The notes under the pieces: generated by a model
Told to the model about the DNA's origin: nothing
Databases searched by the model: none
What the model saw: only the letters and a program-made list of their open reading frames with translations
Shown: one piece after another, positions 1 to 64,000 of the stretch
Layout: the number at the start of each line of letters is the position of its first letter
Position numbering within the stretch: the stretch's first letter is position 1
Made by a program: the position numbers and the translations under genes
Assembly: GCF_008298035.1 (NCBI RefSeq)
Contig: NZ_CP042910.1
Coordinates: 2,805,001-2,869,000 of the forward strand
Direction: 5' to 3'
Source of the DNA: Gimesia maris
Lineage (GTDB): Bacteria > Planctomycetota > Planctomycetia > Planctomycetales > Planctomycetaceae
Length of the DNA stretch: 64,000 bases

Positions 1-1230
1 CAGAACCCCACCTGAAGTTAATGCAGGATTGACCGTACTGAATGAAGGAGACACCTGTAATCGAATTCGATCTTTATCCAGCACTGTCGGCAGGAAGGAT
101 AACTGAGTACCAAATCCTTTAAAGGTTGTCGTGGCTGCCTGAGCACCACCGACCCCGACCACAGTCGGTACCGCGAATTCTCCACCAGAGATAAAGTTGG
201 CGGTACGTCCACTGATGGTGACCAGGTTTGGTTCTGCTAAAATTTTCGCATAACCATTCTGTGCGAGAGCCGAGATAAACACGTCGACATCACTGCTGGT
301 AAAGGAAGCTGTCACAAGACCAGTCCCCCCATTGCCCAGTTGTTGCGCCACACCGGTGAATAACTGAGCCCAGCCAAAATCTCCGGACTGAGCAATGATG
401 TTGGTGCTTGCGGTACGGGCTGCAGACCGGTCGATCTGAGCGATACGGACTTTAAGCATGATCTGTTTTTCGCCAGGCACTTTCAACATGTCGATGACGG
501 TTGCTTCTGGAAGCATGGCACCACCGGGGAATGGATCAGCGGCTGCACCATCTGCGAACAGAGATCCGCCTCCCCCTCCACCACCCTGGCCGCCACCTGA
601 ACCGGAACGGGCACGGATAATGGTTATGATCTGGACTGCTTCCTGTTCATCCCTGGCCTGCCCACGGACAATCAGTTTGTCTGCAAACGGGACAAGTTGA
701 ATTTTGCTGTTCGGGAAGAACTCGTTAATCATTTTCTGGAATTCGCCGTATTCCATACGACGAAGATCTTCGATGGAATTGTCACCCTCTACCTTCACCT
801 GCACGCTGAGGATCTGGGGGTTTGCTTCGTCACCCAGCCAGAGAGTCATAGTGGTAGTACCGGTATCTTTTCCGATGACTTCGACTTCCTGTGAGCCAAA
901 TGCGACCACTTCAATTTTTGAAGGGTCTGCGATCGCTACACGAAACACATCCATCTTCATTTTCAGAATTTTTGAATGTCGCTGTTGAACACTGAGTTCG
1001 ACTTCAGATTCATAAATCTGATCAACGAGTTGATGGACTTTTTCTTTGGTTTTGGTACTGATGACTGGTGCGAGATTTTTCTTCTTACCAGGCACGTAGT
1101 TATTGGTTTTCAACTTTCCCGGGACAGGAGGAGCTGGTGGAACCTGCGCAGAAAGTGGCGATGCTGTGATAGCGACACCGCAGGCAACAGCCAGCATTGT
1201 GCGTCTTTTCCATGAGGCATTTATAGACAT
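1..1230 (-). CDS. Pilus/secretion secretin, CpaC/RcpA-like (3' end beyond the window)
   Basis: This is an outer-membrane channel protein of the type II/III secretion and Tad/Flp pilus secretin family. All 410 codons to the left edge are open, so the C-terminal secretin part is missing. Visible in order: a signal peptide ending near residue 28 (SPLSA-QV), a pilus-assembly N-terminal domain at about 78-147, a ring-building (BON/N1-like) domain at about 152-205, a Gly/Ser-rich linker near 207-220, and the start of the secretin domain from about 235, with the typical ILAEPNLVTISG strand followed by the GGEFAVP stretch. The ATG at 1230 follows a GGGAGA ribosome site. Secretins of this type normally sit with other pilus genes, which would lie left of the window. 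The family call is firm; the choice between Tad pilus and another secretin system is not. Confidence 0.9.
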   Translation of the reverse strand, partial: MSINASWKRRTMLAVACGVAITASPLSAQVPPAPPVPGKLKTNNYVPGKKKNLAPVISTKTKEKVHQLVDQIYESEVELSVQQRHSKILKMKMDVFRVAIADPSKIEVVAFGSQEVEVIGKDTGTTTMTLWLGDEANPQILSVQVKVEGDNSIEDLRRMEYGEFQKMINEFFPNSKIQLVPFADKLIVRGQARDEQEAVQIITIIRARSGSGGGQGGGGGGGSLFADGAAADPFPGGAMLPEATVIDMLKVPGEKQIMLKVRIAQIDRSAARTASTNIIAQSGDFGWAQLFTGVAQQLGNGGTGLVTASFTSSDVDVFISALAQNGYAKILAEPNLVTISGRTANFISGGEFAVPTVVGVGGAQAATTTFKGFGTQLSFLPTVLDKDRIRLQVSPSFSTVNPALTSGGVL

Positions 1231-1714
1231 ACTTGTCTCCCAATCCTTTGGTCGTCAATTTTGAGAAATTGGAGTAAGTGATTTATTGAGTTAATTGAAG
1301 TTCAAATAAAACTACGTTTAAAGGAACTTTGTTTTAAACTTAATCCAGGTGTCTGTTCTGTGTTGCCTGCTATCACGCCACTTTATCAAGTGACTTGTGA
1401 GATCTAGAATTATCATGTTTCATGATCGGCAATGAAGGATCTGTTCTTTTCAGACAAATCCCATAGCATCAATCATATCGGTTGGAGCTGTACGGAAGGT
1501 TGATAGTAATTTTGTCGTGTTTCCCAATTTATGTATATTTTAAGATTTTATTGATTTCCTCTATTTTCACTTTACATTAGGACCTTAGCAGGACGAAAAC
1601 GAGATATGGTGGGAAAATATTGTGCTCTGATTCCAGAGTGACTATCAATTGAATGTCCACCATAATGCCTAACCAAAAGTGTTGTTGATACAACGTAAAT
1701 ATAAAGGTGGTCTC
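1231..1714. other. Intergenic region between divergent genes
   Basis: This stretch separates the secretin (leftward) from the Cys-rich protein (rightward) and should hold both promoters. I see only short inverted repeats: GTTTAAA/TTTAAAC at 1316-1339 and ATCATG-TTT-CATGAT near 1412-1426. No convincing gene or clear -35/-10 pair was found. Confidence 0.5.
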
Positions 1715-2269
1715 ATGAATGCGAGTTTTGCATTGCTCATCGGTTTAAGTGTCTGGCAGTACGATGGAGAAGTTGTACCAGTCAACACTGTCAGTGCTCC
1801 CGCCACAATCTCAATGGCAGCATGCCAAAATACCTGTATTACTTCCGATGCTTGTACAGCAGGCGGTTGCACGACAGGAGACCTCTGTCAGCCAGGGGGG
1901 CTCTTCGGTCACTGGGGGATGTGGGGTAACTGTTACAGCAACGATGGTTGCAAATTGAAAAAGCGTAGCTGGTTGTGCTGGAAAACGACGGGTGATATGT
2001 ACCCTCACTATCCTTACCCGCCTGTCTATCACGGATACTATTATTTCCGACCTTACAATTACACTAATATTCTTCGACAAAAAGGTGAGATTATTGCTCT
2101 TGGTGGAAACCCGAAAGCACCCTACGCTCACAAAATGTTTGATCGAATCTACGAACAGATTGATCTGACAGCGTACGAAGAATTCCCTGCAGATGGTGAC
2201 GGCGTTCCGACGCTGGAACTTCTTCATAATTCTCTTCCCAGCCTGGAAGATATTTTGAAGAGCAAATAG
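1715..2269 (+). CDS. Small cysteine-rich secreted protein, unknown function
   Basis: I do not recognise a named family. The 184-residue product starts at the ATG at 1715, which has an AAAGGTGG ribosome site; an in-frame codon at 1679 lacks one. The N-terminus (MNASFALLIGLSVW) is hydrophobic and could be a short signal peptide. A Cys-rich segment follows at about residues 36-85, with at least eight cysteines in CxxxC and CxxGDxC-like spacing. Next comes a Tyr/Pro-rich stretch (HYPYPPVYHGYYYFRPYNY) and an acidic C-terminal part. Tyr/Pro-rich motifs of this kind recur in small planctomycete extracytoplasmic proteins, so a cell-surface role is inferred. A terminator follows at 2319-2354, so the gene is probably monocistronic. 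Confidence 0.75.
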   Translation: MNASFALLIGLSVWQYDGEVVPVNTVSAPATISMAACQNTCITSDACTAGGCTTGDLCQPGGLFGHWGMWGNCYSNDGCKLKKRSWLCWKTTGDMYPHYPYPPVYHGYYYFRPYNYTNILRQKGEIIALGGNPKAPYAHKMFDRIYEQIDLTAYEEFPADGDGVPTLELLHNSLPSLEDILKSK

Positions 2270-2318
2270 TTCCCATTCTTGTGAGCTATGCAGTAGAGAA
2301 CAGAAATCGGAAAAAGTG

Positions 2319-2354
2319 AAAAAGATCTGTACCATCGAGTGCAGGTCTTTTTTT
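2319..2354 (+). terminator. Intrinsic terminator after the Cys-rich gene
   Basis: An AAAAAGATCTG arm (2319-2329) pairs with CAGGTCTTTTT (2342 onward), with one G-U pair, and runs into a seven-T tract. It lies about 50 bases after the stop codon of the upstream gene. Confidence 0.6.
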
Positions 2355-2423
2355 CTTTTCAGCTTGATGGCAAACTGCTGAGGGCAACGTGATTCACGAA
2401 TCGAATCCACCAGGAGAATTGTT

Positions 2424-4061
2424 GTGTCAGTGCCTGATTATGAATCCGGTAATGCTGAATGGGTAATGAGCTCTCGCGAATGGTATCTTTCTTCGGGGAG
2501 TATCTGGTTTGCCTGTCTGTTTTTAACAGCGACTGTCACCATCGCCGACCCTGATTTATGGGGGCATACCCTCTATGGGTTGCGCGCCCTGGAGCAACAT
2601 GTTCTGGTAGAACGTACTGACCCATTCTGTTACACGGAACCGGGGACCAGCTGGATCAACCATGAGTGGTTTTCTGAATTGTCATTTGGCTGGCTCTGGA
2701 GTCAGATCGGAAATTCCGGTCTGTGGCTCTGGCGTAATTTCTGGTTATGCATGATTCTGATCCCGACTTGGATTGCACTTGGAAGATCCCGGGCAAGTCT
2801 GTCTGCTGCGGTTCTGTTACTGGTCTATGGCGCCTTCTGCCTGGCACAGTTTGTGGTCTTTGTCCGTCCGCAACTGGTTACATTTGGTTGTTTCGCCTGG
2901 ACTCTATTGCTGCTGCGGGAATATGTTGATCACCCTCAGGCAAAGGGGGTCTGGTATCTGCCTGTTGTCATGCTCTTCTGGTCGAACTCTCATGGAGGCT
3001 TCCTGGCCGGGGTTGGCATTGAGGCCGTAGTAGTCCTGTGGGTCGGATGGGGCTGTGTTCAAGGGCGCTACCAGCGAAGAGAATTTTACAGACTGCTGGT
3101 GGCTGTCACTGCGAGCTGGATGGTGACGCTGATCAATCCATACGGGATTCATCTGCATCAGATGCTCTGGGATCATCTGATTACAACACAGATTGTCCGT
3201 GAATGGCAGCCCCTCTGGCAGGCCCGGCAGGCATTACTGTATTACATTCCATTTCTACTGATTGCGCTGGCAATATTCCGTTCCAGAAAATGGGAGTGGA
3301 TTGATCTGCTGCTGATTGCGGTGGTCGCGTGGCAGGCAGTCAGTCATATCAGGCATGTGGCATTACTGGCGATTGCAGTTATGATTCTGTTACCGCGTCC
3401 AATTACTGACGCCATACGCAATCTGTTCCCTGTGATCAATCAACAGTGGTCGGGAGAAACGAGACTGGGCCTGCGATCTGTTCTGATCACAAGCATGACC
3501 CTGGCGGTTCTGGGACTGGGTGCTCATACTGTGATCCATCTGCAGGAAGAAGGAGTTCCACCCTGGCAGATAGGAGTGGAAACACAAAGCAGGGCTCCCG
3601 GAATGCCTGTGGCTGTCATGCAAGTCATGCAGAAGGAACACCTGGCGGGGAATATCCTGACAGATTATGGGTGGGCACAGTATGTCATCTGGCAGACTTT
3701 TCCCGCATCCCGCGTCGCCTTTGACGGGCGTTATCGAACGGTGTATTCAGCTCAACTGGAAGAGGAGTTTGTGGCGTTTCAGAAGCTGAATCAGAATTCC
3801 AGCGGTTCGAACCCGCTGCTGGATCAATATCCGACCGAAATCATTCTGCTGCCCAAGGCCCAGCAGACAAATGACTATTTGAAAAACCGGAGCGACTGGT
3901 TTCTGATTTATGAAGATGAACAGGCAACACTCTGGGTGAAAGACATACCCCGGTTCCAGAAAATTTTAGAACGTTCCCGGCAGACGGCTATTCCGAAACC
4001 GGAAATACCGAAATGGCTGCTGTTTCCGGCTGATCCGCCTGAAACGGGAAAACAGCCTTAG
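2424..4061 (+). CDS. Polytopic membrane protein, possibly GT-C glycosyltransferase-like
   Basis: The 545-residue product has about ten hydrophobic segments between residues 25 and 340, then a soluble C-terminal region of about 170 residues. The GTG start at 2424 is chosen because AGGAGAA lies six bases upstream. Motifs include NHEWFSE in the first outside loop, SNSHGGFLAG near residue 190, NPYG near 240 and FDGRYRTVY near 435. This layout (acidic first loop, many helices, soluble tail) resembles uncharacterised membrane proteins related to GT-C glycosyltransferases. That link is inference; no catalytic activity can be read directly. It is flanked by a terminator upstream and a convergent gene downstream, so it appears to stand alone. 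Confidence 0.75.
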   Translation: MSVPDYESGNAEWVMSSREWYLSSGSIWFACLFLTATVTIADPDLWGHTLYGLRALEQHVLVERTDPFCYTEPGTSWINHEWFSELSFGWLWSQIGNSGLWLWRNFWLCMILIPTWIALGRSRASLSAAVLLLVYGAFCLAQFVVFVRPQLVTFGCFAWTLLLLREYVDHPQAKGVWYLPVVMLFWSNSHGGFLAGVGIEAVVVLWVGWGCVQGRYQRREFYRLLVAVTASWMVTLINPYGIHLHQMLWDHLITTQIVREWQPLWQARQALLYYIPFLLIALAIFRSRKWEWIDLLLIAVVAWQAVSHIRHVALLAIAVMILLPRPITDAIRNLFPVINQQWSGETRLGLRSVLITSMTLAVLGLGAHTVIHLQEEGVPPWQIGVETQSRAPGMPVAVMQVMQKEHLAGNILTDYGWAQYVIWQTFPASRVAFDGRYRTVYSAQLEEEFVAFQKLNQNSSGSNPLLDQYPTEIILLPKAQQTNDYLKNRSDWFLIYEDEQATLWVKDIPRFQKILERSRQTAIPKPEIPKWLLFPADPPETGKQP

Positions 4062-4066
4062 TGAAA

Positions 4067-4083
4067 CCGGAATCAAATTCCGG
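4067..4083. terminator. Small hairpin between convergent genes
   Basis: CCGGAAT-CAA-ATTCCGG forms a perfect 7-bp stem just after the stop of the membrane protein and before the stop of the convergent small gene. It has no T-tract, so terminator activity is only possible. Confidence 0.35.
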
Positions 4084-4101
4084 AGCGGACTCTCAGCGAC
4101 A

Positions 4102-4290
4102 TTAGTAAGCGTCATTCATAGCATCTGCAGCAGGTCCGGTTGGATTGTCCGAATCGAGTTGAAACAGGATTTCGTTTCCCTCGATATCAATTACCGTTAA
4201 AAACTGATCTCCAATTTGTATTGTGTCACCAATAGAAAGTTCCACTTCTAAACTTTGAGATAACAGATCTGCCACTGATGTGCCTTTCAT
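4102..4290 (-). CDS. Small CsrA-like beta-barrel protein (62 aa)
   Basis: The predicted product is 62 residues from the ATG at 4290; a GTG at 4311 would add seven residues. The core (LSIGDTIQIGDQFLTVIDIE followed by GNEILFQLDSD) has the strand pattern of CsrA/RsmA proteins, where a GESIxIGD turn precedes a VxxIxGNxVxLGI strand. Here the CsrA N-terminal LxLTRK strand is replaced by an unrelated leader, and the C-terminus is acidic. If it is a CsrA relative, RNA binding may be changed or lost, because a CsrA RNA-contact residue in the first strand is absent. It could equally be an unrelated small beta-barrel. The gene runs towards the membrane protein and has no obvious partner. Confidence 0.55.
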   Translation of the reverse strand: MKGTSVADLLSQSLEVELSIGDTIQIGDQFLTVIDIEGNEILFQLDSDNPTGPAADAMNDAY

Positions 4291-4595
4291 CGATAAACAG
4301 CGATAATTCACCAGACAACAGGTAGAAATGCGAATCGATATATGTACGCATGATCTAGTTCTGTCGTCGATGGCTTCAAGGGGGGAGAGATTAGCAGGAG
4401 TTCCCGTTTATGGCAATTGAAACCTTTCAAGAAGGATAGTTGTAAGAAAACAGCAAAATAAATCAGGAGATCCCCGATCTCATAATTCATACAGATTATA
4501 GTTGCAATTGAGGGGTTTCCTGAATTACGATTATGGATGCTTCCATCTTTTCCAGTCTTTCTATCTTGTTACCTGGTATTACTTTTCATCTGATT

Positions 4596-5597
4596 ATGTC
4601 ATTGCAAGAAGTCCAATCCACGGCCACCTTATTACCGCTGGAGTTCACGCCGATCTTAAAGCGTGCCAGATGGGGCGGGGAGCGTCTGGGCACTCAGTTG
4701 CACAAATTAATTGGGGTTGAACAGGACTATGGCGAAAGCTGGGAACTTTCTGACTATCCTGGAGCCCCCACCTTGATTGCCAGTGGGGAATTCACTGGCT
4801 GGACACTCTCCAAGCTGATCGAAAAGAACCCGAAAGCATTGTTTGGGGAGGGGAAGCGCTATCCACTATTTCCCATTCTTATTAAATTTATCGATGCCAC
4901 CGACCGCCTTTCGCTGCAGGTTCACCCGGATGCCGGTCATCTGCCTCGATTTGATGCGACGAAGTCGGGGAAATCGGAAGCCTGGGTCATTCTTGACGCT
5001 TTGCCTGAGAGTTGTATCTACGCAGGTTTAAAGCAGGGGATTGGTCCCGAACAGCTCCGAAAACATCTGAAACAGGGGACCGTGGAAGAGTGCCTGCACA
5101 GCTATCCTGTCCAAAAAGGGGACTGTGTTTACATTCCCGCTGGTACTCTGCATGCGATTGGCGAGGGAATATTACTGGCCGAAGTGCAGCAGACAAGCGA
5201 TGTGACCTATCGATTATTTGACTGGCATCGCCTGGATCAGTCAGGCAGTCCCCGTCCCGTTCATGTCGAGCAGGCTATTTCCTGCATCGATTTTGATTTG
5301 GGCCCCGTTGATCTGTTAGAGCCCGAAAAGCAATCTCGCGCAAATCACCAGATTGAAGCATTGTTAACGTGCGAGCATTTTTCGATTCGGCGGTATGTTG
5401 CGCGTGAATCATTTCAACTGACTTCGTTGAATCAGGCTCAGATTCTGATTGTGCTGGAAGGTTCAGGGCAATTGGATTGCAGTGCAGAAACATATGAACT
5501 GTTTCAGGGGAAAACGCTGCTGGTTCCCGCGGCAGCCTCGGATTGTCAAATCCATGTAGAGACGCCGGTGACCATTCTGGAAGTGATCCCTGCCTGA
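4596..5597 (+). CDS. manA: Mannose-6-phosphate isomerase, class I
   Basis: This enzyme interconverts mannose 6-phosphate and fructose 6-phosphate in the cytoplasm, feeding GDP-mannose and polysaccharide synthesis. The zinc-site motifs are present: QVHPD, KSEAW and PAGTLHAIGEG, in the order and spacing of type I cupin isomerases. An early ARWGGERLG segment also matches this family. The product is 333 residues from the ATG at 4596 (MSLQEVQ), close to the short bacterial ManA length. An ATG at 4533 would add 21 hydrophobic residues with no family match, so the shorter form is preferred; neither start has a good ribosome site. It converges with glnD, whose stop is only 27 bases away. Confidence 0.9.
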   Translation: MSLQEVQSTATLLPLEFTPILKRARWGGERLGTQLHKLIGVEQDYGESWELSDYPGAPTLIASGEFTGWTLSKLIEKNPKALFGEGKRYPLFPILIKFIDATDRLSLQVHPDAGHLPRFDATKSGKSEAWVILDALPESCIYAGLKQGIGPEQLRKHLKQGTVEECLHSYPVQKGDCVYIPAGTLHAIGEGILLAEVQQTSDVTYRLFDWHRLDQSGSPRPVHVEQAISCIDFDLGPVDLLEPEKQSRANHQIEALLTCEHFSIRRYVARESFQLTSLNQAQILIVLEGSGQLDCSAETYELFQGKTLLVPAAASDCQIHVETPVTILEVIPA

Positions 5598-5623
5598 GGT
5601 GCAGAAGAAAGCAGTGGGCTCTG

Positions 5624-8326
5624 TCAGACACGCTGGTAGCGTTTGTAGCCTTCCAGTTCAAAGTCATGCAGGGTGCGTTCCAGTTGTTCTTTGACTTCCT
5701 GCAGTCGATCGCCGTCTTCGATTTTACGTTCGTACTCATCAATCACGTAAAACACATCCACGACCTGATCAAGGTGTGTCGATATTTTTGCCATCACAAC
5801 AGAGAGTCCCATCCGGCTGATGGCGCGAGAGACGATATACAGCAGACCGGTACGGTCATGGGCGATTACATCAATAATCGTACAACGTCTGGAAGACTGA
5901 TTATCAATTTCCACTCGACCCAGATCAAACTCACCACTCAGGCTGGCTGATTCCTGAAAACGTCGATTGTTTAAAAACATGGTTTTGGCATCACTCTCGC
6001 CTATCACGGCTTTGCGGATTTCCGTTTCGATCGCCTGCACGCGCGAGCGAGGTACTTCACTTGCGTAATCGTGATCAATGACGCGGAAACTGTCGACGAC
6101 TCCACCGGAGGCACTCGTTGTAATCTGCGCGGAAATAATTTCCATCCGCCTCGAAGTAAATACACTGACCATGCGATGAAAACAGGACTGTGAATACAGG
6201 GCCGAAGCAATCACATGATAGTTAACTGTAGCGGTTTCCGGTTCAAATTCACCTTCAACAACGATTTGATCTGAAGGAAGGTTCTGCAGAATTTCAATGT
6301 CTGCTGCAATACGTTCGGGTGGGGTAACCAGCAGATAATGAGGAGAGAATGAATTGAACAGTTCTGTGAACCAGCTTTCCTCCTGTTCTTCTTCATGATC
6401 ATGCAGAATGGGCAGATTCAAATAACTGCGCACCTGCTGCTTGACGCGCGAGAGTCGCTGATCGCGATTGTAGCGGGAATGTTTCCCCCCCAGCAGGAGC
6501 ATGGTACGCTCATAAAGGTCTGCCAGCAGTTCTGATTTCCAGTCGGTGAAGACACCCGGACCCACGGCTGTGATATCTGCTGCAGTGAGAACATACAGCA
6601 TACGTAATTTTTCGGGACTGCCGACTTTCTGGCTGAATGCGAACAGGATATCAGGATCAGAAATATCACGCCGAAAAGCCAGGTGGGCCATATTTAAATG
6701 TTCAAATACCAGGAAGACCAGCAGTTTCTGTTCTTCTTCTTTCAACCCCAGTCGAATTGAGGTCTCCGAGGCGATCATGGCTCCCATTTTACAGTGGTCT
6801 TCACCGTAGCCTTTCCCAATATCATGGAGCAGAATTGCCAGATTGAGGATATCTTTTTTCTCGATATGGCGGTACGAACTGCCGAGGCTTGAGTCGTCGT
6901 GATGAAACGTTTCAGCAGCTTCAATGGCGCGAAATGTGTGTTCGTCGACTGTATAACTGTGGTACTGATTAAATTGCAACAGGCAGTAGGCGTGTTTCAT
7001 ATACGGGATCAGTAGATTCAAGATCCCCGTTTCGGACATGGTTCTGAGTGTGGCGCCCAGGTTTGTACTGCGATCCAGAATGGCACGAAACAGATCGATC
7101 GACCTGTTGGAAACGGTAGGATTCAGGGTGAGGGCCGACTCCCGGATAGCGTCAAGCAGATCGGGAGCGATTGAAATTCCATACAGTGAGGCAGTATCAA
7201 ACAGTTTCAGAATATCTTCCAGGCTGTTACAGACTTGAGCCCGGTATCTGGGGATCACGTCGAGATGATCGGGGGCGATCTTGAGAATGGAATCTGAACG
7301 ATGTGTCATCAGGAAATCGTAGATGCACGAGAGCAAAGGCTGAGGTCGATGTGCTTTGATGAACCGTTCGGTGATCTCTGCAACGGCTTTACTGTGCCGA
7401 AAGTATTCCTGCATCAGCAGTTCCACGGGACGTTGACCGTTAGTGCCTTCAATCTGGCGTTGTTCGGCCATCCAGAGTTGTGTGTCTTTGGTGAACAGGT
7501 CCTGCTGACGACCGGCTTCGTAATGCAGTTGAATGCGTACTTTGAGCAGATAGTCGCGGGCATTTTTCAGTGTTCTGACATCGCGACTGTTGATCCGACC
7601 GTCGAGTCGCAGCATGTCAAGATTCGCGGTTCCATAGCGGGCAAATCCTGTCCAGCGCAGGAGGTGGATATCGCGGAGACCGCCGGGAGAACGCTTGATG
7701 TCGGGTTCCAGTTGCATGACCGCGCCGCCATGCTGTTTCCGTTCCTGCCAGCGTGCTTCGACACACTGTTCGAAGAAAACCCGTCTGCGAAATAAGATGA
7801 CATGCCGGTAAAATGAACGGATGAGTTGTTCGGCGAGATGTTCGTCGCCCCAGATGGCGCGCGCTTCAATCATTGCCGTAGCAAATTCGGGTTCGGTGCG
7901 TGCCATTTTGACTGAGTCGGAAATGGTTCTGAGACTGTGCCCCAGTTTTAATCCGGCGTCCCAGCAGTTGCGAACGATGTCTCCGACAAATGCTGCAAAT
8001 TCTTCATTCACCTGATTCCGGTACAGAAACAGCAGGTCGACATCAGAGTAGGGGGCCATTAATCCGCGACCGGAACCACCAATCACCAGGATCGAGCAGT
8101 TTTGCACCAGTAGCTTCTGGCGGGGTTCGGGAAGTTGCTGGAACTGATCCTGAATGATCTGCAGCAGCAGTTGTTCGATCGATTCGGCGATCGCTGTCGC
8201 GATCTGTAATCCACTGGCGCCAAGGCGCAAGAGTTCCTGACCACGTTGCCGGGCTTGTTCTACCTTCGTGCGATAGACAACAAATGGTTGTGTATTGCAG
8301 GAGGTTGACGGATGTGACATCATCAA
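5624..8326 (-). CDS. glnD: PII uridylyltransferase/uridylyl-removing enzyme GlnD
   Basis: GlnD is the cytoplasmic glutamine sensor that adds UMP to PII when nitrogen is low and removes it when glutamine is high. The 900-residue length fits the family. Domains in order are a nucleotidyltransferase domain with GGSGRGLMAPYSDVDLLFL near residues 82-100, a helical linker region, an HD hydrolase domain with LLHDIGKGYGEDH near residue 500, and two C-terminal ACT domains. The second ACT domain contains VIAHDRTGLLYIVS. It is the last gene of the amtB-PII-PII-glnD group, so the sensor, both targets and the transporter they control lie together. The exact start among three consecutive ATG codons (8326, 8323 and 8320) is uncertain. 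Confidence 0.96.
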   Translation of the reverse strand: MMMSHPSTSCNTQPFVVYRTKVEQARQRGQELLRLGASGLQIATAIAESIEQLLLQIIQDQFQQLPEPRQKLLVQNCSILVIGGSGRGLMAPYSDVDLLFLYRNQVNEEFAAFVGDIVRNCWDAGLKLGHSLRTISDSVKMARTEPEFATAMIEARAIWGDEHLAEQLIRSFYRHVILFRRRVFFEQCVEARWQERKQHGGAVMQLEPDIKRSPGGLRDIHLLRWTGFARYGTANLDMLRLDGRINSRDVRTLKNARDYLLKVRIQLHYEAGRQQDLFTKDTQLWMAEQRQIEGTNGQRPVELLMQEYFRHSKAVAEITERFIKAHRPQPLLSCIYDFLMTHRSDSILKIAPDHLDVIPRYRAQVCNSLEDILKLFDTASLYGISIAPDLLDAIRESALTLNPTVSNRSIDLFRAILDRSTNLGATLRTMSETGILNLLIPYMKHAYCLLQFNQYHSYTVDEHTFRAIEAAETFHHDDSSLGSSYRHIEKKDILNLAILLHDIGKGYGEDHCKMGAMIASETSIRLGLKEEEQKLLVFLVFEHLNMAHLAFRRDISDPDILFAFSQKVGSPEKLRMLYVLTAADITAVGPGVFTDWKSELLADLYERTMLLLGGKHSRYNRDQRLSRVKQQVRSYLNLPILHDHEEEQEESWFTELFNSFSPHYLLVTPPERIAADIEILQNLPSDQIVVEGEFEPETATVNYHVIASALYSQSCFHRMVSVFTSRRMEIISAQITTSASGGVVDSFRVIDHDYASEVPRSRVQAIETEIRKAVIGESDAKTMFLNNRRFQESASLSGEFDLGRVEIDNQSSRRCTIIDVIAHDRTGLLYIVSRAISRMGLSVVMAKISTHLDQVVDVFYVIDEYERKIEDGDRLQEVKEQLERTLHDFELEGYKRYQRV

Positions 8327-8402
8327 TTCCAGGCTGAAACGAACGCGAACAAAAGAAGCCCGGATTCAAGACAGAATATCTTGCAGGAAATCTGCCAATG
8401 GA

Positions 8403-8771
<369 letters not shown>

Positions 8772-8782
8772 TCACCCGGACT

Positions 8783-8827
8783 GACGTAAAGCAAAAGGGG
8801 CAAAAGCACGCCCCTCGCTTTACCGTC
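8783..8827. repeat. Hairpin between the two PII genes
   Basis: GACGTAAAGC (8783-8792) and GCTTTACCGTC (8817-8827) pair with one bulged base, and inside them AGGGGC (8796-8801) pairs with GCCCCT (8810-8815). The structure starts just after the stop of the upstream PII gene. No T-tract follows on the minus strand, so it fits an mRNA-stabilising or processing hairpin better than a terminator. Confidence 0.6.
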
Positions 8828-8832
8828 ATTAG

Positions 8833-9216
<384 letters not shown>

Positions 9217-9359
9217 TCAGAAACCCAGACGACTATCACACTTAGATATTATATCGCAATTGTCGGGAAATCTCGATACCGCAAATTGATTTCCCTGAAA
9301 AAACAATCAGAACTATTGACCTGACAGGCCTTTCGGACCGAAATTCCTGAAAATGAGAA

Positions 9360-9386
9360 CGAGAGTCGGCTCCAAACCGACTCTCG
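9360..9386 (-). terminator. Hairpin after amtB, terminator or attenuator
   Basis: A perfect 10-bp stem, CGAGAGTCGG (9360-9369) with CCGACTCTCG (9377-9386), has a seven-base loop. It starts 12 bases after the amtB stop. On the minus strand it is followed by the T-rich but interrupted TTCTCATTTTC. It may terminate part of the transcripts and lower PII/glnD expression relative to amtB. Confidence 0.6.
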
Positions 9387-9397
9387 ATCCCCTGATT

Positions 9398-10822
9398 TTA
9401 CAGGAAGATATATCCTTCTTCTCCATGTTGACTCAAATCGAGCCCTTGAATTTCACCATCTTTGCTGACGCGCAGACCCATGGTCAGGTCAATCAGCTTC
9501 AGAATGATAATGGTTCCCACGACTGAAATCGCGATGGCTGCTCCCACACTGACAAACTGATTGATCAGCTGCTGAGTGTTTCCTTCCAGTAAACCTGAGC
9601 CTTCCGCATTACCAGTGATGGATTTGGTAGCAAATACACCCGTGAGAATTGCCCCCACGGTTCCACCGACGCCGTGTACACCAAAGGCATCCAGCGTATC
9701 ATCATATTTAAACTTGGATTTGAGTGAAGTACAGGCAAAATAACAGGCAAAACCAGCAAGCAGCCCGAGAATAATTCCAGACAGCGGAGTGACCGTACCA
9801 CAGGCGGGGGTGATACAGACCAGCCCCGCGACGGCCCCCGAACAGGCACCGAGAATACTGGGTTTACCGTTAAAGACCCATTCTGCCACTGCCCAGGCCA
9901 GAACTCCGGCTGCTGCAGCCAGATGCGTCGCTACAAAAGCATTCACGGCGGCAGGATTTGAACCGACGGCACTGCCGGCATTAAATCCGAACCAGCCGAC
10001 CCAGAGCATTGAAGCACCGATAAATGTATAAGTCAGATTGTGTGGTGGCATCGGTTCCTGACCGTATCCCAGTCGTTTCCCCAGCAGGATCGCACAGACC
10101 AGTGCGGAAAATCCGGAGCTAATGTGTACTACTGTGCCTCCGGCAAAATCAAACGCCGGGTAGAGTGCATTTTCATTCCATTCACATAACCAGCCCGTAT
10201 CTGACCAGACCCAGTGGGCAATCGGGCAATAGACAAAAGTGCCCCAGAGAACTGAGAAAACCACCATTGAGCTGAATTTCATACGCTCCGCAAAGGCACC
10301 GCAGATCAGAGCAGGGGTGATAATGAAAAACATCATCTGAAAGACCATGAACAGTGATTTGGGAATCGAACCATTGGCGGGAATCACTACCGCGCCATCT
10401 TTCCAGTACGGGATGACATCTTTCAACAGCAGATAGTCAAAACCACCGACAAAACCACCCAGGATATCTGAACCGAACGCAAGGCTATAGCCCCAGAGTG
10501 CCCAGATGACAGACATGAGTCCCATCAGGAACATACATTGCATCATGACGCCCAGAATATTCTTCTTGCGAACCAGTCCGCCATAAAACAAGGCCAACCC
10601 GGGGGCGGTCATCATCAATACCAGTGCAGAGGCGACCATCATCCAGGCAATGTCAGCGCTGTCAAATTCGACGGCCGCTGCTTCCTGCGCTGGTGCTTCT
10701 GCACCAGAGCCAAGGGCATGGGGGGGGACAGCTTCGTCGGCGAAGATCTGTCCCATTCCGGATAAACTCAAGAAGAATGTTAAAAATGTGCAGTACGTAA
10801 GCTGTCTGTAGACTCTCCTCAT
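9398..10822 (-). CDS. amtB: Ammonium transporter AmtB
   Basis: AmtB is a trimeric inner-membrane channel for ammonium. The 474-residue product has a signal-like N-terminal helix, a short Ala/Glu-rich periplasmic segment to about residue 55, then about eleven membrane helices. Recognisable family motifs include GLALFYGGLVRKKN, FAERMKFSSM, AGGTVVHISSG and DTLDAFGVHGVGG, the last carrying one of the two pore histidines. The C-terminal tail is about 40 residues, the part that contacts PII in known complexes. It is the first gene of the minus-strand nitrogen cluster. No clear sigma-54 promoter was found upstream. Confidence 0.96.
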   Translation of the reverse strand: MRRVYRQLTYCTFLTFFLSLSGMGQIFADEAVPPHALGSGAEAPAQEAAAVEFDSADIAWMMVASALVLMMTAPGLALFYGGLVRKKNILGVMMQCMFLMGLMSVIWALWGYSLAFGSDILGGFVGGFDYLLLKDVIPYWKDGAVVIPANGSIPKSLFMVFQMMFFIITPALICGAFAERMKFSSMVVFSVLWGTFVYCPIAHWVWSDTGWLCEWNENALYPAFDFAGGTVVHISSGFSALVCAILLGKRLGYGQEPMPPHNLTYTFIGASMLWVGWFGFNAGSAVGSNPAAVNAFVATHLAAAAGVLAWAVAEWVFNGKPSILGACSGAVAGLVCITPACGTVTPLSGIILGLLAGFACYFACTSLKSKFKYDDTLDAFGVHGVGGTVGAILTGVFATKSITGNAEGSGLLEGNTQQLINQFVSVGAAIAISVVGTIIILKLIDLTMGLRVSKDGEIQGLDLSQHGEEGYIFL

Positions 10823-11127
10823 TGTGAAGGCCTTTCCGAGCGCGAAAAAATTGTCAAAGCAGTGAGCGAGCGCTTTGGTTCCCTGAATTGATCGAACGAT
10901 CTGCTTAGTGGATGAATCGTTTCAGACGATTGTGCGAGCAGGCAGTTTCATCTAAATTGATTTTTTCATCGAACCGCAATTGCGATTACATGAGACAGAC
11001 TTCACCATATCCTCATCCAGCATGATCTTACGATCAAATCAGTTAACGCGTCAGTCTACCAAAGCCCTGCTGCAAAATCACCCAAGAAAGAACGGGTTTT
11101 GTTCAGGAAGGTTAAGATCTGACGAGA
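10823..11127. other. Intergenic region between divergent amtB and prepilin peptidase
   Basis: This region should contain the amtB promoter. I see a CGCAATTGCG palindrome near 10975-10984 but no -24/-12 element with the correct spacing and no ORF worth calling. Confidence 0.45.
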
Positions 11128-12192
11128 GTGAGAGCAGGACAGTTGAATAGTACATTTTTGCCTGGAATTTTGTTTTTAACAGGGGCTGTTGTTGGTCTGC
11201 TGGTGAATGCCTGGGTGCGGCTGATGACCCTCAAACCGGTCATTCGCCCCCTGACCCGCTGCGAGGAATGCGGCGCGCGCGTTCGATTCTGGAAGTTGAT
11301 TCCGGTTCTTCGCTGGCTGCCATTTCAAAACCGCTGTCGCACGTGTACCGCACGACTGCCTCGATCAGAGATTCTGCTGGAAATTTTGACTGGCACCCTG
11401 TTCGTCCTGTTTTATTTTATGGCTGTGCAGTTGCGGTGTCTCGAAGTCCCTTCGGTCCGTCCCTCGGGAGAGATGCTGGAATGGCGGTTGATCTATTTGT
11501 ATGTCTTACTGGCGTTGCTGGTTGCAGCGACCTCGATCGACTTTCGCGAATATCTGATTCCTGATCAGATCACGATTCCCGGAATGCTGATTGGTGTGCT
11601 CGGCGCCACGATCGCCGGCCACCTGCAGATTATTCATCTGTGGGTGGACTGGAATCAGGCGGTTCCGGGACTGACCGGACCTTATATACCGGAATGGATC
11701 AAAGCTCATTCCCACTGGCATGGATTGAGTTGGAGTCTGACAGGCTTGATCGTCGGGGGCGGTCTCACCTGGGGATTGCGCCTGGTTTCATCCGTATTGC
11801 TGGGACAGGAGGCGCTGGGGCTGGGGGATGTGACATTGATGGCGATGGTGGGCAGTTTTCTGGGCTGGCAGGCGATTCTGCCGATCCTGCTGCTGGCTCC
11901 GCTCTGTGGGATATTGATTGGCTTCCTCACACGGGTGATGACGGGGAAAACCTATCTGCCATACGGGCCTTATTTGTGCGCGGCCACGTTGATTGTGCTG
12001 ATGAGCTGGAAATGGTTCTGGCTCGCGGAATGGCCGGCCCATGCTCCGGGAGTAGCTCCCGAGTTTTCGATTCGTAAATTATATGGCGATGGTCTGGGGC
12101 TGGCGATCATCGGCGGGATTGCATTGGGCGCACTGATCCTGCTGCTGGTTCTGTTACGAATCTACAGGGCAATTCCGGTGAAACGCCGCTAA
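11128..12192 (+). CDS. Prepilin peptidase, A24 family
   Basis: This inner-membrane aspartic protease cleaves and usually N-methylates type IV pilin-like precursors. The cytoplasmic zinc-type loop is intact, with two CxxC pairs (Cys45/48 and Cys70/73) marking the methylase domain. The catalytic aspartates are visible in SIDFREYLIPD (Asp138) and GLGDVTLMAM (Asp234). Membrane helices fill the rest, including one near the C-terminus ending in basic residues. At 354 residues it is longer than Escherichia coli PilD-type enzymes, because of a larger loop at about 165-205. The start is a GTG with a weak ribosome site, so it is uncertain. It probably serves the secretin-linked pilus or pseudopilin system, though it is 10 kb away. 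Confidence 0.92.
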   Translation: MRAGQLNSTFLPGILFLTGAVVGLLVNAWVRLMTLKPVIRPLTRCEECGARVRFWKLIPVLRWLPFQNRCRTCTARLPRSEILLEILTGTLFVLFYFMAVQLRCLEVPSVRPSGEMLEWRLIYLYVLLALLVAATSIDFREYLIPDQITIPGMLIGVLGATIAGHLQIIHLWVDWNQAVPGLTGPYIPEWIKAHSHWHGLSWSLTGLIVGGGLTWGLRLVSSVLLGQEALGLGDVTLMAMVGSFLGWQAILPILLLAPLCGILIGFLTRVMTGKTYLPYGPYLCAATLIVLMSWKWFWLAEWPAHAPGVAPEFSIRKLYGDGLGLAIIGGIALGALILLLVLLRIYRAIPVKRR

Positions 12193-12238
12193 ATCAGGGA
12201 GAAGCAGGGCAGGGGAGTGTAGACTTATCGCCGGAGGA

Positions 12239-12736
12239 TCAGATCAGGTCCAGCTTCTTATGGCGGCGTTGCGGAGGTCGGGAACACTCATCGCAGATTC
12301 CGTAGACTTCGAGTCGGTGCTCATTCATGCGGAAGTTAATCTGATCCGCAAGTTTTTCCAGAATCTCGGCGATGCCTTCATTATGAAATTCAAAAAGTTC
12401 GCCACAGCTTTTGCAGATGAAATGGTCGTGCTGAGGATAGCCGTAGTCGTGCTCGTAGATGTCCTTGTCGTTGGTTCGCGCCACTTTGCGCAACAGACCG
12501 GCTTCTTCGAGCGAACTTAATGTCCGATACACAGTAGAACGGCTGACACGGCGTCCCGTTTTTTGTAACGCCATGCGAGCGACCAACTGGTCGGCATCAA
12601 AGTGTTCATGGGACGAGAAAACCTCAGCAACGATCAGTTCACGTTCCTGTGTCAGCCTCATTCCCTTTGTGGCCAGGTACTCTCTGAATTTCTCAGTCGG
12701 AGAAACAGCGATTTCCAGGCTTTCAAAATTGAGCAC
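12239..12736 (-). CDS. Fur-family metal-responsive regulator
   Basis: This 165-residue cytoplasmic repressor has an N-terminal winged helix (TKGMRLTQERELIVAEVF and VSRSTVYRTLSSLEEAGLL) and a C-terminal metal-binding/dimerisation domain. Metal ligands visible are HDHFICKSCGE, with one CxxC, and a second CxxC in GICDEC. Fur, Zur and PerR cannot be separated safely by eye; the double CxxC fits a structural zinc site and HDHF fits the regulatory site. The start is a GTG at 12736 with an AGAGA site. It converges with the prepilin peptidase and lies downstream of the FlgM-like gene, 48 bases apart on the same strand. Confidence 0.93.
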   Translation of the reverse strand: MLNFESLEIAVSPTEKFREYLATKGMRLTQERELIVAEVFSSHEHFDADQLVARMALQKTGRRVSRSTVYRTLSSLEEAGLLRKVARTNDKDIYEHDYGYPQHDHFICKSCGELFEFHNEGIAEILEKLADQINFRMNEHRLEVYGICDECSRPPQRRHKKLDLI

Positions 12737-12784
12737 GGTTTATCTCTTTCTCATTTAATTTCTCTACTACGACTAAGACGCGGT

Positions 12785-13231
12785 TTATTCAGAATCAGAG
12801 ATCTGATCCAACATACGGCTCAAAGCTGCATCCAGCTTTTCATCCGTATCATAAGTTCCGTCGTCAATAGCCGCCTTGATTTGTGCTAACCGCTCTGCAC
12901 GCATATCGGAGTTGTTCGTCATTTCATCCAGCATTCGACCGGCGGAAGAAATCTCTAGTTCATCCTGAGGAGAAGAGATTGGCTTCGCAGCAGGTGTCTG
13001 TTTGATGTTGGTGTTGCTCGGACCGGTCTGCTTACTGATAGGCAGAGATCCGGAAATAGAACTGGTGCCGTTAACATCCATGGCGGCATTCCCCCTGTCA
13101 CGTGGTCCTGAACCTGTCGGGGTAGAATCTTCCCGACTGTTAGTTACTGTATGGGGTTCATGATATCGTAAGACGGGGGATCGATTCAACTGGTAGTCTG
13201 CAGTCATGGCCAATTCTTTCATTGAATTCAC
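12785..13231 (-). CDS. FlgM-like anti-sigma-28 factor
   Basis: FlgM binds the flagellar sigma factor FliA until the hook is finished. The C-terminal half matches the family: DELEISSAGRMLDEM, then RAERLAQIKAAIDDGTY and DEKLDAALSRMLDQI, the last two forming the sigma-binding helices. The N-terminal 80 residues are polar and low in hydrophobics, consistent with the disordered, export-competent part of FlgM, but longer than usual at 148 residues in total. Start choice is open: GTG 13231 has a GGA six bases upstream, and ATG 13222 and ATG 13207 are in frame. No other flagellar gene is in the window. Confidence 0.75.
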   Translation of the reverse strand: MNSMKELAMTADYQLNRSPVLRYHEPHTVTNSREDSTPTGSGPRDRGNAAMDVNGTSSISGSLPISKQTGPSNTNIKQTPAAKPISSPQDELEISSAGRMLDEMTNNSDMRAERLAQIKAAIDDGTYDTDEKLDAALSRMLDQISDSE

Positions 13232-13604
13232 TGAAAATCCAGCGGTTTTGCTCCTTAATGAAGCAAAAGAACACCTGTTTTCAGGTTGTCATCAATATTG
13301 AATGTAGAATGGCTTCCTGCACATCCTCCAGCTCAATGGAGTCAAAACGAGTAATGGGCTTAGTTGTAAGACATGTTCCTATGTCTTTACGGCCTCAATC
13401 GTTGAGGGGGAGTCTGAACCTTAATTCCATCGACTGACCAGTTGTCAGAAGTTTAATTCCTGATGCAGAAATCATGGGAACACGACAGGACTCGACCACC
13501 GGTATCGATTATACCGATTATGCGATGCAGGCAAATCGGCCTGTATCGCGTGTGATCTCTGTTGTATTTAAGTCTTTTCTGTGAAAGATTTTCAGGAAAA
13601 AAGA
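13232..13604. other. Intergenic region with a small palindrome
   Basis: I see no gene here. A CCTCAA-TCG-TTGAGG hairpin lies at about 13393-13407. It should also contain the promoter of the FlgM-like gene and the end of the threonine aldolase transcript. Confidence 0.4.
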
Positions 13605-14720
13605 TCAACCTCGGGCATAGGGACCGGTGGCGATTCCCTGGTATTGATCCAGGCCTGCCTTTAACGCGGCGCGGACGGCAGCGGGTACTTGTTCAATCTG
13701 GGCGCGGCTGATGTCCAGATGGGTGCAGGCCCGCAGCGTGGAATTGCCCATCGCTCCGATTCCGACACCTTCTTTTTTGAGGGCGGCTGACAGTTGCATC
13801 GCATTTCCCCGCTCCGGATGCACATCAAAGAAGACCAGGTTGGTCTCGGTGTGCTCAGGATTGATGGAAATCCCTTCAATCTCGGCCAACTGCTCGGCGA
13901 GGAAACGGGCATTGTCGTGATCTTCCTGCAGACGTTCGATATTGTTTTCCAGGGCATAAATGCATGCGGCTGCGACAATGCCCGCCTGCCTTAAAGCGCC
14001 GCCAAATATCTTGCGAGAACGGCGGGCGTGGGTAATTGCTTCCTGCGAACCGACCAGGATCGACCCCATCGGGCACCCCAGTCCTTTGGAAAAACAGATC
14101 GAGATCGTGTCCAGCGGGGCGCAGATCTCTTTCATCGTATAGCCGCCGGCGACACAGGCGTTAAAAATCCGTGCACCGTCCATGTGAGTTTTCAGGCCAT
14201 TCTCGTGTGCCCAGTTGCAGATGTCTGTAAGCTGATCGAGAGGGTAGTAGTGCCCGCCACCTGCGTTGGTTGTGTTTTCAACACACAGGAGTCGGGTGCG
14301 TGTCAGGTGCTGATCATTGGCGCGAATCTTTCCTCGGAGATCTTCGACCGTCAACATACCTCTTTCACCGGTCAAAGTGCGACAGCTGACACCGCTGAGA
14401 ATTGCCGGAGCCCCCCCTTCGAAGATCGCGATGTGACCGAGTTCGTGAATCAGCAGCTCATCACCGGGCAGGCAGTGAGCGCGCAGCCCCATCTGATTGG
14501 ACTGCGTCCCCGAGCAGGCAAACACGGCAGCTTCTTTACCGAGCAGGTCACAGATCATGGCTTCGAGGCGATTGACAGTCGGGTCTTCTCCATTCATGTC
14601 ATCGCCCAGTTCAGCAGAGATCATGGCCTGCAGCATTTCCGGGGTTGGTTTGGTTTTGGTGTCACTGCGAAGATCGATGAAAGACGAACTGTCTGAATCC
14701 ACGGCTGGTTTCCTTGTCAT
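13605..14720 (-). CDS. ltaE: Low-specificity threonine aldolase
   Basis: This PLP enzyme splits L-threonine or allo-threonine into glycine and acetaldehyde. The N-terminus has the family signature FIDLRSDTKTKPTPEM, followed by GDDMNGEDPTVNRLE and the VFACSGTQSNQMGL segment that binds the cofactor phosphate. The Schiff-base lysine lies in SICFSKGLGCPMGS. An H-M-D-G-A-R stretch (THMDGARIFNA) holds the aspartate that pairs with the pyridine nitrogen. The 371-residue length is normal. It is followed on the same strand by larE's region but in separate units; no operon partner is obvious. Confidence 0.94.
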   Translation of the reverse strand: MTRKPAVDSDSSSFIDLRSDTKTKPTPEMLQAMISAELGDDMNGEDPTVNRLEAMICDLLGKEAAVFACSGTQSNQMGLRAHCLPGDELLIHELGHIAIFEGGAPAILSGVSCRTLTGERGMLTVEDLRGKIRANDQHLTRTRLLCVENTTNAGGGHYYPLDQLTDICNWAHENGLKTHMDGARIFNACVAGGYTMKEICAPLDTISICFSKGLGCPMGSILVGSQEAITHARRSRKIFGGALRQAGIVAAACIYALENNIERLQEDHDNARFLAEQLAEIEGISINPEHTETNLVFFDVHPERGNAMQLSAALKKEGVGIGAMGNSTLRACTHLDISRAQIEQVPAAVRAALKAGLDQYQGIATGPYARG

Positions 14721-14787
14721 TCTTTGCTGTTATGCTGTGTTGAGTGCTGTTGTTTCAGAAGCGAACCGAAAATGGTCTCTCCTGAAT

Positions 14788-15651
14788 TCAGGTTTTGGGA
14801 GCGGCTATCTGCAGGTCATTGATGGAAAGAAAACTGTTGAGGCTGCCTGAGCGAAAACCCTGCAGATCGAGTGTGACGTTCCGAAAGCCGAGCTGCAGGA
14901 ATTGATCAGATATTTTTGTGAGTGCGGAGGGGGTTGTCAATTTGGGGATTTCTTCCAGAGGAACTTCGATGCGGGCCAGTTCATTGGGTTCCAGACGGAC
15001 CCGAAGTTCCCGGATTTCGAATTGATCACGGAGAAACTGTTCGCCTTGATCAATTCTCTGCACCCGTTCTTCTGTAACTTCGACACCATAGGCGATGCGA
15101 CTGGACAGGCAGGGGTGCGCGGGCTTGTCCCAGATCGGCAGTTCCCAGTGCCGCGCCAGGGCACGCACTTCTTCCTTGGTAAATTCCGCTTCGATCAACG
15201 GGCTGCGAACATGGTAATTGGACGCCGCCTGCATGCCCGGGCGATGGTCGCCGCGGTCATCCAGATTGGCACCATTGACCAGGGTAGCGGTTTCCCATGC
15301 TGTTCCCGCAATCGATTGACTGAGAATCTGATACAGTTCTGTTTTACAGAAAAAGCAGCGGTTGGGGGCATTGGCCCGGTATTCTTCGGTCGCGAATTCG
15401 GATGTGGTAACCAGGCGATGCGGAATACCGATCAGTTCGGCCAGATGGATCGCTTCTTCTTTTTCGCCCGAGGCGAGGCTGGGGCTGACGGCAGTGGCCG
15501 CCTGTGCGTGGTCTCCGCGTGCCAGAAAAGCCGCCTGCGCGACGACGGTACTGTCTACACCGGCAGAAAATGCGACGATAATCCGGTCCATGCGCGCCAG
15601 GATTTCAGTCAGGCGTGATGTTTTTCGGGATAATTCTGCGGTCAGAGACAT
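14788..15651 (-). CDS. larE: LarE-type ATP-dependent sacrificial sulfur transferase
   Basis: LarE adenylates and thiolates the pyridinium carboxylate precursor of the nickel-pincer nucleotide cofactor of lactate racemase. The PP-loop SAGVDST is at residues 29-35. Three cysteines stand out: Cys99 and Cys102 (RCFFCKTELY) and Cys181 (PAHPCLSSRIAYG). The last sits in the segment that holds the sacrificial cysteine of Lactobacillus LarE. A CxxC plus this cysteine is the arrangement reported for LarE forms that bind an iron-sulfur cluster and may act catalytically; this is family knowledge applied by inference. ATG 15651 is preferred over TTG 15657. No larA, larB or larC lies in the window, so the protein could serve another thiolation step. 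Confidence 0.88.
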   Translation of the reverse strand: MSLTAELSRKTSRLTEILARMDRIIVAFSAGVDSTVVAQAAFLARGDHAQAATAVSPSLASGEKEEAIHLAELIGIPHRLVTTSEFATEEYRANAPNRCFFCKTELYQILSQSIAGTAWETATLVNGANLDDRGDHRPGMQAASNYHVRSPLIEAEFTKEEVRALARHWELPIWDKPAHPCLSSRIAYGVEVTEERVQRIDQGEQFLRDQFEIRELRVRLEPNELARIEVPLEEIPKLTTPSALTKISDQFLQLGFRNVTLDLQGFRSGSLNSFLSINDLQIAAPKT

Positions 15652-15706
15652 AGTCAAAAGAGAAGAATATATATGAGGTTATCAGGAATTCGTGTGATTT
15701 GCTTAT

Positions 15707-15736
15707 ATTATAGACAACCCGAGGAGTCATTGTCTT
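15707..15736 (-). promoter_or_regulatory. Putative sigma-70 promoter for larE
   Basis: On the minus strand a perfect TATAAT (15707-15712) is preceded by AAGACA (15731-15736) with an 18-base spacer. It lies 56 bases upstream of the larE start. The rest of the 15652-16096 gap shows no gene and should also carry the promoter of the rightward cytochrome gene. Confidence 0.5.
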
Positions 15737-16096
15737 GGAACTTCAGGTGAAAATTGTCGGATTCCCCGCCAAGACGACAAATTAGGAACGAATCTGCTGT
15801 GGAGAAGGGAGGTTCAGTTGATAAGGGAATTTACAGACTGCCTCAGGATCTGCGATTCGTCGCATTCAGATCTTTTTTCTCATTCCCGTGACGATTATAC
15901 TGAAGCCAATGAAAACGGAGTGCTGTATCAATCCGGGAGCATCGGATTGATGCTGACTATCTAAAATACAACTGTCTGATTAAACGAATGCCTTGTCAGT
16001 CAGATGAGTATCTTCTGCATCCTCGTGTATTCGACGGAGCAGGGGAGTCGCGTTAAATTACGCAATTCATCCTATTTCAAAACTAAGAGGAAAGTT

Positions 16097-17989
16097 ATGT
16101 CTCATCGGTCCGTTCAGATTACTCGATTCCTCCTGGCGCTGATTCTGTTCACCGGAATACTCACTGCCACCAGTCAGGCGGCAAAGCTGACAGCGGAACA
16201 ACGTAAAGAACTGGCTTCGATCAAACGGAACCTGGGTAAAGTGGCCACGCTGATTCGTCAGAAAAAATATGACGAAGCAAAAACACTGACCGATGAAGAG
16301 GAAGCCAAATTCGACAAACTGGCTGCAGATGCGATGATTCCGGAAACGGATGCTGTCATCGTCAGTACCAAACGATTGATTGAAGCGCGTCGGAAAGTAC
16401 TCGAAAAAGCCATGGGAGGGGGAGGTGGTACTCCTGGTGCCAATAAAGGAATCAGTTTTGAATTGCAGATTGCACCGATTCTCAATGAGAAGTGTTCCAA
16501 CTGCCACGGCGCACAACGGGCGAGCGCGAATTTGAATTTGAGTACATTTGCCGACATGCGGAAAGGGGGGCGGAGTGGCTTGCTGCTGGTACCGGGGAAT
16601 CCGAGAGCCAGTCTGATGGCACTCAAATTGATCGCACCCGATAATCAGCGGATGCCGAAGAATGCACCGGCTTTGGAACAGAATCAGATTGAATTGATTG
16701 CGAAATGGATCCAGGAAGGTGCCCGCTTTGATGGTGAGAAAGAGACCGATCCGATTGGCGCTTCTGCAAAAGCGAAAAAGAACCCCGTCAAAGTGGTGAT
16801 GGCAACGGGAGATGAAAAAGTTTCGTTCATGAAAGACGTTGCTCCCTGGATGCTGGATTTCTGCATGCGGTGTCATAGCGGAAATAATCCAGCCAGTGGA
16901 TTCTCGGTCGTGACCTTTGAAGATATTCTACGTGGCGGTGATACCGGAGAAGTAATCGTGCCTGGAAAACCGGACGACAGCCGTCTATGGCAACTGGTCG
17001 GTTTACAGGATCCAATCAAAATGCCCCAGGGACAGGCATTGCTCAAACGAAAAAATGCCAATGATCTGAAAACCTGGATCGAAGAAGGTGCCAAATTCGA
17101 CGGTAAGAATGCCAAAGGCAACCTGCGGGAAATGGTGCCGACCGAAGATGAGCTGCGGATGGCGGAACTGGCGAATCTTTCACCCGAAAAATTTGCTGAT
17201 ATGCGCCGGGATTCACTGGAGCCGATCTGGAAGCGCGCCTTGAATAACGAAAAGCCGGAAATGCTTGAGACAGATGATTTTATTTTCTACGGGAATGTCA
17301 GTACGGATCGTCTGAAGCAGATCAGTGGCTGGGCCGAAACACAGGCAGATGGTCTACGAAAACTGTTCAATGAAAAACAGAAGCCCCTCTGGCGAGGCAA
17401 GCTGGCAGTTTACGTAATGAAAGATAGATTTGGTTATTCGGAATTCAATCAGACAATTGAAGACCGGCGGGTAGATCCCGCCACGACCTGGCATTCCAAA
17501 GTGACACCGACTTCTCTGGAAGCGTATCTGGTATTACAGGATGTTGGCGATGAGGCGACCGTGGATTCACCGGGACTGCAGACTAATGTTGTCGCAGGGG
17601 TGACCAATGCAGCAATCCAACGTGGAGAAGGGGAGGTGCCGATGTGGCTGTCCCGTGGTCTGGGCATGCTGCTGGCGGCGAATGGTTCTTCCAGTCAGCA
17701 ATATTTCGAGTCATTAAGGCAGCAGGCGCTCAATGCAGCTCCTAAAGTGACACGACCCGAACAACTGGTTGCCGAAGGGACTTTTTCACCTTCCGAAACG
17801 ACGGCTGTCGGATTTACACTGGTCGAGTTTCTGATAAATAACGGTGGTCCACAAAAGATGGCGCTGCTGTTGAAGGAATTCAAATCAGGAACTGCTGCTC
17901 CTGCCGCATTGCAGAAAGTTTATGGCACCAATCTGCGGGCACTGGCAACCGCTTATGCCAGGACTCTCCGACCCGGTAAGTTGAATTAA
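16097..17989 (+). CDS. Secreted protein with two planctomycete cytochrome C domains
   Basis: The ATG at 16097 has an AGAGG ribosome site and opens a signal peptide (LLALILFTGILTATSQA), so the 630-residue product is exported. A charged helical region follows to residue 105, then a Gly-rich linker. Two c-type haem motifs are visible: CSNCH at 133-137 and CMRCH at 256-260, each inside a planctomycete cytochrome C (PSCyt1) module with the VPGNPxxS/VPGKPDDS and RMPKNAP/KMPQGQ signatures. The C-terminal 230 residues look like a gluzincin-type peptidase-MA fold, but the HExxH zinc motif is absent (SRGLGMLLAANG at that place), so it may be inactive. A sensory or electron-transfer role in the periplasm is inferred. 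Confidence 0.85.
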   Translation: MSHRSVQITRFLLALILFTGILTATSQAAKLTAEQRKELASIKRNLGKVATLIRQKKYDEAKTLTDEEEAKFDKLAADAMIPETDAVIVSTKRLIEARRKVLEKAMGGGGGTPGANKGISFELQIAPILNEKCSNCHGAQRASANLNLSTFADMRKGGRSGLLLVPGNPRASLMALKLIAPDNQRMPKNAPALEQNQIELIAKWIQEGARFDGEKETDPIGASAKAKKNPVKVVMATGDEKVSFMKDVAPWMLDFCMRCHSGNNPASGFSVVTFEDILRGGDTGEVIVPGKPDDSRLWQLVGLQDPIKMPQGQALLKRKNANDLKTWIEEGAKFDGKNAKGNLREMVPTEDELRMAELANLSPEKFADMRRDSLEPIWKRALNNEKPEMLETDDFIFYGNVSTDRLKQISGWAETQADGLRKLFNEKQKPLWRGKLAVYVMKDRFGYSEFNQTIEDRRVDPATTWHSKVTPTSLEAYLVLQDVGDEATVDSPGLQTNVVAGVTNAAIQRGEGEVPMWLSRGLGMLLAANGSSSQQYFESLRQQALNAAPKVTRPEQLVAEGTFSPSETTAVGFTLVEFLINNGGPQKMALLLKEFKSGTAAPAALQKVYGTNLRALATAYARTLRPGKLN

Positions 17990-18062
17990 GATTCCTGTGA
18001 ATCGGAATCAGGCAGAAAAGCAGGGGGCTCCGTTTCCTGATTTTGGAAATGAGCAGCAACCC

Positions 18063-18091
18063 CTGTGATTCTGCGGTCAGTCCGCTATAAT
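18063..18091 (+). promoter_or_regulatory. Putative promoter for thiO
   Basis: A perfect TATAAT at 18086-18091 has CTGTGA 17 bases upstream (18063-18068). It lies 54 bases before the thiO start. The -35 match is moderate. Confidence 0.4.
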
Positions 18092-18144
18092 CAACCGCCT
18101 TGAATGTCTCGTTTTGAAGCGTGTGGCCAGGGCTCGTTAAACCC

Positions 18145-19254
18145 ATGATGGATGTAAATATTATTGGCGGTGGAGTGATCGGGCTTTCGATCGCTTATGA
18201 ACTGGCGAACCAGGGTTTGAAGGTTGCTGTCTTTGATCGTCAGCAGTTTGGACAGGAGGCATCCTGGGCTGGTGCCGGCATGCTGCCTCCCGCGAAACTC
18301 GAATGCGCGACGACTCCCGGAGGACAACTCCGCGCCGCCAGCCAGCCGTTATGGCCCGAGTGGTCACGTCGTCTGCTGGAGGAAACGGGAATTGATAACG
18401 GCTATCTGAATTGTGGCGGGCTGCATGTCTCTCTGGCTGAAGATGTCGCAGACTGGCAGAGTTATGTCGCAGACTGGTGCAAAACCGGATCCGTCGTCGA
18501 AGAACTGGATTCGGTTTCATTGCGGAAGCGGGCACCGTTTTTGAATGAGGAAATTCAATCCGGTTTTTACCTGCCTGAAATGGGACAGGTGCGTAACCCG
18601 AGACATATGAAGGCGCTGCTGTCTGCGTGTGCCAGCCGGGGAGTCACGCTTCATCCAGGGGCTGCCGTTTTTGGATTCGAAACCGCAGGTGAGAGGATCA
18701 CCGGAGTTCAAACACCTTCCGGAGTCCACCAGGCGGAGCAAACGGTGATGGCCGGAGGTGCCTGGTCGTCTGAGGTGCTCAGTCGTCTGGGAATTCGGTG
18801 TGAGCTGGTCCCCGTTCAGGGACAGATCGTATTACTGTCAATGAATCGGCTTCCATTTCGTCAGGTGATTGAATCCGGTCGCCGCTACCTTGTGCCACGC
18901 AGTGACGGAAAAATTCTGATTGGTTCCACAGAAAAACAGGCTGGATTCAGCAAAGAAAATACGGCAGAAGGAATCGCAGGACTGATCGCTTTTGCGCAGT
19001 CTGTCGTGCCGGGCTTAGGTGAAGCGACGTTCGAACGTGCCTGGGCAGGCTTACGACCAAAGTCGATCGATGGTCTGCCGTACCTGGGGCGTGTTGAAAG
19101 ATACCAGAACCTGATCATGGCCGCCGGGCATTACCGGGACGGCTTACAGCTTTCACCCATTACCGCAAAGTTGATTCGGCAATTAATCTGTGAGGAAGAA
19201 TTGTCGATCTCGCTGGACCCGTTTTCCTGCCAGCGCGGCATAAATTTTGATTGA
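18145..19254 (+). CDS. thiO: Glycine oxidase ThiO-type FAD enzyme
   Basis: This flavoenzyme of the D-amino-acid oxidase fold oxidises glycine to iminoglycine, used to build the thiazole ring of thiamine. The N-terminal FAD-binding motif is [19 protein letters not shown]. Further family signatures are [24 protein letters not shown] and the C-terminal [19 protein letters not shown], which is the hallmark of ThiO rather than of other DAO-like enzymes. The product is about 369 residues from the ATG at 18145 (a second ATG follows directly). No other thiamine gene is in the window. dtd starts 26 bases downstream, so the two may be co-transcribed. Confidence 0.92.
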
Positions 19255-19280
19255 ATGAACTTCCACGAGGAGAGATTGCT

Positions 19281-19730
19281 TTGAGAGCTGTGGTACAACG
19301 AGTATCCCGCGCGAGCGTGACAGTGAATGGTGAGATCACGGGAGAAATCGAGCAGGGGTTTCTGGTGTTGCTGGGGGTCGAGCAGGATGATACGCAGGAT
19401 GACGTGATTTATCTCGCACAGAAGTCCGCCGGTCTGCGTGTATTTGAAGACGCAGATGGGAAAATGAATCTGTCGCTGTCCGATGTAAATGGTAAAATGC
19501 TGGTGGTGAGTCAGTTCACTCTGCTGGGAGACTGCCGTAAGGGACGCCGTCCCAGTTTTGTGAATGCAGCGCGGCCCGAACAGGCGAATGAGTTGTATCA
19601 GAGCTTTGTGGCGGAAGTCCGTGGTCAAGGCATTCCGGTGGAAACAGGCCGCTTCCAGGAGCATATGGATGTGGAACTGGTCAACGATGGACCCATTACG
19701 TTGCTGCTGGACAGTAAGAAGCAGTTTTAA
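19281..19730 (+). CDS. dtd: D-aminoacyl-tRNA deacylase
   Basis: Dtd removes D-amino acids wrongly attached to tRNA. The product of 149 residues carries the family start [16 protein letters not shown], the central [21 protein letters not shown] that includes the SQFTL catalytic motif, and the FMxVxLVNDGPxT-type ending seen here as [13 protein letters not shown]. The start is taken as TTG at 19281, because a GAGGAGAG ribosome site sits seven bases before it and because homologues begin with MRAVVQR. An earlier in-frame TTG at 19251 would add ten residues without family support. It follows thiO closely. Confidence 0.94.
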
Positions 19731-20086
19731 AGCTTTAGCAATTCCCGGTTTTCATGTCATCTGGTTCAATGCTTTAAAGCTGCTGCTGAGGCCTTCTGAC
19801 TGACAGTGAGTTGTGATCCGGCTCTGGATCCCGCTGCGATGAAGTAAAATGGAAGCCGCACACGCAATTTTCTGACAGATGGCCCCTGCTTTTCTATTTT
19901 GAAAATTCATCCTCGTTTACCTTTGACTCCGAGAATTTCGATCTAAAATCTGGGCTTTCCGTTGAGTTCAATTTTGCCCTATAATCCCCTTCCCTTGAAT
20001 TGATGAAAAATCGGGGGAGTGCGAGCAGGGGAGTGGGCCAACTCCGAAATTTCTCATGGACGGACCGAAATAGACAGGATGTCGCG
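19731..20086. other. Intergenic region before the CvpA-family gene
   Basis: No gene is seen. A perfect TATAAT at 19980-19985 is a candidate -10 element for the CvpA-family gene about 100 bases downstream; no good -35 is at the right distance. Confidence 0.4.
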
Positions 20087-21319
20087 ATGTGGTTTGATTT
20101 ACTGATAGTGGGGATTCTTATTTATGCTGTCTGGAAAGGTGCCTCCAAAGGCGTCGTCTGGCAGCTGGCCGCGATTGCAGCGCTGGTGCTTTGCTTTGCG
20201 TTTGCCGAATCTCTGTCGCTGCAACTGGCTCCACTCATTAATGTGAAACCGCCACTCAATCGCTGGATTGCCATGCTGGTCATCTACATTGCATTCTCGT
20301 TTATTTCATTTACGCTGGCGCGAAGCTTGAAGACCGCCATTGATTCACTGAAATTCAATGAGTTCGATCGCCATCTGGGCGCTGTGTTGGGACTGCTGAA
20401 AGGCATTCTGTTTTCTTTATTCCTGACATTTTTTCTGATCACGATATCGGAATCTGCCCGGGCGACCGTACTGGAATCGCGCAGTGGATATGCGGCGGCT
20501 GTGATTCTGAATGAGATGGCACCTGTGATGCCGGAGGAATTACATAATATCCTGGATTCATGCCTGGCAAAACTGGATCATCCGGAGATCGATCTGCACG
20601 ATCATGATGACGATGATCTGTTTGGTAGTGACCACGATCATGGTCAGCACGGGGATCACAATCCATTTCCTCCCGGTTCAAATGATCTTCCCAATCCCTT
20701 TTTTGAAAAATCGGGGAGTGGCGGTTCTGACGTCAGAACCACGAAACAGGATTCATTACTGAAAGAGATCCTGAAGAGTATTCCCAGCTATCTGAAAAGT
20801 GAGCTGGAGGACAAGGTGATCGAAGCTTACAACGCAACCGCTCCTGAGGATCGAGCCCGGTTTGCCAGGGAACTGCAGTCGCGGATTCCCGGAGTATTGA
20901 GAAATGTGACGAACGACTGGCAGGATGGTCAGCCTCAAACATCACTTCCCGCGGACGACAGTCCGCTGTTTGGTGTCAACGGGGGGCAGTCGGATCCCCA
21001 GGCAGAAGGTATCACCCGGGAGCGAACAAAACTTCTTCGGGATATTGCCGCCATCTATTCTGATTACCCGGAAGCACAGAACTCTCTGATTGAAGAATTC
21101 GAAATCACACTGACGGGGCTGCCAGACCAGGTGGTCCTGGCTGCTTTGCAGGACTGGCGGGCAGACCTGTTATTAAACGGGGGAGACCCCGATCCGAAAA
21201 CGGATGTTACCACACCATTGGATACACGCGTTCTGCGTCAGCTGGAACTGCAGCAGGTTCCCATCAATGCACTGGGATCAGCGCTGCAGGATCGGATGCG
21301 TGAAGCACAACGCAGGTGA
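20087..21319 (+). CDS. CvpA-family membrane protein with long soluble tail
   Basis: The N-terminal 160 residues match the CvpA (colicin V production) family: MWFDLLIVGILIYAVWKGASKG, three to four membrane helices, and the SLKTAIDSLKFNEFDRHLGAVLGLLKG segment. After this comes a His/Asp-rich stretch at about residues 170-195 (HDHDDDDLFGSDHDHGQHGD), which may bind metal, and about 210 soluble, mostly helical residues of no known family. The product of 410 residues is more than twice the usual CvpA length, so the tail is an addition. The ATG at 20087 is chosen because the hydrophobic family start follows directly. The role of CvpA proteins is poorly known; they affect envelope stability and secretion. 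Confidence 0.82.
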   Translation: MWFDLLIVGILIYAVWKGASKGVVWQLAAIAALVLCFAFAESLSLQLAPLINVKPPLNRWIAMLVIYIAFSFISFTLARSLKTAIDSLKFNEFDRHLGAVLGLLKGILFSLFLTFFLITISESARATVLESRSGYAAAVILNEMAPVMPEELHNILDSCLAKLDHPEIDLHDHDDDDLFGSDHDHGQHGDHNPFPPGSNDLPNPFFEKSGSGGSDVRTTKQDSLLKEILKSIPSYLKSELEDKVIEAYNATAPEDRARFARELQSRIPGVLRNVTNDWQDGQPQTSLPADDSPLFGVNGGQSDPQAEGITRERTKLLRDIAAIYSDYPEAQNSLIEEFEITLTGLPDQVVLAALQDWRADLLLNGGDPDPKTDVTTPLDTRVLRQLELQQVPINALGSALQDRMREAQRR

Positions 21320-21572
21320 AATGTTGAAGTGGAATTCGACTCTGCTTTCAGGATCATCGTGATGCTGAAGCAGAGAGGCTTTGAGAGTAAAGTCGGGTAC
21401 CAGTTCAAAGAGTATGTAGAGTGGGAGATCGGAATCAGGGAGAATCGCAAACCCTGTAAAAACAGGCTAAAATTCACGCCGAACTTAACATAACGGACAT
21501 TATCGGACGTTCGTTGTGGGGTGCTTTACTGGTGTTTGCGGTGTGGCCTGTGTTCTTATGCCTTGAATGGCG
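21320..21572. other. Gene-poor stretch, first part
   Basis: No gene is supported between the CvpA-family stop and the weak minus-strand ORF at 21573. Two CGGAC direct repeats lie near 21495-21508. Confidence 0.35.
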
Positions 21573-21971
21573 TCATGCAAAAGCGGTGTTCAACAGAAGC
21601 TGCTGCTCTCTCGCGGAGCCCCGTCTGATCACTGGTTTGATCTCATTCTGCAGCCGCTCTTCAACGCGATCCAGACGAGCCGATCGTGGCATTGATTTAT
21701 GCTGCTGTTGCTCGCTCTGAGTATGCTGAAACGTGCGTCGAAATCGCGTCTTAAAACAGGCCCGTTTACATGCCCCGATGCGAGTTCTCTGGCCGGGTCT
21801 GAACTGCGATTTTCGTGTCTCCATTTCCCCGGGTATCTGACGCGACTGGTCGGCGATTGCGATTGTGAATTCGTTTCCGGTGACATCAACTTCACGGAGA
21901 GCAGGTTCCCCGAACTCCTTGCGCAGAAATGCGTCTCTGAGGGCCTCGATTCGGATTTGTGACACTTGCAT
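21573..21971 (-). CDS. Hypothetical protein, doubtful
   Basis: A 132-residue ORF begins at an ATG with AAAAGGAAAA upstream. The first 45 residues (IRIEALRDAFLRKEFGEPAL, then DVTGNEFTIAIADQSRQIP) look like a real folded segment with alternating helix and strands. The remainder is Arg/Gln-rich and less protein-like, so a frameshift or a decayed 3' half is possible. No family is recognised. A GGCCT-CCCAG-AGGCC hairpin lies just upstream of the start. Confidence 0.35.
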   Translation of the reverse strand: MQVSQIRIEALRDAFLRKEFGEPALREVDVTGNEFTIAIADQSRQIPGEMETRKSQFRPGQRTRIGACKRACFKTRFRRTFQHTQSEQQQHKSMPRSARLDRVEERLQNEIKPVIRRGSAREQQLLLNTAFA

Positions 21972-22202
21972 CGCGTTTTCCTTTTCAGCTCACTGCCGGG
22001 CCTCTGGGAGGCCGGTTGTTTTCGACGCGCAGAAATGACGTATTTTCATCCGATGGGAAGAAAGCCAGGCTGCAATCCTCAATCGATTTCTCGACCGGGA
22101 AACGTCTGCTTAAAGCATAGCATCCAAATGGGCCGTAGATGGGTTGTGAATGGCAGAACTTTGTTTATTCCGCGCGGGTACTACTTCAGCTTCACCAGTC
22201 GT

Positions 22203-22256
22203 AAAAAAAGCGTACGCCCGTTGGTGGTTCCTTTCTGGAATTCAACGGGCGTACGC
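22203..22256 (-). terminator. Strong intrinsic terminator of accA
   Basis: Read on the minus strand, a perfect 14-bp stem GCGTACGCCCGTTG/CAACGGGCGTACGC (22243-22256 with 22210-22223) is followed at once by seven T. It lies 38 bases after the accA stop. Confidence 0.93.
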
Positions 22257-22293
22257 CTGATGTCTTTGTTGCGAAGCTGGAGCCGCGGTGGTC

Positions 22294-23271
22294 TTATGCG
22301 GTTTCTACTTCGAGTGTTTCGTGGAACTTGCCGATCTTGCGGAACTTCTCGTAACGCTGGTCGACAAGTTGATCCAATGGAATGTTTGTCAGCTGCTTCA
22401 GGTTGGAAGATAAGGAAGCCTTCAGTGCAGTCGCCATCTGGCGATGATCACGATGGGCGCCCCCCAGTGGTTCCGGGATGACTTCGTCGATGATTCCCAG
22501 TTCCAGCAGATTCTTGCTGGTGAATTTGAGGGCGTTGGCTGCCTCGTTGGCGAATTTAACATCCTTCCATAAGATGCCGGCACAGCCTTCGGGTGTGATG
22601 ACGGAATAGTAGGCATACTGCAGGACGGAGATGTGGTCTCCAACACCGATGCCGATGGCTCCCCCGGAACCCCCTTCGCCAATCACGACGCAGACGATGG
22701 GAGTTTTCAGCAGTGACATTTCCCTGAGGTTGATGGCAATGTTGTAGGAGATTCCCTGTTCTTCTGCCTTGATGCCCGGGTAAGCGCCAGGTGTGTCAAT
22801 CAGGCAGATGATGGGAATCCCGAATTTTTCTGCCATCTTCATTTTGGACAGCGCCTTGCGGTAACCTTCGGGATGGGCACAGCCGTAATAGCATTCCGTG
22901 CGCTCTTTTAACGTGCGTCCTTTCTGCTGCCCGACAAACATGACTTTCTGTCCGTCCAGTTTGGCGAGGCCCGTCAGAATGGCGCGGTCATCACCGATGG
23001 CTTTGTCGCCATGCAGTTCGACGAATTCATCAAATACGAGTTCCAGGTAATCGAGTGTCTGGGGGCGTTCCGCGTGGCGGGCGACCTTAACCGTATCCCA
23101 GGCATCCAGGTTTTCAAAGATCTCACGTTTCATGCGTGTGATTTCCAGTCGCATATTGCGAATGGCGTCTTTGGTATTGGGTGTGGGATTGGGTTCCTGC
23201 TCGATTTTCTTGAGCTGCTCTTCCAGTTCGTAGATGGGACGTTCGAATGGAAGTTGATTCATAACAGACAT
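22294..23271 (-). CDS. accA: Acetyl-CoA carboxylase carboxyltransferase subunit alpha
   Basis: AccA pairs with AccD to transfer the carboxyl group from biotin to acetyl-CoA, the first step of fatty-acid synthesis. The 325-residue product begins with the helical FERPIYELEEQLKKIE segment and carries VDYLELVFDEFVELHGD-like sequence (TLDYLELVFDEFVELHGD), DDRAILTGLAKLDGQKVMFVGQQKG, FGIPIICLIDTPGAYPG and the oxyanion stretch GEGGSGGAIGIGVGD. All core motifs are intact. It lies 96 bases downstream of the kinase gene and ends in a strong terminator, so the two are likely one transcript. Confidence 0.96.
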   Translation of the reverse strand: MSVMNQLPFERPIYELEEQLKKIEQEPNPTPNTKDAIRNMRLEITRMKREIFENLDAWDTVKVARHAERPQTLDYLELVFDEFVELHGDKAIGDDRAILTGLAKLDGQKVMFVGQQKGRTLKERTECYYGCAHPEGYRKALSKMKMAEKFGIPIICLIDTPGAYPGIKAEEQGISYNIAINLREMSLLKTPIVCVVIGEGGSGGAIGIGVGDHISVLQYAYYSVITPEGCAGILWKDVKFANEAANALKFTSKNLLELGIIDEVIPEPLGGAHRDHRQMATALKASLSSNLKQLTNIPLDQLVDQRYEKFRKIGKFHETLEVETA

Positions 23272-23367
23272 AGTATTTGAGACCGCGTATTAAAAATGAA
23301 TGAGTAGGTGTTTAAAGATGTCGGGCAGTTTACCAGATGCATGCCGTTCCTGGAAGATTTTATGATT

Positions 23368-24864
23368 TCAGATCACATCCGGCAATTCATCCATGAAGGG
23401 AAGATCATCATCATTTTTGGATTTTTGCTCTTTCTCTTCATTTTTTGGTGGTTCCGGCTGATTTTGAGGTGGTTTTGCCGGTTGTTGCGGTGCCTGTGAC
23501 TGCTGAGGTGGCGCATTGGCAGCCGGAGGTTGCTGGGCTGGCTGTTGCTGTGCCGGTGGTTGTTGCTGTTGTGGTGGCTGCTGTCCCGGCTGTTGTGGTT
23601 GTGGCGGGTAGGGTTGCTGCGGGTACTGCTGAGGCGGATAAGGTTGCTGGGGGTATCCCTGCGGCGGTGGTGGATAGCCGCCGGGAGGCATGGGTTGCCC
23701 CTGGTACTGCGGCGGATACATCGGCTGCTGGTATTGCGGCGGATACATGGGTTGCTGGTACTGAGGCGGATACATGGGCTGAGGCGGCTGTTGCGGTTGC
23801 TGCTGTGGTTTTTTCTGTGGAGCCGGCTCCGGTTTGGGCTTAGGCTTGGCGTTGGCTTTACGATCTGCGATCAACTGCTTGGCCAGTTCCGGGTTTTCTT
23901 TCACCAGTTCGGAGAGTCGCGCGTCCGCACGGCTGTCGAGGCGTTTCTCCTTCATGGATTCTTTTTCCGCTTCTTCCGCATCCGCTTTTTCCTGAGCGAT
24001 GATTTCGGAAATTTCGGCTTTGAACATCTTCAGGTTTCGGATGGTTGAGGCCACCTCTTCCATGGAAGCATGCCGGTTCTCTGGCTTCTTGGCCAGCATC
24101 TTCAAAATAAACTCATCCATTTCCGGTGAGACGTTTGGATTAAAGTTTGATGGGGGCTGCGGCTTTTCCGAGATATGTTTTAACAGGACTTCCTTGGGAT
24201 TCTCTCCGTGGAACGGAGTTTTGCCCGTCAGAATTTCGAAGATCGTAATTCCCAGGCTGTAGATGTCAGCCGCGGGTCCCAGAGGCTCCTTTTTGATTGT
24301 TTCGGGAGCGATATACGAGCGGGTCCCCTGTACTGTTTTGGGTTTACCGAACAGCTTGCCCAGCCCTTTGGCAACGGGAACAGCCAGGCCGAAGTCAATG
24401 ATTTTCACTTCCGAGCTTTTACTGATCAGAATATTTTCCGGCTTGATATCTTTATGAACCCAGCCTTTTTCGTGCATGTGGCCGAGTGCCATTGCCGTTG
24501 ATTCAATCAGCTTGCGTAAGCGGGCCTGAACGCCCTGGCGATCTGATGAAATCTGTGATCGCAGATTCGGGGACCGGAAATAATCCATCAGCAGGTAGAT
24601 GTTTTTTTTGTTTTTGACAAACTTATGCAGATGGATGAGATTGGGATGATCAAGCGCCGCAGCCACTTTGGCTTCCAGTTTCATGGTCGCGACAATTTCC
24701 GGTTTGGTCATCGGTTCGGGGAGCAGCCGTTTCATCACAAAACTGTTGGCGCCCCCCTGTTCTTTCACTTCCCAGATTTGAGTCGTAGACCCATCCACGA
24801 TGAGGTTCACCAGCTCATATTCATCAACAATATTATCTGCTTCTTTAGTTTCTGTTTCAGCCAC
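23368..24864 (-). CDS. Ser/Thr protein kinase with Pro/Gln-rich tail
   Basis: The N-terminal 270 residues form a Hanks-type kinase. The catalytic loop reads HKDIKPEN (Lys where most have Arg), the metal motif is DFGLA, the activation segment is GTRSYIAPE, and DIYSLGITIFEILTG follows. The glycine-rich loop is replaced by LIVDGSTTQIWEV, so nucleotide binding may be altered. After the kinase come a Lys/Glu-rich helical part and about 130 residues of Pro/Gln/Tyr repeats, including three copies of MYPPQYQQP or near it, ending in an acidic DDDLPFMDELPDVI. The GTG at 24864 is preferred, with AAGAGG seven bases upstream; a start at 24930 lacks a site. No membrane helix is seen. Confidence 0.87.
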   Translation of the reverse strand: MAETETKEADNIVDEYELVNLIVDGSTTQIWEVKEQGGANSFVMKRLLPEPMTKPEIVATMKLEAKVAAALDHPNLIHLHKFVKNKKNIYLLMDYFRSPNLRSQISSDRQGVQARLRKLIESTAMALGHMHEKGWVHKDIKPENILISKSSEVKIIDFGLAVPVAKGLGKLFGKPKTVQGTRSYIAPETIKKEPLGPAADIYSLGITIFEILTGKTPFHGENPKEVLLKHISEKPQPPSNFNPNVSPEMDEFILKMLAKKPENRHASMEEVASTIRNLKMFKAEISEIIAQEKADAEEAEKESMKEKRLDSRADARLSELVKENPELAKQLIADRKANAKPKPKPEPAPQKKPQQQPQQPPQPMYPPQYQQPMYPPQYQQPMYPPQYQGQPMPPGGYPPPPQGYPQQPYPPQQYPQQPYPPQPQQPGQQPPQQQQPPAQQQPAQQPPAANAPPQQSQAPQQPAKPPQNQPEPPKNEEKEQKSKNDDDLPFMDELPDVI

Positions 24865-25012
24865 TGCGCAACCTCTTGCTGTTAAGTGATTCGACGAAGA
24901 TCCGTCAAACGTCATTGTAGCCAACGACAATGATCTGGCATAACCCGAGTTCTGTCAGAAGTCTGAAATCGAGCTGTGAATCGATGGAACCGGACAGGAC
25001 TTTGCATCGTAT

Positions 25013-25041
25013 ATTATAGTGTAACGAGCTCTGTTACCCAA
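25013..25041 (-). promoter_or_regulatory. Putative sigma-70 promoter for the kinase gene
   Basis: On the minus strand TTGGGT (25036-25041) and TATAAT (25013-25018) are separated by exactly 17 bases, upstream of the kinase start and downstream of the membrane-fusion gene. Confidence 0.55.
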
Positions 25042-25055
25042 CGAAACAATGGATT

Positions 25056-26180
25056 CTAAAAGCTGACCTTTTTTTCAGGTGGTTTTGCAGGCTGGCTGCC
25101 AGGGGTTGTTCCTGGTGAGGTCTCTGATTTTCCCACAGTCAGTCGAGGTTGTACCTGTGTTCCGTCTGCGAGCGGCTGCGACGTGCTGACGATGATTTCA
25201 TCGTCCTTGTTAAAGGGAGCAGATACGAACAGGCGTCCCGGGCCGATCTGCCCGAGGATCTGTGGTGTGAGGTCTCTGATCACATTTTCACGCACGATTT
25301 GAACTTTTCGTGTCCCTTCGGGGGTGTTGGTGACAGAAACGGTGGGTACTTCTGCAATCGGATAGCGTGGGATCAAGTCCACACTGACAGACTGCCCCGG
25401 TTTGAATTGTGCATTTTTGTTATCCAGAATGACGATTGCAGAAGTAATGGACTTTGCCAGATCGCGGAGTTTCTCAAACTGTGACGCTAGAGGCAGAACG
25501 TGATCCACGGTCGCCTGGGTTGCCTGTTCTTCGACATTCAGACTGATGCTGGCCCCTTTCTGAGCCTGTTCGCGCGAAAGGGGAACTTCCACCTGCAGTT
25601 TTGAGGTGTCCCCCAGTTCAACCAGAGGCTCCCCTGCTCTGACGAATTCGCCGGGCGCAGCAAAGATCCGAAAGATTTCTCCTGCGAAGGGGGCGCGAAT
25701 GATGGTCTGTTCCATCCGAATGCCGGCAAGCTTCAGGTCTGCTTCTGCCAGTGCCACGTTTGCTTTTGCGACCGCAGCGGCTTTTCCGGTCGCATTTTTC
25801 AGTTCTTCCCGGGCCACTTCCAGGGCGGCCTCCGCACGATCCAGTTCTGCCTGCGGGATGGCTGAATCCAGTCGGACCACGACTGCTTTGGTCGTCGACT
25901 TGTCTCCGGGTTTGACTTCGATGGTATGGATGATGCCGTCAATGGGTGCGGCAATGGTCAGTAAGCGCAGTGGTTTCAGATTGAGTGGAACGTAGTAATC
26001 CCGAGGATGTCTGAGTGTGATCGCTTCGCGCTGAATGGAAACGGTTTGAGGCTCTCCGGTCTTTTCCTGTGAGAAGACTGCAGTTGGTATTCCGAATGTG
26101 AGTAACAGTAAACCAAGTATAGATCGGTTCAAAATCAACTGGTGAATATTCGTTTGCTGGTTCTGAAAGGTCTTGATCAT
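25056..26180 (-). CDS. HlyD/RND-type membrane-fusion (periplasmic adaptor) protein
   Basis: Adaptor proteins of this family link an inner-membrane transporter to an outer-membrane channel. From the ATG at 26180 the product has a signal/anchor helix (SILGLLLLTFGIPTAVFSQ), a lipoyl half-motif APIDGIIHTIEVKPGD, a helical hairpin of about 60 residues (AELDRAEAALEVAREELKNA onward), the second lipoyl half IIRAPFAGEIFRIFAAPGEF, and a beta-barrel domain with PGQSVSVDL. The C-terminal tail is Pro/Thr/Ser-rich. No transporter or outer-membrane partner lies beside it, so its substrate is unknown. The YiiX-like gene is 153 bases upstream on the same strand. Confidence 0.88.
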   Translation of the reverse strand: MIKTFQNQQTNIHQLILNRSILGLLLLTFGIPTAVFSQEKTGEPQTVSIQREAITLRHPRDYYVPLNLKPLRLLTIAAPIDGIIHTIEVKPGDKSTTKAVVVRLDSAIPQAELDRAEAALEVAREELKNATGKAAAVAKANVALAEADLKLAGIRMEQTIIRAPFAGEIFRIFAAPGEFVRAGEPLVELGDTSKLQVEVPLSREQAQKGASISLNVEEQATQATVDHVLPLASQFEKLRDLAKSITSAIVILDNKNAQFKPGQSVSVDLIPRYPIAEVPTVSVTNTPEGTRKVQIVRENVIRDLTPQILGQIGPGRLFVSAPFNKDDEIIVSTSQPLADGTQVQPRLTVGKSETSPGTTPGSQPAKPPEKKVSF

Positions 26181-26333
26181 GCTGGCGCTTTCAATTACGA
26201 AACAGGTCACACTGAAGAAGAGTTCATTCTCAGATTCTCGCTGACCGGTTGCGCAGATTCAAGCAGTGTTTGCCGATCTTTCCCGGATTTCACAGAAGAT
26301 GTGTGTAAAATCTTTCGGGCGTCTGGCGGCAGT

Positions 26334-27062
26334 TTACTGGCAGAGCACCCAGCCACGCAGTTTGACGCAGCAGGCGGAAGTGCAGTTCCTGGTATCCACC
26401 CAGAGTTGATGGCACCAGTTGCGAGGTTTTTCTGCCACGAGTGGAGGTCGTTCCAGTGCAAAAGTGATCGATGGTGAATAGCGATCTGCCTGAACGATTC
26501 CGGTGACCAGAGATGCGGGAGAAACTTTCGCAGGTGCCTGGGCCTTCATCAGGTGACAGGCTGAGAGTGCATCGATGGCGTATTCGGCGCAGTGTATCCC
26601 CCGGGCACGCACACCAGTGAGGTGATGCCGGATCGAATAAGGGGTTCCCAGCTTCTGATCCAGGTAGCGTTCGTACTGCTCTGTCATCGTGGGATTGAAG
26701 GTCGTTTTGGGTTGAAAGACATGTATGGTTGCCGGGCGTTGAGTATTCAGATAGTTTTTCAACGTCAGGCAGCGGGCACCGATCCCGTTCATACTGTCAT
26801 AGACCAGTGGCTCACCATTTCGCATCACAATCATGGCAACGTGAGTGTACGAGCTTTGTGTATAAATTCGAACGGCGAGGCAATCGCCTTTACTGAACAG
26901 CAGGGTTCCCGTTTGCACACGAGACGAGAGAGAATCAGCCAGCTGATCGAAAGAAGAAAAATTAGAAGTCATCTGTGGTATTGCAGCCTCGACTGGCTGT
27001 TCATTCCTTTGGGTATCCTGTGGTGTCGCTGCGAGGACCGCAATTGACAGGAATAATGACAT
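26334..27062 (-). CDS. YiiX/NlpC-P60-like permuted papain-fold peptidase, exported
   Basis: The short N-terminal helix (MSLFLSIAVLAATPQ) suggests export. Two active-site regions of the circularly permuted NlpC/P60 (YiiX, DUF830) group are visible: GDCLAVRIYTQSSYTHVAMI, whose histidine follows the SYT stretch, and RGIHCAEYAIDAL, which contains the putative catalytic cysteine. The order histidine before cysteine is the permuted arrangement. Between them lies a helical YERYLDQKLGTPY segment that matches the usual spacing. Such enzymes act on peptidoglycan peptides or on amide/ester bonds; the substrate here is unknown. The C-terminus holds extra cysteines (CTSACC). Confidence 0.75.
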   Translation of the reverse strand: MSLFLSIAVLAATPQDTQRNEQPVEAAIPQMTSNFSSFDQLADSLSSRVQTGTLLFSKGDCLAVRIYTQSSYTHVAMIVMRNGEPLVYDSMNGIGARCLTLKNYLNTQRPATIHVFQPKTTFNPTMTEQYERYLDQKLGTPYSIRHHLTGVRARGIHCAEYAIDALSACHLMKAQAPAKVSPASLVTGIVQADRYSPSITFALERPPLVAEKPRNWCHQLWVDTRNCTSACCVKLRGWVLCQ

Positions 27063-27348
27063 AACAGCCTCCTTCTGAAAAGAGCAATCTGGTCCAAAGC
27101 CCGGGGCAGTCTGTTTTCAAGTCTCTCCAGAGCCATCAAATGATATTTTCACATCAGTTCTTCGCTGTCAACGAGGATTTCTTGAGAAAAGATCAGAAAA
27201 AAATGGATTCTGAATCAGAAAGACGGAGTCATGTATCTGTCTACAGGTGAATCTGCAGTCGGAGGAACTGCAGCACATGAACCCGGTTGCATATCGGCGC
27301 GAGTGCCTGATGAATCGTACAACGGTCTATACAGTCAGTGACGCGTTC

Positions 27349-28443
27349 TTATTCCGGTTTTCTGGCGCTGAGCATGAAATGATGGACGGCCCCGTCAATG
27401 GCGACGTCTGTGAACAGATCAAGCAGGCGGTGGGCATACCATTGATACTGCTTGGTGGAGAACTGCAGCAGCCCCCCCGGCTTCAATGCCCGCAGGCACA
27501 TTTGCAGAAAGGCCTCGCCCTGCTCTTCGCTGTTGAAATAAGATTTATTGGTCAACAGGTAATCATAGCTCTCGGGCATGATTCCTTCGTCAGTCGCAGC
27601 TAATTTGACTGATACGTTTGCGAGTTGATTCTTCCCGATCCCCTGCTCTGTGCATTTGACCGCTCGGGCATTGCTGTCGAGGGCATGAATCTGTGAGCCG
27701 GGACAGCGTGTCGCTGCGACAAACGAGACAATCCCGGAACCACATTCCAGGTTGAGGATGGTGGATTCGTCGGAGAGTTCCATCAGGTTGATCAGCGCCC
27801 GGGCACTCTGGTTGGGACGACGGTGACTGAAGACCCCCGGCTGCGTATAGGCGAAAAGCAGTTTTTCCCCTTCACGCATCGCGGACTCATCCTGTAGACA
27901 TTTTTTTTCAGGCAGTGGCTGCTGTCGCTTGCCCTGGTAGACAATGCCGACATCAGAGGCGATACGTGTGACTTTGCTGAACAGCGTCTGCAGAAATTTA
28001 TGGTATTCATAATCTTTGGTGCGTGAAGAAGCGATCGTCAGCGTACCGCCCGTCTGCAGAGAATAGGCTGCGGAGAGTGTCAGTTCGCGCACCAGTTCAT
28101 CGGAAAACTGTTCTGAGAGCGGCAGCAGGACCGACTCGTAGTCGCCTTGGGGAAATTCGCTGTCACAGAAGGTATTCCAGACGGGTGTCTGTTCCTGTTC
28201 TTCCTGCAGGAGACTGCATTTATGCTGGATTCGCTGTGCAATCGTTTTATCAAAGCTGAAACAGTCAACCCGATCTGTTTCCGAGACACGCTTCATCAAT
28301 GCGGTCGTAAGGGGATACAGATTGGACTGAAAGCAGAGCGTCTGCGCAGAACTCCAGTCCGCGGGCAGGAAATCCAGCAGCAGTTGTTCTGGAGGAGGTG
28401 CCTGTTTTTTCAGACGTTGTTTTTTTTTCGACTTACGCGACAT
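27349..28443 (-). CDS. RsmC-like class I methyltransferase
   Basis: The layout is that of RsmC/RlmG 16S/23S rRNA guanine methyltransferases: an N-terminal degenerate Rossmann domain (residues about 20-180) and a C-terminal SAM-binding domain. The SAM motif is ILNLECGSGIVSFVA, with acidic HALDSN in strand 2. The catalytic NPPF motif of RsmC is changed to TNKSYF at the right place, after MPESYDYLL, which casts doubt on N2-guanine activity. The N-terminus is very basic (MSRKSKKKQRLKKQ), fitting RNA contact. It lies 59 bases downstream of the rlmI-like gene, and the two probably form an rRNA-modification operon. Confidence 0.8.
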   Translation of the reverse strand: MSRKSKKKQRLKKQAPPPEQLLLDFLPADWSSAQTLCFQSNLYPLTTALMKRVSETDRVDCFSFDKTIAQRIQHKCSLLQEEQEQTPVWNTFCDSEFPQGDYESVLLPLSEQFSDELVRELTLSAAYSLQTGGTLTIASSRTKDYEYHKFLQTLFSKVTRIASDVGIVYQGKRQQPLPEKKCLQDESAMREGEKLLFAYTQPGVFSHRRPNQSARALINLMELSDESTILNLECGSGIVSFVAATRCPGSQIHALDSNARAVKCTEQGIGKNQLANVSVKLAATDEGIMPESYDYLLTNKSYFNSEEQGEAFLQMCLRALKPGGLLQFSTKQYQWYAHRLLDLFTDVAIDGAVHHFMLSARKPE

Positions 28444-28502
28444 GATATTTCATTTTTCGAAACAGTAGCTGGCAGGTAGTGCATCAGCCGGGGATACCGG
28501 TT

Positions 28503-29753
28503 CTACAGGACGCGGCAGATAAAACATTTCAGATATTGATTTTCGGGGCAACTGGGTGAGACCGGATGGTCGGCCGGTTGACTGCGCTGCTCCAGGATCT
28601 GCATGTGCCGCCCGGTATGTTGTGAAACCGATGCGAGCATCTGCTGAAATTCCACCTGGCTGATCAAACCGGAGCAACTGCAGGTAATCAGGATACCACC
28701 CGGTTTCAAAACATCAAATGCCAGTCGATTGAGGCTGAAATACCCTTTCAAAGCCTGCTTGACCCCGCTGCGGTGTCGGGCCATTTTGGGGGGATCGAGA
28801 ATGATGGAATCGAACTGCTCCCCTTCTGCTTTAAACTGCTCCAGAACCGCATAAGCTTTACCCGTCTGAAAGTGGATACGATTTCCAATGCCGTTGAGTT
28901 CTGCATTCGCGGTTGCCTGATCGATGGCGGACTGTGAAGAGTCGTAAGACACGACTGATTGAGCCTGTCCGTGGATGATGGCATTCAACGCGAACGCACC
29001 GGTGTAACAATGCAGTTCCAGTGTACGATGATTTTTCAGATAGCGGGCCGCGGCAAGACGGTTTTCGCGCTGATCCAGGTAAAAGCCGGTCTTCTGACCA
29101 GTGACCATGCTCATGCCGTAACGGATCCCGTTTTCCTCCAGGAAGAAATGGGCCGGCGGTTCTTCGCCATCCAGGAGCTGATCGGAAATTTCCAGTCCTT
29201 CCGCCTCCCGCATCCCTTTTTCGGTTCTGAGCCAGATTCCCTTGGCCGGAAAGCGCGCCTTGAGGAACTGAATAATCAGGTCCTGTTTCTGCGAGAGTGC
29301 CAGGCTGGAAAACTGGACCAGGAACCAGGCGCCGTAGCGATCGATGGTCAGTCCTGAAAGCTGATCGGATTCACTGAAGACCAGTCGGCAACCGGAAGTC
29401 TCAAAGTTTTCGAGCAGTCCGACCTGTTCCCGCAGTGTTACGGCCTGTTCAAGCCGGTTGGTCCAGAACGAATTGTCCAGAACTTCTGACTCATCCCATG
29501 AAAACAGGCGGACACGAATATTGCTGTTGGGGTTAAACAGTCCACGGGCGATAAATTCATTCTTGTCGGAGAGCAGAATCACTTCCTCACCGGCAGTCGG
29601 ATTGCCTTCGATCCGGGAGATTGCACCGGCAAAGACCCAGGGATGTCGTCCAAAGAATGGCAGCGCGCGTCGTGGTTTCAGGATGACGCGCGGGGTTGGT
29701 CTGGTTTCGGTGGCGACTTGATCGTCGGAAACCGAGGGTTGTGAGTCACTCAT
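28503..29753 (-). CDS. rlmI: RlmI-family 23S rRNA cytosine methyltransferase
   Basis: RlmI methylates a cytosine of 23S rRNA at carbon 5. The product has an N-terminal PUA-type domain (ILKPRRALPFFGRHPWVFAG), a middle domain with LTIDRYGAWFLVQFSS, and a SAM domain with GQKTGFYLDQRENR, LELHCYTGAFALNA (motif I), ILDPPKMARHRSG (motif IV) and ITCSCSGLI (motif VI with the cysteine pair). All motifs are intact, and 416 residues is near the family size. The E. coli symbol is used by similarity of architecture; the exact target base is not proven. Confidence 0.88.
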   Translation of the reverse strand: MSDSQPSVSDDQVATETRPTPRVILKPRRALPFFGRHPWVFAGAISRIEGNPTAGEEVILLSDKNEFIARGLFNPNSNIRVRLFSWDESEVLDNSFWTNRLEQAVTLREQVGLLENFETSGCRLVFSESDQLSGLTIDRYGAWFLVQFSSLALSQKQDLIIQFLKARFPAKGIWLRTEKGMREAEGLEISDQLLDGEEPPAHFFLEENGIRYGMSMVTGQKTGFYLDQRENRLAAARYLKNHRTLELHCYTGAFALNAIIHGQAQSVVSYDSSQSAIDQATANAELNGIGNRIHFQTGKAYAVLEQFKAEGEQFDSIILDPPKMARHRSGVKQALKGYFSLNRLAFDVLKPGGILITCSCSGLISQVEFQQMLASVSQHTGRHMQILEQRSQPADHPVSPSCPENQYLKCFICRVL

Positions 29754-29906
29754 GAGAGTTTTCTAATCAATGGGTCGCAGGATCGTCAGTGTCCGGCAAA
29801 CAAGAACAGCGAGACTCAGAGGCAGACGTCGCCGGGACTGAGCAGGATTTATGAAGTTAGTGCAGACCGAAAATCTTTCCTTGCGGAAAGTGGCTTGCCA
29901 CTCTAT

Positions 29907-30380
29907 TTATGATTCGCTGGAAGTAGAGCGGGTCGTGCCTTCCACTTCAGCGAGATAAGCCAGCAGACGATCGCGCTCATGCGTCAGGTGTCTGACACGT
30001 AACAGAGAGCGGACGCGGGTCGTTAATTCGATTCGATTGACGGGCTTTGTCAGAAAGTCATCGCAGCCGGCCTGAACCGACTTCTCGATATCGCCCATTT
30101 CGTTCAGTGCGGTGATCACAAGGATCGGAATATCTTTTGTTTCATCACTCTGTTTGAGCTGGGCACAGACTTCGTATCCACTCAGTTTCGGCATCATGAT
30201 GTCCAGCAGGATCAGGTCGGGGTCAATTTCAGCGACCTTTTCCAGCGTCTCTTTCCCATCGTAGGCCATAAAGGTTTCATAGCCCTCGTCCAGCAGATAC
30301 GCGTCGAGCAGTTCGCAGTTCTGATGATTGTCATCTGCGATGAGTATTTTTGAATTCTTCAAAGAGATTTCAGACGACAT
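29907..30380 (-). CDS. Single-domain response regulator
   Basis: This is a receiver domain of a two-component system without an output domain. The acidic pair is Asp16/Asp17 (LIADDN), the phosphorylation site Asp60 (LILLDIMMP), the threonine switch VITAL and Lys112 (LTKPVN). The receiver ends near residue 125 and about 30 helical residues with a Ser/Thr-rich end follow. Its receiver is close in style to PleD/DivK-type proteins. No histidine kinase is nearby, so its partner is elsewhere; it may act by protein-protein contact. Confidence 0.93.
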   Translation of the reverse strand: MSSEISLKNSKILIADDNHQNCELLDAYLLDEGYETFMAYDGKETLEKVAEIDPDLILLDIMMPKLSGYEVCAQLKQSDETKDIPILVITALNEMGDIEKSVQAGCDDFLTKPVNRIELTTRVRSLLRVRHLTHERDRLLAYLAEVEGTTRSTSSES

Positions 30381-30557
30381 GGTCTTATGCCTAAAGCTTA
30401 CGTGAGATTAAAATTCTGACACGGGAAGTTGAATTCGCGTCGGGAATCGTGCCTGCTGGGTGTAATTTATCTCATTTATGGTTGAATCACAACAACCGAT
30501 AAACCGTTTTTTACAGGCAATGCACCGTTTTTCCCATAGGATCCGCTCAAAATGCGG

Positions 30558-31238
30558 TCAGGCGCATTTGCACTGACCACCACAGTCCGTCGATGCGCTG
30601 GTCGATTCGCTGTTGGAATCGACGCTGGATTTCTGACGTTTACAGCCGCAACTCTGCTTGTTACAGCCACACCCGGATGAGGCGGCAGGGGCTACGGTTA
30701 CGGGCGAAGCCACAATTAACCGTCTCAGCAGTACTTCATTGATCCGGCCGCGAAAGCGGATTTTTCCATCAATTGACACGACTGGCACGCAGGTTCCGAA
30801 CTTGGCGATCAGACTTGGATCACTATAGATGTCTATAAATTCGATCTCAGGCAGATAGACGCCGTAGTCTTCCAGAATTTCTGCCGCTTCTTCACAGAGC
30901 GGGCAGTTTTCTTTCGTATAAACGATGAGTGTACTGAAACGCTGGCCTGGTTCTTCGGGCATCCAGTCTTCTTTTTGAGGAAGCTGGCGATTTCGTTCAC
31001 TGTTTTTCATTTCTGTACTGGAAACCTGTTTCAGGACAGCGATGCCGCCACAGGTCATGCAGAAAGCCAGTAAATTCCAGATCGAAGGGCTCTGGTACCA
31101 GGAACGCGGCATATTGAATGGCAGCCATTCGGTGCCTGTCAGAGAGAGGGCCATTATTCCTAAGCCTAGGAATAACATTGAGTTACCTAAGAATGGTAGT
31201 CCCTGTGGAAGCTCTTCTTTATGTGTCATTGTGCTCAT
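30558..31238 (-). CDS. Membrane protein with glutaredoxin-like domain and Cys-rich tail
   Basis: From the ATG at 31238 (AGGA upstream) the product has two membrane helices (residues about 18-35 and 48-66), then a DUF836/glutaredoxin-like domain with the redox motif YTKENCPLCEEAAEIL (CPLC) and the cis-proline VPVVSIDGKIRFRG. The C-terminal tail has a run of cysteines (GCGCNKQSCGCKR and DCGGQCKCA), suggesting metal binding. The domain should face the cytoplasm or periplasm close to the membrane; topology is not clear. A thiol-redox or metal-handling function is inferred. The gene is divergent from the kinase/beta-helix gene. Confidence 0.78.
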   Translation of the reverse strand: MSTMTHKEELPQGLPFLGNSMLFLGLGIMALSLTGTEWLPFNMPRSWYQSPSIWNLLAFCMTCGGIAVLKQVSSTEMKNSERNRQLPQKEDWMPEEPGQRFSTLIVYTKENCPLCEEAAEILEDYGVYLPEIEFIDIYSDPSLIAKFGTCVPVVSIDGKIRFRGRINEVLLRRLIVASPVTVAPAASSGCGCNKQSCGCKRQKSSVDSNSESTSASTDCGGQCKCA

Positions 31239-31606
31239 ATCAAGATCCTGCTCGCCTCTGTTACTTGTTTCACAAGTAAGTACCCGGTCCCTGGTCACTA
31301 TTTTATTAATCGAATATTGACCGCGAATATTATAGTCAATTGCCGGGCTTTTTGAATCTCTTACCGGTTTTATCAAAAGATCTACACAACAGAGAGCCTT
31401 TGGCGCCCGAATCTGAGATAGTGTTCAAAAAATTGCAGGACAGGAAGAGAGTCAGTGAACCGTGGGGAGAGGAACGACCTTTCCGGGGATTCGGTAGAAT
31501 CCTTAAACCAATACTGGTCAGTCGTTAAAACGGATGCTAGAGTGTTACTATTACCTTACGGAATATAGAGATTCATCGCAGGACAAGTTGAGCGAATTGG
31601 TAAAAA
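31239..31606. promoter_or_regulatory. Divergent promoter region
   Basis: This gap lies between two divergent genes. A minus-strand TATAAT at 31329-31334 is a candidate -10 for the glutaredoxin-like gene, with a weak TTCAAA about 16 bases further up. No ORF is supported. Confidence 0.4.
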
Positions 31607-34438
31607 ATGGCAGGCAAACTAACGGCCGAGGCTTTTTTAAACCTGGTAAAACAAAGTGGTTTGGTCTCGGTCGATCAGCTGAAGAAGCTGCTCTCCGAAT
31701 ATCAGGAAAAAGGGGTGAAGCTGGGAGAACCTGCTGAGGTCGCCGAGGAACTGATCGGGCGGTCTCTGCTGACACGCTGGCAGGCCAACAAACTGCTGCA
31801 AGGCAAACACAAAGGTTTTTTCCTGGGTAAATACCGGTTGCTGGATCTGGTCGGCAAAGGTGGCATGAGTTCTGTTTACCTGGCGGAACATGTGCTGATG
31901 CGACGTCGCTGTGCCATCAAGGTACTCCCCTCGAAACGGGTGAATGACGCCTCCTATCTCGCCCGCTTTCATCGAGAAGCACAGGCAGTTGCTTCTCTGG
32001 ATCACATTAACATCGTCCGCGCTTATGATGTCGACCATGAAAAAGAGAATGATGCGGAAATTCATTTTCTGGTCATGGAGTATGTAGACGGTCAGGATTT
32101 ACAGGAAATCGTTACCAAAACCGGTCCACTGGATATTCGCGATGCCGTCAACTATATCCGCCAGGGAGCGAAAGGCCTGGCTCATGCCCACGAAGCGGAT
32201 ATGGTGCACCGGGACGTCAAACCGGGCAACCTGCTGGTGGATTCCAAAGGCGTTGTCAAAATTCTTGACCTGGGACTGGCGCGGTTCTTTCATGAAGGCG
32301 AAGACAAATCGCTGACGATCGCACACGATGAGAAAGTTCTGGGGACGGCTGATTATCTGGCACCCGAACAGGCCATCGACAGCCACCAGGTTGATTCCCG
32401 CGCAGACATCTACAGCCTGGGTTGTACCATGTACTTCCTGTTAACGGGGCATCCCCCCTTCACCGAAGGCTCACTTGCACAGCGGTTGATGGCGCATCAG
32501 AACAAAAATCCGCCTCCCGTTACGGACGACCGTCCCGATACTCCACCGGAAGTCGTTCAAATCCTGGAAAAGATGATGGCGAAAGACCGGGAAAACCGGT
32601 ACCAGACAATGGATGAGACGGCTGAAGCTTTATATGAATGGCTGCAGAACAACACCGATGAGGAGTGGCGCAGCCACAATGTCAGTAGTGGGCTGGGCTC
32701 AGGTGTCGAGTTGGCGCAAAGTGGCTCAGGTGTGCAGCAGCAGAAACAGAATCCCGAACTGGCGGCGTTTCTCTCGAATCTGAAAGAGGAATCCGGGATC
32801 CAGAAAAGTACCAGCTCTCCTGATGTGAATGAAAAGAAAAGCAGTCCCCGCCTGGATCCCGTTGCGAAACCCTCTTCCGATGTACATGATTCTTCTGTTG
32901 TAAAGCAGGATAAAATCAGTACCGCTTCCACGCGGATCGGCAGTACTTCCGATACGCTCAAGAAAGCAGAATCAGAGGCGCCTGCACCTGCAGCCAAACC
33001 GGTCGCCAAACCAGTTACTAAACCTGGGGCGAAGCCAGTTGCCAAACCTGTTGCGAAGCCTGTGGCCAAACCTGTTTCAGGACGTCCTGTGAAAAAGCCG
33101 GTACCCGTAGCGGAAGCGCTCCCCGGCGATTCGGCAGTGATGGAGGCGGAGCCGGATGAAATCGAAGCAGAAGTTGTCGAAGATGCATCTCCTGCCGGGA
33201 GTTCGATTACCGGTCAGAAATGGTTTCTGCCAGCCATCGCCGGCGGTGGGATCGGTTTATTACTGATTCTGCTTGTTGTGATGTTTGTTTTGCCGGGAGA
33301 AGAACCTGAAAAGCCGGCGCCTGTCAAACCGGCGCCCGTGGTTGAGAAACCGGTTGAAGTAGAATCACTGCCTGAAGAAATCAAAGTTGGTCCGAAGGAA
33401 ACTTATAAAACGATTGCGGCTGCACTCAAGGATATCCAGATTGTTTATGGCAAAACATTTGGTGATGAAGGGAAGCATTACACGATAAAGGTCGCCGCTG
33501 ACCAGGAGTTGAAAGAACGGATCGTCATTGATAATTCCAGTCTGAATTACCCCAAAGGAATTTCGATTGTCGCAGAAAGTGGTAAGCCGGTGATCCTGGC
33601 TCCTGATGGTCCCGAACCGGTCGTGCAGCTAACAGGCATCGAAGGGATTACGATTGATGGTTTTCTGGTCAGAGCCCAGGGGAAAAAAGTAGCGATTCAA
33701 CTGTCCGGCTATCTGGTGGGGACACAGTTGAAGAACCTGAAGATTAATGATTTTCAAAAAACGGGTATCTTTGCCACCAGTGTGTCCGGTCTCTCAAGCG
33801 AACCATTTCTGCTGGAAAATCTCAGCCTCAAAGCGGGGAATCCCCAGGCGGTCGGTCTGGATTTTACCGGGGATACGAACAGTGACATCAGAATGACGAA
33901 CATCCGTTGTCTGACTGCCATGCAAGTGGGCCTGCAGTTTTCATCAGCGGTCAGGGAAACACAGGTCAAGGAATCGATCTTCTCGGAGACTGTCACCGGG
34001 ATTCGATTTGATTGCCGGGGATATGAGATCAGTCATTTGAAACTGACGAACAATACTTTTTTCATCGTCAACTCAGGAATTGTTTTTACTACCAGTCCGA
34101 CTCCCAACAGTGAAGCGATTCAGATTTCGCGGAATCTGTTTGCGACCATCGAAGGTCCACCGGCAAAGGTAGAGCAGGATAATGATGCGAAATTCTGGGC
34201 GAAAGCGTTGACTGCGCTGGAAAACGATTCTTCCCGTACCGCTCCCAGTCCGCTGCCCGCTGATGAACTCGATTTGTTCAAGAACAAAGGCAAACAGGGA
34301 GATGCGAATCTGAATAACTTTGTGTCTACCACTCCGGGAGATGAAAAGTTCCTCGTGCCGGCTTCCGATAATCCTGCCAGTAAAGCAGCTGGTGCACCTG
34401 GTGGCATGAAGCCTTACATTGGTGCGGTGGCTCCCTGA
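31607..34438 (+). CDS. Ser/Thr protein kinase fused to an extracytoplasmic beta-helix domain
   Basis: The 943-residue protein is organised as follows. A helical N-terminal region (1-70) is common in planctomycete kinases. The kinase domain (about 75-345) has [36 protein letters not shown] (in place of DFG) and [11 protein letters not shown], so it looks active. A Ser/Pro-rich linker includes seven-odd KPVAKP-type repeats near 465-495. One membrane helix ([20 protein letters not shown]) lies near 545-565. The outer part (about 600-940) has repeated [12 protein letters not shown]-like turns typical of right-handed beta-helix (parallel beta-helix, pectate-lyase-like) folds. This is a receptor-like kinase: an external binding domain with cytoplasmic signalling. 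Confidence 0.9.
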
Positions 34439-34453
34439 TTAATGTGATCAGGG
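34433..34453. terminator. Hairpin between convergent genes
   Basis: CCCTGAT (34433-34439) and ATCAGGG (34447-34453) form a perfect 7-bp stem that overlaps the kinase stop codon and sits 10 bases from the stop of the convergent serine hydrolase. No T-tract is present. Confidence 0.4.
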
Positions 34454-34463
34454 CAGACAGCGA

Positions 34464-35639
34464 TTACACCAGCTGCAGGTCTTCGTAGATCGCTTCGTTG
34501 ATTGCTCTGGCGCGGCGTTGATGTCGGGGTTCGCCGGGCCGGCCATTGGCAACGACGGCGACGACCAGTTCCCGTTCCGGGTCGGCAAAGGCGATTGAAG
34601 ACTGTGAACCGCCGTGCCCGAATGAAGTTTCGGAGGCGTACTTGCCAAATCCGTAAGGGACCGAATCTGCGCCATACCGATTGGAATTCACAATGAACCC
34701 CAGGCCGTAATCAACCTTGTGTTGCAGTGTGAGATCGAACTCCCCTTCCCGATGACGATCGATCATGGTGTCGACGGTCTGTGGTTCAAACAGCGGTGTG
34801 CCCTGGTTGAGCAGGCATTCGTAAAACAGGCCGAGTTCACGAATTGGCCCCCGTGCATTTCCGCCCGGTGAAGGTGTGAGGCAGTGGGCTGCATCATGCA
34901 GATCAGTCAGCTGCATTTCCCCTTTGTCGCGTTGATAGACATACGCGATCTGCTCCTGGTTCTGCTCATAAACGTCGACGGGCATACCCAGCCAGCTGTT
35001 CGACATGCTCAGCGGTTCCAGAATCAGTTCGCGCATCAGATGAGGATACAACTGACCTGTCATGCGCTGCAGGATTTCACCGAGGATGAACCAGCTGGAA
35101 CTGACATGGTAACCGGCGGTTTTTCCGATCTGCCAGTTTTCTTCCAGCGGTGCCTCGCAGATGCGGCGAATTGATTCAGCCCAGTTGACATCAGGCCAGC
35201 CTGTATCGACCGGACGAAAGCCGGCGGTATGGTTGAGCAGGTGCAGGATCGTAATCGGTTCTTTTCCGTGGGTTCCAAACTCGGGAACGAACCGGGAAAC
35301 GCGATCATCTATCTTCAGATCCCCCTGCTCCCATAAGCGGGCAATCGCCATGGCAGTCAGTGGTTTACCGGCGGAGAGCCAGAGGTTGAGCGTGTCGGCC
35401 GTCATGGGAACTCCGGGGCGGGCTTCCCCGATGCCGCCATCAGCAATAATTTCACCTCGCTGAGAAATGTAGAGCTGCACTCCTGTATGGAGTTCATTTT
35501 CAATGCCTTCCAGAATTAACTGGCAGGTGGCAGGCAGACGTTCGGTGAGAGCGGACACAACAGACTCGCTGATTTCAGTTAAATGGAAAAGAGGCTTTGA
35601 TCGTACCTTGCTTTTAGCGGAATGAAGCCGGTAATTCAA
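34464..35639 (-). CDS. Beta-lactamase-fold serine hydrolase, cytoplasmic-looking
   Basis: This belongs to the class C beta-lactamase/EstB/DD-peptidase fold. The active-site SxxK is in LSAGKPLTAMAIARLWEQG, the second motif is Y-H-V in TAGYHVSSSWFILGEIL, and the third region is GHGGSQSSIAFAD, which replaces the KTG triad as in esterase-like members. No signal peptide is visible. The first codon is TTG at 35639 and has no good ribosome site; a GTG at residue 28 is another candidate. Substrate cannot be told from sequence; many such proteins are esterases or D-amino-acid peptidases. Confidence 0.82.
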   Translation of the reverse strand: MNYRLHSAKSKVRSKPLFHLTEISESVVSALTERLPATCQLILEGIENELHTGVQLYISQRGEIIADGGIGEARPGVPMTADTLNLWLSAGKPLTAMAIARLWEQGDLKIDDRVSRFVPEFGTHGKEPITILHLLNHTAGFRPVDTGWPDVNWAESIRRICEAPLEENWQIGKTAGYHVSSSWFILGEILQRMTGQLYPHLMRELILEPLSMSNSWLGMPVDVYEQNQEQIAYVYQRDKGEMQLTDLHDAAHCLTPSPGGNARGPIRELGLFYECLLNQGTPLFEPQTVDTMIDRHREGEFDLTLQHKVDYGLGFIVNSNRYGADSVPYGFGKYASETSFGHGGSQSSIAFADPERELVVAVVANGRPGEPRHQRRARAINEAIYEDLQLV

Positions 35640-35675
35640 CTGAGCTTCTCAATCAATTCTTCCCACGAGTGTGTG

Positions 35676-35697
35676 GGCCCGAATGTACATTCGGGCC
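35676..35697. repeat. Perfect 22-bp palindrome
   Basis: GGCCCGAATGT followed directly by its reverse complement forms an uninterrupted palindrome between the serine hydrolase and the enolase-superfamily gene. The core (CCCGAAT...ATTCGGG) is shared with the palindrome at 52565-52593. The 35640-35999 gap contains no gene. Confidence 0.7.
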
Positions 35698-35818
35698 GAG
35701 CGGAGCGAGCAGGAGGTTGCTGTGTGAACTTTCGAATTAAGTTCGCATTTCCGATGATTTATCGCAGATAGAGTGAATCACGTTTTCTCAACATACAATG
35801 TGTGAACTGCGAGCTCCT

Positions 35819-35856
35819 GTTGCCTGTGGCAATACCGGATTACATCCGATACCACC
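35819..35856. repeat. Degenerate copy of the GTTGCCTGTGG palindromic element
   Basis: GTTGCCTGTGG followed by an imperfect CCGGATTACATCCG palindrome resembles the better-preserved element at 52556-52593, which also starts GTTGCCTGTGG. It appears to be a mutated member of the same intergenic family. Confidence 0.45.
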
Positions 35857-35999
35857 CGGTGCAGAGTATTTTCAGTTCTCCGCGCGGCTGTTGATTCCTG
35901 ATTATAACCGGTTCTGGTATCATGGAGTTGACTATACATAACCAGCGCCGGTTGATGTTTGAGTTCCCGCTCATTCTGAAGTGAAGCAAGAGGCACACC

Positions 36000-37118
36000 A
36001 TGAAAATTACAGCAATTATAACTTACCGGGTTCGGATCCCGCTCAAACCCGAACGGCGGATGATTTCAGCGTTGGGGAAACACGATGTCTCCCACTATCT
36101 GGTCCTACGAATCGAAACCGATACCGGTATCGAAGGCGCGGGTGAAGCAACCGTCCTCTGTCGCTGGAGTGGAGAAACCGCCTGGGGCGCACAGGCGATT
36201 GTCGATCGTGTCTTTACACCATTACTGATTGGCCAGGATCCCTGTGACATTGCAAACATCAACCAGATCCTTGATCGTACTTCGCAGGGGAACTGGTTTG
36301 CCAAGTCAGCCATCGAGATGGCCTGCTGGGATATCAAAGGTAAAGAAGCAGCATTGCCCGTGTATGAGCTGCTGGGAGGCGCGGTCCGCAGCCGTTCCAT
36401 TAAATGCCGTTTTTCGATGGGCGCGTATTCACTGGAGCGAGCCGAACGTCGCACGCAGGAACTGGTGGCAGCAGGCTTCACAACGATTAAGGTCAAGGTG
36501 GGGACCAATCCGGATGAAGATGTAGCCCGCGTGAAAATGGTGCGCGAGACAATGGGCCCGGATCTGGAACTGACGATTGACGCCAATGCGGGCTGGGATG
36601 CCGCGACCGCAATCGCTGCCATGAAACGCATGAATGATTGCAACGTAGCGTTGTTTGAACAGCCTACCCCCCGCGGTGATTTTGCCGCACTCGCAGAAGT
36701 CAGACAGGCGATTGCCCCGGAAATTATGGCTGATGATATCTGTTTTGACCTGGCCGACGCTAAAGAATGCATTCGCAATAATGCTTGCGATGTGATCAAC
36801 GTCTATCCGGGAAAAAACGGGGGCATCAGCAAGACGGCAGCGATTGTCAGCTATGCTGCCGAGCATGGCATTCCCTGCAGTATCGGTTCGAACCTGGAAC
36901 TGGATATCGCTTCGGCAGCGATGTGTCATGCGGTTGTCGGTTGTCCGAATATGAACATCGAGCAATATCCGGGAGATATTCTGGGCCCTGAATATCATGA
37001 GATTTGCATCGTCAAAAATCCGTTGAAGATTGAAGGTCCCGTGATTACGATTCCCGATTCCCCCGGACTGGGAATCGAAGTCGACTGGGGTCTTGTGGAA
37101 GCACATGCTGCCGACTGA
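36000..37118 (+). CDS. Mandelate racemase/muconate-lactonizing family enzyme
   Basis: This is a cytoplasmic enolase-superfamily enzyme that takes a proton from a carbon next to a carboxylate, with a bound magnesium. The N-terminal capping domain contains RWSGETAWGA and FAKSAIEMACWDIKG. The barrel shows the catalytic KxK (TTIKVKVGTNP), the metal ligands in TIDANAGW, LFEQPTP and IMADDICF, and the second lysine in NVYPGKNGGISK. That layout is the muconate-cycloisomerase/dipeptide-epimerase subgroup. Substrate cannot be assigned. The SDR gene follows 66 bases downstream and is likely in the same operon, suggesting a small catabolic pathway for an acid sugar or aromatic acid. Confidence 0.92.
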   Translation: MKITAIITYRVRIPLKPERRMISALGKHDVSHYLVLRIETDTGIEGAGEATVLCRWSGETAWGAQAIVDRVFTPLLIGQDPCDIANINQILDRTSQGNWFAKSAIEMACWDIKGKEAALPVYELLGGAVRSRSIKCRFSMGAYSLERAERRTQELVAAGFTTIKVKVGTNPDEDVARVKMVRETMGPDLELTIDANAGWDAATAIAAMKRMNDCNVALFEQPTPRGDFAALAEVRQAIAPEIMADDICFDLADAKECIRNNACDVINVYPGKNGGISKTAAIVSYAAEHGIPCSIGSNLELDIASAAMCHAVVGCPNMNIEQYPGDILGPEYHEICIVKNPLKIEGPVITIPDSPGLGIEVDWGLVEAHAAD

Positions 37119-37184
37119 TTTTGATTGAAACTCATTCCGTTACCGTTCCTAACCACTCAAATTCTTAAATGGAAAACTCTTCAG

Positions 37185-37931
37185 ATGAACGAAAACAATG
37201 TCGCTCTGGTCACAGGATCAGCAACGGGAGTCGGTCGCGCCTGTGCACTGCGCCTGGCAGAGGAAGGTTTTGATATTGTCGTGAATTATTCACGCAGCCA
37301 GGCTGAAGCAGAGGAAACGAAAGCCCTGCTCGAGGAAGAAGGTGCCAGCGTGCTGCTCATCCAGTGTGATGTGAGTGATGACGCTGCTGTGAAAAGCATG
37401 ATTGCAGAAATTGAATCAGAATGGGGGCGGCTGGATGTGCTGGTGAATAATGCGGGGACGACCGAATTCATTGAACACAAAGATCTGGATGCGCTCAGTG
37501 AAGCAACCTGGGACCGTATCATCAGTGTGAATCTGAAAGGACCGTTCTTTTGTATTCGTGCCGCGACGCACCTGCTGCGGGAGAGTGAGTTTGGCGCCGT
37601 TGTGAATGTCAGTTCGACGGCGGGCATTACCGGACAGGGTTCCAGTGTTGCTTACTGCGCGAGCAAAGGGGGACTGAATACGATGACGAAATCACTGGCG
37701 CGGGCGCTGGCGCCGGAAATTCGCGTGAATTCGGTCTGCCCCGGTCCGATTGACAGTCGCTGGCTCAAACAGGTGATGACTGACGAAGAACTGTCAGAGC
37801 GAACGGCCGACTTCCCGATCCCCCGCCCTGCCCAGCCTGATGATATCGCTGATACCGTATTATACCTGGCTTTAGGGACCACACTGTCAACCGGTCAGTT
37901 ACTGGTCGTCGATGGTGGGCGAACGATGTAA
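37185..37931 (+). CDS. Short-chain dehydrogenase/reductase
   Basis: This NAD(P)-dependent oxidoreductase has the TGSATGVG dinucleotide motif at residues 10-17, the NNAG motif, the catalytic serine in VNVSSTAG and YCASKGG (YxxxK). The C-terminal VDGG is typical of FabG-like classical SDRs. The ATG at 37185 puts the family start (NVALVTG) at the right place; an earlier in-frame codon at 37125 would add an unsupported leader. It follows the enolase-superfamily enzyme and probably works with it. Substrate unknown. Confidence 0.92.
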   Translation: MNENNVALVTGSATGVGRACALRLAEEGFDIVVNYSRSQAEAEETKALLEEEGASVLLIQCDVSDDAAVKSMIAEIESEWGRLDVLVNNAGTTEFIEHKDLDALSEATWDRIISVNLKGPFFCIRAATHLLRESEFGAVVNVSSTAGITGQGSSVAYCASKGGLNTMTKSLARALAPEIRVNSVCPGPIDSRWLKQVMTDEELSERTADFPIPRPAQPDDIADTVLYLALGTTLSTGQLLVVDGGRTM

Positions 37932-37938
37932 GGCAGAT

Positions 37939-39102
37939 TTACTCTGGTTGGTTCCAGTAAATTTTTAAGTTGTGTGAATCGCGACCGGCGGCGACAATGT
38001 CGATCCGCCCGTCGCCGTTCAGATCGCCCAGTCGCAGGTCTTCGCAGGCCATGCCGTTCTCATCGACCCAGGCTGACTTCCAGACTTTACCTGCGTCGTC
38101 GGTCGTCCAGTAGACTTTGACACCCACCTGATTATCTTTGTTGGGAGTCCGCCAGCCCGCGACAATTTCCTCCCGTGCGTCGCCGAACAGATCCGCAGTC
38201 GCGATGGCGTGACCGGCTTTGATATTATCGTCCAGAATCTGACGTTTACTGATTCCCTTGTTCGAGTCATCTGACTGGTACAGCACCAGCTTGTCGCCGT
38301 GCAGTGGTTCGATGGTGGTGATGAACCGGCTGGTCGGTTTGAGTCGACCCATGCGAATTTCACCACTCCCTTCAATCAGCGGGAACTTTGTTTTCTGCCA
38401 CTGGCCGTCAGCATAAGAAAGCAGCATGGCTCCTTCGCGGCCTGCGTAGAGAATTTCTTCCGCGGGGGTCTCTGGATTCCACTGTGCCGGATCGAGATTA
38501 TGGGTGACATGCAGCGTGTCTTCGATGACGGTCTGCTTCCACTGGTCATGTGGGTTCGCTGGTTTTTCGTAGGCGATCAGTTTGACGCCGGCCCCTTCTC
38601 CTTTTTTGTTTCCTTTTCCATGCAGCGGGGAAACGATGAGTGCAAAATTATTGTCAGCCAGTTTGACCCACCGCATGCGATGAATGACGGGCTGGTGAGG
38701 GAGCGGGATCGCTTTCCAGAGCTGTGTCCGATCAGCGGGGGGAACGAGATAGAAGACGGCTCCGGAGTTCAGGGTGTCTCCGGGATTCCATTGGGCGCCG
38801 ACGGCGACTTCGACTTTTCCGTCGCCGTCAATATCACGGGCAGCGATACAGACATTATCGCGTTCCGTCAGGTTTTCTGCGATCACATGTCGCTTCCAGG
38901 TCGGGTTCTGGTACCAGGCAATTTCTTTCTTGTCGGCTAACAGAATATCCGGTTTTCCATCGCCGTCAACATCGCTAATCGCGGTGCCGTAACCGATTTC
39001 CACCGTACTGTCGATGGTTTGCGGTTTGAAATTCGGTGTCGCGTCATCGGCAAAGCAGACAGAAGTCGAACAGAGACAGACGGCAATCATGAGACGCATC
39101 AT
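37939..39102 (-). CDS. Secreted FG-GAP/VCBS repeat beta-propeller protein
   Basis: The signal peptide (LMIAVCLCSTSVCFADD) is followed by a propeller made of repeats with calcium-binding DxDGDGxxD loops: DVDGDGKPD, DIDGDGKVE and DLNGDGRID are clear, with further degenerate blades between them. WYQNP and YWNQPE segments at the start and end fit the planctomycete FG-GAP group. It should be extracytoplasmic and could bind a protein or polysaccharide. The gene converges with the SDR, with only 7 bases between stops. Confidence 0.85.
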   Translation of the reverse strand: MMRLMIAVCLCSTSVCFADDATPNFKPQTIDSTVEIGYGTAISDVDGDGKPDILLADKKEIAWYQNPTWKRHVIAENLTERDNVCIAARDIDGDGKVEVAVGAQWNPGDTLNSGAVFYLVPPADRTQLWKAIPLPHQPVIHRMRWVKLADNNFALIVSPLHGKGNKKGEGAGVKLIAYEKPANPHDQWKQTVIEDTLHVTHNLDPAQWNPETPAEEILYAGREGAMLLSYADGQWQKTKFPLIEGSGEIRMGRLKPTSRFITTIEPLHGDKLVLYQSDDSNKGISKRQILDDNIKAGHAIATADLFGDAREEIVAGWRTPNKDNQVGVKVYWTTDDAGKVWKSAWVDENGMACEDLRLGDLNGDGRIDIVAAGRDSHNLKIYWNQPE

Positions 39103-39419
39103 GGGAGAACCTTCTCGGCAGAAACGAGTACAGTTAGGATTGAAAGCACTATTATGATTGAAGCCGATCGGCAGCCGGAATGCAAGGAGATTACCGGTTT
39201 GTCGTCTGGTTCTGGAGCGAACTGTTACTCTGTCAGTTGCCTGCAGACATCAAGATATAAACAGTAAAAAAGGGTGGGACCGAATAAAATTCAGTCCGAG
39301 CGCGGCGTGCAGGAAACAGTCAGCGAAAGAAAACGAATGAAGTGAGAGTGCTCACATCATCAAAAGATCTACACTGTGTGCTGACTGGTCGTATTGTCAT
39401 CACCCTGTTCTGAAGTGAC
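39103..39419. other. Intergenic region upstream of the FG-GAP gene
   Basis: This stretch lies between two minus-strand genes, after the DUF1501 gene and before the FG-GAP gene. I see no ORF, clear promoter or terminator in it. Confidence 0.4.
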
Positions 39420-40859
39420 TCAACCAAACAGCTGCCTGAGCGGTTCTCCGCCGTCAACGATGGGAATCGGTCGATCGAGCGCATCGGGAAGCATCAGGCC
39501 GGGGTCGATACCCAGGGCCCAGTAAATGGTCGCAGCCAGATCTTCGGGGCTGACGGGATGTTCGGCTGGCCGAGAAGCAAGACGGTCAGAACTGCCGTAG
39601 GTCGTCCCTCCCTGAATGCCAGCACCTGCGACGAGTGCCGGAAAGAGCTGGCTCCAGTGTCCGCGTCCCCAGTTGCTGTTGGGTTTGGGAGTGCGGCCCA
39701 TTTCTCCCATGGCGATGACCAGTGTATCATCAAGCATGCCCCGCTGATCGAGGTCGGCCAGCAGCGCCGCGCAGCCCTGATCAAACGTCGGCAGCAGATT
39801 GTTTTTGACATCGTCGCTGTTGCGGTGTGAATCCCAACTGTAGCCATCGACGCAGTCGTAGTGCACGGTAACAAAGCGTACGCCGGCTTCCACCAGGCGG
39901 CGGGCCATCAGGCAGGACTGGCCAAAGAGATGGCGACCGTACTTGTCGCGGAGCGGATTGGGTTCGTCTTTAATGTTGAGGGCATTACGGGTGTTGTTGG
40001 AAGTTAACAGCGCCAGTGCCCGCTGGCGGAAACGGTCGAAGACCTGTGAATCAGCTTTGTCGAAATTGCGTTTCATGCCGTCAAAGTGTTCCAGCAGTGC
40101 GACGCGACGACGGATGGTCTTCAAGGGAACTTCGGGAGCCAGGCCTTCGATTTCAAAGCTGAGTTCTTCATCCGTGCAGTCGCGCCAGTAAGGGTTGTCA
40201 GTGGAATCGCGACTGTCGACGGTTGTGGAAAGCGGGTTGTAAGCGCGTCCCAGCCAGCCGGCATATTCACCGGGCCGGATGTAACGCCCCCCTGCCTGCA
40301 GTCGTCCCAGTCGATTGGGGACCACGGAGTAATTCGGTAAATCGCGTTCCAGACCGCCGGGAGAATGCTGTGTTAAATATTCCACGACCGACCCCATGGA
40401 AGGCCAGTCTTTGGGGGTGGCATCGAAACCGGCTCCGATCGGAATATGCCAGCGTTTGCCGGTTTGTACATAGTGGCCGCCGCCACTGTGGTCGTTGAAT
40501 GTGTGTGTCATGCTGCGGATGACAGAATACTTGTCCGAAATCTCAGCCAGGTGAGGCAGATGTTCGCTGATCTGCAGACCGGGAGTGCGGCTGGCGATCG
40601 GCTGAAAGGGACCACGAATTTCACTGGGGGCTTCGGGTTTGAGGTCGAAGGTTTCCAGTTGGCTGGGGCCGCCAAACAGAAACAGGAAGATGACCGACTT
40701 GGCTTTCCCACCCTGAAACGGATTGACAATCTGCTGCTGTTCGGCCTGGAGCATCTGGGGAAGCGAAAGTCCCAGCAGCCCTGCCCCGCCGGTTGTCAGC
40801 AGTTCGCGGCGTGACATGTTTCCGGTAAATCGCTGGGGATGATTCAGAATCGAGAACAT
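39420..40859 (-). CDS. DUF1501 (sulfatase-like) protein with Tat signal
   Basis: The 479-residue protein belongs to DUF1501, a family greatly expanded in planctomycetes and related to the alkaline phosphatase/sulfatase fold. The twin-arginine signal is SRRELLTTGGAGLLGLSLPQ. Family motifs are SVIFLFLFGGPSQLETFDLKP, THTFNDHSGGGHYVQTG, FVTVHYDCVDGYSWDSHR and VIAMGEMGRTPKPN. Members are usually paired with a secreted cytochrome-C (DUF1549/1553) protein; here no direct partner is adjacent, though the cytochrome C protein at 16.1 kb is of related type. Enzymatic activity of the family is not established. Confidence 0.93.
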   Translation of the reverse strand: MFSILNHPQRFTGNMSRRELLTTGGAGLLGLSLPQMLQAEQQQIVNPFQGGKAKSVIFLFLFGGPSQLETFDLKPEAPSEIRGPFQPIASRTPGLQISEHLPHLAEISDKYSVIRSMTHTFNDHSGGGHYVQTGKRWHIPIGAGFDATPKDWPSMGSVVEYLTQHSPGGLERDLPNYSVVPNRLGRLQAGGRYIRPGEYAGWLGRAYNPLSTTVDSRDSTDNPYWRDCTDEELSFEIEGLAPEVPLKTIRRRVALLEHFDGMKRNFDKADSQVFDRFRQRALALLTSNNTRNALNIKDEPNPLRDKYGRHLFGQSCLMARRLVEAGVRFVTVHYDCVDGYSWDSHRNSDDVKNNLLPTFDQGCAALLADLDQRGMLDDTLVIAMGEMGRTPKPNSNWGRGHWSQLFPALVAGAGIQGGTTYGSSDRLASRPAEHPVSPEDLAATIYWALGIDPGLMLPDALDRPIPIVDGGEPLRQLFG

Positions 40860-41155
40860 GGAACTTTCCTTTCACTCGTTTCAGGCAGGCGGGACCAGAT
40901 CATTCTGGAATTACTACTGTGCACATCGGGTGGGATTGTCGGGGTGTTCAAGTGTGCGATTCTAACAATTGATCGGCGGCCTGTCTCTATAATATACAGG
41001 TTTTTTTATATGTTTTTAAAGCTTGTTAAAAATCCGCCAGATAAGGTGGTATTGCGACAAAGATTAAGTAGAGTGGAATCTTGCCCGTTCCTGGAACAGG
41101 GTATTTTCTTCAGCGCGGAATAACTGGCTTCTCGAAATTTCAGGAGATGAAACTG
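40860..41155. promoter_or_regulatory. Divergent promoter region before the PQQ-propeller gene
   Basis: A perfect TATAAT lies near 40989-40994 on the plus strand, inside a CTGTCTCTATAATATACAGG segment that is partly palindromic (CTGT...ACAG). It may drive the rightward gene. No ORF is supported. Confidence 0.4.
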
Positions 41156-42655
41156 ATGCTTTGGACGCGAAAACAAACTGTTTTACTTGCTGTTGTGACT
41201 GGTCTCTTCAGTCTCCTGGGGCGTGGTGATCTGGTGCAGGCAGAAGACTGGCCTCAGTTCCGAGGGCCTAACTGCTCGGGAGTGTCGACCGGCAAAAAGC
41301 CATTGCCGGCGGAGTTTGACGATCAGAAAAATGTGATCTGGTCACAAAATCTGGGGGATGGGATTGGCTGCCCGGTGGTAGCTGCGGGACGCGTCTTTAC
41401 TTCGGGAATGGTCGGCAAGGATAAAATCGGACTGTATGCCTTTGACGCAGAGACCGGAAAGAAACTCTGGGAACGTGTCTGGAAAACCGGCGATCTGCTG
41501 GAGATTCATAAAACCAACAGCTTCGCTGCGACGACGCCTGCTGCAGATGCGGAGCGGGTTTACTTCTATTTCAGCACGCTGGGCATGCTGGCCGTCGATG
41601 CTGAAACCGGCGCGGATGTCTGGAAACAGGAACTGCCGATCCCCTACTTTGTATTTAAATGGGGCGCGGGGATGTCTCCCACTCTGTATAAAGACCTGGT
41701 TTTATTCTGTCAGGATGATGACCTGGCGCCTGCCTTTTATGCATTCAATAAAGAGACGGGAAAGATCGTCTGGAAGGATGATCGCAGCGACCAGGCGGTG
41801 AACTATTCTCATCCGGTCATCTGCGAGACTGACAACGGGGATGAAATTGTGGTTGCGGGAACCGGGAAGCTGATCGGCTATGATCCCCAGACCGGCAAAC
41901 GATTGTGGACGGCCCAGACACTGCTGCGAAATATCAAGACGACTCCGGTCAGTCGAGATGGAATCATTTATGTGTCGCTGCAGAGTGGCGGGATTGCCAA
42001 TCAGTGGCTGGCATCCATCGACCGCTGGGAGACCGGCAACAGCGACGGAAAAGTCACCAAAGAGGAAATCCAGGCGTTTGTCGGCAAGACCAAAGTGCCC
42101 GAAGCCTTCTACAAAAAGACATTTGATCGCGGCGACTTGAATAAAGATGGTGCCCTCGAAGGCAAAGAGCTGGATATTGCCTTCCTGCCCCCGGGCAATG
42201 AAGCGGGGGCCAAGTTTGGCGAAGAACCAGCACAGGAATTTATTCTCGCTGTCAAAGGGGGCGGTCGCGGCGATGTGACCAAGTCGCATCTGCTCTGGAA
42301 ACATCCCACCAAACACACCGATCATATTGTATCCCCCCTCGTGACTGAAGATCGGATGTTCCTCGTCAAAGGGGGGGGGATCTCGACCTGCTTTGATGTG
42401 GAAAAAGGGAAAAAAGTCTGGGGCCCGAAACGGATTCAGAACGAATGCGAATACTTCGCTTCCCCCATTTATGGTGATGGAAAAATTTATGTCGCCGGCG
42501 AGAACGGTAAAATCGTCGTACTGGAAGATGGCCCCGAGCAGAAGATTATCGCCAAGAACGATATGGGCGATTCGATTCTGGGAACTCCCGCGATTGCCGA
42601 TGGCCGAATCTTTGTTCGTACGCGTGGCAAGCTGATTTGCGTGGGTGAGAAATAA
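41156..42655 (+). CDS. Exported PQQ-like beta-propeller protein with EF-hand insert
   Basis: An AGGAG site lies nine bases before the ATG at 41156, while an ATG at 41147 would touch it, so the later start is used. The signal peptide is TVLLAVVTGLFSLLGRGDLVQA. The remainder is a BamB/PQQ-type propeller with WPQFRGPNCSG at the start and tryptophan-docking repeats such as YAFDAETGKKLWE and GYDPQTGKRLWTAQ. Two EF-hand-like calcium loops (TGNSDGKVTKEEI and DLNKDGALEGKEL) are inserted near residues 290-335. This architecture is common in planctomycetes. No PQQ-dehydrogenase catalytic residues were seen, so a binding or scaffolding role is more likely. Confidence 0.88.
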   Translation: MLWTRKQTVLLAVVTGLFSLLGRGDLVQAEDWPQFRGPNCSGVSTGKKPLPAEFDDQKNVIWSQNLGDGIGCPVVAAGRVFTSGMVGKDKIGLYAFDAETGKKLWERVWKTGDLLEIHKTNSFAATTPAADAERVYFYFSTLGMLAVDAETGADVWKQELPIPYFVFKWGAGMSPTLYKDLVLFCQDDDLAPAFYAFNKETGKIVWKDDRSDQAVNYSHPVICETDNGDEIVVAGTGKLIGYDPQTGKRLWTAQTLLRNIKTTPVSRDGIIYVSLQSGGIANQWLASIDRWETGNSDGKVTKEEIQAFVGKTKVPEAFYKKTFDRGDLNKDGALEGKELDIAFLPPGNEAGAKFGEEPAQEFILAVKGGGRGDVTKSHLLWKHPTKHTDHIVSPLVTEDRMFLVKGGGISTCFDVEKGKKVWGPKRIQNECEYFASPIYGDGKIYVAGENGKIVVLEDGPEQKIIAKNDMGDSILGTPAIADGRIFVRTRGKLICVGEK

Positions 42656-42691
42656 AGTTGATTCACTTGGCTTGACTGCTTTTGAATACGC

Positions 42692-42730
42692 AGAGCGGGA
42701 CTGAAATTGATTTGGTCCCGCTCTTTTTTT
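42692..42730 (+). terminator. Strong intrinsic terminator
   Basis: AGAGCGGGAC (42692-42701) pairs perfectly with GTCCCGCTCT (42715-42724), followed by a run of T to 42730. It ends the PQQ-propeller transcript and insulates the lacI-type operon. Confidence 0.93.
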
Positions 42731-42801
42731 ATAGATCGATGGCGATGCGTTCGACTCTCTTTTCGTCTTCTGGCTTGATCTTCACTCGGGATCTGATAAT
42801 A

Positions 42802-42819
42802 TGCACAATCGATTGTGCA
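42802..42819. promoter_or_regulatory. LacI-family operator
   Basis: TGCACAATCGATTGTGCA is a perfect 18-bp palindrome with a central CG step, the classic shape of LacI/GalR-family operators. It lies 102 bases before the LacI-type gene and directly after a TGATAATAT -10-like stretch, so binding should block transcription of the whole operon, including the repressor gene. Confidence 0.8.
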
Positions 42820-42921
42820 AAAGGGTTCTGGATTACATTGCATTTAATTATGGCGTCTTTCAATGTATTATACCCGGTCCAAATGGCCCGGGAGACGATA
42901 CGGTAAAACTGGACACAGTCT

Positions 42922-43956
42922 ATGAGTAAGTCGACCAGCAAATCGATTACGTTGAAAGAAGTCGCCGAGGCTGCCGGGGTGAGTGTGTCGACGGCGTCGC
43001 GGGCGTTGTCGGGGAAAGCGGAAGCTTATCGGATCAGCAGTGCAACCGAGCAGTCCGTGCGCGATGCCGCGAAAAAACTGCAGTTCTCCCCTTCCCTGCT
43101 GGCCCGTTCGTTGAGGTCACAACAGACAAAGCTGCTGGGGGTCGTGCTACCCAATGTGGCGAACCCGTTTTTTGCAGCGATCGCGCGGGAAATCACACTG
43201 GCCGCCGAAGCAGACGGGTATTCGGTCCTGTTGACGGACAGCCAGGAAAACAGCGAGACGGAAGCCCGGCTGGTCGAACAGTTGCAGGCCCGGCAGATTG
43301 AGGGTCTGGTGGTCTGTCCGGTGGGAATGGAAGAAGCCCATCTCTGCCAGCTTGCTCGACAGAAGCTGCCGCTGGTGCTGATCGACCGGGGATTCAACAA
43401 CAGGGAACTGGTGACAGTGACGTCAGACCATCAGTCAGGTGCCCGGGCTGCGATGAATGAACTCCTGGAAGCCGGTCATCGGACGATTGGTATTTTACAG
43501 GGAATGCCCGAGACACTGCCCAACCGGGAGCGTCTGTCCGGGGTCAAGGAGTCGCTGGAGTCTTGCGGCCTGGACTTTGATTCTTCGCTGATTGCCGGGC
43601 ATCATTTTGACGAAGCATCGGGATATCAAGCGGCTTTGCATCTGCTGTCGACACGACCGGAAATCACGGCGCTGTTTGCTTTCAGTAACCAGAATGCATT
43701 GGGCGCATTAAGGGCGGCGTCGGAACGCGGACGCGCTATTCCCGACGATCTGTCATTAATCGCCTTTGATGATTTTCCTTTCGCCGCTTACCTGGCTGCG
43801 CCGTTGACGTCGGTCAGTCAGGATGTCAATCAGTTGGGCCAGGTGGCCGCCCGGTTACTTCTGGAACAGATTCGCAGCAGTGTGCCACCACAACAGAAAC
43901 AGTATCGTATTCCTGTCCAGCTCATTCGGCGTTCTTCAATCACAAAGATCGGATGA
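42922..43956 (+). CDS. LacI-family repressor of the ribonucleoside operon
   Basis: The 344-residue product has the N-terminal helix-turn-helix ITLKEVAEAAGVSVSTASRA with hinge-helix segment FSPSLLARSLRSQQT, then a periplasmic-binding-protein fold. The effector domain contains LGVVLPNVANPFF, LIDRGFNNRELVTVTSDHQSG and IAFDDFPFAAYLAAPLTSV. RbsR-like ligands (ribose) are likely given the operon. The perfect palindrome at 42802 is the expected autoregulatory site. It overlaps the next ORF's first possible start by four bases, so the genes are tightly coupled. Confidence 0.94.
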   Translation: MSKSTSKSITLKEVAEAAGVSVSTASRALSGKAEAYRISSATEQSVRDAAKKLQFSPSLLARSLRSQQTKLLGVVLPNVANPFFAAIAREITLAAEADGYSVLLTDSQENSETEARLVEQLQARQIEGLVVCPVGMEEAHLCQLARQKLPLVLIDRGFNNRELVTVTSDHQSGARAAMNELLEAGHRTIGILQGMPETLPNRERLSGVKESLESCGLDFDSSLIAGHHFDEASGYQAALHLLSTRPEITALFAFSNQNALGALRAASERGRAIPDDLSLIAFDDFPFAAYLAAPLTSVSQDVNQLGQVAARLLLEQIRSSVPPQQKQYRIPVQLIRRSSITKIG

Positions 43957-43994
43957 AGCAGGACCATTTTCAGCCAGGAAAAGGATTGAATCCA

Positions 43995-45047
43995 ATGAAA
44001 CAAACGACTCAGATGCTCATATTTTCCGTCTTAATCTTCTGTGCGTCGATCGCATGGAGGGGAGAGTCACTTCTGCAGGCAGAAGAACCCCGGAGACCGG
44101 TACCTGTTATCTTTGATACGGATATCGGGAACGATGTCGATGATGTGCTGGCATTAGGAATGATCCATGCGCTGGAAGCCCGCGGTGATTGCAAACTGCT
44201 GGCGGTGACGATTACCAAAGACAATCCGCTGGCCGCTTCGTTCACGGATGTCGTGAATACGTTTTATGGGAAAGGTGATATTCCGATCGGGATCTGTAAA
44301 AGTGGCGTCACACCGCAACCGGGCAAGTTTAATATACTGGCGGAAAAGAAGGACAACGGCCAACTTCGCTATCCACATGATCTCAAAGATCCGCAGCAGA
44401 TACCCGATGCCGTGACGGTGCTGCGAACCGCATTGGCGGGTGCGGAAGATCATTCGGTGGTCATCGCACAGGTGGGCTTTTCGACCAACCTGGCGAACCT
44501 GCTGAAATCGCCGTCGGACAAAATCAGTCCCCTGGCTGGTGAGGGACTGGTCAAACAGAAAGTGAAACTTCTGTCAATAATGGCGGGCGCGTTTGAAAAA
44601 ATTCCCCGCAAGGGAAAACTGGTTGATCACCGTGAGTATAACATTATCAAAGACATCCCCGCGGCTCAGAAGCTGGCGCGGGAATGGCCGACGCCTGTTA
44701 TCTGGAGTGGATTTGAAATCGGGCTGAACGTTGCTTATCCACATGAGAGCATAGAAGAAGATTTTAATTACACGTCTCATCATCCCCTGGCGGAAGCCTA
44801 CATACTGTATAATCCCCCGCCACACGATCGTCCGACGTGGGATCTGACCAGTGTCCTGTATGCAGTCTTCCCGCATCGGGGATATTTTGATTTGTCAGAA
44901 ACCGGAACCGTGACTGTTCAAGAGGATGGACTGACGACGTTCAAACCGGGAGACGGTCAGCAGCGTTATCTGAAACTGACTGATGCGCAGCGCATTCGCG
45001 TGGTCGAAGCGCTGGTGCAACTTTCCAGTCAGCCTCCTCAGAAGTAG
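43995..45047 (+). CDS. Exported inosine/uridine-type nucleoside hydrolase
   Basis: This enzyme splits the N-glycosidic bond of ribonucleosides to give base and ribose. The calcium-binding signature is FDTDIGNDVDDVLALGM. Substrate-site segments include VIAQVGFSTNLANLL, KLLSIMAGAF and VIWSGFEIG. Most bacterial members are cytoplasmic; this one starts with a signal peptide (MLIFSVLIFCASIAWRGESLLQAEE) from the ATG at 43995, which has AAGGA nine bases upstream. An alternative ATG at 43953 overlaps the LacI stop. Working outside the cytoplasm, it would supply free ribose to the ABC importer encoded just downstream. Confidence 0.9.
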   Translation: MKQTTQMLIFSVLIFCASIAWRGESLLQAEEPRRPVPVIFDTDIGNDVDDVLALGMIHALEARGDCKLLAVTITKDNPLAASFTDVVNTFYGKGDIPIGICKSGVTPQPGKFNILAEKKDNGQLRYPHDLKDPQQIPDAVTVLRTALAGAEDHSVVIAQVGFSTNLANLLKSPSDKISPLAGEGLVKQKVKLLSIMAGAFEKIPRKGKLVDHREYNIIKDIPAAQKLAREWPTPVIWSGFEIGLNVAYPHESIEEDFNYTSHHPLAEAYILYNPPPHDRPTWDLTSVLYAVFPHRGYFDLSETGTVTVQEDGLTTFKPGDGQQRYLKLTDAQRIRVVEALVQLSSQPPQK

Positions 45048-45061
45048 AACGGGAGTTTCTG

Positions 45062-46015
45062 ATGAGTGACAAAAGACGCGCGAAGATCGCCGTCCTGGGG
45101 TCGATCAACATGGATCTGATGATCCGTTCGGCGAAGCTGCCTCTGCCGGGTGAGACAGTGATTGCAGAGACGAAAGCTGAAAACCCGGGAGGCAAAGGCG
45201 CCAATCAGGCGGTGGCCGCGGCCCGGATGGGGGCGGAAGTGACGATGATCGGCTGCGTCGGAGATGACAGCTTTGCCGAGGAGCTGTTACAGAATCTGAA
45301 AGCAGAAGGCATCAATACCAGGTACGTCACACGCAAAACAGACACCACCAGCGGTGTCGCGGTGGTGATGGTGGAAATGAGTGGCGAGAACGCGATTCTG
45401 GTTGTCCCCGGAGCGAACGGTCTCGTCGGTCTGGCAGAACTGGAACAGGCCCGGCAGGTGATTTGTGAGAGCGACGTTTTGCTGATGCAACTGGAAGTCC
45501 CCGTCGAAACCGTGATTGCTGCAGCTAAGATCGCTCGAGAAGCGGGAGTGCCAGTGATTCTGGACCCGGCCCCTGCACCGGCGGGTTTTCCTGCCGAACT
45601 GCTGAAGGTGGATCTGATCTGCCCGAATCAGAGTGAGGCAGCAGCACTCACTGGTAAACCACTGACTTCACTTGAAGATGTCGTGGCAGCGATTCCCGCT
45701 CTGGTTGAACAGGGGCCGCGTCAGATTCTGGTCACGATGGCCGATCAGGGGGCGGTCCTGTTTGACGGAGAGGCGGTCGAGATCATTCCCCCATTTCAAA
45801 TTCAGGCCATCGATTCCACGGCCGCCGGTGATGCCTTTGCTGCAGGGCTGGCTGTGAAACTGGCCGAACAGGCAACATTGCGGGAAGCCGCCCACTTTGC
45901 TTCTGCAGCAGGCGCGATTGCCGCCTCGGGAGCAGGAGCCCAGACGGCGATGCCAGACCGCGAACAGATTGAAACATTGATCACAAAACAAGTACAGGAG
46001 CGCTTCCATGAATGA
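45062..46015 (+). CDS. rbsK: Ribokinase
   Basis: Ribokinase converts imported ribose to ribose 5-phosphate. The PfkB-family start LGSINMDLMIRSAKLPLPGE, the first signature GGKGANQAVAAARMGA and the ATP-site motif DSTAAGDAFAAGLAVKL with the catalytic aspartate are intact. The 317-residue length is normal. A GGGAG ribosome site lies before ATG 45062. Its last codons overlap the start of the substrate-binding protein by eight bases. Confidence 0.95.
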   Translation: MSDKRRAKIAVLGSINMDLMIRSAKLPLPGETVIAETKAENPGGKGANQAVAAARMGAEVTMIGCVGDDSFAEELLQNLKAEGINTRYVTRKTDTTSGVAVVMVEMSGENAILVVPGANGLVGLAELEQARQVICESDVLLMQLEVPVETVIAAAKIAREAGVPVILDPAPAPAGFPAELLKVDLICPNQSEAAALTGKPLTSLEDVVAAIPALVEQGPRQILVTMADQGAVLFDGEAVEIIPPFQIQAIDSTAAGDAFAAGLAVKLAEQATLREAAHFASAAGAIAASGAGAQTAMPDREQIETLITKQVQERFHE

Positions 46016-46985
46016 ACTACGAAAAGATCTGATAACCGGTCTGTTACTGTGTGGACTGTTCGCGGGTTGTACGTCGCAGACAGACCCGTCAGAGCAGTCG
46101 GGCGAAAAGCATTCAGATGATAAAAAGCCGAAGATTGCGTTGATCATGAAATCGCTGGCGAATGATTTCTTCTCCTCGATGGCGAAGGGAGCCGAATCGC
46201 ATCAGCAGGCACACAGCGACGATTATGATCTGGTTGTGAACGGGATCAAGGATGAACGCGATTTGAGTCGTCAGGTGGCGCTGGTCGAAGAGATGGTCTC
46301 GAGTGGCGTGGATGCGATTGTGATTGCCCCCGCAGATTCGAAAGCACTGGTGCCGGCACTCCGACGGGCGCGGGAAGCGGGTGTGGTGGTTATCAATATC
46401 GATAATAAACTGGATGTAGAGATATTGCAGACGGAACAGATTTCGATTCCTTTTGTCGGTCCCGATAATCAAGCGGGAGCAAAAAAAGTCGGTGATTATC
46501 TGGCAACGAAGCTGAAAGCAGGAGATGAAGTGATAGTGCTCGAAGGGATTCGAACCTCATTCAACGGTACCCAGCGGCGGCTCGGTTTTGAAGCAGCGAT
46601 GAAAGCAGCCGACATCAAAATTGCCGACAGCCAGTCGGCGCAGTGGGAGATGAGTATGGCGAACACGCTGGCGTCTTCGATGCTCAGCGAACATCCGAAT
46701 GTCAAAGCGATCCTGGCTGCGAATGACAGTATGGCGCTGGGCGCACTGGCGGCAGTCAGAAACAGCGGCAAAGCGGGTGAGGTGGCGATTGTCGGCTTCG
46801 ATAACATCCCGGCGGTACAGCAGGCGATTAAGGAAGGCCAGATACTGGCGACCGCAGATCAGCATGGTGGCGAACTGGCGGTGTTCGGGATTGAGCATGC
46901 GTTGCGTCTGATTGCCGATCCAGAGGCCAAAGTGGAAGATCGCGAAACCCCCGTGGATCTGATCACGGCCGAGGATCTGAAATGA
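46008..46985 (+). CDS. rbsB: Ribose-type ABC substrate-binding lipoprotein
   Basis: The N-terminal lipobox LLCGLFAGC makes this a membrane-anchored lipoprotein, with an acidic linker (SEQSGEKHSDDKK) before the mature fold. The pentose-binding fold follows: KIALIMKSLANDFFSSM, VDAIVIAPADSKAL, INIDNKLD and AILAANDSMALGAL match RbsB-type proteins. It delivers the sugar to the permease encoded downstream. Gene overlap of eight bases with rbsK and four bases with rbsA indicates translational coupling. The ligand, ribose or a related pentose, is inferred from the operon. Confidence 0.94.
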   Translation: MNELRKDLITGLLLCGLFAGCTSQTDPSEQSGEKHSDDKKPKIALIMKSLANDFFSSMAKGAESHQQAHSDDYDLVVNGIKDERDLSRQVALVEEMVSSGVDAIVIAPADSKALVPALRRAREAGVVVINIDNKLDVEILQTEQISIPFVGPDNQAGAKKVGDYLATKLKAGDEVIVLEGIRTSFNGTQRRLGFEAAMKAADIKIADSQSAQWEMSMANTLASSMLSEHPNVKAILAANDSMALGALAAVRNSGKAGEVAIVGFDNIPAVQQAIKEGQILATADQHGGELAVFGIEHALRLIADPEAKVEDRETPVDLITAEDLK

Positions 46986-48538
46986 CGGGCGGCACAGAGT
47001 CGCTGTTGTTTGAAGCACGCGGCGTCTGCAAGGACTATGTCGTGCGGGTGCTCGATGAAGCGCGGCTGGAACTGCGCCCGGGCGAGATCCATGCGCTGCT
47101 GGGCGCCAACGGAGCCGGGAAAAGTACGCTGTGTAAAATTATAGCGGGTCTGACGCCGGCGACAGCGGGCAGTATGATGTTAAATGGTGTCCCCTACTAT
47201 CCCGTCGATAAACGCTTTGCGGAATCGCGGGGCGTGCAGATTATACAGCAGGAACTGAATCTGATCCCGACGCTCTCTGTCGCCGAGAATCTGCTGCTGG
47301 GACGATACCCGCAGCGCTGGGGCGTGATCAATCGCAGGCGATTGCATGAGCAGGCACGCGCGGCGCTGGATCGTTTTGGTCTGCAGGAGATCGATACAGA
47401 TCAGAGTGCCGGCAGCCTGGGAGTGGGGCAGCAGCAGATGCTGGAGATTGCAGCAGCGCTGGATCGGAAGTGTGAGCTGTTGATTCTGGACGAACCGACG
47501 GCGGCGTTGAGTGCGGGAGAAACGGAGCGGCTGTTTGCGCGACTGGATGTATTGCGTGCGCGGGGCGTGGGCATTATTTATATCAGCCATCGCCTGGATG
47601 AAATCGCGCGGATTGCGGATCGACTGACTGTATTGCGAGATGGGAAATATGTGAGCACGCATGCGGTCAGTGAGTTTGAGCCGATCGAGCGGGTGGTGGA
47701 TCTGATGACCGGTGAAACGCAGGCGGTGCAACATGCGCTGCAGGAACATACGAATCATTCCACGGAAAAAACGATGTTACGAGTGGAAGGTATGACAGGC
47801 GGGCCTGTTCGGGATGTGCGCTTTTCCGTTCAGGCCGGCGAGCGTTATGGAATCGCAGGTCTGGTGGGAGCGGGACGGACCGAATTATTGCGGCTGATTT
47901 TCGGAGCCGACCGCGGGGAACAGGGCGAACTCTTTTTACGGGAAGAAACAAAGTCGTGGCGGTTTACTCATCCGCAGGAAGCAGTGCAGGCAGGACTGGC
48001 GATGGTGACCGAAGACCGCAAGCAGAACGGGTTGCTGCTGTCGCAGTCGATTCGCGTCAATACGACGCTGGCGAGCCTGGATCTGCTGACGGGGACAGCG
48101 GGGTTGATAGACCATCGGCGCGAAGTGGCGCTGGTGGAAGCCGAACGCCGGCGACTGCAGATTCACGCGCGGGACATTGAACAGAGTGTGGGCACTTTGA
48201 GTGGCGGCAATCAGCAGAAGGTGGCGGTCGCGAAGTGGTTGCTGCAGGATGCGGATGTGTTTCTGTTTGACGAGCCGACACGCGGTATTGATGTGGCGGC
48301 ACGCAGGAATATTCATCAGCTGTTTGATCAACTGGCGGCAAATGGTAAGGCGCTGGTGATTGTCAGCAGTGATCTGGAAGAACTGTTCGAGACCTGCGAC
48401 CGGATCGGCGTGATGTCCGCCGGCCGACTGGTGGCAGAATATACGCGGGAAAACTGGTCGTATGACGCGATCATGCAGGACTGCTTTTCCGGATACTCAC
48501 AACAAGCGAAAGAGACTGTTTCAGGATTAAATCAATGA
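46982..48538 (+). CDS. rbsA: Ribose-type ABC transporter ATPase (double cassette)
   Basis: The protein carries two fused ATPase domains, as in RbsA/MglA. The first has Walker A GANGAGKSTL, a variant signature motif in AGSLGVGQQQM (LGVGQ) and Walker B LLILDEPTAAL; the second has LVGAGRTELLRL (the degenerate P-loop usual in the second half), a complete LSGGNQQKVAVAK and LFDEPTRGID. The 518-residue length is standard. It overlaps rbsB and rbsC by four bases each. The cassette energises uptake by the permease at 48535. Confidence 0.95.
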   Translation: MTGGTESLLFEARGVCKDYVVRVLDEARLELRPGEIHALLGANGAGKSTLCKIIAGLTPATAGSMMLNGVPYYPVDKRFAESRGVQIIQQELNLIPTLSVAENLLLGRYPQRWGVINRRRLHEQARAALDRFGLQEIDTDQSAGSLGVGQQQMLEIAAALDRKCELLILDEPTAALSAGETERLFARLDVLRARGVGIIYISHRLDEIARIADRLTVLRDGKYVSTHAVSEFEPIERVVDLMTGETQAVQHALQEHTNHSTEKTMLRVEGMTGGPVRDVRFSVQAGERYGIAGLVGAGRTELLRLIFGADRGEQGELFLREETKSWRFTHPQEAVQAGLAMVTEDRKQNGLLLSQSIRVNTTLASLDLLTGTAGLIDHRREVALVEAERRRLQIHARDIEQSVGTLSGGNQQKVAVAKWLLQDADVFLFDEPTRGIDVAARRNIHQLFDQLAANGKALVIVSSDLEELFETCDRIGVMSAGRLVAEYTRENWSYDAIMQDCFSGYSQQAKETVSGLNQ

Positions 48539-49542
48539 GCGACTCCCCTGCCCCTGTATCCGATAATGATTCTCTCCCTTCACGTTCGCTGGTGAGTGGC
48601 GTGACGTACTCCGTGTTTCAATATGCGGGCCTGCTGGGTGTGCTGGCGTTCCTGGTGCTGATCTTCAGCCTGATGAGCGATCATTTTCTGTCGCAGCAGA
48701 CGCTGGTTACGGTGGCGAATAACATCCCCGATCTACTGGTGATTTCGGTGGGGATGACACTGGTTTTGATCATCGGCGGGATAGATCTCTCGGTCGGTTC
48801 GTTGCTCGCGCTGTCCTCGGCCCTGCTGGGAGTCTGCATGGTCGACTGGGGCAGTCCGCTCTGGTCGGCGGTACCTGTCTGCCTGGGCGTGGGAGCCGTG
48901 TGTGGCATGTTGAATGGGGTGATCAGTGTGAAGGCGGGCATTCCGTCGTTCATCGTGACGCTGGGAATGCTTGAGATGGCGCGGGGAAGCGCGTATCTGA
49001 TCACGGATTCACAGACAAAATACATAGGCTCATCGATTGAATGGATCGGCGTGCCTTTGAAAGGCTTTGTCTTCTCCCCCGCGTTTCTGCTGGCGCTGGT
49101 GATTGTGGCGGCGGGACACTACCTGCTGACGCGGACAGTCTTCGGACGCTATTGTGTGGCGATCGGAACGAATGCGGAAGCAGTGCGGATGTCGGGCATA
49201 CGGACGGCTCCCTACTCTGTGGCGGTGTTTACGATCAGCGGCCTGCTTTGTGGCCTGGCGGGGGTGATGCAGACTTCGCGACTCTCCAGTGCCGACCCGA
49301 ATGCGGCGGTAGGACTGGAACTGTCAGCGATCGCTGCCTGCGTGATTGGCGGGACGAGCCTGATGGGAGGCCGGGGTTCGGTGATCAATACCTTCTTCGG
49401 CGTACTGATCATCGCGGTGCTGCAGACGGGGCTGGCACAGATCGGGGCAACCGACCCAATCAAACGCGTGATCACCGGCGCGGTGATTATCGTCGCAGTC
49501 CTGCTGGACGTGGCACGCCAGCGGTGGAAGCAGCGTGGGTGA
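48535..49542 (+). CDS. rbsC: Ribose-type ABC transporter permease
   Basis: The inner-membrane permease has about nine helices. Family marks are SVGMTLVLIIGGIDLSVGS, GVISVKAGIPSFIVTLGM, and the cytoplasmic coupling region FGRYCVAIGTNAEAVRMSGI. The C-terminus IKRVITGAVIIVAVLLDVA is the usual RbsC end. This same 3' end, with altered bases, is found again at 49650-49733, so the gene's tail has been duplicated downstream. The next gene to the right (RAYT) is not part of the transport system. Confidence 0.95.
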   Translation: MSDSPAPVSDNDSLPSRSLVSGVTYSVFQYAGLLGVLAFLVLIFSLMSDHFLSQQTLVTVANNIPDLLVISVGMTLVLIIGGIDLSVGSLLALSSALLGVCMVDWGSPLWSAVPVCLGVGAVCGMLNGVISVKAGIPSFIVTLGMLEMARGSAYLITDSQTKYIGSSIEWIGVPLKGFVFSPAFLLALVIVAAGHYLLTRTVFGRYCVAIGTNAEAVRMSGIRTAPYSVAVFTISGLLCGLAGVMQTSRLSSADPNAAVGLELSAIAACVIGGTSLMGGRGSVINTFFGVLIIAVLQTGLAQIGATDPIKRVITGAVIIVAVLLDVARQRWKQRG

Positions 49543-49587
49543 GATTTGTTTTTTGCTACCACGAAAAACACGAAATGACACGAACAG
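49459..49587 (+). repeat. Duplicated unit, copy 1: rbsC tail plus CACGAA repeat
   Basis: The last 28 codons of rbsC and the following CACGAA repeat recur at 49650-49776, offset by 191 bases. Substitutions occur throughout and copy 2 is two T shorter before the CACGAA repeat, so the event is not recent. Confidence 0.85.
49556..49587 (+). repeat. CACGAA-type dispersed repeat, copy 1
   Basis: CTACCACGAAAAACACGAAA followed by TGACACGAACAG, 13 bases after the rbsC stop and preceded by a T-run. Confidence 0.85.
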
Positions 49588-49615
49588 TTTGTGTTGTTGG
49601 GACGCTGGTTCTTCT

Positions 49616-49644
49616 CACTGTTGGGCGAGCCAACATTGCCACCC
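49616..49644 (+). repeat. REP-like palindrome, copy 1
   Basis: CACTGTTGGGCGAGCCAACA with one change (ATT for AGT) then GCCACCC. TGTTGG...CCAACA forms the stem. It lies between the rbsC stop and the duplicated rbsC tail. Confidence 0.75.
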
Positions 49645-49649
49645 AGTCG

Positions 49650-49733
49650 ATCAAACGCGTGATCACGGGTGCGGTGATTATTGTCGCAGTGTTGCTGGAC
49701 GCAGCCCGGCAGCGGTGGAAACGGCGTGGTTGA
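49650..49733 (+). pseudogene. Duplicated 3' end of the rbsC gene
   Basis: The segment encodes IKRVITGAVIIVAVLLD followed by AARQRWKRRG, a near match to the rbsC C-terminus with one or two changes, and ends in the same TGA. It has no start codon or ribosome site, and its frame differs from rbsC, so it is a translated remnant only. Confidence 0.85.
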
Positions 49734-49744
49734 GATTTTTTTTG

Positions 49745-49776
49745 CTACCATGAAAAAGACGAAATGACACGAACAG
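49745..49776 (+). repeat. CACGAA-type dispersed repeat, copy 2
   Basis: CTACCATGAAAAAGACGAAA then TGACACGAACAG, 11 bases after the stop of the rbsC tail copy, again after a T-run. Confidence 0.8.
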
Positions 49777-49833
49777 GTATGACAGCGTTTGCTGTCTAAT
49801 TACATGGTGGTTACAATTCATGTGTGCACTTTT

Positions 49834-49852
49834 GGGTGGCGCTGTTAGCTTG
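49834..49852 (-). repeat. Degenerate REP-like half element
   Basis: GGGTGGCGCTGTTAGCTT resembles the inverted REP sequence GGGTGGCACTGTTGGCT, without the second stem arm. The 49777-50123 region holds this and the copy at 50009 but no supported gene. Confidence 0.45.
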
Positions 49853-50008
49853 TGTAAAGACCGGGCACATAGGTAACACACGTTCGGACACATGGGTAAC
49901 ACTCATGTAAACTGTTATATGACTTCATTTAAGGGGGAGCATGACATGGTCTTGAAGGAGTGTAATCGGGTGTCTGAACGTAAAAAATTTGTGTTACTGA
50001 CTTCGGTC

Positions 50009-50036
50009 GGGTGGCACTGTTGGCTTGCCAACAGTG
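50009..50036 (-). repeat. REP-like palindrome, copy 2 (inverted)
   Basis: GGGTGGCACTGTTGGCTTGC then CAACAGTG is the reverse complement form of the downstream REPs with a one-base deletion. It lies 88 bases before the RAYT start, so the transposase gene is flanked by REPs in opposite orientation. Confidence 0.8.
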
Positions 50037-50123
50037 ATGGAGTTGAGGTCGATGCTGGTCACCACAAAAACACTGGAGAAGTGATTTTCAGAGGCAATTT
50101 GTGAAATCAGGTGACAATGATTT

Positions 50124-50714
50124 ATGACCAGAAACCGAAAACGGATCAGGCACTTTCACGAATTGGGTGATTGTCATGAACTGACGTTTTCGTGCTATCA
50201 GAACAGGTCTCTGTTAATTTGCGATCTCTGGAAGCAGATGTTGTGTCAGTCAATTGAGCGTGCCTTAAGGCGTTATCAGTTTGGCTTGATCGCTTTTGTG
50301 ATTATGCCCAATCATGTGCATCTACTGGTTTATCCCCAACAACAGGAATGTAAGATTGATCGTTTCCTATTTGCTGTCAAACGTCCGTTTTCATATCGTA
50401 TCAAGCAGCTCCTGCAGGAAACGCAAGATCGATTACTGGATGATCTGACAATACGGGATCGACCTGGAAATACTGTATTTCGATTCTGGCAGGAAGGGCC
50501 CGGATATGATCGGAATCTTTCGTCATTGAAAGCAGTTGAAGCATCAATAGGCTATATTCATATGAATCCAGTCAGGAAGAAACTGGTCGATCAGAGTCGG
50601 GACTGGAAATGGTCGAGCGCTCGCTGGTATGAAAGCGAAGGAGAGTTGATTGATTCAGATTTGCCTGAGCTGAGCGGCCTACCCTGGGATTATTTCGAGA
50701 CTTATCAGGACTGA
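50124..50714 (+). CDS. REP-associated tyrosine transposase (RAYT), IS200-like
   Basis: RAYTs are HUH-fold single-strand transposases thought to spread REP palindromes. The HUH pair is His64 and His66 in MPNHVHLLVY, and the catalytic tyrosine is Tyr144 in SIGYIHMNPVRKKL. The DNA-contact segment WKWSSARWYE near the C-terminus matches the family. The 196-residue protein looks intact, with AGGTGA nine bases before the ATG. REP palindromes lie on both sides in opposite orientation. The 3' end of the gene plus the following REP is duplicated directly downstream. Confidence 0.93.
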   Translation: MTRNRKRIRHFHELGDCHELTFSCYQNRSLLICDLWKQMLCQSIERALRRYQFGLIAFVIMPNHVHLLVYPQQQECKIDRFLFAVKRPFSYRIKQLLQETQDRLLDDLTIRDRPGNTVFRFWQEGPGYDRNLSSLKAVEASIGYIHMNPVRKKLVDQSRDWKWSSARWYESEGELIDSDLPELSGLPWDYFETYQD

Positions 50715-50773
50715 GTCTTTACTGGTTAGGAAGCTGTATCACAGCACTGTTGGGCGAGCCAACAGTGCCACCC
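50625..50773 (+). repeat. Tandem duplication copy 1: RAYT tail plus REP
   Basis: The last 30 codons of the RAYT, 30 bases of spacer and the REP at 50745-50773 form a 149-base unit that is repeated at 50779-50927 with a single A/G difference. Confidence 0.95.
50745..50773 (+). repeat. REP-like palindrome, copy 3
   Basis: CACTGTTGGGCGAGCCAACA then GTGCCACCC; the perfect stem is CACTGTTGG/CCAACAGTG. It lies 30 bases after the RAYT stop. Confidence 0.85.
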
Positions 50774-50778
50774 GACGT

Positions 50779-50868
50779 TGGTATGAAAGCGAAGGAGAGT
50801 TGGTTGATTCAGATTTGCCTGAGCTGAGCGGCCTACCCTGGGATTATTTCGAGACTTATCAGGACTGA
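50779..50868 (+). pseudogene. Duplicated 3' end of the RAYT gene
   Basis: Encodes a second WYESEGELVDSDLPELSGLP-type tail ending at the same stop. It lacks the HUH and tyrosine motifs and any start, so it is a remnant. Confidence 0.85.
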
Positions 50869-50898
50869 GTCTTTACTGGTTAGGAAGCTGTATCACAG

Positions 50899-50927
50899 CA
50901 CTGTTGGGCGAGCCAACAGTGCCACCC
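50899..50927 (+). repeat. REP-like palindrome, copy 4
   Basis: Identical to the REP at 50745-50773, as part of the tandem duplication. Confidence 0.85.
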
Positions 50928-50974
50928 AACAATTGATTTTGTTACTGAAAAAATAGAAGACTGTGTCATCAATA

Positions 50975-51829
50975 ATGGATCAGAAACTCAATCTGCTGGT
51001 GCTGCGTTGTCGGGATATTGAAGTCAGCCGGGTGTTTTACGAGCACTTTGGAATTGTGTTTGAGCGGGAGCAGCATGGTTCCGGGCCTGTGCATTACGCG
51101 GCTGTGTTTGAGGGGATGGTTTTCGAACTCTATCCGCTGAAAGAGGGAGAGCCAGCGGACCGGTCACGGCTGGGGTTTGCGGTCAACCTGGAGACGGATC
51201 TGCGAGAGAGCCTGGAAGAGGCCGGAATTGCGATCATCTCACAGTATGAAATCGAACAGGAGCCGGTGTTTGTGGTGGAAGATCCAGACGGGCGGAAGAT
51301 TGAGGTGCGGCAGAGTGAGCCGTTAGGAAGCGGCTGGTATGAAGGTGACTGGACGCGGTTTCGTTCTGTTCTGCTGATTCTGGCGGCGATTGCAGGCAGC
51401 CTGTCTTTTCTGAATTATCAGTCAGGGGCGATGAATGGTGGTCCCGTGCTTGATGTTTACTTTTTCTATTTCGCGTTGCTGGTCTCGTTTTTGTTCTGGC
51501 CGGTCATGGTCGTGGCTGTCGTCGGGTTCCAGACAATCAATCCCTATTCCGATCCTGTCTGGACCAGACCCACGCATTCCTGTAATCCATTTCGACTGAA
51601 GAATCCCCTCTGCATTGCTCACTTCCTGATGTGTTTTGTGATGGCCCAGGGAGCGGGCGCGCTGGTGACAGCGATTCTGGGGGGCTGGCTGCAGTTGCTG
51701 ATGGGGATCGGAATGATCATCGGCGGGCTGGAAGGTTTATGGGCTTTGGAATTGGTAATGAAACGATTTCCTGAAAAAATGGCACTGCAGGATGATGTTG
51801 ATGTGGCTGGCAATGCTCCTCCGGAATAA
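50975..51829 (+). CDS. VOC (glyoxalase-fold) domain fused to a membrane domain
   Basis: Residues 1-120 form a vicinal-oxygen-chelate domain: NLLVLRCRDIEVSRVFYEHF, FELYPLKEG and VVEDPDGRKIEVRQSE are the beta-alpha-beta-beta-beta signatures of glyoxalase/bleomycin-resistance-like proteins. After a WYEGDWTRF linker come four hydrophobic segments (about 132-147, 160-185, 220-240 and 245-265). The combination of a cytosolic VOC domain with a membrane domain is not one I recognise. Starts are uncertain: ATG 50975 (MDQKLN) or GTG 50963. The SnoaL-like gene follows 18 bases later, so the two are likely one operon. Confidence 0.8.
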   Translation: MDQKLNLLVLRCRDIEVSRVFYEHFGIVFEREQHGSGPVHYAAVFEGMVFELYPLKEGEPADRSRLGFAVNLETDLRESLEEAGIAIISQYEIEQEPVFVVEDPDGRKIEVRQSEPLGSGWYEGDWTRFRSVLLILAAIAGSLSFLNYQSGAMNGGPVLDVYFFYFALLVSFLFWPVMVVAVVGFQTINPYSDPVWTRPTHSCNPFRLKNPLCIAHFLMCFVMAQGAGALVTAILGGWLQLLMGIGMIIGGLEGLWALELVMKRFPEKMALQDDVDVAGNAPPE

Positions 51830-51847
51830 CGACAGGGAGATTTTCAA

Positions 51848-52420
51848 ATGTATGAATTCGATATAGAACGTTTGACACCAGAGCAGCGGGCGATGGTGGA
51901 ATTGTGGGAAGCGCACCTGGAGGCAGAGTTCGAAACAAAAGATGCGGATGCGTCTTGTGGCACGATGACCGAGGTGCCTTACGTGAATCATGTGCCTACC
52001 CTGACGGGTGGTATGGGACGTTCACATCTGAACCACTTTTATGCCAAGTATTTCATACCGAATATGCCGTCCGATCTGGAGACGGAAATGATCTCACGAA
52101 CCGTGGGACTGGATCGCATCGTCGATGAATTTGTGATTCGCTGCACGCATTCTGTCGAAATGTACTGGTTACTTCCGGGGGTACCGGCGACAGGACGCCG
52201 GTTAGAATTTGTTGTGGTCGTGATTGTTTCATTCGAGGCAGGCAAGATGAGTGAGGAGCACATTCACTGGGACCAGGCTTCCGTACTGGTCCAGGCAGGG
52301 TTGATTGACCCGGAAAATCTGCCGGTGGCGGGGGCGGAAGCAGCAAGGAAGATGTTGGATCGGAATTCTGTTCCTTCGAATGCGTTGATTAAACGTGGTG
52401 TTTCTGATGAGTTGCTTTAA
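51848..52420 (+). CDS. SnoaL/NTF2-like fold protein
   Basis: The 190-residue product resembles SnoaL-like ester-cyclase/NTF2-fold proteins, small cone-shaped domains for binding or turning over small hydrophobic molecules. Suggestive segments are LVELWEAHLEAEF-like MVELWEAHLEAEFETKDAD, HVPTLTGG, HLNHFYAKYFIPNMP, and KMSEEHIHWDQASVLVQAGL; the last is the usual strand-helix end of the family. The ATG has an AGGGAG site. No catalytic residues can be assigned safely. Partner: the VOC-membrane protein directly upstream. Confidence 0.72.
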   Translation: MYEFDIERLTPEQRAMVELWEAHLEAEFETKDADASCGTMTEVPYVNHVPTLTGGMGRSHLNHFYAKYFIPNMPSDLETEMISRTVGLDRIVDEFVIRCTHSVEMYWLLPGVPATGRRLEFVVVVIVSFEAGKMSEEHIHWDQASVLVQAGLIDPENLPVAGAEAARKMLDRNSVPSNALIKRGVSDELL

Positions 52421-52448
52421 GTGATCATGGGCACCACGAATTTAATTA

Positions 52449-52479
52449 CTACCACGAATGACCCGAAAAACACGAAAAG
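52449..52479 (+). repeat. CACGAA-type dispersed repeat, copy 3
   Basis: CTACCACGAATGACCCGAAA then AACACGAAAAG, 28 bases after the stop of the SnoaL-like gene. More diverged than the other copies. Confidence 0.7.
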
Positions 52480-52555
52480 GATACTCTGACGGAAAGCGTT
52501 CGGTCTGGACTTTGATCAGTTGCTCTTTAATGGGAGATTTCACTGTCAATTTCCA

Positions 52556-52593
52556 GTTGCCTGTGGTAACCCCGAATTGCATTCGGGGTTACC
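52556..52593. repeat. GTTGCCTGTGG element with perfect 13-bp hairpin
   Basis: GGTAACCCCGAAT (52565-52577), a TGC loop, and ATTCGGGGTTACC (52581-52593). It sits between convergent genes, so it could serve as a two-way terminator although it has no T-tract. A degenerate relative lies at 35819-35856 and a palindrome with the same CCCGAAT core at 35676-35697. Confidence 0.8.
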
Positions 52594-52615
52594 CTGCTCT
52601 CATCTCAATAGTCGG

Positions 52616-54184
52616 CTATTCAAACTTGAACGAATACAAGTCCGCGTCTTTGAGTTTAATTTTTAATTTGACCGGTTTGCCGGCGAGTTTGCTGACGTCG
52701 GAGCCATTCTTCCAACTGACCGGGCGGGAGATGGTGTCGCCGAAGAGTTCGTTGCAGTCGGCTTCTGTGAAACCTGCGATCGGTTTGCCATCCGGGGTCT
52801 GCAGTTCGACGGTGATGCCGCCGGCGGCGGAGCTGGAGAAGTTGAGCTTGAGTTCTTTGCCTGTGAAGGTGATCGGTTTCGTTGTGATCTCTCCCCCTTT
52901 GAGTGGGGCGTTGATGGAGACGAAGCCGTCAATGCGCATGGTGTAGCGCCTGAGCTGACTGCTGTTGCCGGTCCAGTAACCTTCGGTGGCGTAGAGGGAA
53001 ATTTCGTTGGGAGCGCCTTCCACATCGGATTTGGTTTCGACCATCTGCCAGCCAATGTATTGATGTCCGTAGGCCCAGGTTCCCTGGCGTTCGATGCCGG
53101 GACGCAGGAAGGCTTCGGGCCAGCGTTTGAAATTGACGCCGTCTCGGCTGGTCATGAACAGTCCCTCGGTGATCGCCATGCCGTAACGGTTGGAAATGGA
53201 TGATCGCATTTTACGGTGCTTGTACTCGGGCAGTTCTTCCATCGATTTAGACCAGCCCCGCTCGATGTAGCGTGTGGGGAAGCCGACGAGGATGTGCGGG
53301 GCACGGTAGTAGGGTTTGATCTGGTTGGTATAAAGCTGCTCGGGAGGCGCGTCGCCGTATTTCAGGTCCTGGGGTTTGCTCCAGTGCAGCAGGTCTGGGG
53401 AAGTCGCGGTGCGGATATCACGCAGGCCGGAGGGTTTCCAGTCTTTTTCATTGGTCGTGCCTTTGGTGAAGTAACGCCAGTAGGCGCGGTATTGTCCGGT
53501 GGCGGGGTCCCAGAAGGCGAGGTTTTCTGAATCGAAGGCGCCGTCGGTGATGACCGGTTTTTCCGAGAGGAGTGACCAGTGAATGCCATCGGGGGATTTA
53601 AGCACCAGTAATCCGTGCGGGCCGCGCGAGCGGAGAATGGCTTTATATTTCGCATCTGCGGGACAGTTCGGGTTTTCATCTTTGAAGACAGCAGGGTGCA
53701 CGGGATCGGGTTTGGCGGATTTCATCCAGTCGCGATAGGCTTTGCCGATGACGATGTTGTTGTTTTTATCCCCTGATTTTGGTGGAAAGGAAAAGAGTCC
53801 CAGGTCGGGGCGTTTCCAGTGGATTCCGTCGTCGCTCTCGGCATAGCAGGTGAAGTTGCTGTTGTTGGGGCCGAGTTTCTTTTCCTGCACATCGAGATGC
53901 CAGGCTTTGTAGTACATGCGGTATTTGTCGCCGTCTTTGAAGATACTCTGGTAGCCGCAGCCACTCCCCTCCCAGGGCTTGTCGTAGGTAAAGACGTTTT
54001 CGCGGGGCGTGGGATGATGCAGTTCGAAACGGGCTTCTTCACTGCGGGATTCGATCAGGGTGTCGTCGACCATGAGTTCCAGTCGGGAACCGATGTTAAC
54101 GGGTTCTGCAGCGAAGGAAACGTCTGTTGTGAGAAACAGAAGCGTGAACAGAGCGAAGAGACACGGGATTGTCAGTCGTGGCAT
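52616..54184 (-). CDS. Secreted glycosidase-like five-bladed propeller protein
   Basis: A signal peptide (CLFALFTLLFLTTDVSFAAEP) is followed by LELMVDDTLIESRSEEARFE and a series of segments typical of planctomycete GH32/43-like propeller proteins: YRMYYKAWHLD, CYAESDDGIHWKRPDLGLF, LVLKSPDGIHWSLLSEKPV, AFWDPATGQYRAYWRYFT and FMTSRDGVNFKRWPEAFL. The repeated SxDGxxW motifs resemble Asp-box-like turns. The C-terminus is a small beta-sandwich (GGITVELQTPDGKPI). An extracellular polysaccharide-binding or -degrading role is inferred; catalytic acids were not assigned. Confidence 0.82.
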   Translation of the reverse strand: MPRLTIPCLFALFTLLFLTTDVSFAAEPVNIGSRLELMVDDTLIESRSEEARFELHHPTPRENVFTYDKPWEGSGCGYQSIFKDGDKYRMYYKAWHLDVQEKKLGPNNSNFTCYAESDDGIHWKRPDLGLFSFPPKSGDKNNNIVIGKAYRDWMKSAKPDPVHPAVFKDENPNCPADAKYKAILRSRGPHGLLVLKSPDGIHWSLLSEKPVITDGAFDSENLAFWDPATGQYRAYWRYFTKGTTNEKDWKPSGLRDIRTATSPDLLHWSKPQDLKYGDAPPEQLYTNQIKPYYRAPHILVGFPTRYIERGWSKSMEELPEYKHRKMRSSISNRYGMAITEGLFMTSRDGVNFKRWPEAFLRPGIERQGTWAYGHQYIGWQMVETKSDVEGAPNEISLYATEGYWTGNSSQLRRYTMRIDGFVSINAPLKGGEITTKPITFTGKELKLNFSSSAAGGITVELQTPDGKPIAGFTEADCNELFGDTISRPVSWKNGSDVSKLAGKPVKLKIKLKDADLYSFKFE

Positions 54185-54291
54185 GATGTTATTCCTGATG
54201 CTGGAGTGTGTAGTGAGGAATTTTATTCTAACCAGATTTCGAAGCGGAATGAAAGTCTTGAGGGTGGTTTCGTTCGGTTAACTGGTTTTTA

Positions 54292-54320
54292 CTACCACGA
54301 AAAACACGAAATGACACGAA
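54292..54320 (+). repeat. CACGAA-type dispersed repeat, copy 4
   Basis: CTACCACGAAAAACACGAAA then TGACACGAA, in the divergent gap between the glycosidase-like gene and the PARG-like gene. It is the only copy here not placed behind a stop codon. Confidence 0.85.
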
Positions 54321-54433
54321 AGTGAAAAAGCGGGCGAACCCTGATTTATTATTGCTTGTCGTATAATCTACACTAAGGTAGAATGTGGTAAAAGAAATAA
54401 GAATGAAAACAAGAATGAGAAAGGATTGTGACT

Positions 54434-55294
54434 ATGAGTAGTCGAACAGGACGTGCGTATCTGGCAAAGACCACGCTGGAGGTCATGGAAGTGGGGCAGT
54501 ATGTGAATCCACGGGGAGAGACGGTAGCGATTGCTGCAGAGATGGCAGCCTGCAATGCGGGTTCAGCCTGTTTTGAACCAGAGACGCTGGAACAGATGCG
54601 GGATGAAGTGGTGAAGAGCCCGGTTCCGTTTGTGGAAACTGAATTCCGTCTGGAGAATGAAACGACATTAGAAGGCGCACGCGCGCTGGCGGCGGATTCG
54701 ACGACGGGGCGGATCGGTGTGTTAAATTTCGCGTCTGCAAAAAATCCGGGAGGTGGATTTCTGGGCGGCAGCCAGGCGCAGGAAGAGAGTCTGGCACGCA
54801 GTTCAGCGCTGTACGCTTCGCTGAATCTGTTTCACAGCCAGTACTACGAGACACATCGCAAGTTACGGAGCGCCTTTTATTCGGATCGCATGATTTACTC
54901 CCCTGCCTGTCCGGTATTTCGGGATGATGCGGGTTCGTTCCTGGAGTCGAGTTACCAGGTCGACTTCCTGACGAGTGCGGCTCCCAATGCGGGAGCGATT
55001 CAGAAGAATGAGTCCGTGCATGTAAGCGAGATTCCGCAGGTCTTCATGGCGCGTATGGATAAGGCGCTTGCTTTATTCGCTGCACAAGGTTGTCAGACAC
55101 TGGTGCTGGGGGCCTGGGGTTGTGGTGTTTTTCGAAATTCTCCTGATCTGGTAGCGCGTTTGTTCTCTGAATTCCTGCAATCGGGTGGGCCTTATTTCGG
55201 GCGATTCAAACAGATTCGCTTTTCTGTACTTGACCGCAGTGAGGAAAAACCGATATTGAAAGCATTCACAAATTATTTTGAGCGCTCAAAGTAA
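54434..55294 (+). CDS. Microbial-type PARG domain protein (TIGR02452-like)
   Basis: This family has a macrodomain fold and removes ADP-ribose from proteins or poly-ADP-ribose. The glycohydrolase signature is clear: NFASAKNPGGGFLGGSQAQE, with GGG at 106-108 and the QEE pair at 116-118 (catalytic glutamates), followed by LARSSALYASL. The C-terminal GAWGCGVFRNSP loop is the phosphate-binding part. The ATG at 54434 has AGG nine bases upstream and is favoured over a GTG at 54428. Most relatives are single-gene or toxin-linked; here it is followed 22 bases later by an unknown 156-residue protein. Confidence 0.9.
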   Translation: MSSRTGRAYLAKTTLEVMEVGQYVNPRGETVAIAAEMAACNAGSACFEPETLEQMRDEVVKSPVPFVETEFRLENETTLEGARALAADSTTGRIGVLNFASAKNPGGGFLGGSQAQEESLARSSALYASLNLFHSQYYETHRKLRSAFYSDRMIYSPACPVFRDDAGSFLESSYQVDFLTSAAPNAGAIQKNESVHVSEIPQVFMARMDKALALFAAQGCQTLVLGAWGCGVFRNSPDLVARLFSEFLQSGGPYFGRFKQIRFSVLDRSEEKPILKAFTNYFERSK

Positions 55295-55316
55295 TGATCA
55301 GAGATATGAGGTATGA

Positions 55317-55787
55317 ATGGGCTTCTTTGACAGGTTTAAATCGAAACCAGCGGCCACCACAGTCAGTAGTGCCGACAGTGTGGCACGGATTATGGTGGTG
55401 CTGGAATGCGATGGCGACCAGGTATTATTTATTTTGCTGGCCGACGATGGCACGATCAATCGGATGGGGACGGGTACGGAAGACAATCGGGAACAGGGAC
55501 TGTTTATCGGGGTGATTGATACTGCTGCATTTGTGACAGTGCGCAGTGTCTGCAGTCCGGTCCTTGATGACTGGATCGGCGGGTATGGTGATCCGGATGC
55601 AGCGGGTAAGCCATGCAAACTGCTGGTGGGTTTTCAGACATCTGCCGGCGCAGAACTGTTGAGCCAGTGGGAGTACGGCACGGAATCCAAGGGACCGCCG
55701 GCTGAAGTAATTGCGGTGGTGAAGCAGGCCGTCCAGGCGACGGAAGACTGGTATGCGGAGCAGAAGGCGCTGTCAGCCGATGGTTGA
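55317..55787 (+). CDS. Unknown protein paired with the PARG-like gene
   Basis: I do not recognise this 156-residue family. The N-terminus MGFFDRFKSKPAA resembles short amphipathic leaders found in membrane-associated or filament-like proteins. The middle (ARIMVVLECDGDQVLFILLADDGTINRMGTG) is predicted to be mostly beta, and the C-terminus is helical (EVIAVVKQAVQATEDWYAEQKAL). A GAGG site lies before ATG 55317. Position suggests it works with the ADP-ribosyl hydrolase, perhaps as a substrate or partner; that is inference only. Confidence 0.75.
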   Translation: MGFFDRFKSKPAATTVSSADSVARIMVVLECDGDQVLFILLADDGTINRMGTGTEDNREQGLFIGVIDTAAFVTVRSVCSPVLDDWIGGYGDPDAAGKPCKLLVGFQTSAGAELLSQWEYGTESKGPPAEVIAVVKQAVQATEDWYAEQKALSADG

Positions 55788-55793
55788 GGATTG

Positions 55794-55824
55794 CTACTAC
55801 GAAAAACATAAAATGCACGAAAAT
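55794..55824 (+). repeat. CACGAA-type dispersed repeat, copy 5
   Basis: CTACTACGAAAAACATAAAA then TGCACGAAAATG, seven bases after the stop of the preceding gene; moderately diverged. Confidence 0.7.
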
Positions 55825-55922
55825 GTGCTGGTGATGTGAGGAGTGCAGGAACTTCACTTTTTCAATGAGACTTTGCAGACTTGCTGCTGTTGCCTAAGAT
55901 GGCAGTATCGATCTGTCTGGAA

Positions 55923-55965
55923 GTGAGGACGACCTCACCGCTCCTGGTTCAGCGGGGACGGCCCC
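55923..55965 (+). promoter_or_regulatory. Guanidine-II (mini-ykkC) riboswitch
   Basis: Two short hairpins each carry the diagnostic ACGR loop: GTGAGG-ACGA-CCTCAC (55923-55938) and GGGG-ACGG-CCCC (55954-55965), joined by a 15-base linker. This is the two-hairpin architecture of the guanidine-II riboswitch, where the two loops kiss when guanidinium binds. An AAGGA ribosome site lies ten bases after the second hairpin (55975-55979), so binding would be expected to free it and raise translation. The downstream gene is a Gdx-type guanidinium exporter, the standard target. Confidence 0.93.
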
Positions 55966-55986
55966 ATCAGTGTGAAGGACTATACG

Positions 55987-56307
55987 ATGTCGTGGCTGAT
56001 TCTTATCCTGGCGGGTCTATTTGAAGTGGCCTGGGCCGTGGGCTTGAAATATACAGAAGGTTTTACGCGTCTGCTCCCTTCCCTCTGGACCATCGGTTCG
56101 ATGATTGTCAGCCTGGGATTACTGGGGCTCGCGATGAAAACTCTGCCTCTGGGGACCGCTTATGCTGTCTGGGTCGGAGTCGGCGCCCTGGGAACAGTCA
56201 TCCTGGGGGTCATACTGTTTCAGGAGCCGATCAATACGATTCGGGTTATCAGTGTGCTGTTGATCCTGACCGGGCTCATTGGTCTCAAACTGGGGGCGGC
56301 AGGCTAA
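55987..56307 (+). CDS. gdx: Guanidinium exporter Gdx (SugE-type SMR)
   Basis: This small multidrug-resistance protein exports guanidinium in exchange for protons. The product of 106 residues starts [20 protein letters not shown], with the essential Glu13 in the first helix, and contains [14 protein letters not shown] and [19 protein letters not shown], which follow the Gdx/SugE rather than the EmrE/Qac subgroup. Four membrane helices are visible. The guanidine-II riboswitch and AAGGA site lie directly before the ATG, so expression should rise with guanidinium. Confidence 0.95.
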
Positions 56308-56373
56308 ACTGCCCGCGTATTCCACTTCTATAATATTTAATAAACTGGATTAAACTCTGAATGTCGTTTTTTA

Positions 56374-56404
56374 CTACCACGAAAAACTCGAAATGACACG
56401 AAAA
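56374..56404 (+). repeat. CACGAA-type dispersed repeat, copy 6
   Basis: CTACCACGAAAAACTCGAAA then TGACACGAAAA, 66 bases after the gdx stop and preceded by a T-run. Confidence 0.8.
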
Positions 56405-56464
56405 ATGTGTTTTGATTTTATACTGGTGAAGTGAAATAGGCATGAGTTACTTGAAGGAGAAATT

Positions 56465-57010
56465 ATGAGTCGTGCTTTGCTGGTGATAGATGTGCAGAAC
56501 GAATATTTCACGGGAGCGCTGCCGATTACTTATCCGGCGGGTCATCTGGAGCAGATCCTGGTGGCGATGGATGCGGCTGCCGCGAAACAGGTGCCTGTGA
56601 TTGTGGTGCAGCATCATATGACTGATCCGGACAAGCCGTTCTTTCAGAAAGGGACGCCGGGCTGGGAATTACATGATGAGGTGGCGAAGCGGCCGCGCGA
56701 ACTGCTGCTTGAAAAGACGCTACCGGGCAGTTTCACCGGTACGGAACTGGAAGACTGGTTGCGGGAGCAGAGCATCGATACGGTGACGATTGCCGGGTAT
56801 ATGACACATATGTGTTGTGATACGACGGCTCGACAGGCGGTGCATCGGGGGTTTACGGTTGAGTTTTTGAGTGATGCGACAGGGACGCTGGCGCTGTCGA
56901 ATTCAGCCGGTGAGGTGACGGCGGAAGAACTGCAGCGGTCGATTCTGTGTGCCCAGCAGATGATGCTGAGCGAAGTGCTGGACGTGGCGACCTGGATCGG
57001 GCGGCTGTAA
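56465..57010 (+). CDS. Isochorismatase-family cysteine hydrolase
   Basis: The fold is that of isochorismatase/nicotinamidase-like amidohydrolases. The catalytic triad is visible as Asp9 ([10 protein letters not shown]), Lys84 ([10 protein letters not shown]) and Cys117 ([15 protein letters not shown]), with the cis-peptide AGYMT before it. An AAGGAGA ribosome site precedes ATG 56465. Substrates in this superfamily include nicotinamide, isochorismate, biuret and ureido compounds. Its position right after the guanidine exporter hints at a nitrogen-compound substrate, but a 157-base gap with a repeat makes co-transcription uncertain. Confidence 0.9.
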
Positions 57011-57149
57011 GGAACTCAGGTTGGTGTCTTGAGGGGGCCCTGTGAAGAATTCATCGTAAATAAATGAAAATCATTTTGAACTGTTCGTGTGTTCTGGTTA
57101 AGATATTTTTCTACCCGCGAATCATTTCATCCTTGAGGAACGAACTCTC

Positions 57150-58046
57150 ATGAGCACAGTCGACAGCCAGGCGGTTGATACCAAACTTACCCAGTTAAAT
57201 TTGAAGCTTTCCCCCAATATTAATTATCGGCTGGAGACGATGTTCCCCAAGCTGGAGGGGATGTTTGCCAAGAGCGGAATCAAGAAAAAATTTCAACTGG
57301 TGAAACGTCTGGAACCATTGCTGGAAGAGATGCTGCTGGAAAAAGAAGAAGTGCTGTTCATCTCTAAAGGGAATCAGTCATCCTTCTCTGAGCAGTTTTT
57401 CATGGGAGCCCTCTGGGCCCAGACGATTAATCATACGGCGGTCGTGCTGACGAACTTTCGGCTGCTGTGTATCCGTACGAATGGCAAAGGCAAACCCAAG
57501 CGTACGTTCTGGTCGATTTATTACAGTCAGATCAAGGATCTGAAAAGTACGATCTTCGGAAACGCCAAGATCTGTCTCAAAGATGGCAAGAACCTGAATT
57601 ATTCAGGGTTTCCAAAAATCGACCGCAAGACGATGCGGTCGGTATTTCTCGATGCTTATAAAACGTTTGACGAGAAAGGCTTCGATCCGGAAGTAACTCA
57701 GTCGCGTGAAAACCTGTGTGGCAACTGTTTTGCCGTCGTTCCCAAACACGATTACCACTGTGAAGCCTGTGGCGCGACGTTCTGGAAGCCGTCGGAAGTG
57801 GGAATTCGCAGTTTCTTCTTCCCGTCGTGGGGCGACTTTGTGATGAAGCATTATCCGGTTGCTTTTGCTGAGTTCTGTGGTTTTATGATTTTACTGGTCG
57901 TACTGGCTGCCGCGATTTCGAATGGTAATTACGGGTTTGCCGTGATTCTGTTTGTGCTGGCGAATGGTGGCGACGCCGCTATTACGGCGCAGATCGCGGC
58001 GAAAGGGCTGCATCTGAAATCGGTTCCTGAATCCCAGTCAGCCTGA
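57150..58046 (+). CDS. PH-like domain protein with zinc ribbon and membrane helices
   Basis: The first 60 residues form a helical region. Residues about 70-165 look like a bacterial PH-like (bPH) domain: EEVLFISKGNQSS, TAVVLTNFRLLCIRTNG, SIYYSQIKDLKSTIFGNAKI and LKDGKNLNYSGF alternate in the strand pattern of that fold. A zinc ribbon follows: CGNC at 190-193 and CEAC at 204-207. Two hydrophobic helices close the protein (about 232-250 and 252-275). A GAGGAA site precedes ATG 57150. This combination suggests a membrane-bound, lipid- or protein-binding regulator, but no function is known to me. It stands alone. Confidence 0.75.
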   Translation: MSTVDSQAVDTKLTQLNLKLSPNINYRLETMFPKLEGMFAKSGIKKKFQLVKRLEPLLEEMLLEKEEVLFISKGNQSSFSEQFFMGALWAQTINHTAVVLTNFRLLCIRTNGKGKPKRTFWSIYYSQIKDLKSTIFGNAKICLKDGKNLNYSGFPKIDRKTMRSVFLDAYKTFDEKGFDPEVTQSRENLCGNCFAVVPKHDYHCEACGATFWKPSEVGIRSFFFPSWGDFVMKHYPVAFAEFCGFMILLVVLAAAISNGNYGFAVILFVLANGGDAAITAQIAAKGLHLKSVPESQSA

Positions 58047-58205
58047 TCGTGCGACCTGTGCGGTTTAACAGTTGTGGTTTTTTGGATCTGAGGATTATTT
58101 GTGCGATGACTCCACAGCCGGCAGCGTTGATGCTCGATAAATAAAGCGGATGGTGGCAGCGGGAGCCATCCAGAATACAGTTGATCGAACATTGGAGAAT
58201 AGCTT

Positions 58206-59384
58206 ATGCGTATTATGCGGCCGCGGGTCTGTATGCTGATTTTGGGGATGAGTCTGATACTGCCAACTGGTGTGATGCAGGGGCAGACGATTAATCACAA
58301 ACTGGAACCTTATCTGAAATCGGGCAATCTGCCGGCGGTCGCCGCCGCAGTGGTCGATCGGGGCGTGCTGACCGAATATGGTGTGGTCGGAACGCGGAAG
58401 ATGGGTGCGGATATTCCGGTCACCATTCATGACAAGTTTCATCTGGGGTCCGATGGTAAAGCGATGACCGCGACCATCGCGGGCATGATGATTGAAGAAG
58501 GCAAGTTGAAATGGGATTCGACACTGGGCGACGTTTTTCCAGAGTTGAAAAAAACGATGGCGCCCGGCGTGGAGAAAGTGACGCTGGAGCAACTGCTCTC
58601 ACATACGAGCGGCATGCGGGCCGACGATGAAAACCTGATGAAGCTGCTGAAAGATTCGTTTGACGTCGATGGAGATTTGAACGACCAGCGGTATTGGCTG
58701 TTAAAGGAATCGGTCAAGCTACCTCTCGTGGCAGAACCGTCAAAGGCGTGGGCTTATAACAATCGCGGGTATACCATTGCGGGTGCGATGATTGAACGCG
58801 TCAGCGGTAAAGCGTGGGACGAACTGATTGTGGAACGCATTTTTGAACCGTTCGAATTGACGACCGCCGGTCTGGGAACGCAGTCCACACTCGGAAAAAT
58901 CGATGCACCGCTGGGGCATGTGGTACAGAAAGATGGCAAGGTCAAGTCATATATGGCCGGGCCGAACGCGGATAACTCGTTGATCCTCGGACCAGCGGGA
59001 ACCTTGCACCTCTCGATTCTGGATTTAGCAACCTGGGCCGGGTGGAACGCCGGGAACGGGACGCGGGCGCCTTGCAATATCGTCAAGCCGGAAATGGTGG
59101 AGAAAATTCATACGCCTGTGTTTACGATCAAAGGGGAAAACCGTCCGGGAACGCCACCCGAAGGGAAATATGCACATGGCTGGGGTTGGGTGACTGTCGA
59201 CTGGGCGCCGTATCCCCTGCTCTACCATGGCGGCTCGAATGGGAAAAACCTGGCGCAGATCTGGATCGATAAGAAAAAAGATATTGCGATTGTGATCATG
59301 ACGAATATCGGCGGACAGCAGGCCGACGATGCTTTGCGCGGCATTGCGAAAGAACTGTACCAGGCTGCAACTGCGGGGTATTAA
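58206..59384 (+). CDS. Exported beta-lactamase-fold serine hydrolase
   Basis: The signal peptide (VCMLILGMSLILPTGVMQG) sends it to the periplasm. The SxxK motif is LGSDGKAMTATIAGMM, the second motif YNN is in AWAYNNRGYTIAGAMI, and LLYHGGSNGKNLAQI replaces the KTG region, as in esterase-type members. LEQLLSHTSGM is a common family landmark. A GGAG site lies nine bases before ATG 58206. The product differs clearly from the cytoplasmic-looking hydrolase at 34.5 kb, so they are not recent duplicates. A hairpin follows at 59418. Confidence 0.87.
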   Translation: MRIMRPRVCMLILGMSLILPTGVMQGQTINHKLEPYLKSGNLPAVAAAVVDRGVLTEYGVVGTRKMGADIPVTIHDKFHLGSDGKAMTATIAGMMIEEGKLKWDSTLGDVFPELKKTMAPGVEKVTLEQLLSHTSGMRADDENLMKLLKDSFDVDGDLNDQRYWLLKESVKLPLVAEPSKAWAYNNRGYTIAGAMIERVSGKAWDELIVERIFEPFELTTAGLGTQSTLGKIDAPLGHVVQKDGKVKSYMAGPNADNSLILGPAGTLHLSILDLATWAGWNAGNGTRAPCNIVKPEMVEKIHTPVFTIKGENRPGTPPEGKYAHGWGWVTVDWAPYPLLYHGGSNGKNLAQIWIDKKKDIAIVIMTNIGGQQADDALRGIAKELYQAATAGY

Positions 59385-59417
59385 CGCAGAAACAACGAAT
59401 CAGATTGGGATCTGAAA

Positions 59418-59459
59418 ACGACTCCGTTCTCTCATTTATTGTTGAGGGAGCGGAGTCGT
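59418..59459 (+). terminator. Long hairpin after the serine hydrolase
   Basis: ACGACTCCGTTCTCTCA (59418-59434) and TGAGGGAGCGGAGTCGT (59443-59459) pair along nearly their whole 17 bases with a few mismatches. No T-tract follows, so it is a possible terminator or mRNA stabiliser. Confidence 0.5.
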
Positions 59460-59514
59460 GGTATAACGGTTGCGGGACTTTTTGTTTTTCACATCTGTCC
59501 GGAACTGACACACC

Positions 59515-60213
59515 ATGTTAAATCCCATGTATTCCCGACACGCTGCCGAATATGCGACAGCGATCAGAGACAACAGCTATAATGCTTACTATGAACGCCC
59601 TTCTCTCTGCGCCCTGCTGCCGGAACTGCAGGGAAAACGGGTAATTGATCTGGGCTGTGGACCTGGTGAATACGTTGCTTACCTGGCATCCAGGGGCGCG
59701 ACGGTGACCGCCGTTGACAGTTCTGCTGAGATGATCTCGCTGGTACAGCAGAAGCCAGGAAAAACTATCAACGCGTATGTGCAGGATCTTGCACAGGGCG
59801 TGCCTGATGAAGCGGACCAATCTTTTGATCTGGCCGTTTCTCCTTTGATGATTCATTACCTGGCAGATCTGACGCCTCTGTTCCGTGATGTGAAACGCAT
59901 ATTGAAGCCAGCGGGACTGTTTGTGTTTTCAACGCATCATCCGTTTGTGGACTATCAGTTCTCGCCGAGCGGCAATTATTTTCTGACGGAAAAAATCGTC
60001 GACGAGTGGGATACAATCGGTTCACCCGTGCGAGTGGAATATTATCGTCGGTCCCTTTCGACGTTAATGCAGGCATTGACGGATGCGGGCTTGTGCGTCG
60101 TAGAGATGAGTGAAGGCAAACCGGACGAACAGATGCAGCAGAGTGATCCAGAAAGCTATCACAAGTTGTCAACCGCGCCGGGATTTCTGTTTTTGAAGTG
60201 CCGTGTGATGTGA
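59515..60213 (+). CDS. Class I SAM-dependent methyltransferase (UbiE-like)
   Basis: The SAM-binding motif is RVIDLGCGPGEYVAYLAS with acidic AVDSS in strand 2, followed by FDLAVSPLMIHYL (motif II) and ILKPAGLFVFSTHHP. The 232-residue length and the YYERPSLCALLPEL start fit small-molecule methyltransferases. The substrate is unknown. The following SRPBCC gene lies 40 bases downstream, and both could be part of one transcript. Confidence 0.9.
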   Translation: MLNPMYSRHAAEYATAIRDNSYNAYYERPSLCALLPELQGKRVIDLGCGPGEYVAYLASRGATVTAVDSSAEMISLVQQKPGKTINAYVQDLAQGVPDEADQSFDLAVSPLMIHYLADLTPLFRDVKRILKPAGLFVFSTHHPFVDYQFSPSGNYFLTEKIVDEWDTIGSPVRVEYYRRSLSTLMQALTDAGLCVVEMSEGKPDEQMQQSDPESYHKLSTAPGFLFLKCRVM

Positions 60214-60253
60214 GTGCGTTGTATGAACAGTAACCGAATGATTGAGCCGGTTT

Positions 60254-60733
60254 ATGGAATTGTGTTTTGAACAGACTGTTCCCGCTGATCGCGAGACGCT
60301 ATTTCGGTTTCATGAAGATCCGGCTCATCTCGGGTTGCTGCTGGCGGAGTGGCCTGGCTTTCGCGTGTTGCGGCATGCGGGGCATATTCACCCCGGGGCC
60401 GAGACCTGGGTTGAGCAGATGATTGCAGGTTGTCTGCCTGTCGTGATGGGTTTTCGGCATGATCTCTATGAGCCTGGGCACCGCTTTGGTGAGACGCTGA
60501 TTCATGGTCCGTTTTCCCGTTTCTCACACATTCATGAATTTGAAGAATTATCAGCCGGAACAATCGTACGGGATGTGTTGAATGTAGAACTGGCGTGGCA
60601 GTTTGGCGGGGCTCTGATGACGCGGACGTTTCTTGTTAAAGATTTACGCGCGGCGTTTGCGTTTCGGCATCGTTCCTTACTGCGTCTAGTGGATAGTGAC
60701 GTGGTAAGCCGATTTGTGACGGAAACTGAATGA
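60254..60733 (+). CDS. SRPBCC-family (polyketide cyclase/START-like) protein
   Basis: The segment LCFEQTVPADRETLFRFHEDP, then HLGLLLAEWPGF, WVEQMIAGCLPVVMGFRHDL, FSHIHEFEEL and VRDVLNVEL follow the helix-grip layout of ligand-binding SRPBCC proteins. The 159-residue length is typical. ATG 60254 is chosen; a TTG at 60242 is in frame. Such proteins bind hydrophobic molecules in a central cavity; the ligand is unknown. Confidence 0.82.
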   Translation: MELCFEQTVPADRETLFRFHEDPAHLGLLLAEWPGFRVLRHAGHIHPGAETWVEQMIAGCLPVVMGFRHDLYEPGHRFGETLIHGPFSRFSHIHEFEELSAGTIVRDVLNVELAWQFGGALMTRTFLVKDLRAAFAFRHRSLLRLVDSDVVSRFVTETE

Positions 60734-60745
60734 AGGTGAACGTTC

Positions 60746-61291
60746 ATGGAAGTAGCGACATACATTTTATTCGGACTGGGTTGTCTGGGCGCGACGGATA
60801 TTGCGCTGTACCACAGTTTTTCGCATGGGATCCGGAGTCACCCGGATGCGCGGGCCGAGCTGGTGGTGCACAGTCTGCGCGGGCCGACTTACGCTGCGCT
60901 GTTTCTGGTGATACCGAATTTGGTGCTGCAGGGCTTTTATTTCTGGTGTCTGCTGGCGCTGTTTGTTTTTGATATATTGATTTCGATTGTGGACTTTGCG
61001 CTGGAACGGGAGAGCCGTCGGTTGCTGGGAGGTCTGCCCAGCGGTGAGTACGTGCTGCATATCATCATTGCGATGCTGTTTGGTGGGCTGGTGACAGCGG
61101 TCTGTCTGGAAGCGGCTGCGTGGCGGAATGAGCCGACACAGATTATTTATGCGCCTGCGGCCGTTCCCGATGTGCTGCGGCTGGTGATGGCTGTGATGGC
61201 GCTGCTGGTGCTGTTTTCCGGAATTCAGGATGCGATCGCGGCGCGAAAACTGTATGCTGTACCGTTACGCGGAGATCACAGTAAGAAGTAA
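60746..61291 (+). CDS. Small four-helix membrane protein, unknown
   Basis: Hydrophobic stretches at about residues 4-22, 47-70 (AALFLVIPNLVLQGFYF and on), 100-120 and 143-165 give four membrane helices. YHSFSHGIRSHPDARAEL in the first loop is a His-rich stretch. No family is recognised. It starts 12 bases after the SRPBCC stop, so it belongs to that operon. Confidence 0.75.
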   Translation: MEVATYILFGLGCLGATDIALYHSFSHGIRSHPDARAELVVHSLRGPTYAALFLVIPNLVLQGFYFWCLLALFVFDILISIVDFALERESRRLLGGLPSGEYVLHIIIAMLFGGLVTAVCLEAAAWRNEPTQIIYAPAAVPDVLRLVMAVMALLVLFSGIQDAIAARKLYAVPLRGDHSKK

Positions 61292-61321
61292 TGGTTTCCA
61301 GAGCGATTCAGGGAGATTGAG

Positions 61322-61419
61322 ATGATGGACGAGCCCGGTTTTTCGATCGACCGGAATTCAACCTGCTTCCTGTGACGGTTATTGTGCCATTGGCTCTGAT
61401 GATTTTGATGCTGACCTAA
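61322..61419 (+). pseudogene. Possible remnant of a small membrane gene
   Basis: GGGAG before ATG 61322 opens a frame that stops after 17 residues. Another frame over the second half (to TAA at 61419) encodes the protein-like tail PEFNLLPVTVIVPLALMILM. A single frameshift would join the two into one small membrane protein, so this may be a broken gene; chance cannot be excluded. Confidence 0.25.
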
Positions 61420-61431
61420 AGGGAATCAAAA

Positions 61432-61761
61432 ATGGCTCCTGAGATGATTGGCTTAATCGGCGCTGTCGGCGGCACTCTACTGGGTTTTCTGGGAGGCGTG
61501 TACGGTACCTGGAACAGCATTCAACAGACAAACGGGCCGCGGGAACGGACGTTTGTGGTGAAGCTGGCTGTACTCTACTGGATTGTGGTTCCCATATTTG
61601 TGGTGTTGGTATTTGTATTACCCGATCCCTGGAACTATTACATCTGGCTGCCTTACGGGCTGTGGCTGACCTCCACAATTCGTCGTAGCGCTCTTAGACA
61701 GCAGGCGATTCGGGAAGCGGAGGCTCGGGATGAATCGTTGCCACTGACTGAGGTGAAATGA
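61432..61761 (+). CDS. Small membrane protein, unknown
   Basis: This 109-residue product has a Gly-rich N-terminal helix (IGLIGAVGGTLLGFLGGVYG), two central helices (LAVLYWIVVPIFVVLVFVLP and YYIWLPYGLWLTS) and a charged C-terminal tail. GGGA lies ten bases before ATG 61432. No family is recognised. It is on the same strand as the SRPBCC group. Confidence 0.75.
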   Translation: MAPEMIGLIGAVGGTLLGFLGGVYGTWNSIQQTNGPRERTFVVKLAVLYWIVVPIFVVLVFVLPDPWNYYIWLPYGLWLTSTIRRSALRQQAIREAEARDESLPLTEVK

Positions 61762-61806
61762 AACGAACTCAAATCACCTCAGTGTTGTGATTCCGTTCAA
61801 TGAGGC

Positions 61807-62316
61807 TTATCCAAACACGGGTTTCATACCAAGCGATGCGCGAATGGTGGTAATTTGACCGCCGTGAATGAAGTCATGCTGCGACAATGTATGCACTGCA
61901 GTAATCGCGTTTTCGGCAATCGATGCGATTGCTTCAGGAGAGGCTTGCCAAAGGGCGTCCCCTTCCAGAGTCTGGGCCCATTTGATGAATCGATTTCGTG
62001 CGGTTGTCATGCGTTCCAACAGTTCTTCCCGGTCAGGGTAGTCAGCAGGGTTATCACTGGGGGTGGTACCGTTCGTGAAACGTTCTCTGTGTTCTGCCGG
62101 CAGACAGCTGGGTTCATCAAGAAATGCAGAACTGAATGCATCATCGGCGAATGCCAGATGCCCCATGATCCACAGGGCATGGTTTCCACCGCCGACACGC
62201 AGATGCAACTGATCGTCGGATAAAGTCTCTAAAAGTGCCAATACAAAATTGCGAGAGCGATGCAGTTGCTCGATAGCGAGTTCGGCCAGGGAGAGTGTTT
62301 GTTGTTGCATCGACAT
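61807..62316 (-). CDS. DinB-family protein
   Basis: DinB-like proteins are four-helix bundles with three histidines that bind a metal. Here HALWIMGHLAFADDAF gives the first region and SQHDFIHGGQITTIRASLG the two C-terminal histidines, which are the diagnostic spacing. The 169-residue length fits. Some members are thiol-dependent (bacillithiol/mycothiol) transferases; the role here is unknown. It is the third gene of the ArsR-AHSA1-DinB unit. Confidence 0.9.
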   Translation of the reverse strand: MSMQQQTLSLAELAIEQLHRSRNFVLALLETLSDDQLHLRVGGGNHALWIMGHLAFADDAFSSAFLDEPSCLPAEHRERFTNGTTPSDNPADYPDREELLERMTTARNRFIKWAQTLEGDALWQASPEAIASIAENAITAVHTLSQHDFIHGGQITTIRASLGMKPVFG

Positions 62317-62361
62317 GAGTCGTCTCCTGGTTTGGTTTGTAAGAGGTTGTTAACAGTGCGT

Positions 62362-62811
62362 TTAAACTGAATGTTCGGCTCGTTGTTTGATTTGTTCCAA
62401 TATATACTCCCAGCCGGGGACAACGTTTTCCGCATGTGAGGGATCGATATGACCCGTGGCCCGATGCAGAAACTGCAGCGTGGTGGCGTCTCCCTTTTCA
62501 ATAAGGCGATATTGCACGTGCGACATGACCGGATAAGACATAAAGAGTGGCCCGATGATTTCGATCAGCGCGGGGGGCTTGATCACCTGCACATGACCCC
62601 AAAGATGTCCGGCATTCTCTCCCAGATCGCGAAACCAGCGTCCGCCGGGCCAGGCTTCCAGTTTCATCGGGAGAGGTGTTCCGTCCGGCAGTGTAGAACC
62701 AGGGCCGATTTGTTCGAGCAGTGCTTCAAATGTCGTTTGAATGGGGGCCGCGATTTCCAGTTTGCGTTCAATGTGGAGTGATGAGAGTGAATTGTCTGTC
62801 GCTGAAACCAT
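62362..62811 (-). CDS. AHSA1/SRPBCC-family protein
   Basis: The segment LEIAAPIQTTFEALLEQI, the GGRWFRDLGENAGHLWGHVQ stretch and the C-terminal GWEYILEQIKQR are hallmarks of Aha1-homology (AHSA1) SRPBCC proteins that follow ArsR regulators in many bacteria. The 149-residue protein lies six bases downstream of the ArsR gene. A ligand-binding or stress-related role is likely but not known. Confidence 0.88.
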   Translation of the reverse strand: MVSATDNSLSSLHIERKLEIAAPIQTTFEALLEQIGPGSTLPDGTPLPMKLEAWPGGRWFRDLGENAGHLWGHVQVIKPPALIEIIGPLFMSYPVMSHVQYRLIEKGDATTLQFLHRATGHIDPSHAENVVPGWEYILEQIKQRAEHSV

Positions 62812-62817
62812 GATTGT

Positions 62818-63186
62818 TTATCCTTCTTTCTGTCTGCTGGATTTCTTTTGTTCCGCCGCTTTGACTTCCGCGACGGCTTTGATATTTAATAACTGGTGAT
62901 CCCAGAAACGCTCGAATGTCTGGACCCAGTCAAAAACGGGTTTGAGCTGTTTCGCATTCAGACTGTACCAGCGGTGTTTGCCCTCTTGCCTGACAGTCAC
63001 CAGATTCACCTCTCGCAAGACGCGAAGATGTTTGGAAATTTGCGGTTGCGGAACGCCGAGCGACTCAGCCAGATCGTTGACGGAACACGCTTTTCCCGCC
63101 AGTTGCTGGATGATGTCGCGTCGCCGCTGTTCGGCAATCGCGTTAAATGCGTCAGTGGTTGTGGGTGATCTAGGCATGCCGATCAT
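62818..63186 (-). CDS. ArsR-family winged-helix repressor
   Basis: The core DIIQQLAGKACSVNDLAESL followed by VPQPQISKHLRVLREVNLV is the ArsR helix-turn-helix and recognition helix, and VRQEGKHRWYSLNAKQL is the wing. The usual ArsR metal-site CxC is absent from helix 3, so it probably senses something other than arsenic; this subgroup pairs with AHSA1 proteins. The ATG at 63186 directly follows the palindromic operator, whose GGGA also acts as the ribosome site. Confidence 0.92.
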   Translation of the reverse strand: MIGMPRSPTTTDAFNAIAEQRRRDIIQQLAGKACSVNDLAESLGVPQPQISKHLRVLREVNLVTVRQEGKHRWYSLNAKQLKPVFDWVQTFERFWDHQLLNIKAVAEVKAAEQKKSSRQKEG

Positions 63187-63188
63187 TG

Positions 63189-63206
63189 TATTCCCATATG
63201 GGAATA
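63189..63206. promoter_or_regulatory. ArsR-type operator
   Basis: TATTCCCATATGGGAATA is a perfect 18-bp palindrome ending two bases before the ArsR start codon. It is the expected autoregulatory site for the operon. Confidence 0.85.
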
Positions 63207-63630
63207 TGTAAAGAGAGGTTTTGCGAAAAAAATGATTTTCAATGAGGATTTTATATTTTCACTGACCTGCGTTGGATTATGGTAGTGATTGATACTTCGT
63301 GGCATCCACGTGCAAAGGTCGTTTGTCTGTTCTGTGTTGAGATGCCAGAATAGCATCGGTGGCTGCCCTGTTTGTATTCCTTGTGATTGCTGGAAAGAGA
63401 TGTGGTGCTGTTGAGATGGATCCGATAAGTCAGGAAAGTGACTATAAGATTCCGTAGCTGTTTTCAAAATTGGTTGAGAAGAATTCGATATCGATTGCGA
63501 ATAACTTTAATAGCTGATGTGTCCGATTCGATTGAGTGATCGAAAACAGCAGGCGTTTCGTAAGGCGGAGGTGGCTTCGAAGGAGATGCTGTGAATATTA
63601 AACGAATCCATTTCCAGGATGATGAGATCA
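63207..63630. other. AT-rich intergenic region
   Basis: The region is AT-rich near 63215-63260, and should hold the ArsR operon promoter. Short ORFs here are not convincing. Confidence 0.4.
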
Positions 63631-63951
63631 ATGAAAGCTGTTGAATACTTGTACCAGGCAAGTCCCTGGCTGTTGCTCTGCCTGGAAAGTATCGCACTGA
63701 TTGTGGTACTGACCTGGCCTGCGGTCAAAGGAAAATGGTGGCTGGTCACTTCGCTGCTGGTGTTCGTGCTGGTTGGATTGTGTACTCAAATGCTGAGTTC
63801 CAGCTCCACTCTTTCCGAACCTGTTCTGCTGGGAGCGGATGAGTATCAGCAACTCTGGAATGACTGGTTTCAGTTAAGCTGTCTGGCTCTGGTGGGAAAA
63901 GTACTGTTTGTGATCGCCGTGTTTCAGTTAGGCGTAGGACTCAAACGATGA
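63631..63951 (+). CDS. Small three-helix membrane protein, unknown
   Basis: The product of about 106 residues has three hydrophobic segments (WLLLCLESIALIVVLTWP, WWLVTSLLVFVLVGLC and LALVGKVLFVIAVFQLGVG). Three in-frame ATG codons are close together (63619, 63622, 63631); the last is chosen, with weak support. No family is recognised. Confidence 0.65.
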   Translation: MKAVEYLYQASPWLLLCLESIALIVVLTWPAVKGKWWLVTSLLVFVLVGLCTQMLSSSSTLSEPVLLGADEYQQLWNDWFQLSCLALVGKVLFVIAVFQLGVGLKR

Positions 63952-63992
63952 CTGTCACCTGTTTCCAGTGACTATCATGCGAGGGAAATCTG

Positions 63993-64000
63993 ATGGAACC
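63993..64000 (+). CDS. Possible start of a gene cut by the window edge
   Basis: An ATG at 63993 has a GAGGGA ribosome site six bases upstream. Only two codons are visible, so no product can be named. Confidence 0.35.

What the first reader, a model, noticed from the sequence alone, without database searches (positions are those of the whole stretch)
50625..50927. The RAYT gene's own 3' end and its REP are tandemly duplicated
A 149-base unit (30 RAYT codons, spacer, REP palindrome) occurs twice with a single A/G difference. The unit border is a REP at its 3' end. RAYTs are thought to mobilise REPs as single strands, so a recent event that copied gene tail plus REP together may show how the REP-RAYT unit copies flanking sequence.
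Basis: seen in the sequence. Interest (0 to 1): 0.7.

Follow-up and report, generated by a model that had tools for sequence, protein, structure and literature searches.

The report
REP tag marks duplicated gene tails
A short DNA hairpin (REP) next to the gene for its partner enzyme (RAYT) forms the exact edge of a recent tandem duplication of the gene's own tail, and the same arrangement recurs at other loci in this bacterium and its relatives, which suggests that these hairpins are recurrent breakpoints at which neighbouring DNA is copied.

Summary
Two 149-nt copies (50625-50773, 50779-50927; one A/G difference; period 154) of RAYT gene tail + spacer + REP lie in tandem, 5 nt (GACGT) apart. 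Each ends exactly at the REP's outer tag CCACCC (GTGG type on the other strand). Four relatives have one tail at this locus, so the event is young. It is not isolated: 1 kb upstream an older duplication of an ABC-permease tail has a REP at its junction (shared with sister G014), and a sulfatase tail + REP is duplicated elsewhere in this genome. In 2.36 Mb around 255 tagged REPs (six genomes), 6 local repeat junctions (5 independent events) fall 0-7 nt outside a REP tag; expected 0.07 (uniform placement) or 0.45-0.6 (local jitter, maximum 4 in 5000). None falls at the hairpin's inner base. One more event was found by eye. The REP end is fixed; the other end is variable, without obvious motif. 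Best explanation: RAYT-type nicking at the REP tag, then one-ended copying or template switching into the hairpin-side flank. RAYT's role is inferred. Tandem REP + flank clusters were known; the one-sided tag breakpoint is, as far as I found, new.

The parts
50124..50714 (+). RAYT gene (196 aa, Y1/HUH transposase)
   Evidence: PF01797, NF047646 over cut-off, 4ER8 alignment
50009..50036 (-). left REP of the REPtron, tag GGGTGG outward
   Evidence: inverted repeat with the right REP, fold
50625..50773 (+). copy 1 of the duplicated unit: RAYT tail + spacer + REP
50745..50773 (+). REP of copy 1 (hairpin 50745-50767, tag 50768-50773)
50774..50778 (.). junction GACGT between the copies
50779..50927 (+). 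copy 2 of the unit, keeps the ancestral G
50899..50927 (+). REP of copy 2, followed by the native outer flank
49459..49587 (+). ABC permease gene tail, copy A
49616..49644 (+). REP at the permease-tail junction
49650..49776 (+). ABC permease gene tail, copy B (no REP behind it)

Best explanation
The tagged foot of the REP is a recurrent, fixed breakpoint for tandem duplication of the DNA on the hairpin side of the REP. Shown: the duplicated unit has one end exactly at the REP tag; the other lies at a variable place (periods 70 to 314 nt) inside a gene tail or intergenic DNA; it recurs at five to six independent loci; pre-duplication states exist in relatives for the three gene-tail cases. Inferred: RAYT (an HUH/Y1 nuclease) nicks 5' of the tag on the GGGTGG strand. 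Then either (i) the REP 5' end bound to the enzyme is joined to a 3'-OH inside X on the sister copy (one-ended strand transfer), or (ii) a replication fork runs off at the nick and the nascent end, which stops exactly at the tag, re-primes a few hundred bases back with little or no homology. Both give X-REP|X-REP in one step with a fixed REP end and a free other end. The lack of a common motif at the X end fits (ii) slightly better.
For: Junction 0-7 nt outside the tag in 6 repeat pairs (5 independent): RAYT tail, permease tail (also in G014), sulfatase tail (L123), L138 (G013), L173 (G009). Expected 0.07 uniform (max 2 of 2000), 0.45-0.6 with local jitter (max 4 of 5000); none at the inner hairpin base, no foot junction when tags are flipped (earlier scans 35-37). 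L179 is a further event found by eye. The tag, outside the stem, is kept at the junctions even when hairpins are detected without requiring it. Pre-duplication states: G014, G005, G013, G016 for the RAYT tail; G013, G016 for permease tail + REP; G009 for sulfatase tail + REP. The 5' borders of copy A carry no REP, so recombination between two older REPs is not needed. RAYT biochemistry from the literature: TnpAREP cuts beside REP, leaves 5'-P-Tyr and 3'-OH, guided by the tag; a GTGG variant cut at CC was tested (PMC8266576).
Against: No direct evidence that RAYT acted. No common cleavage dinucleotide or target motif at the X ends on inspection. In the permease and L173 cases the downstream copy has no REP, which needs a later loss or a REP-less recipient allele. 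In other tandem arrays with REPs (L135, L143, L159, L171, L175) the repeat edges lie 13-115 nt from the tag. 29 of 49 local repeat pairs have no REP nearby. No dispersed copy of the RAYT tail in the own genome. The -2 to +8 nt test window was set after the first cases had been seen.
Confidence: 0.55

Rival explanations
1. Replication slippage or template switching at the REP hairpin itself, without RAYT: the stem-loop stalls the polymerase and the nascent strand re-primes upstream.
For: The REP folds into a stable hairpin as single-stranded DNA (z about -3.4). Little or no homology at the X side. Tandem duplications also occur without REPs (L121).
Against: Breakpoints lie outside the tag, 6-13 nt beyond the stem, and only on the tag side; none at the inner base. 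Numbers are small (5-6 events).
Confidence: 0.27
2. Ordinary illegitimate tandem duplications that happen to end near REPs, because both lie in intergenic DNA behind genes.
For: Most local repeat pairs in the sampled DNA (29 of 49) have no REP nearby, so a background process exists.
Against: Local-jitter control, which keeps REPs in the same neighbourhood, gives 0.45-0.6 expected and at most 4 in 5000 against 6 observed; exact ends at the tag.
Confidence: 0.1
3. Unequal homologous recombination between two direct REPs flanking X.
For: Would give tandem [X+REP] units; L076 may be such a case.
Against: Needs a REP before the first copy of X; the 5' borders in the five scanned events have none.
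Confidence: 0.05
4. Assembly artefact.
For: Raw reads could not be inspected.
Against: Single closed-size contig, copies differ at three positions including the junction; a comparable duplication is shared with a separately assembled sister genome.
Confidence: 0.03

Closest known systems
REP/RAYT REPtron (E. coli TnpAREP-REP/BIME; PMC8266576, PMC6006769)
   Same: HUH/Y1 RAYT gene flanked by inverted REPs with a GT[AG]G-type tag outward; further REPs elsewhere in the genome
   Different: here the REP tag forms the border of tandem copies of unique flanking DNA, gene tails included
Tandem REP/REPIN clusters with flanking DNA (PMC3116915 Fig. S7; PMC3733652)
   Same: REP or REPIN plus flanking sequence reiterated in tandem
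   Different: described there as REPIN with flank on both sides or as clusters of variable composition; in the passages read, no one-sided breakpoint at the tag of a single REP
IS91/ISCR-type one-ended rolling-circle transposition (own knowledge; not tested)
   Same: one fixed end at an HUH nuclease site and one variable end, adjacent DNA carried along
   Different: no IS91 transposase was looked for or found here; copies are tandem and short (periods 70-314 nt)
REPIN
   Same: same REP ends; L188 in G009 is a whole ~196-nt inverted REP pair present twice
   Different: the gene-tail units contain one REP only

Membership tests
RAYT (REP-associated tyrosine transposase) | Y1/HUH domain with catalytic Tyr, matching the RAYT model | tested here: met
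   NF047646 88.8 bits against cut-off 80; HUH region and Tyr144 aligned to 4ER8 (weak hit)
REPtron | RAYT gene flanked by inverted REPs with the tag 5' of the hairpin | tested here: met
REP family | multicopy tagged palindrome, mostly intergenic | tested here: met
   1 to 71 copies per genome of the genus with a strict pattern, about 30 here with a looser one; few against the usual >100; intergenic placement seen by eye, not counted
REPIN | two inverted REPs as one mobile unit | tested here: not met
   gene-tail units have a single REP
RAYT-driven mobilisation | the event depends on RAYT cleavage at the tag | not testable with these tools
   needs genetics or biochemistry
IS200/IS605 insertion sequence | IS200/IS605-type TnpA | tested here: not met
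   the IS200 equivalog model NF033573 does not match the window RAYT, only the broad Y1_Tnp family does
IS91/ISCR-type element | IS91-family transposase with ori/ter ends | not tested
   named only as a mechanistic analogy

The most novel reading that the evidence does not exclude
REP tags are starting points for one-ended, RAYT-dependent copying of adjacent host DNA: a bacterial HUH enzyme that duplicates gene 3' ends, its own gene among them, as a small-scale analogue of Helitron/ISCR capture of flanking DNA.
Probability: 0.3. Interest if true: 0.8.

Novelty: new variant of a known kind. Interest (0 to 1): 0.57.

Why it matters
How REPs spread, and what RAYTs do in living cells, is poorly understood. 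A fixed breakpoint at the tag, on one side only, may be a footprint of where DNA is cut in vivo, and it makes the question testable by comparing genomes and by deleting RAYT. It also points to a route by which gene 3' ends and intergenic DNA are duplicated in these Planctomycetes.

Tried and rejected
Dispersed copies of the RAYT tail in the own genome: none. Tail-only RAYT fragments in 150 family genomes: among the listed matches only this genome's was evident (list cut). G011 carries a dispersed RAYT tail + partial REP 2.2 kb from its RAYT, starting near the same codon, but its REP is the inverted left-end version, so a deleted second RAYT is equally possible; not counted. L076 array: explained as well by recombination between direct REPs; not counted. 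E. coli as a second system: one 50-kb stretch fetched, whole record not held for searching; abandoned. Other genera: G017 has 12 pattern matches and G034 one; G017 regions were added to the final scan and gave no junction. No obvious target motif at the X ends.

Full report
OBSERVATION. The window lies at 2805001-2869000 of a single 7.82-Mb contig. Exact matches of its REP pattern in named records came from uncultured Gimesia and a Planctomycetaceae MAG, so Gimesia is an inference. The reported duplication is real. The core is 149 nt (50625-50773 and 50779-50927) with one A/G difference (50649/50803); the period is 154 nt because 5 nt (GACGT) separate the copies.

ANATOMY. The gene 50124-50714 is a RAYT: Y1_Tnp, NF047646 REP-associated tyrosine transposase, HUH region and Tyr144 aligned to E. 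coli TnpAREP 4ER8. It is flanked by inverted REPs, hairpin CACTGTTGG-loop-CCAACAGTG with the tag GGGTGG pointing outward, a REPtron. Inverted repeats surround most RAYT genes examined in relatives, with diverged stems. GT[AG]G tags are known for REPs (PMC6006769).

AGE. At the syntenic locus G014, G005, G013 and G016 have one RAYT tail. The copies are 98.7% identical to each other and 92% to G014, so the event followed the split from G014. The outer flank of copy 2 resembles that of G014.

NOT ALONE. 1 kb upstream the tail of an ABC permease gene is present twice (49459-49587, 49650-49776; 89%) with a REP at the junction. G014 shares this (its copies are 96.8% alike, perhaps by gene conversion); G013 and G016 have tail + REP once, G005 one tail without that REP. 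At 4.538 Mb the tail of a sulfatase gene + REP is duplicated (period 268, 90%; L024/L123); G009 has tail + REP once, and other relatives with a match have a single tail whose match ends before the REP.

TEST. I used 2.36 Mb around REPs of G000, G013, G014, G009, G016 and G017. The final scan found 280 hairpins (255 tagged) and 49 local direct-repeat pairs. In 6 pairs (5 independent events) the second copy begins 0-7 nt outside a REP tag: RAYT tail, permease tail (G000 and G014), sulfatase tail, L138 (G013, period 70), L173 (G009, period 307). Random placement gives 0.07 on average (max 2 of 2000); jittering REPs by 30-600 nt gives 0.45-0.59 (max 4 of 5000). No junction falls at the inner hairpin base, and flipping the tags gives no foot junction. 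An earlier scan of all repeat edges gave 15 against 0.68 expected. Detecting hairpins without asking for a tag gave the same picture, so tag retention is not made by the search. A further event, L179 (G009, period 314), was missed by the scan and found by eye. Limits: the test window was chosen after the first cases had been seen, the window locus itself is included, and regions were chosen because they hold REPs.

MECHANISM. A fixed end at the tag's outer edge and a free end inside X are what one expects if an enzyme nicks at the tag and copying or joining then goes wrong. TnpAREP makes such cuts in vitro, leaving a 5'-phosphotyrosine and a 3'-OH, and the tag guides the site (PMC8266576). One-ended strand transfer to the sister copy, or run-off and template switching, would each give X-REP|X-REP in one step. 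That RAYT did it here is inferred. Slippage at the hairpin alone is the main rival; it does not explain why the breakpoints lie beyond the tag and only on that side. Exceptions exist: arrays L135, L143, L159, L171 and L175 have edges 13-115 nt from the tag, and in the permease and L173 cases the second copy lacks a REP.

KNOWN AND NEW. Tandem clusters of REPs or REPINs with flanking DNA are on record (PMC3116915 Fig. S7; PMC3733652). I found no description of a one-sided breakpoint at the tag of a single REP or of duplicated gene tails, but the paper library is partial and I read passages, not whole papers.

VERDICT. A confirmed, young duplication that is one case of a recurrent pattern; the mechanism is plausible and testable, not shown.

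Noticed in passing
window 49832-49880 (-); L009, L015, L024:1520-1573, L033: REPs in which the left arm is replaced by an IS-end-like sequence (such as GTTGTGTATCATGTGTCCGGTCTTAATAGCAAG), as if an IS used REPs as target sites.
   Followed up: no
window 49549-49587; L138, L179: A recurring intergenic motif like CTACCACGAAAAACACGAAA near REPs.
   Followed up: no
L041:452-2149 (G000:C1, about 1682760-1684460): A second RAYT with an array of ~190-213-nt palindromic units upstream and one unit downstream that overlaps the end of its ORF.
   Followed up: partly
G009, G013, G016 loci: Dispersed repeats made of flanking sequence (often another palindrome) plus REP, many of which end at the REP tag.
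   Followed up: partly
L188:7999-8194 and 8631-8826 (G009): A whole ~196-nt inverted REP pair (REPIN-like) present twice, 632 nt apart, 91% identical.
   Followed up: no
L220:2006-2150 (G011): A 91% copy of that genome's RAYT tail with a partial REP, 2.2 kb upstream of the gene, left border near the same codon as in the window.
   Followed up: partly
L046 (G014): The sister RAYT has an in-frame TGA, apparently near its end at a run of T.
   Followed up: no
L121:18425-18861: A 218-nt tandem duplication (97%) with no REP within 8 kb: an example of the background.
   Followed up: no
G058, G032: Isolated N-terminal RAYT matches of about 26-28 residues in genomes of other genera.
   Followed up: no

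Follow-up and report, generated by a model that had tools for sequence, protein, structure and literature searches.

Guanidine-II (mini-ykkC) riboswitches, such as those of Escherichia coli sugE and Gloeobacter violaceus, consist of two ACGR-loop hairpins joined by a short linker, with the ribosome-binding site a few nucleotides from the second hairpin (P2) and a gdx/sugE gene directly downstream. The mechanistic passages of PMC9094411, PMC5486947, PMC9561414 and PMC12186494 describe how guanidinium stabilizes kissing of the ACGR loops, thereby freeing the ribosome site, and the last of these, a 2025 review, places the class mostly in Proteobacteria in its remarks on distribution. We find the same hairpins, linker, ribosome-site spacing and downstream gene in the window analyzed here (the whole 64-kb stretch of DNA, 64,000 nucleotides). 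Unlike the better-known hosts of the class, the host is a planctomycete according to the preliminary description, and a PSCyt1 protein and a DUF1501 protein encoded in the window fit that assignment. The features referred to below are as follows.

55921-55965, forward strand: Rfam Guanidine-II (RF01068) match, 46.2 bits, model positions 1-48 of 48
55923-55938, forward strand: P1 hairpin, 6 bp, GUGAGG-ACGA-CCUCAC, ACGA loop at 55929-55932
55939-55953, forward strand: linker between P1 and P2, 15 nt
55954-55965, forward strand: P2 hairpin, 4 bp, GGGG-ACGG-CCCC, ACGG loop at 55958-55961
55975-55979, forward strand: AAGGA, probable ribosome-binding site, separated from the ATG by 7 nt
55987-56307, forward strand: gdx/sugE, product of 106 aa with Glu13, SMR family, probably a guanidinium exporter (PF00893, NCBIfam SugE, PDB relatives)
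56465-57010: isochorismatase gene, downstream of gdx
16004-17986: PSCyt1 'Planctomycete cytochrome C' protein, by family match

A guanidine-II element upstream of gdx

The element is a new example of a known riboswitch class. The preliminary description had called it correctly from two hairpins with ACGA and ACGG loops, a 15-base linker and an AAGGA preceding an SMR gene with Glu13, all of which are present in the sequence. A covariance search with 4227 Rfam families, the check it had proposed, returns RF01068 at this locus with both ACGR loops, at 46.2 bits against a gathering score of 32 (E 5.4e-6). This is the only Rfam match at gathering scores in the 64-kb window, and at E 0.001 the element stands alone in the 7.8 Mb genome. 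The further remark of the preliminary description that annotation may overlook the element carries little weight, as the standard Rfam threshold detects it. Both loops are closed by two G-C pairs, and the ATG of gdx (55987-55989) starts 22 nt beyond the end of P2.

The gene, whose stop codon ends at 56307, encodes a product matched by Pfam PF00893. Against the NCBI SugE equivalog it scores 136.8 bits, above the cut-off of 126, whereas it falls far under each model's own cut-off for the other 20 SMR models listed. Among solved chains, 6wk5 (E 1.3e-36) and 8vxu (E 3.6e-36) are the closest to it. Residues 1-102 align without gaps to 6wk5, which, like 6wk8, we take to be the guanidinium exporter Gdx-Clo; E13 (counted from the ATG at 55987), W16, S42, Y59 and W62 are identical, so that the glutamate singled out in the preliminary description aligns to E13 of 6wk5. 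Compared by sequence, the protein is alike to these Gdx/SugE exporters in the aligned residues, with no evident difference, and it is probably a guanidinium exporter. A search with the protein as query finds no other SMR match in its own genome.

We infer that the guanidine-II RNA directly controls gdx. A rise in guanidinium would bring the ACGR loops of P1 and P2 to kiss around two guanidinium ions; in the leader so stretched, structures trapping the ribosome site could no longer form, and the freed site would allow more exporter to be translated (an ON switch), which would in turn export guanidinium in exchange for protons. We put the probability that the gdx leader holds a guanidine-II riboswitch working by these steps at roughly 0.94.

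Two further observations concern the surroundings of the gene. The isochorismatase gene was considered as an operon partner and rejected: of 12 loci searched, with flanks of about 1.5 kb or less, only that of the close relative G146 has it next to gdx. A short dispersed repeat, CACGAAAAAC..GAAATGACACGAA, occurs on the forward strand of the window at 49560, 49749, 54296 and 56378 (four copies within 3 mismatches, against a mean of 0.00 in 100 shuffles), one copy lying between gdx and the isochorismatase gene. Elsewhere in the window, at 13608-14720 on the reverse strand, a PLP-dependent aldolase scores above the NCBI cut-offs of both GntG (guanitoxin aldolase) and low-specificity threonine aldolase, and is probably the latter.

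Conservation, covariation and the expression platform

RF01068 is matched at E 0.001 in 14 of 150 genomes of the family, in 11 of them above the cut-off. Ten of these 11 matches precede a gdx-type SMR gene and one (L010) precedes a PACE gene; among the three weaker matches L014 precedes gdx, and L012 and L013 look like chance. Phylum-wide the model matches 26 of 392 genomes, 21 above the cut-off, one of which, L028 (32.1 bits), again looks like chance. By eye we took L012, L013 and L027-L031 for chance matches, no exporter or guanidine gene following them in the sequence read.

Both loops are ACGR in all ten family gdx leaders above the Rfam cut-off, as the preliminary description would have them. 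A wider set of 14 gdx leaders (13 distinct), including L017 and L019 from other families of the phylum, has ACGA in the P1 loop throughout and ACGA (8) or ACGG (6) in the P2 loop, a constancy that is partly built in because the model favors ACGR and the leaders were picked by loop. Unlike the loops, compensatory changes in the P1 stem are not built in by the selection of leaders: P1 pairs 3 to 6 each occur as three to four standard pair types, and are unpaired in 0, 2, 2 and 1 of the 13 distinct leaders, respectively. P2 varies less than P1, and its pairs 5 and 6 are formed in only 9 of 13.

Of the 11 genomes listed for the window's genus, five have both the switch and an SMR gene with 54% or more identity to that of the window. 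Six lack both; in two of these six there is just a distant SMR protein (35-36% identity). As the gdx products of G119, G131 and G141 are 54% identical to the window's and that of G146 is 93% identical, the genus may have gained gdx more than once. In G146 all P1 and P2 bases and the AAGGA are unchanged, and the linker is changed.

How the aptamer would act on the ribosome site is not apparent from folding. The plain minimum-free-energy fold computed for 55915-56010 does not improve on shuffled sequences (z 0.08), nor does it contain P2; this is weak evidence either way because the folding model ignores loop-loop contacts; in the unconstrained fold of the window leader P2 has a probability of 0.01. 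Forcing P1 and P2 raises the predicted openness of the window's ribosome site from 0.48 to 0.64. Across the 14 gdx leaders, however, openness rises in four (by at least 0.1 in only one) and falls by at least 0.1 in four, and it stays level in G146, the nearest relative (0.23 to 0.22). The folding tests thus reveal no switching mechanism shared among the gdx leaders and no conserved expression platform. An anti-Shine-Dalgarno role of the gdx linker was rejected (p 0.58 against shuffled linkers in 13 leaders, p 0.41 against swapped partners in 14), and the window leader differs from the described members of the class in that no anti-Shine-Dalgarno was found in it. Neither a consensus promoter nor a terminator was found in 55780-56480.

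The lack of a resolvable platform, together with the patchy presence of gene and switch within the genus, is what one would expect of a relict, that is, of hairpins that descend from guanidine-II and no longer switch, leaving gdx constitutive. We consider this improbable given that P1, P2 and the AAGGA are intact to the last base in G146 despite its altered linker, and that distant relatives retain both hairpins with altered stem pairs, a pattern suggesting ongoing selection. Equally improbable is that the compound sensed by the RNA and carried by the pump is not guanidine but a guanidinyl or cationic relative of it, such as methylguanidine. No DUF1989 gene and no guanidine-I element was found in the genome, which leaves export as its only guanidine-linked function seen, and a passage of PMC5486947 reports that a methylene chain is the bulkiest group the binding site accepts, which leaves room for some derivatives; yet the full aptamer model matches, and the SMR protein is of the SugE/Gdx kind, far from EmrE. 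Chance occurrence of two GC-rich hairpins upstream of an SMR gene can be dismissed, since, common as such hairpins are, and random as some RF01068 matches in or near coding sequence elsewhere appear (L012 and L013 below the cut-off, L028 at 32.1 bits), the match here scores 46.2 bits and is unique in 7.8 Mb, 2 of 12389 background windows (counted in PACE loci) contain a double ACGR hairpin, and conservation in relatives with altered stems refutes it. A guanidine-II riboswitch acting on gdx remains our preferred reading.

Two guanidine riboswitch classes on gdx genes

Guanidine-III (ykkC-III, RF01763) has a fold unrelated to that of guanidine-II, described as a pseudoknot in a passage of PMC5696562, and precedes homologous gdx genes in the same family. 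We read the leaders of the family's best 30 gdx loci and found two ACGR hairpins (stems of at least 3 bp) in 12. Guanidine-III was sought in 20 of these 30, and at L036's gene by way of the window, whose Rfam scan does not report it at the window gene. It precedes gdx in 13 of the 20 (51.5-63.8 bits, gathering score 36).

L042, L045-L048, L051, L055, L057, L058, L060, L061, L063 and L064: gdx loci with guanidine-III (RF01763)

Five loci (L040, L044, L056, L062 and L065) have neither class, the leader of L062 resembling a decayed guanidine-II. The two classes meet even within one genus, g5, where G004 has guanidine-II and G060 and G086 have guanidine-III. That gdx in one family follows either RNA suggests a conserved regulated function served by different RNA sensors. 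The literature searched yielded no paper on guanidine-III in planctomycetes, and in a paper naming both mini-ykkC and Planctomycetes the relevant passages tie Planctomycetes to another motif.

A separate arrangement is seen in the f14 genomes, where divergent guanidine-II pairs lie within a few hundred bases of each other in 8 of the 10 genomes with matches. At two such loci, L067 (G207:C61) and L068 (G158:C1), ORFs that by eye resemble an ABC transporter lie on one side of the pair and ORFs resembling urea-carboxylase-associated or guanidine-breakdown proteins on the opposite side.

Guanidine-II leaders on PACE genes

Taken alone, the window element extends a known class by one probable planctomycete member; greater interest lies with its relatives. 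The one family match that does not precede gdx lies before a gene of the PACE family (BTP, PF05232; AceI, PA2880), a protein family different from that of the window's SMR gene.

L066:4468-4899, reverse strand: PACE gene of L010 (G018), with a guanidine-II leader

Here RF01068 scores 35.2 bits ahead of a 143-aa protein that scores 165.2 bits on PF05232 (cut-off 25.6) and 143.2 on the NCBI PACE model (cut-off 80). G018 has no close gdx, its SMR match being only 30% identical, and it is the only genome with this PACE protein among 149 of the family. The relatives of the protein in named genomes, up to 66% identical, are nearly all alphaproteobacteria by name, so the gene was probably acquired by transfer.

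Among the 152 relatives we took the 80 best-kept (L071-L150) and sought leaders by a hairpin rule: a pair of ACGR hairpins, each with a stem of 4 bp or more, separated by 20-60 nt and lying within 150 nt upstream. By this rule 50 of the 80 have a double ACGR-hairpin leader directly upstream; the background is 2 of 12389 windows (overlapping, both strands) in PACE loci and none of 16000 mononucleotide-shuffled leaders. At the Rfam curated threshold 32 of the 80 are found (13, 9, 7 and 3 by batch). Many PACE genes of this one sampled group thus share guanidine-II leaders with gdx. On a protein tree of 80 rows (the protein of L124, a single residue long from the start assigned to it, was omitted from the tree and the residue counts, and L124 was retained in the leader counts; the G018 protein was added), the switch label changes 10 times as opposed to 23.9 for shuffled labels, and is clustered without forming one clade.

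PACE leaders differ from gdx leaders in the linker, which contains CCC...GGG in 48 of 51 as compared with 0 of 14 gdx leaders and about 3% of shuffles. The motif could represent an additional small hairpin, or else a masked anti-ribosome-site. Forcing P1 and P2 opens the predicted ribosome site in 41 of 51 PACE leaders, a trend. In separate tests, a third hairpin in the linker found no support (the next inner pair forms in 19 of 38 distinct loops, against a mean of 16.6 in partner shuffles, 1751 of 10000 of which reach 19), and neither did an anti-Shine-Dalgarno role (p 0.33 against shuffled linkers, p 0.09 against swapped partners).

Does switched PACE replace Gdx? Of the 50 genomes whose PACE gene is switched, 7 encode an SMR protein that scores 100 bits or more against the SugE model (four above the cut-off) and 43 lack one; of the 29 with unswitched PACE, 18 encode such a protein (nine above the cut-off) and 11 do not. 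L095, which lies on a contig from the same strain as L094, was left out of these counts. Fisher's exact test gives p 1.6e-5 at 100 bits, a line chosen post hoc, and 0.012 at the curated cut-off, values that overstate the case because the genomes are related (14 of the 29 unswitched tree rows are one Methylobacterium-Roseomonas group) and because the unswitched genomes tend to be larger and the assemblies include MAGs of uncertain completeness. RF01068 does occur in five of the 29 unswitched-PACE genomes, in three of them (G568, G593 and G567) directly before a SugE gene. In Paracoccus litorisediminis (G550) it stands at both genes, at SugE with 33.1 bits and at PACE with 31.6 bits, just below the cut-off. 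G527 and G555 have an extra guanidine-II away from PACE, before an ORF that by eye resembles urea-carboxylase-associated (DUF1989) proteins.

Two residues follow the switch in 51 switched and 29 unswitched proteins: Ser13, two positions before the conserved Glu15, is found in 90% of the switched versus 21% of the unswitched, and Trp127 in 94% versus 28%. Shared ancestry could explain this tracking, and the G018 protein itself has Leu13.

The first PACE substrate, chlorhexidine, carries two biguanide groups, and short diamines were reportedly identified later as substrates of AceI. The text of a 2018 review (PMC6195760), in which 'guanid' does not occur, states that the substrates tested were mostly biocides and that physiological ones are 'yet to be described'. 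The link between PACE and guanidine is a genomic association. It makes it likely, though with clearly less assurance than for the gdx switch, that this PACE group, which is widespread among alphaproteobacteria and probably reached one relative of the window's host by transfer together with its leader, comprises guanidinium exporters under guanidine-II control that often replace Gdx. If so, guanidine would be a physiological substrate for part of the PACE family, and PACE would be a guanidine exporter family unrelated to SMR. A sensor on 50 of 80 PACE genes, with 43 of 50 genomes lacking a gdx-grade SMR protein, points to a natural substrate for some members of a family regarded mainly as one of antiseptic efflux.

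No link between PACE and guanidine riboswitches appears in the literature searched, and an earlier mention is possible in Sherlock et al. 2017 (PMC5340285) or in the supplements of Weinberg et al. 2010 (PMC2864571). The relevant part of PMC3766115 assigns 65% of mini-ykkC regulons to multidrug transporters and does not name PF05232 or COG4125; PACE genes could be among these transporters. The guanidine exporters named in the corresponding section of PMC12186494 are SMR and MATE-type, 'pace' occurring there solely in an author name, and a passage of PMC7736828 proposes MATE and PnuC for guanidine-IV. The word is absent from PMC7266159 and PMC7736828, and the sole 'guanidin' match in PMC9045395 is a reference title. 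As a last observation, a Devosia sp. MAG (G556, the genome of L120) has at L151, positions 1501-1750, a guanidine-II of 43.9 bits followed immediately by an ORF of about 58 codons for a small hydrophobic protein and then by an ORF that by eye resembles ATP synthase subunit a.
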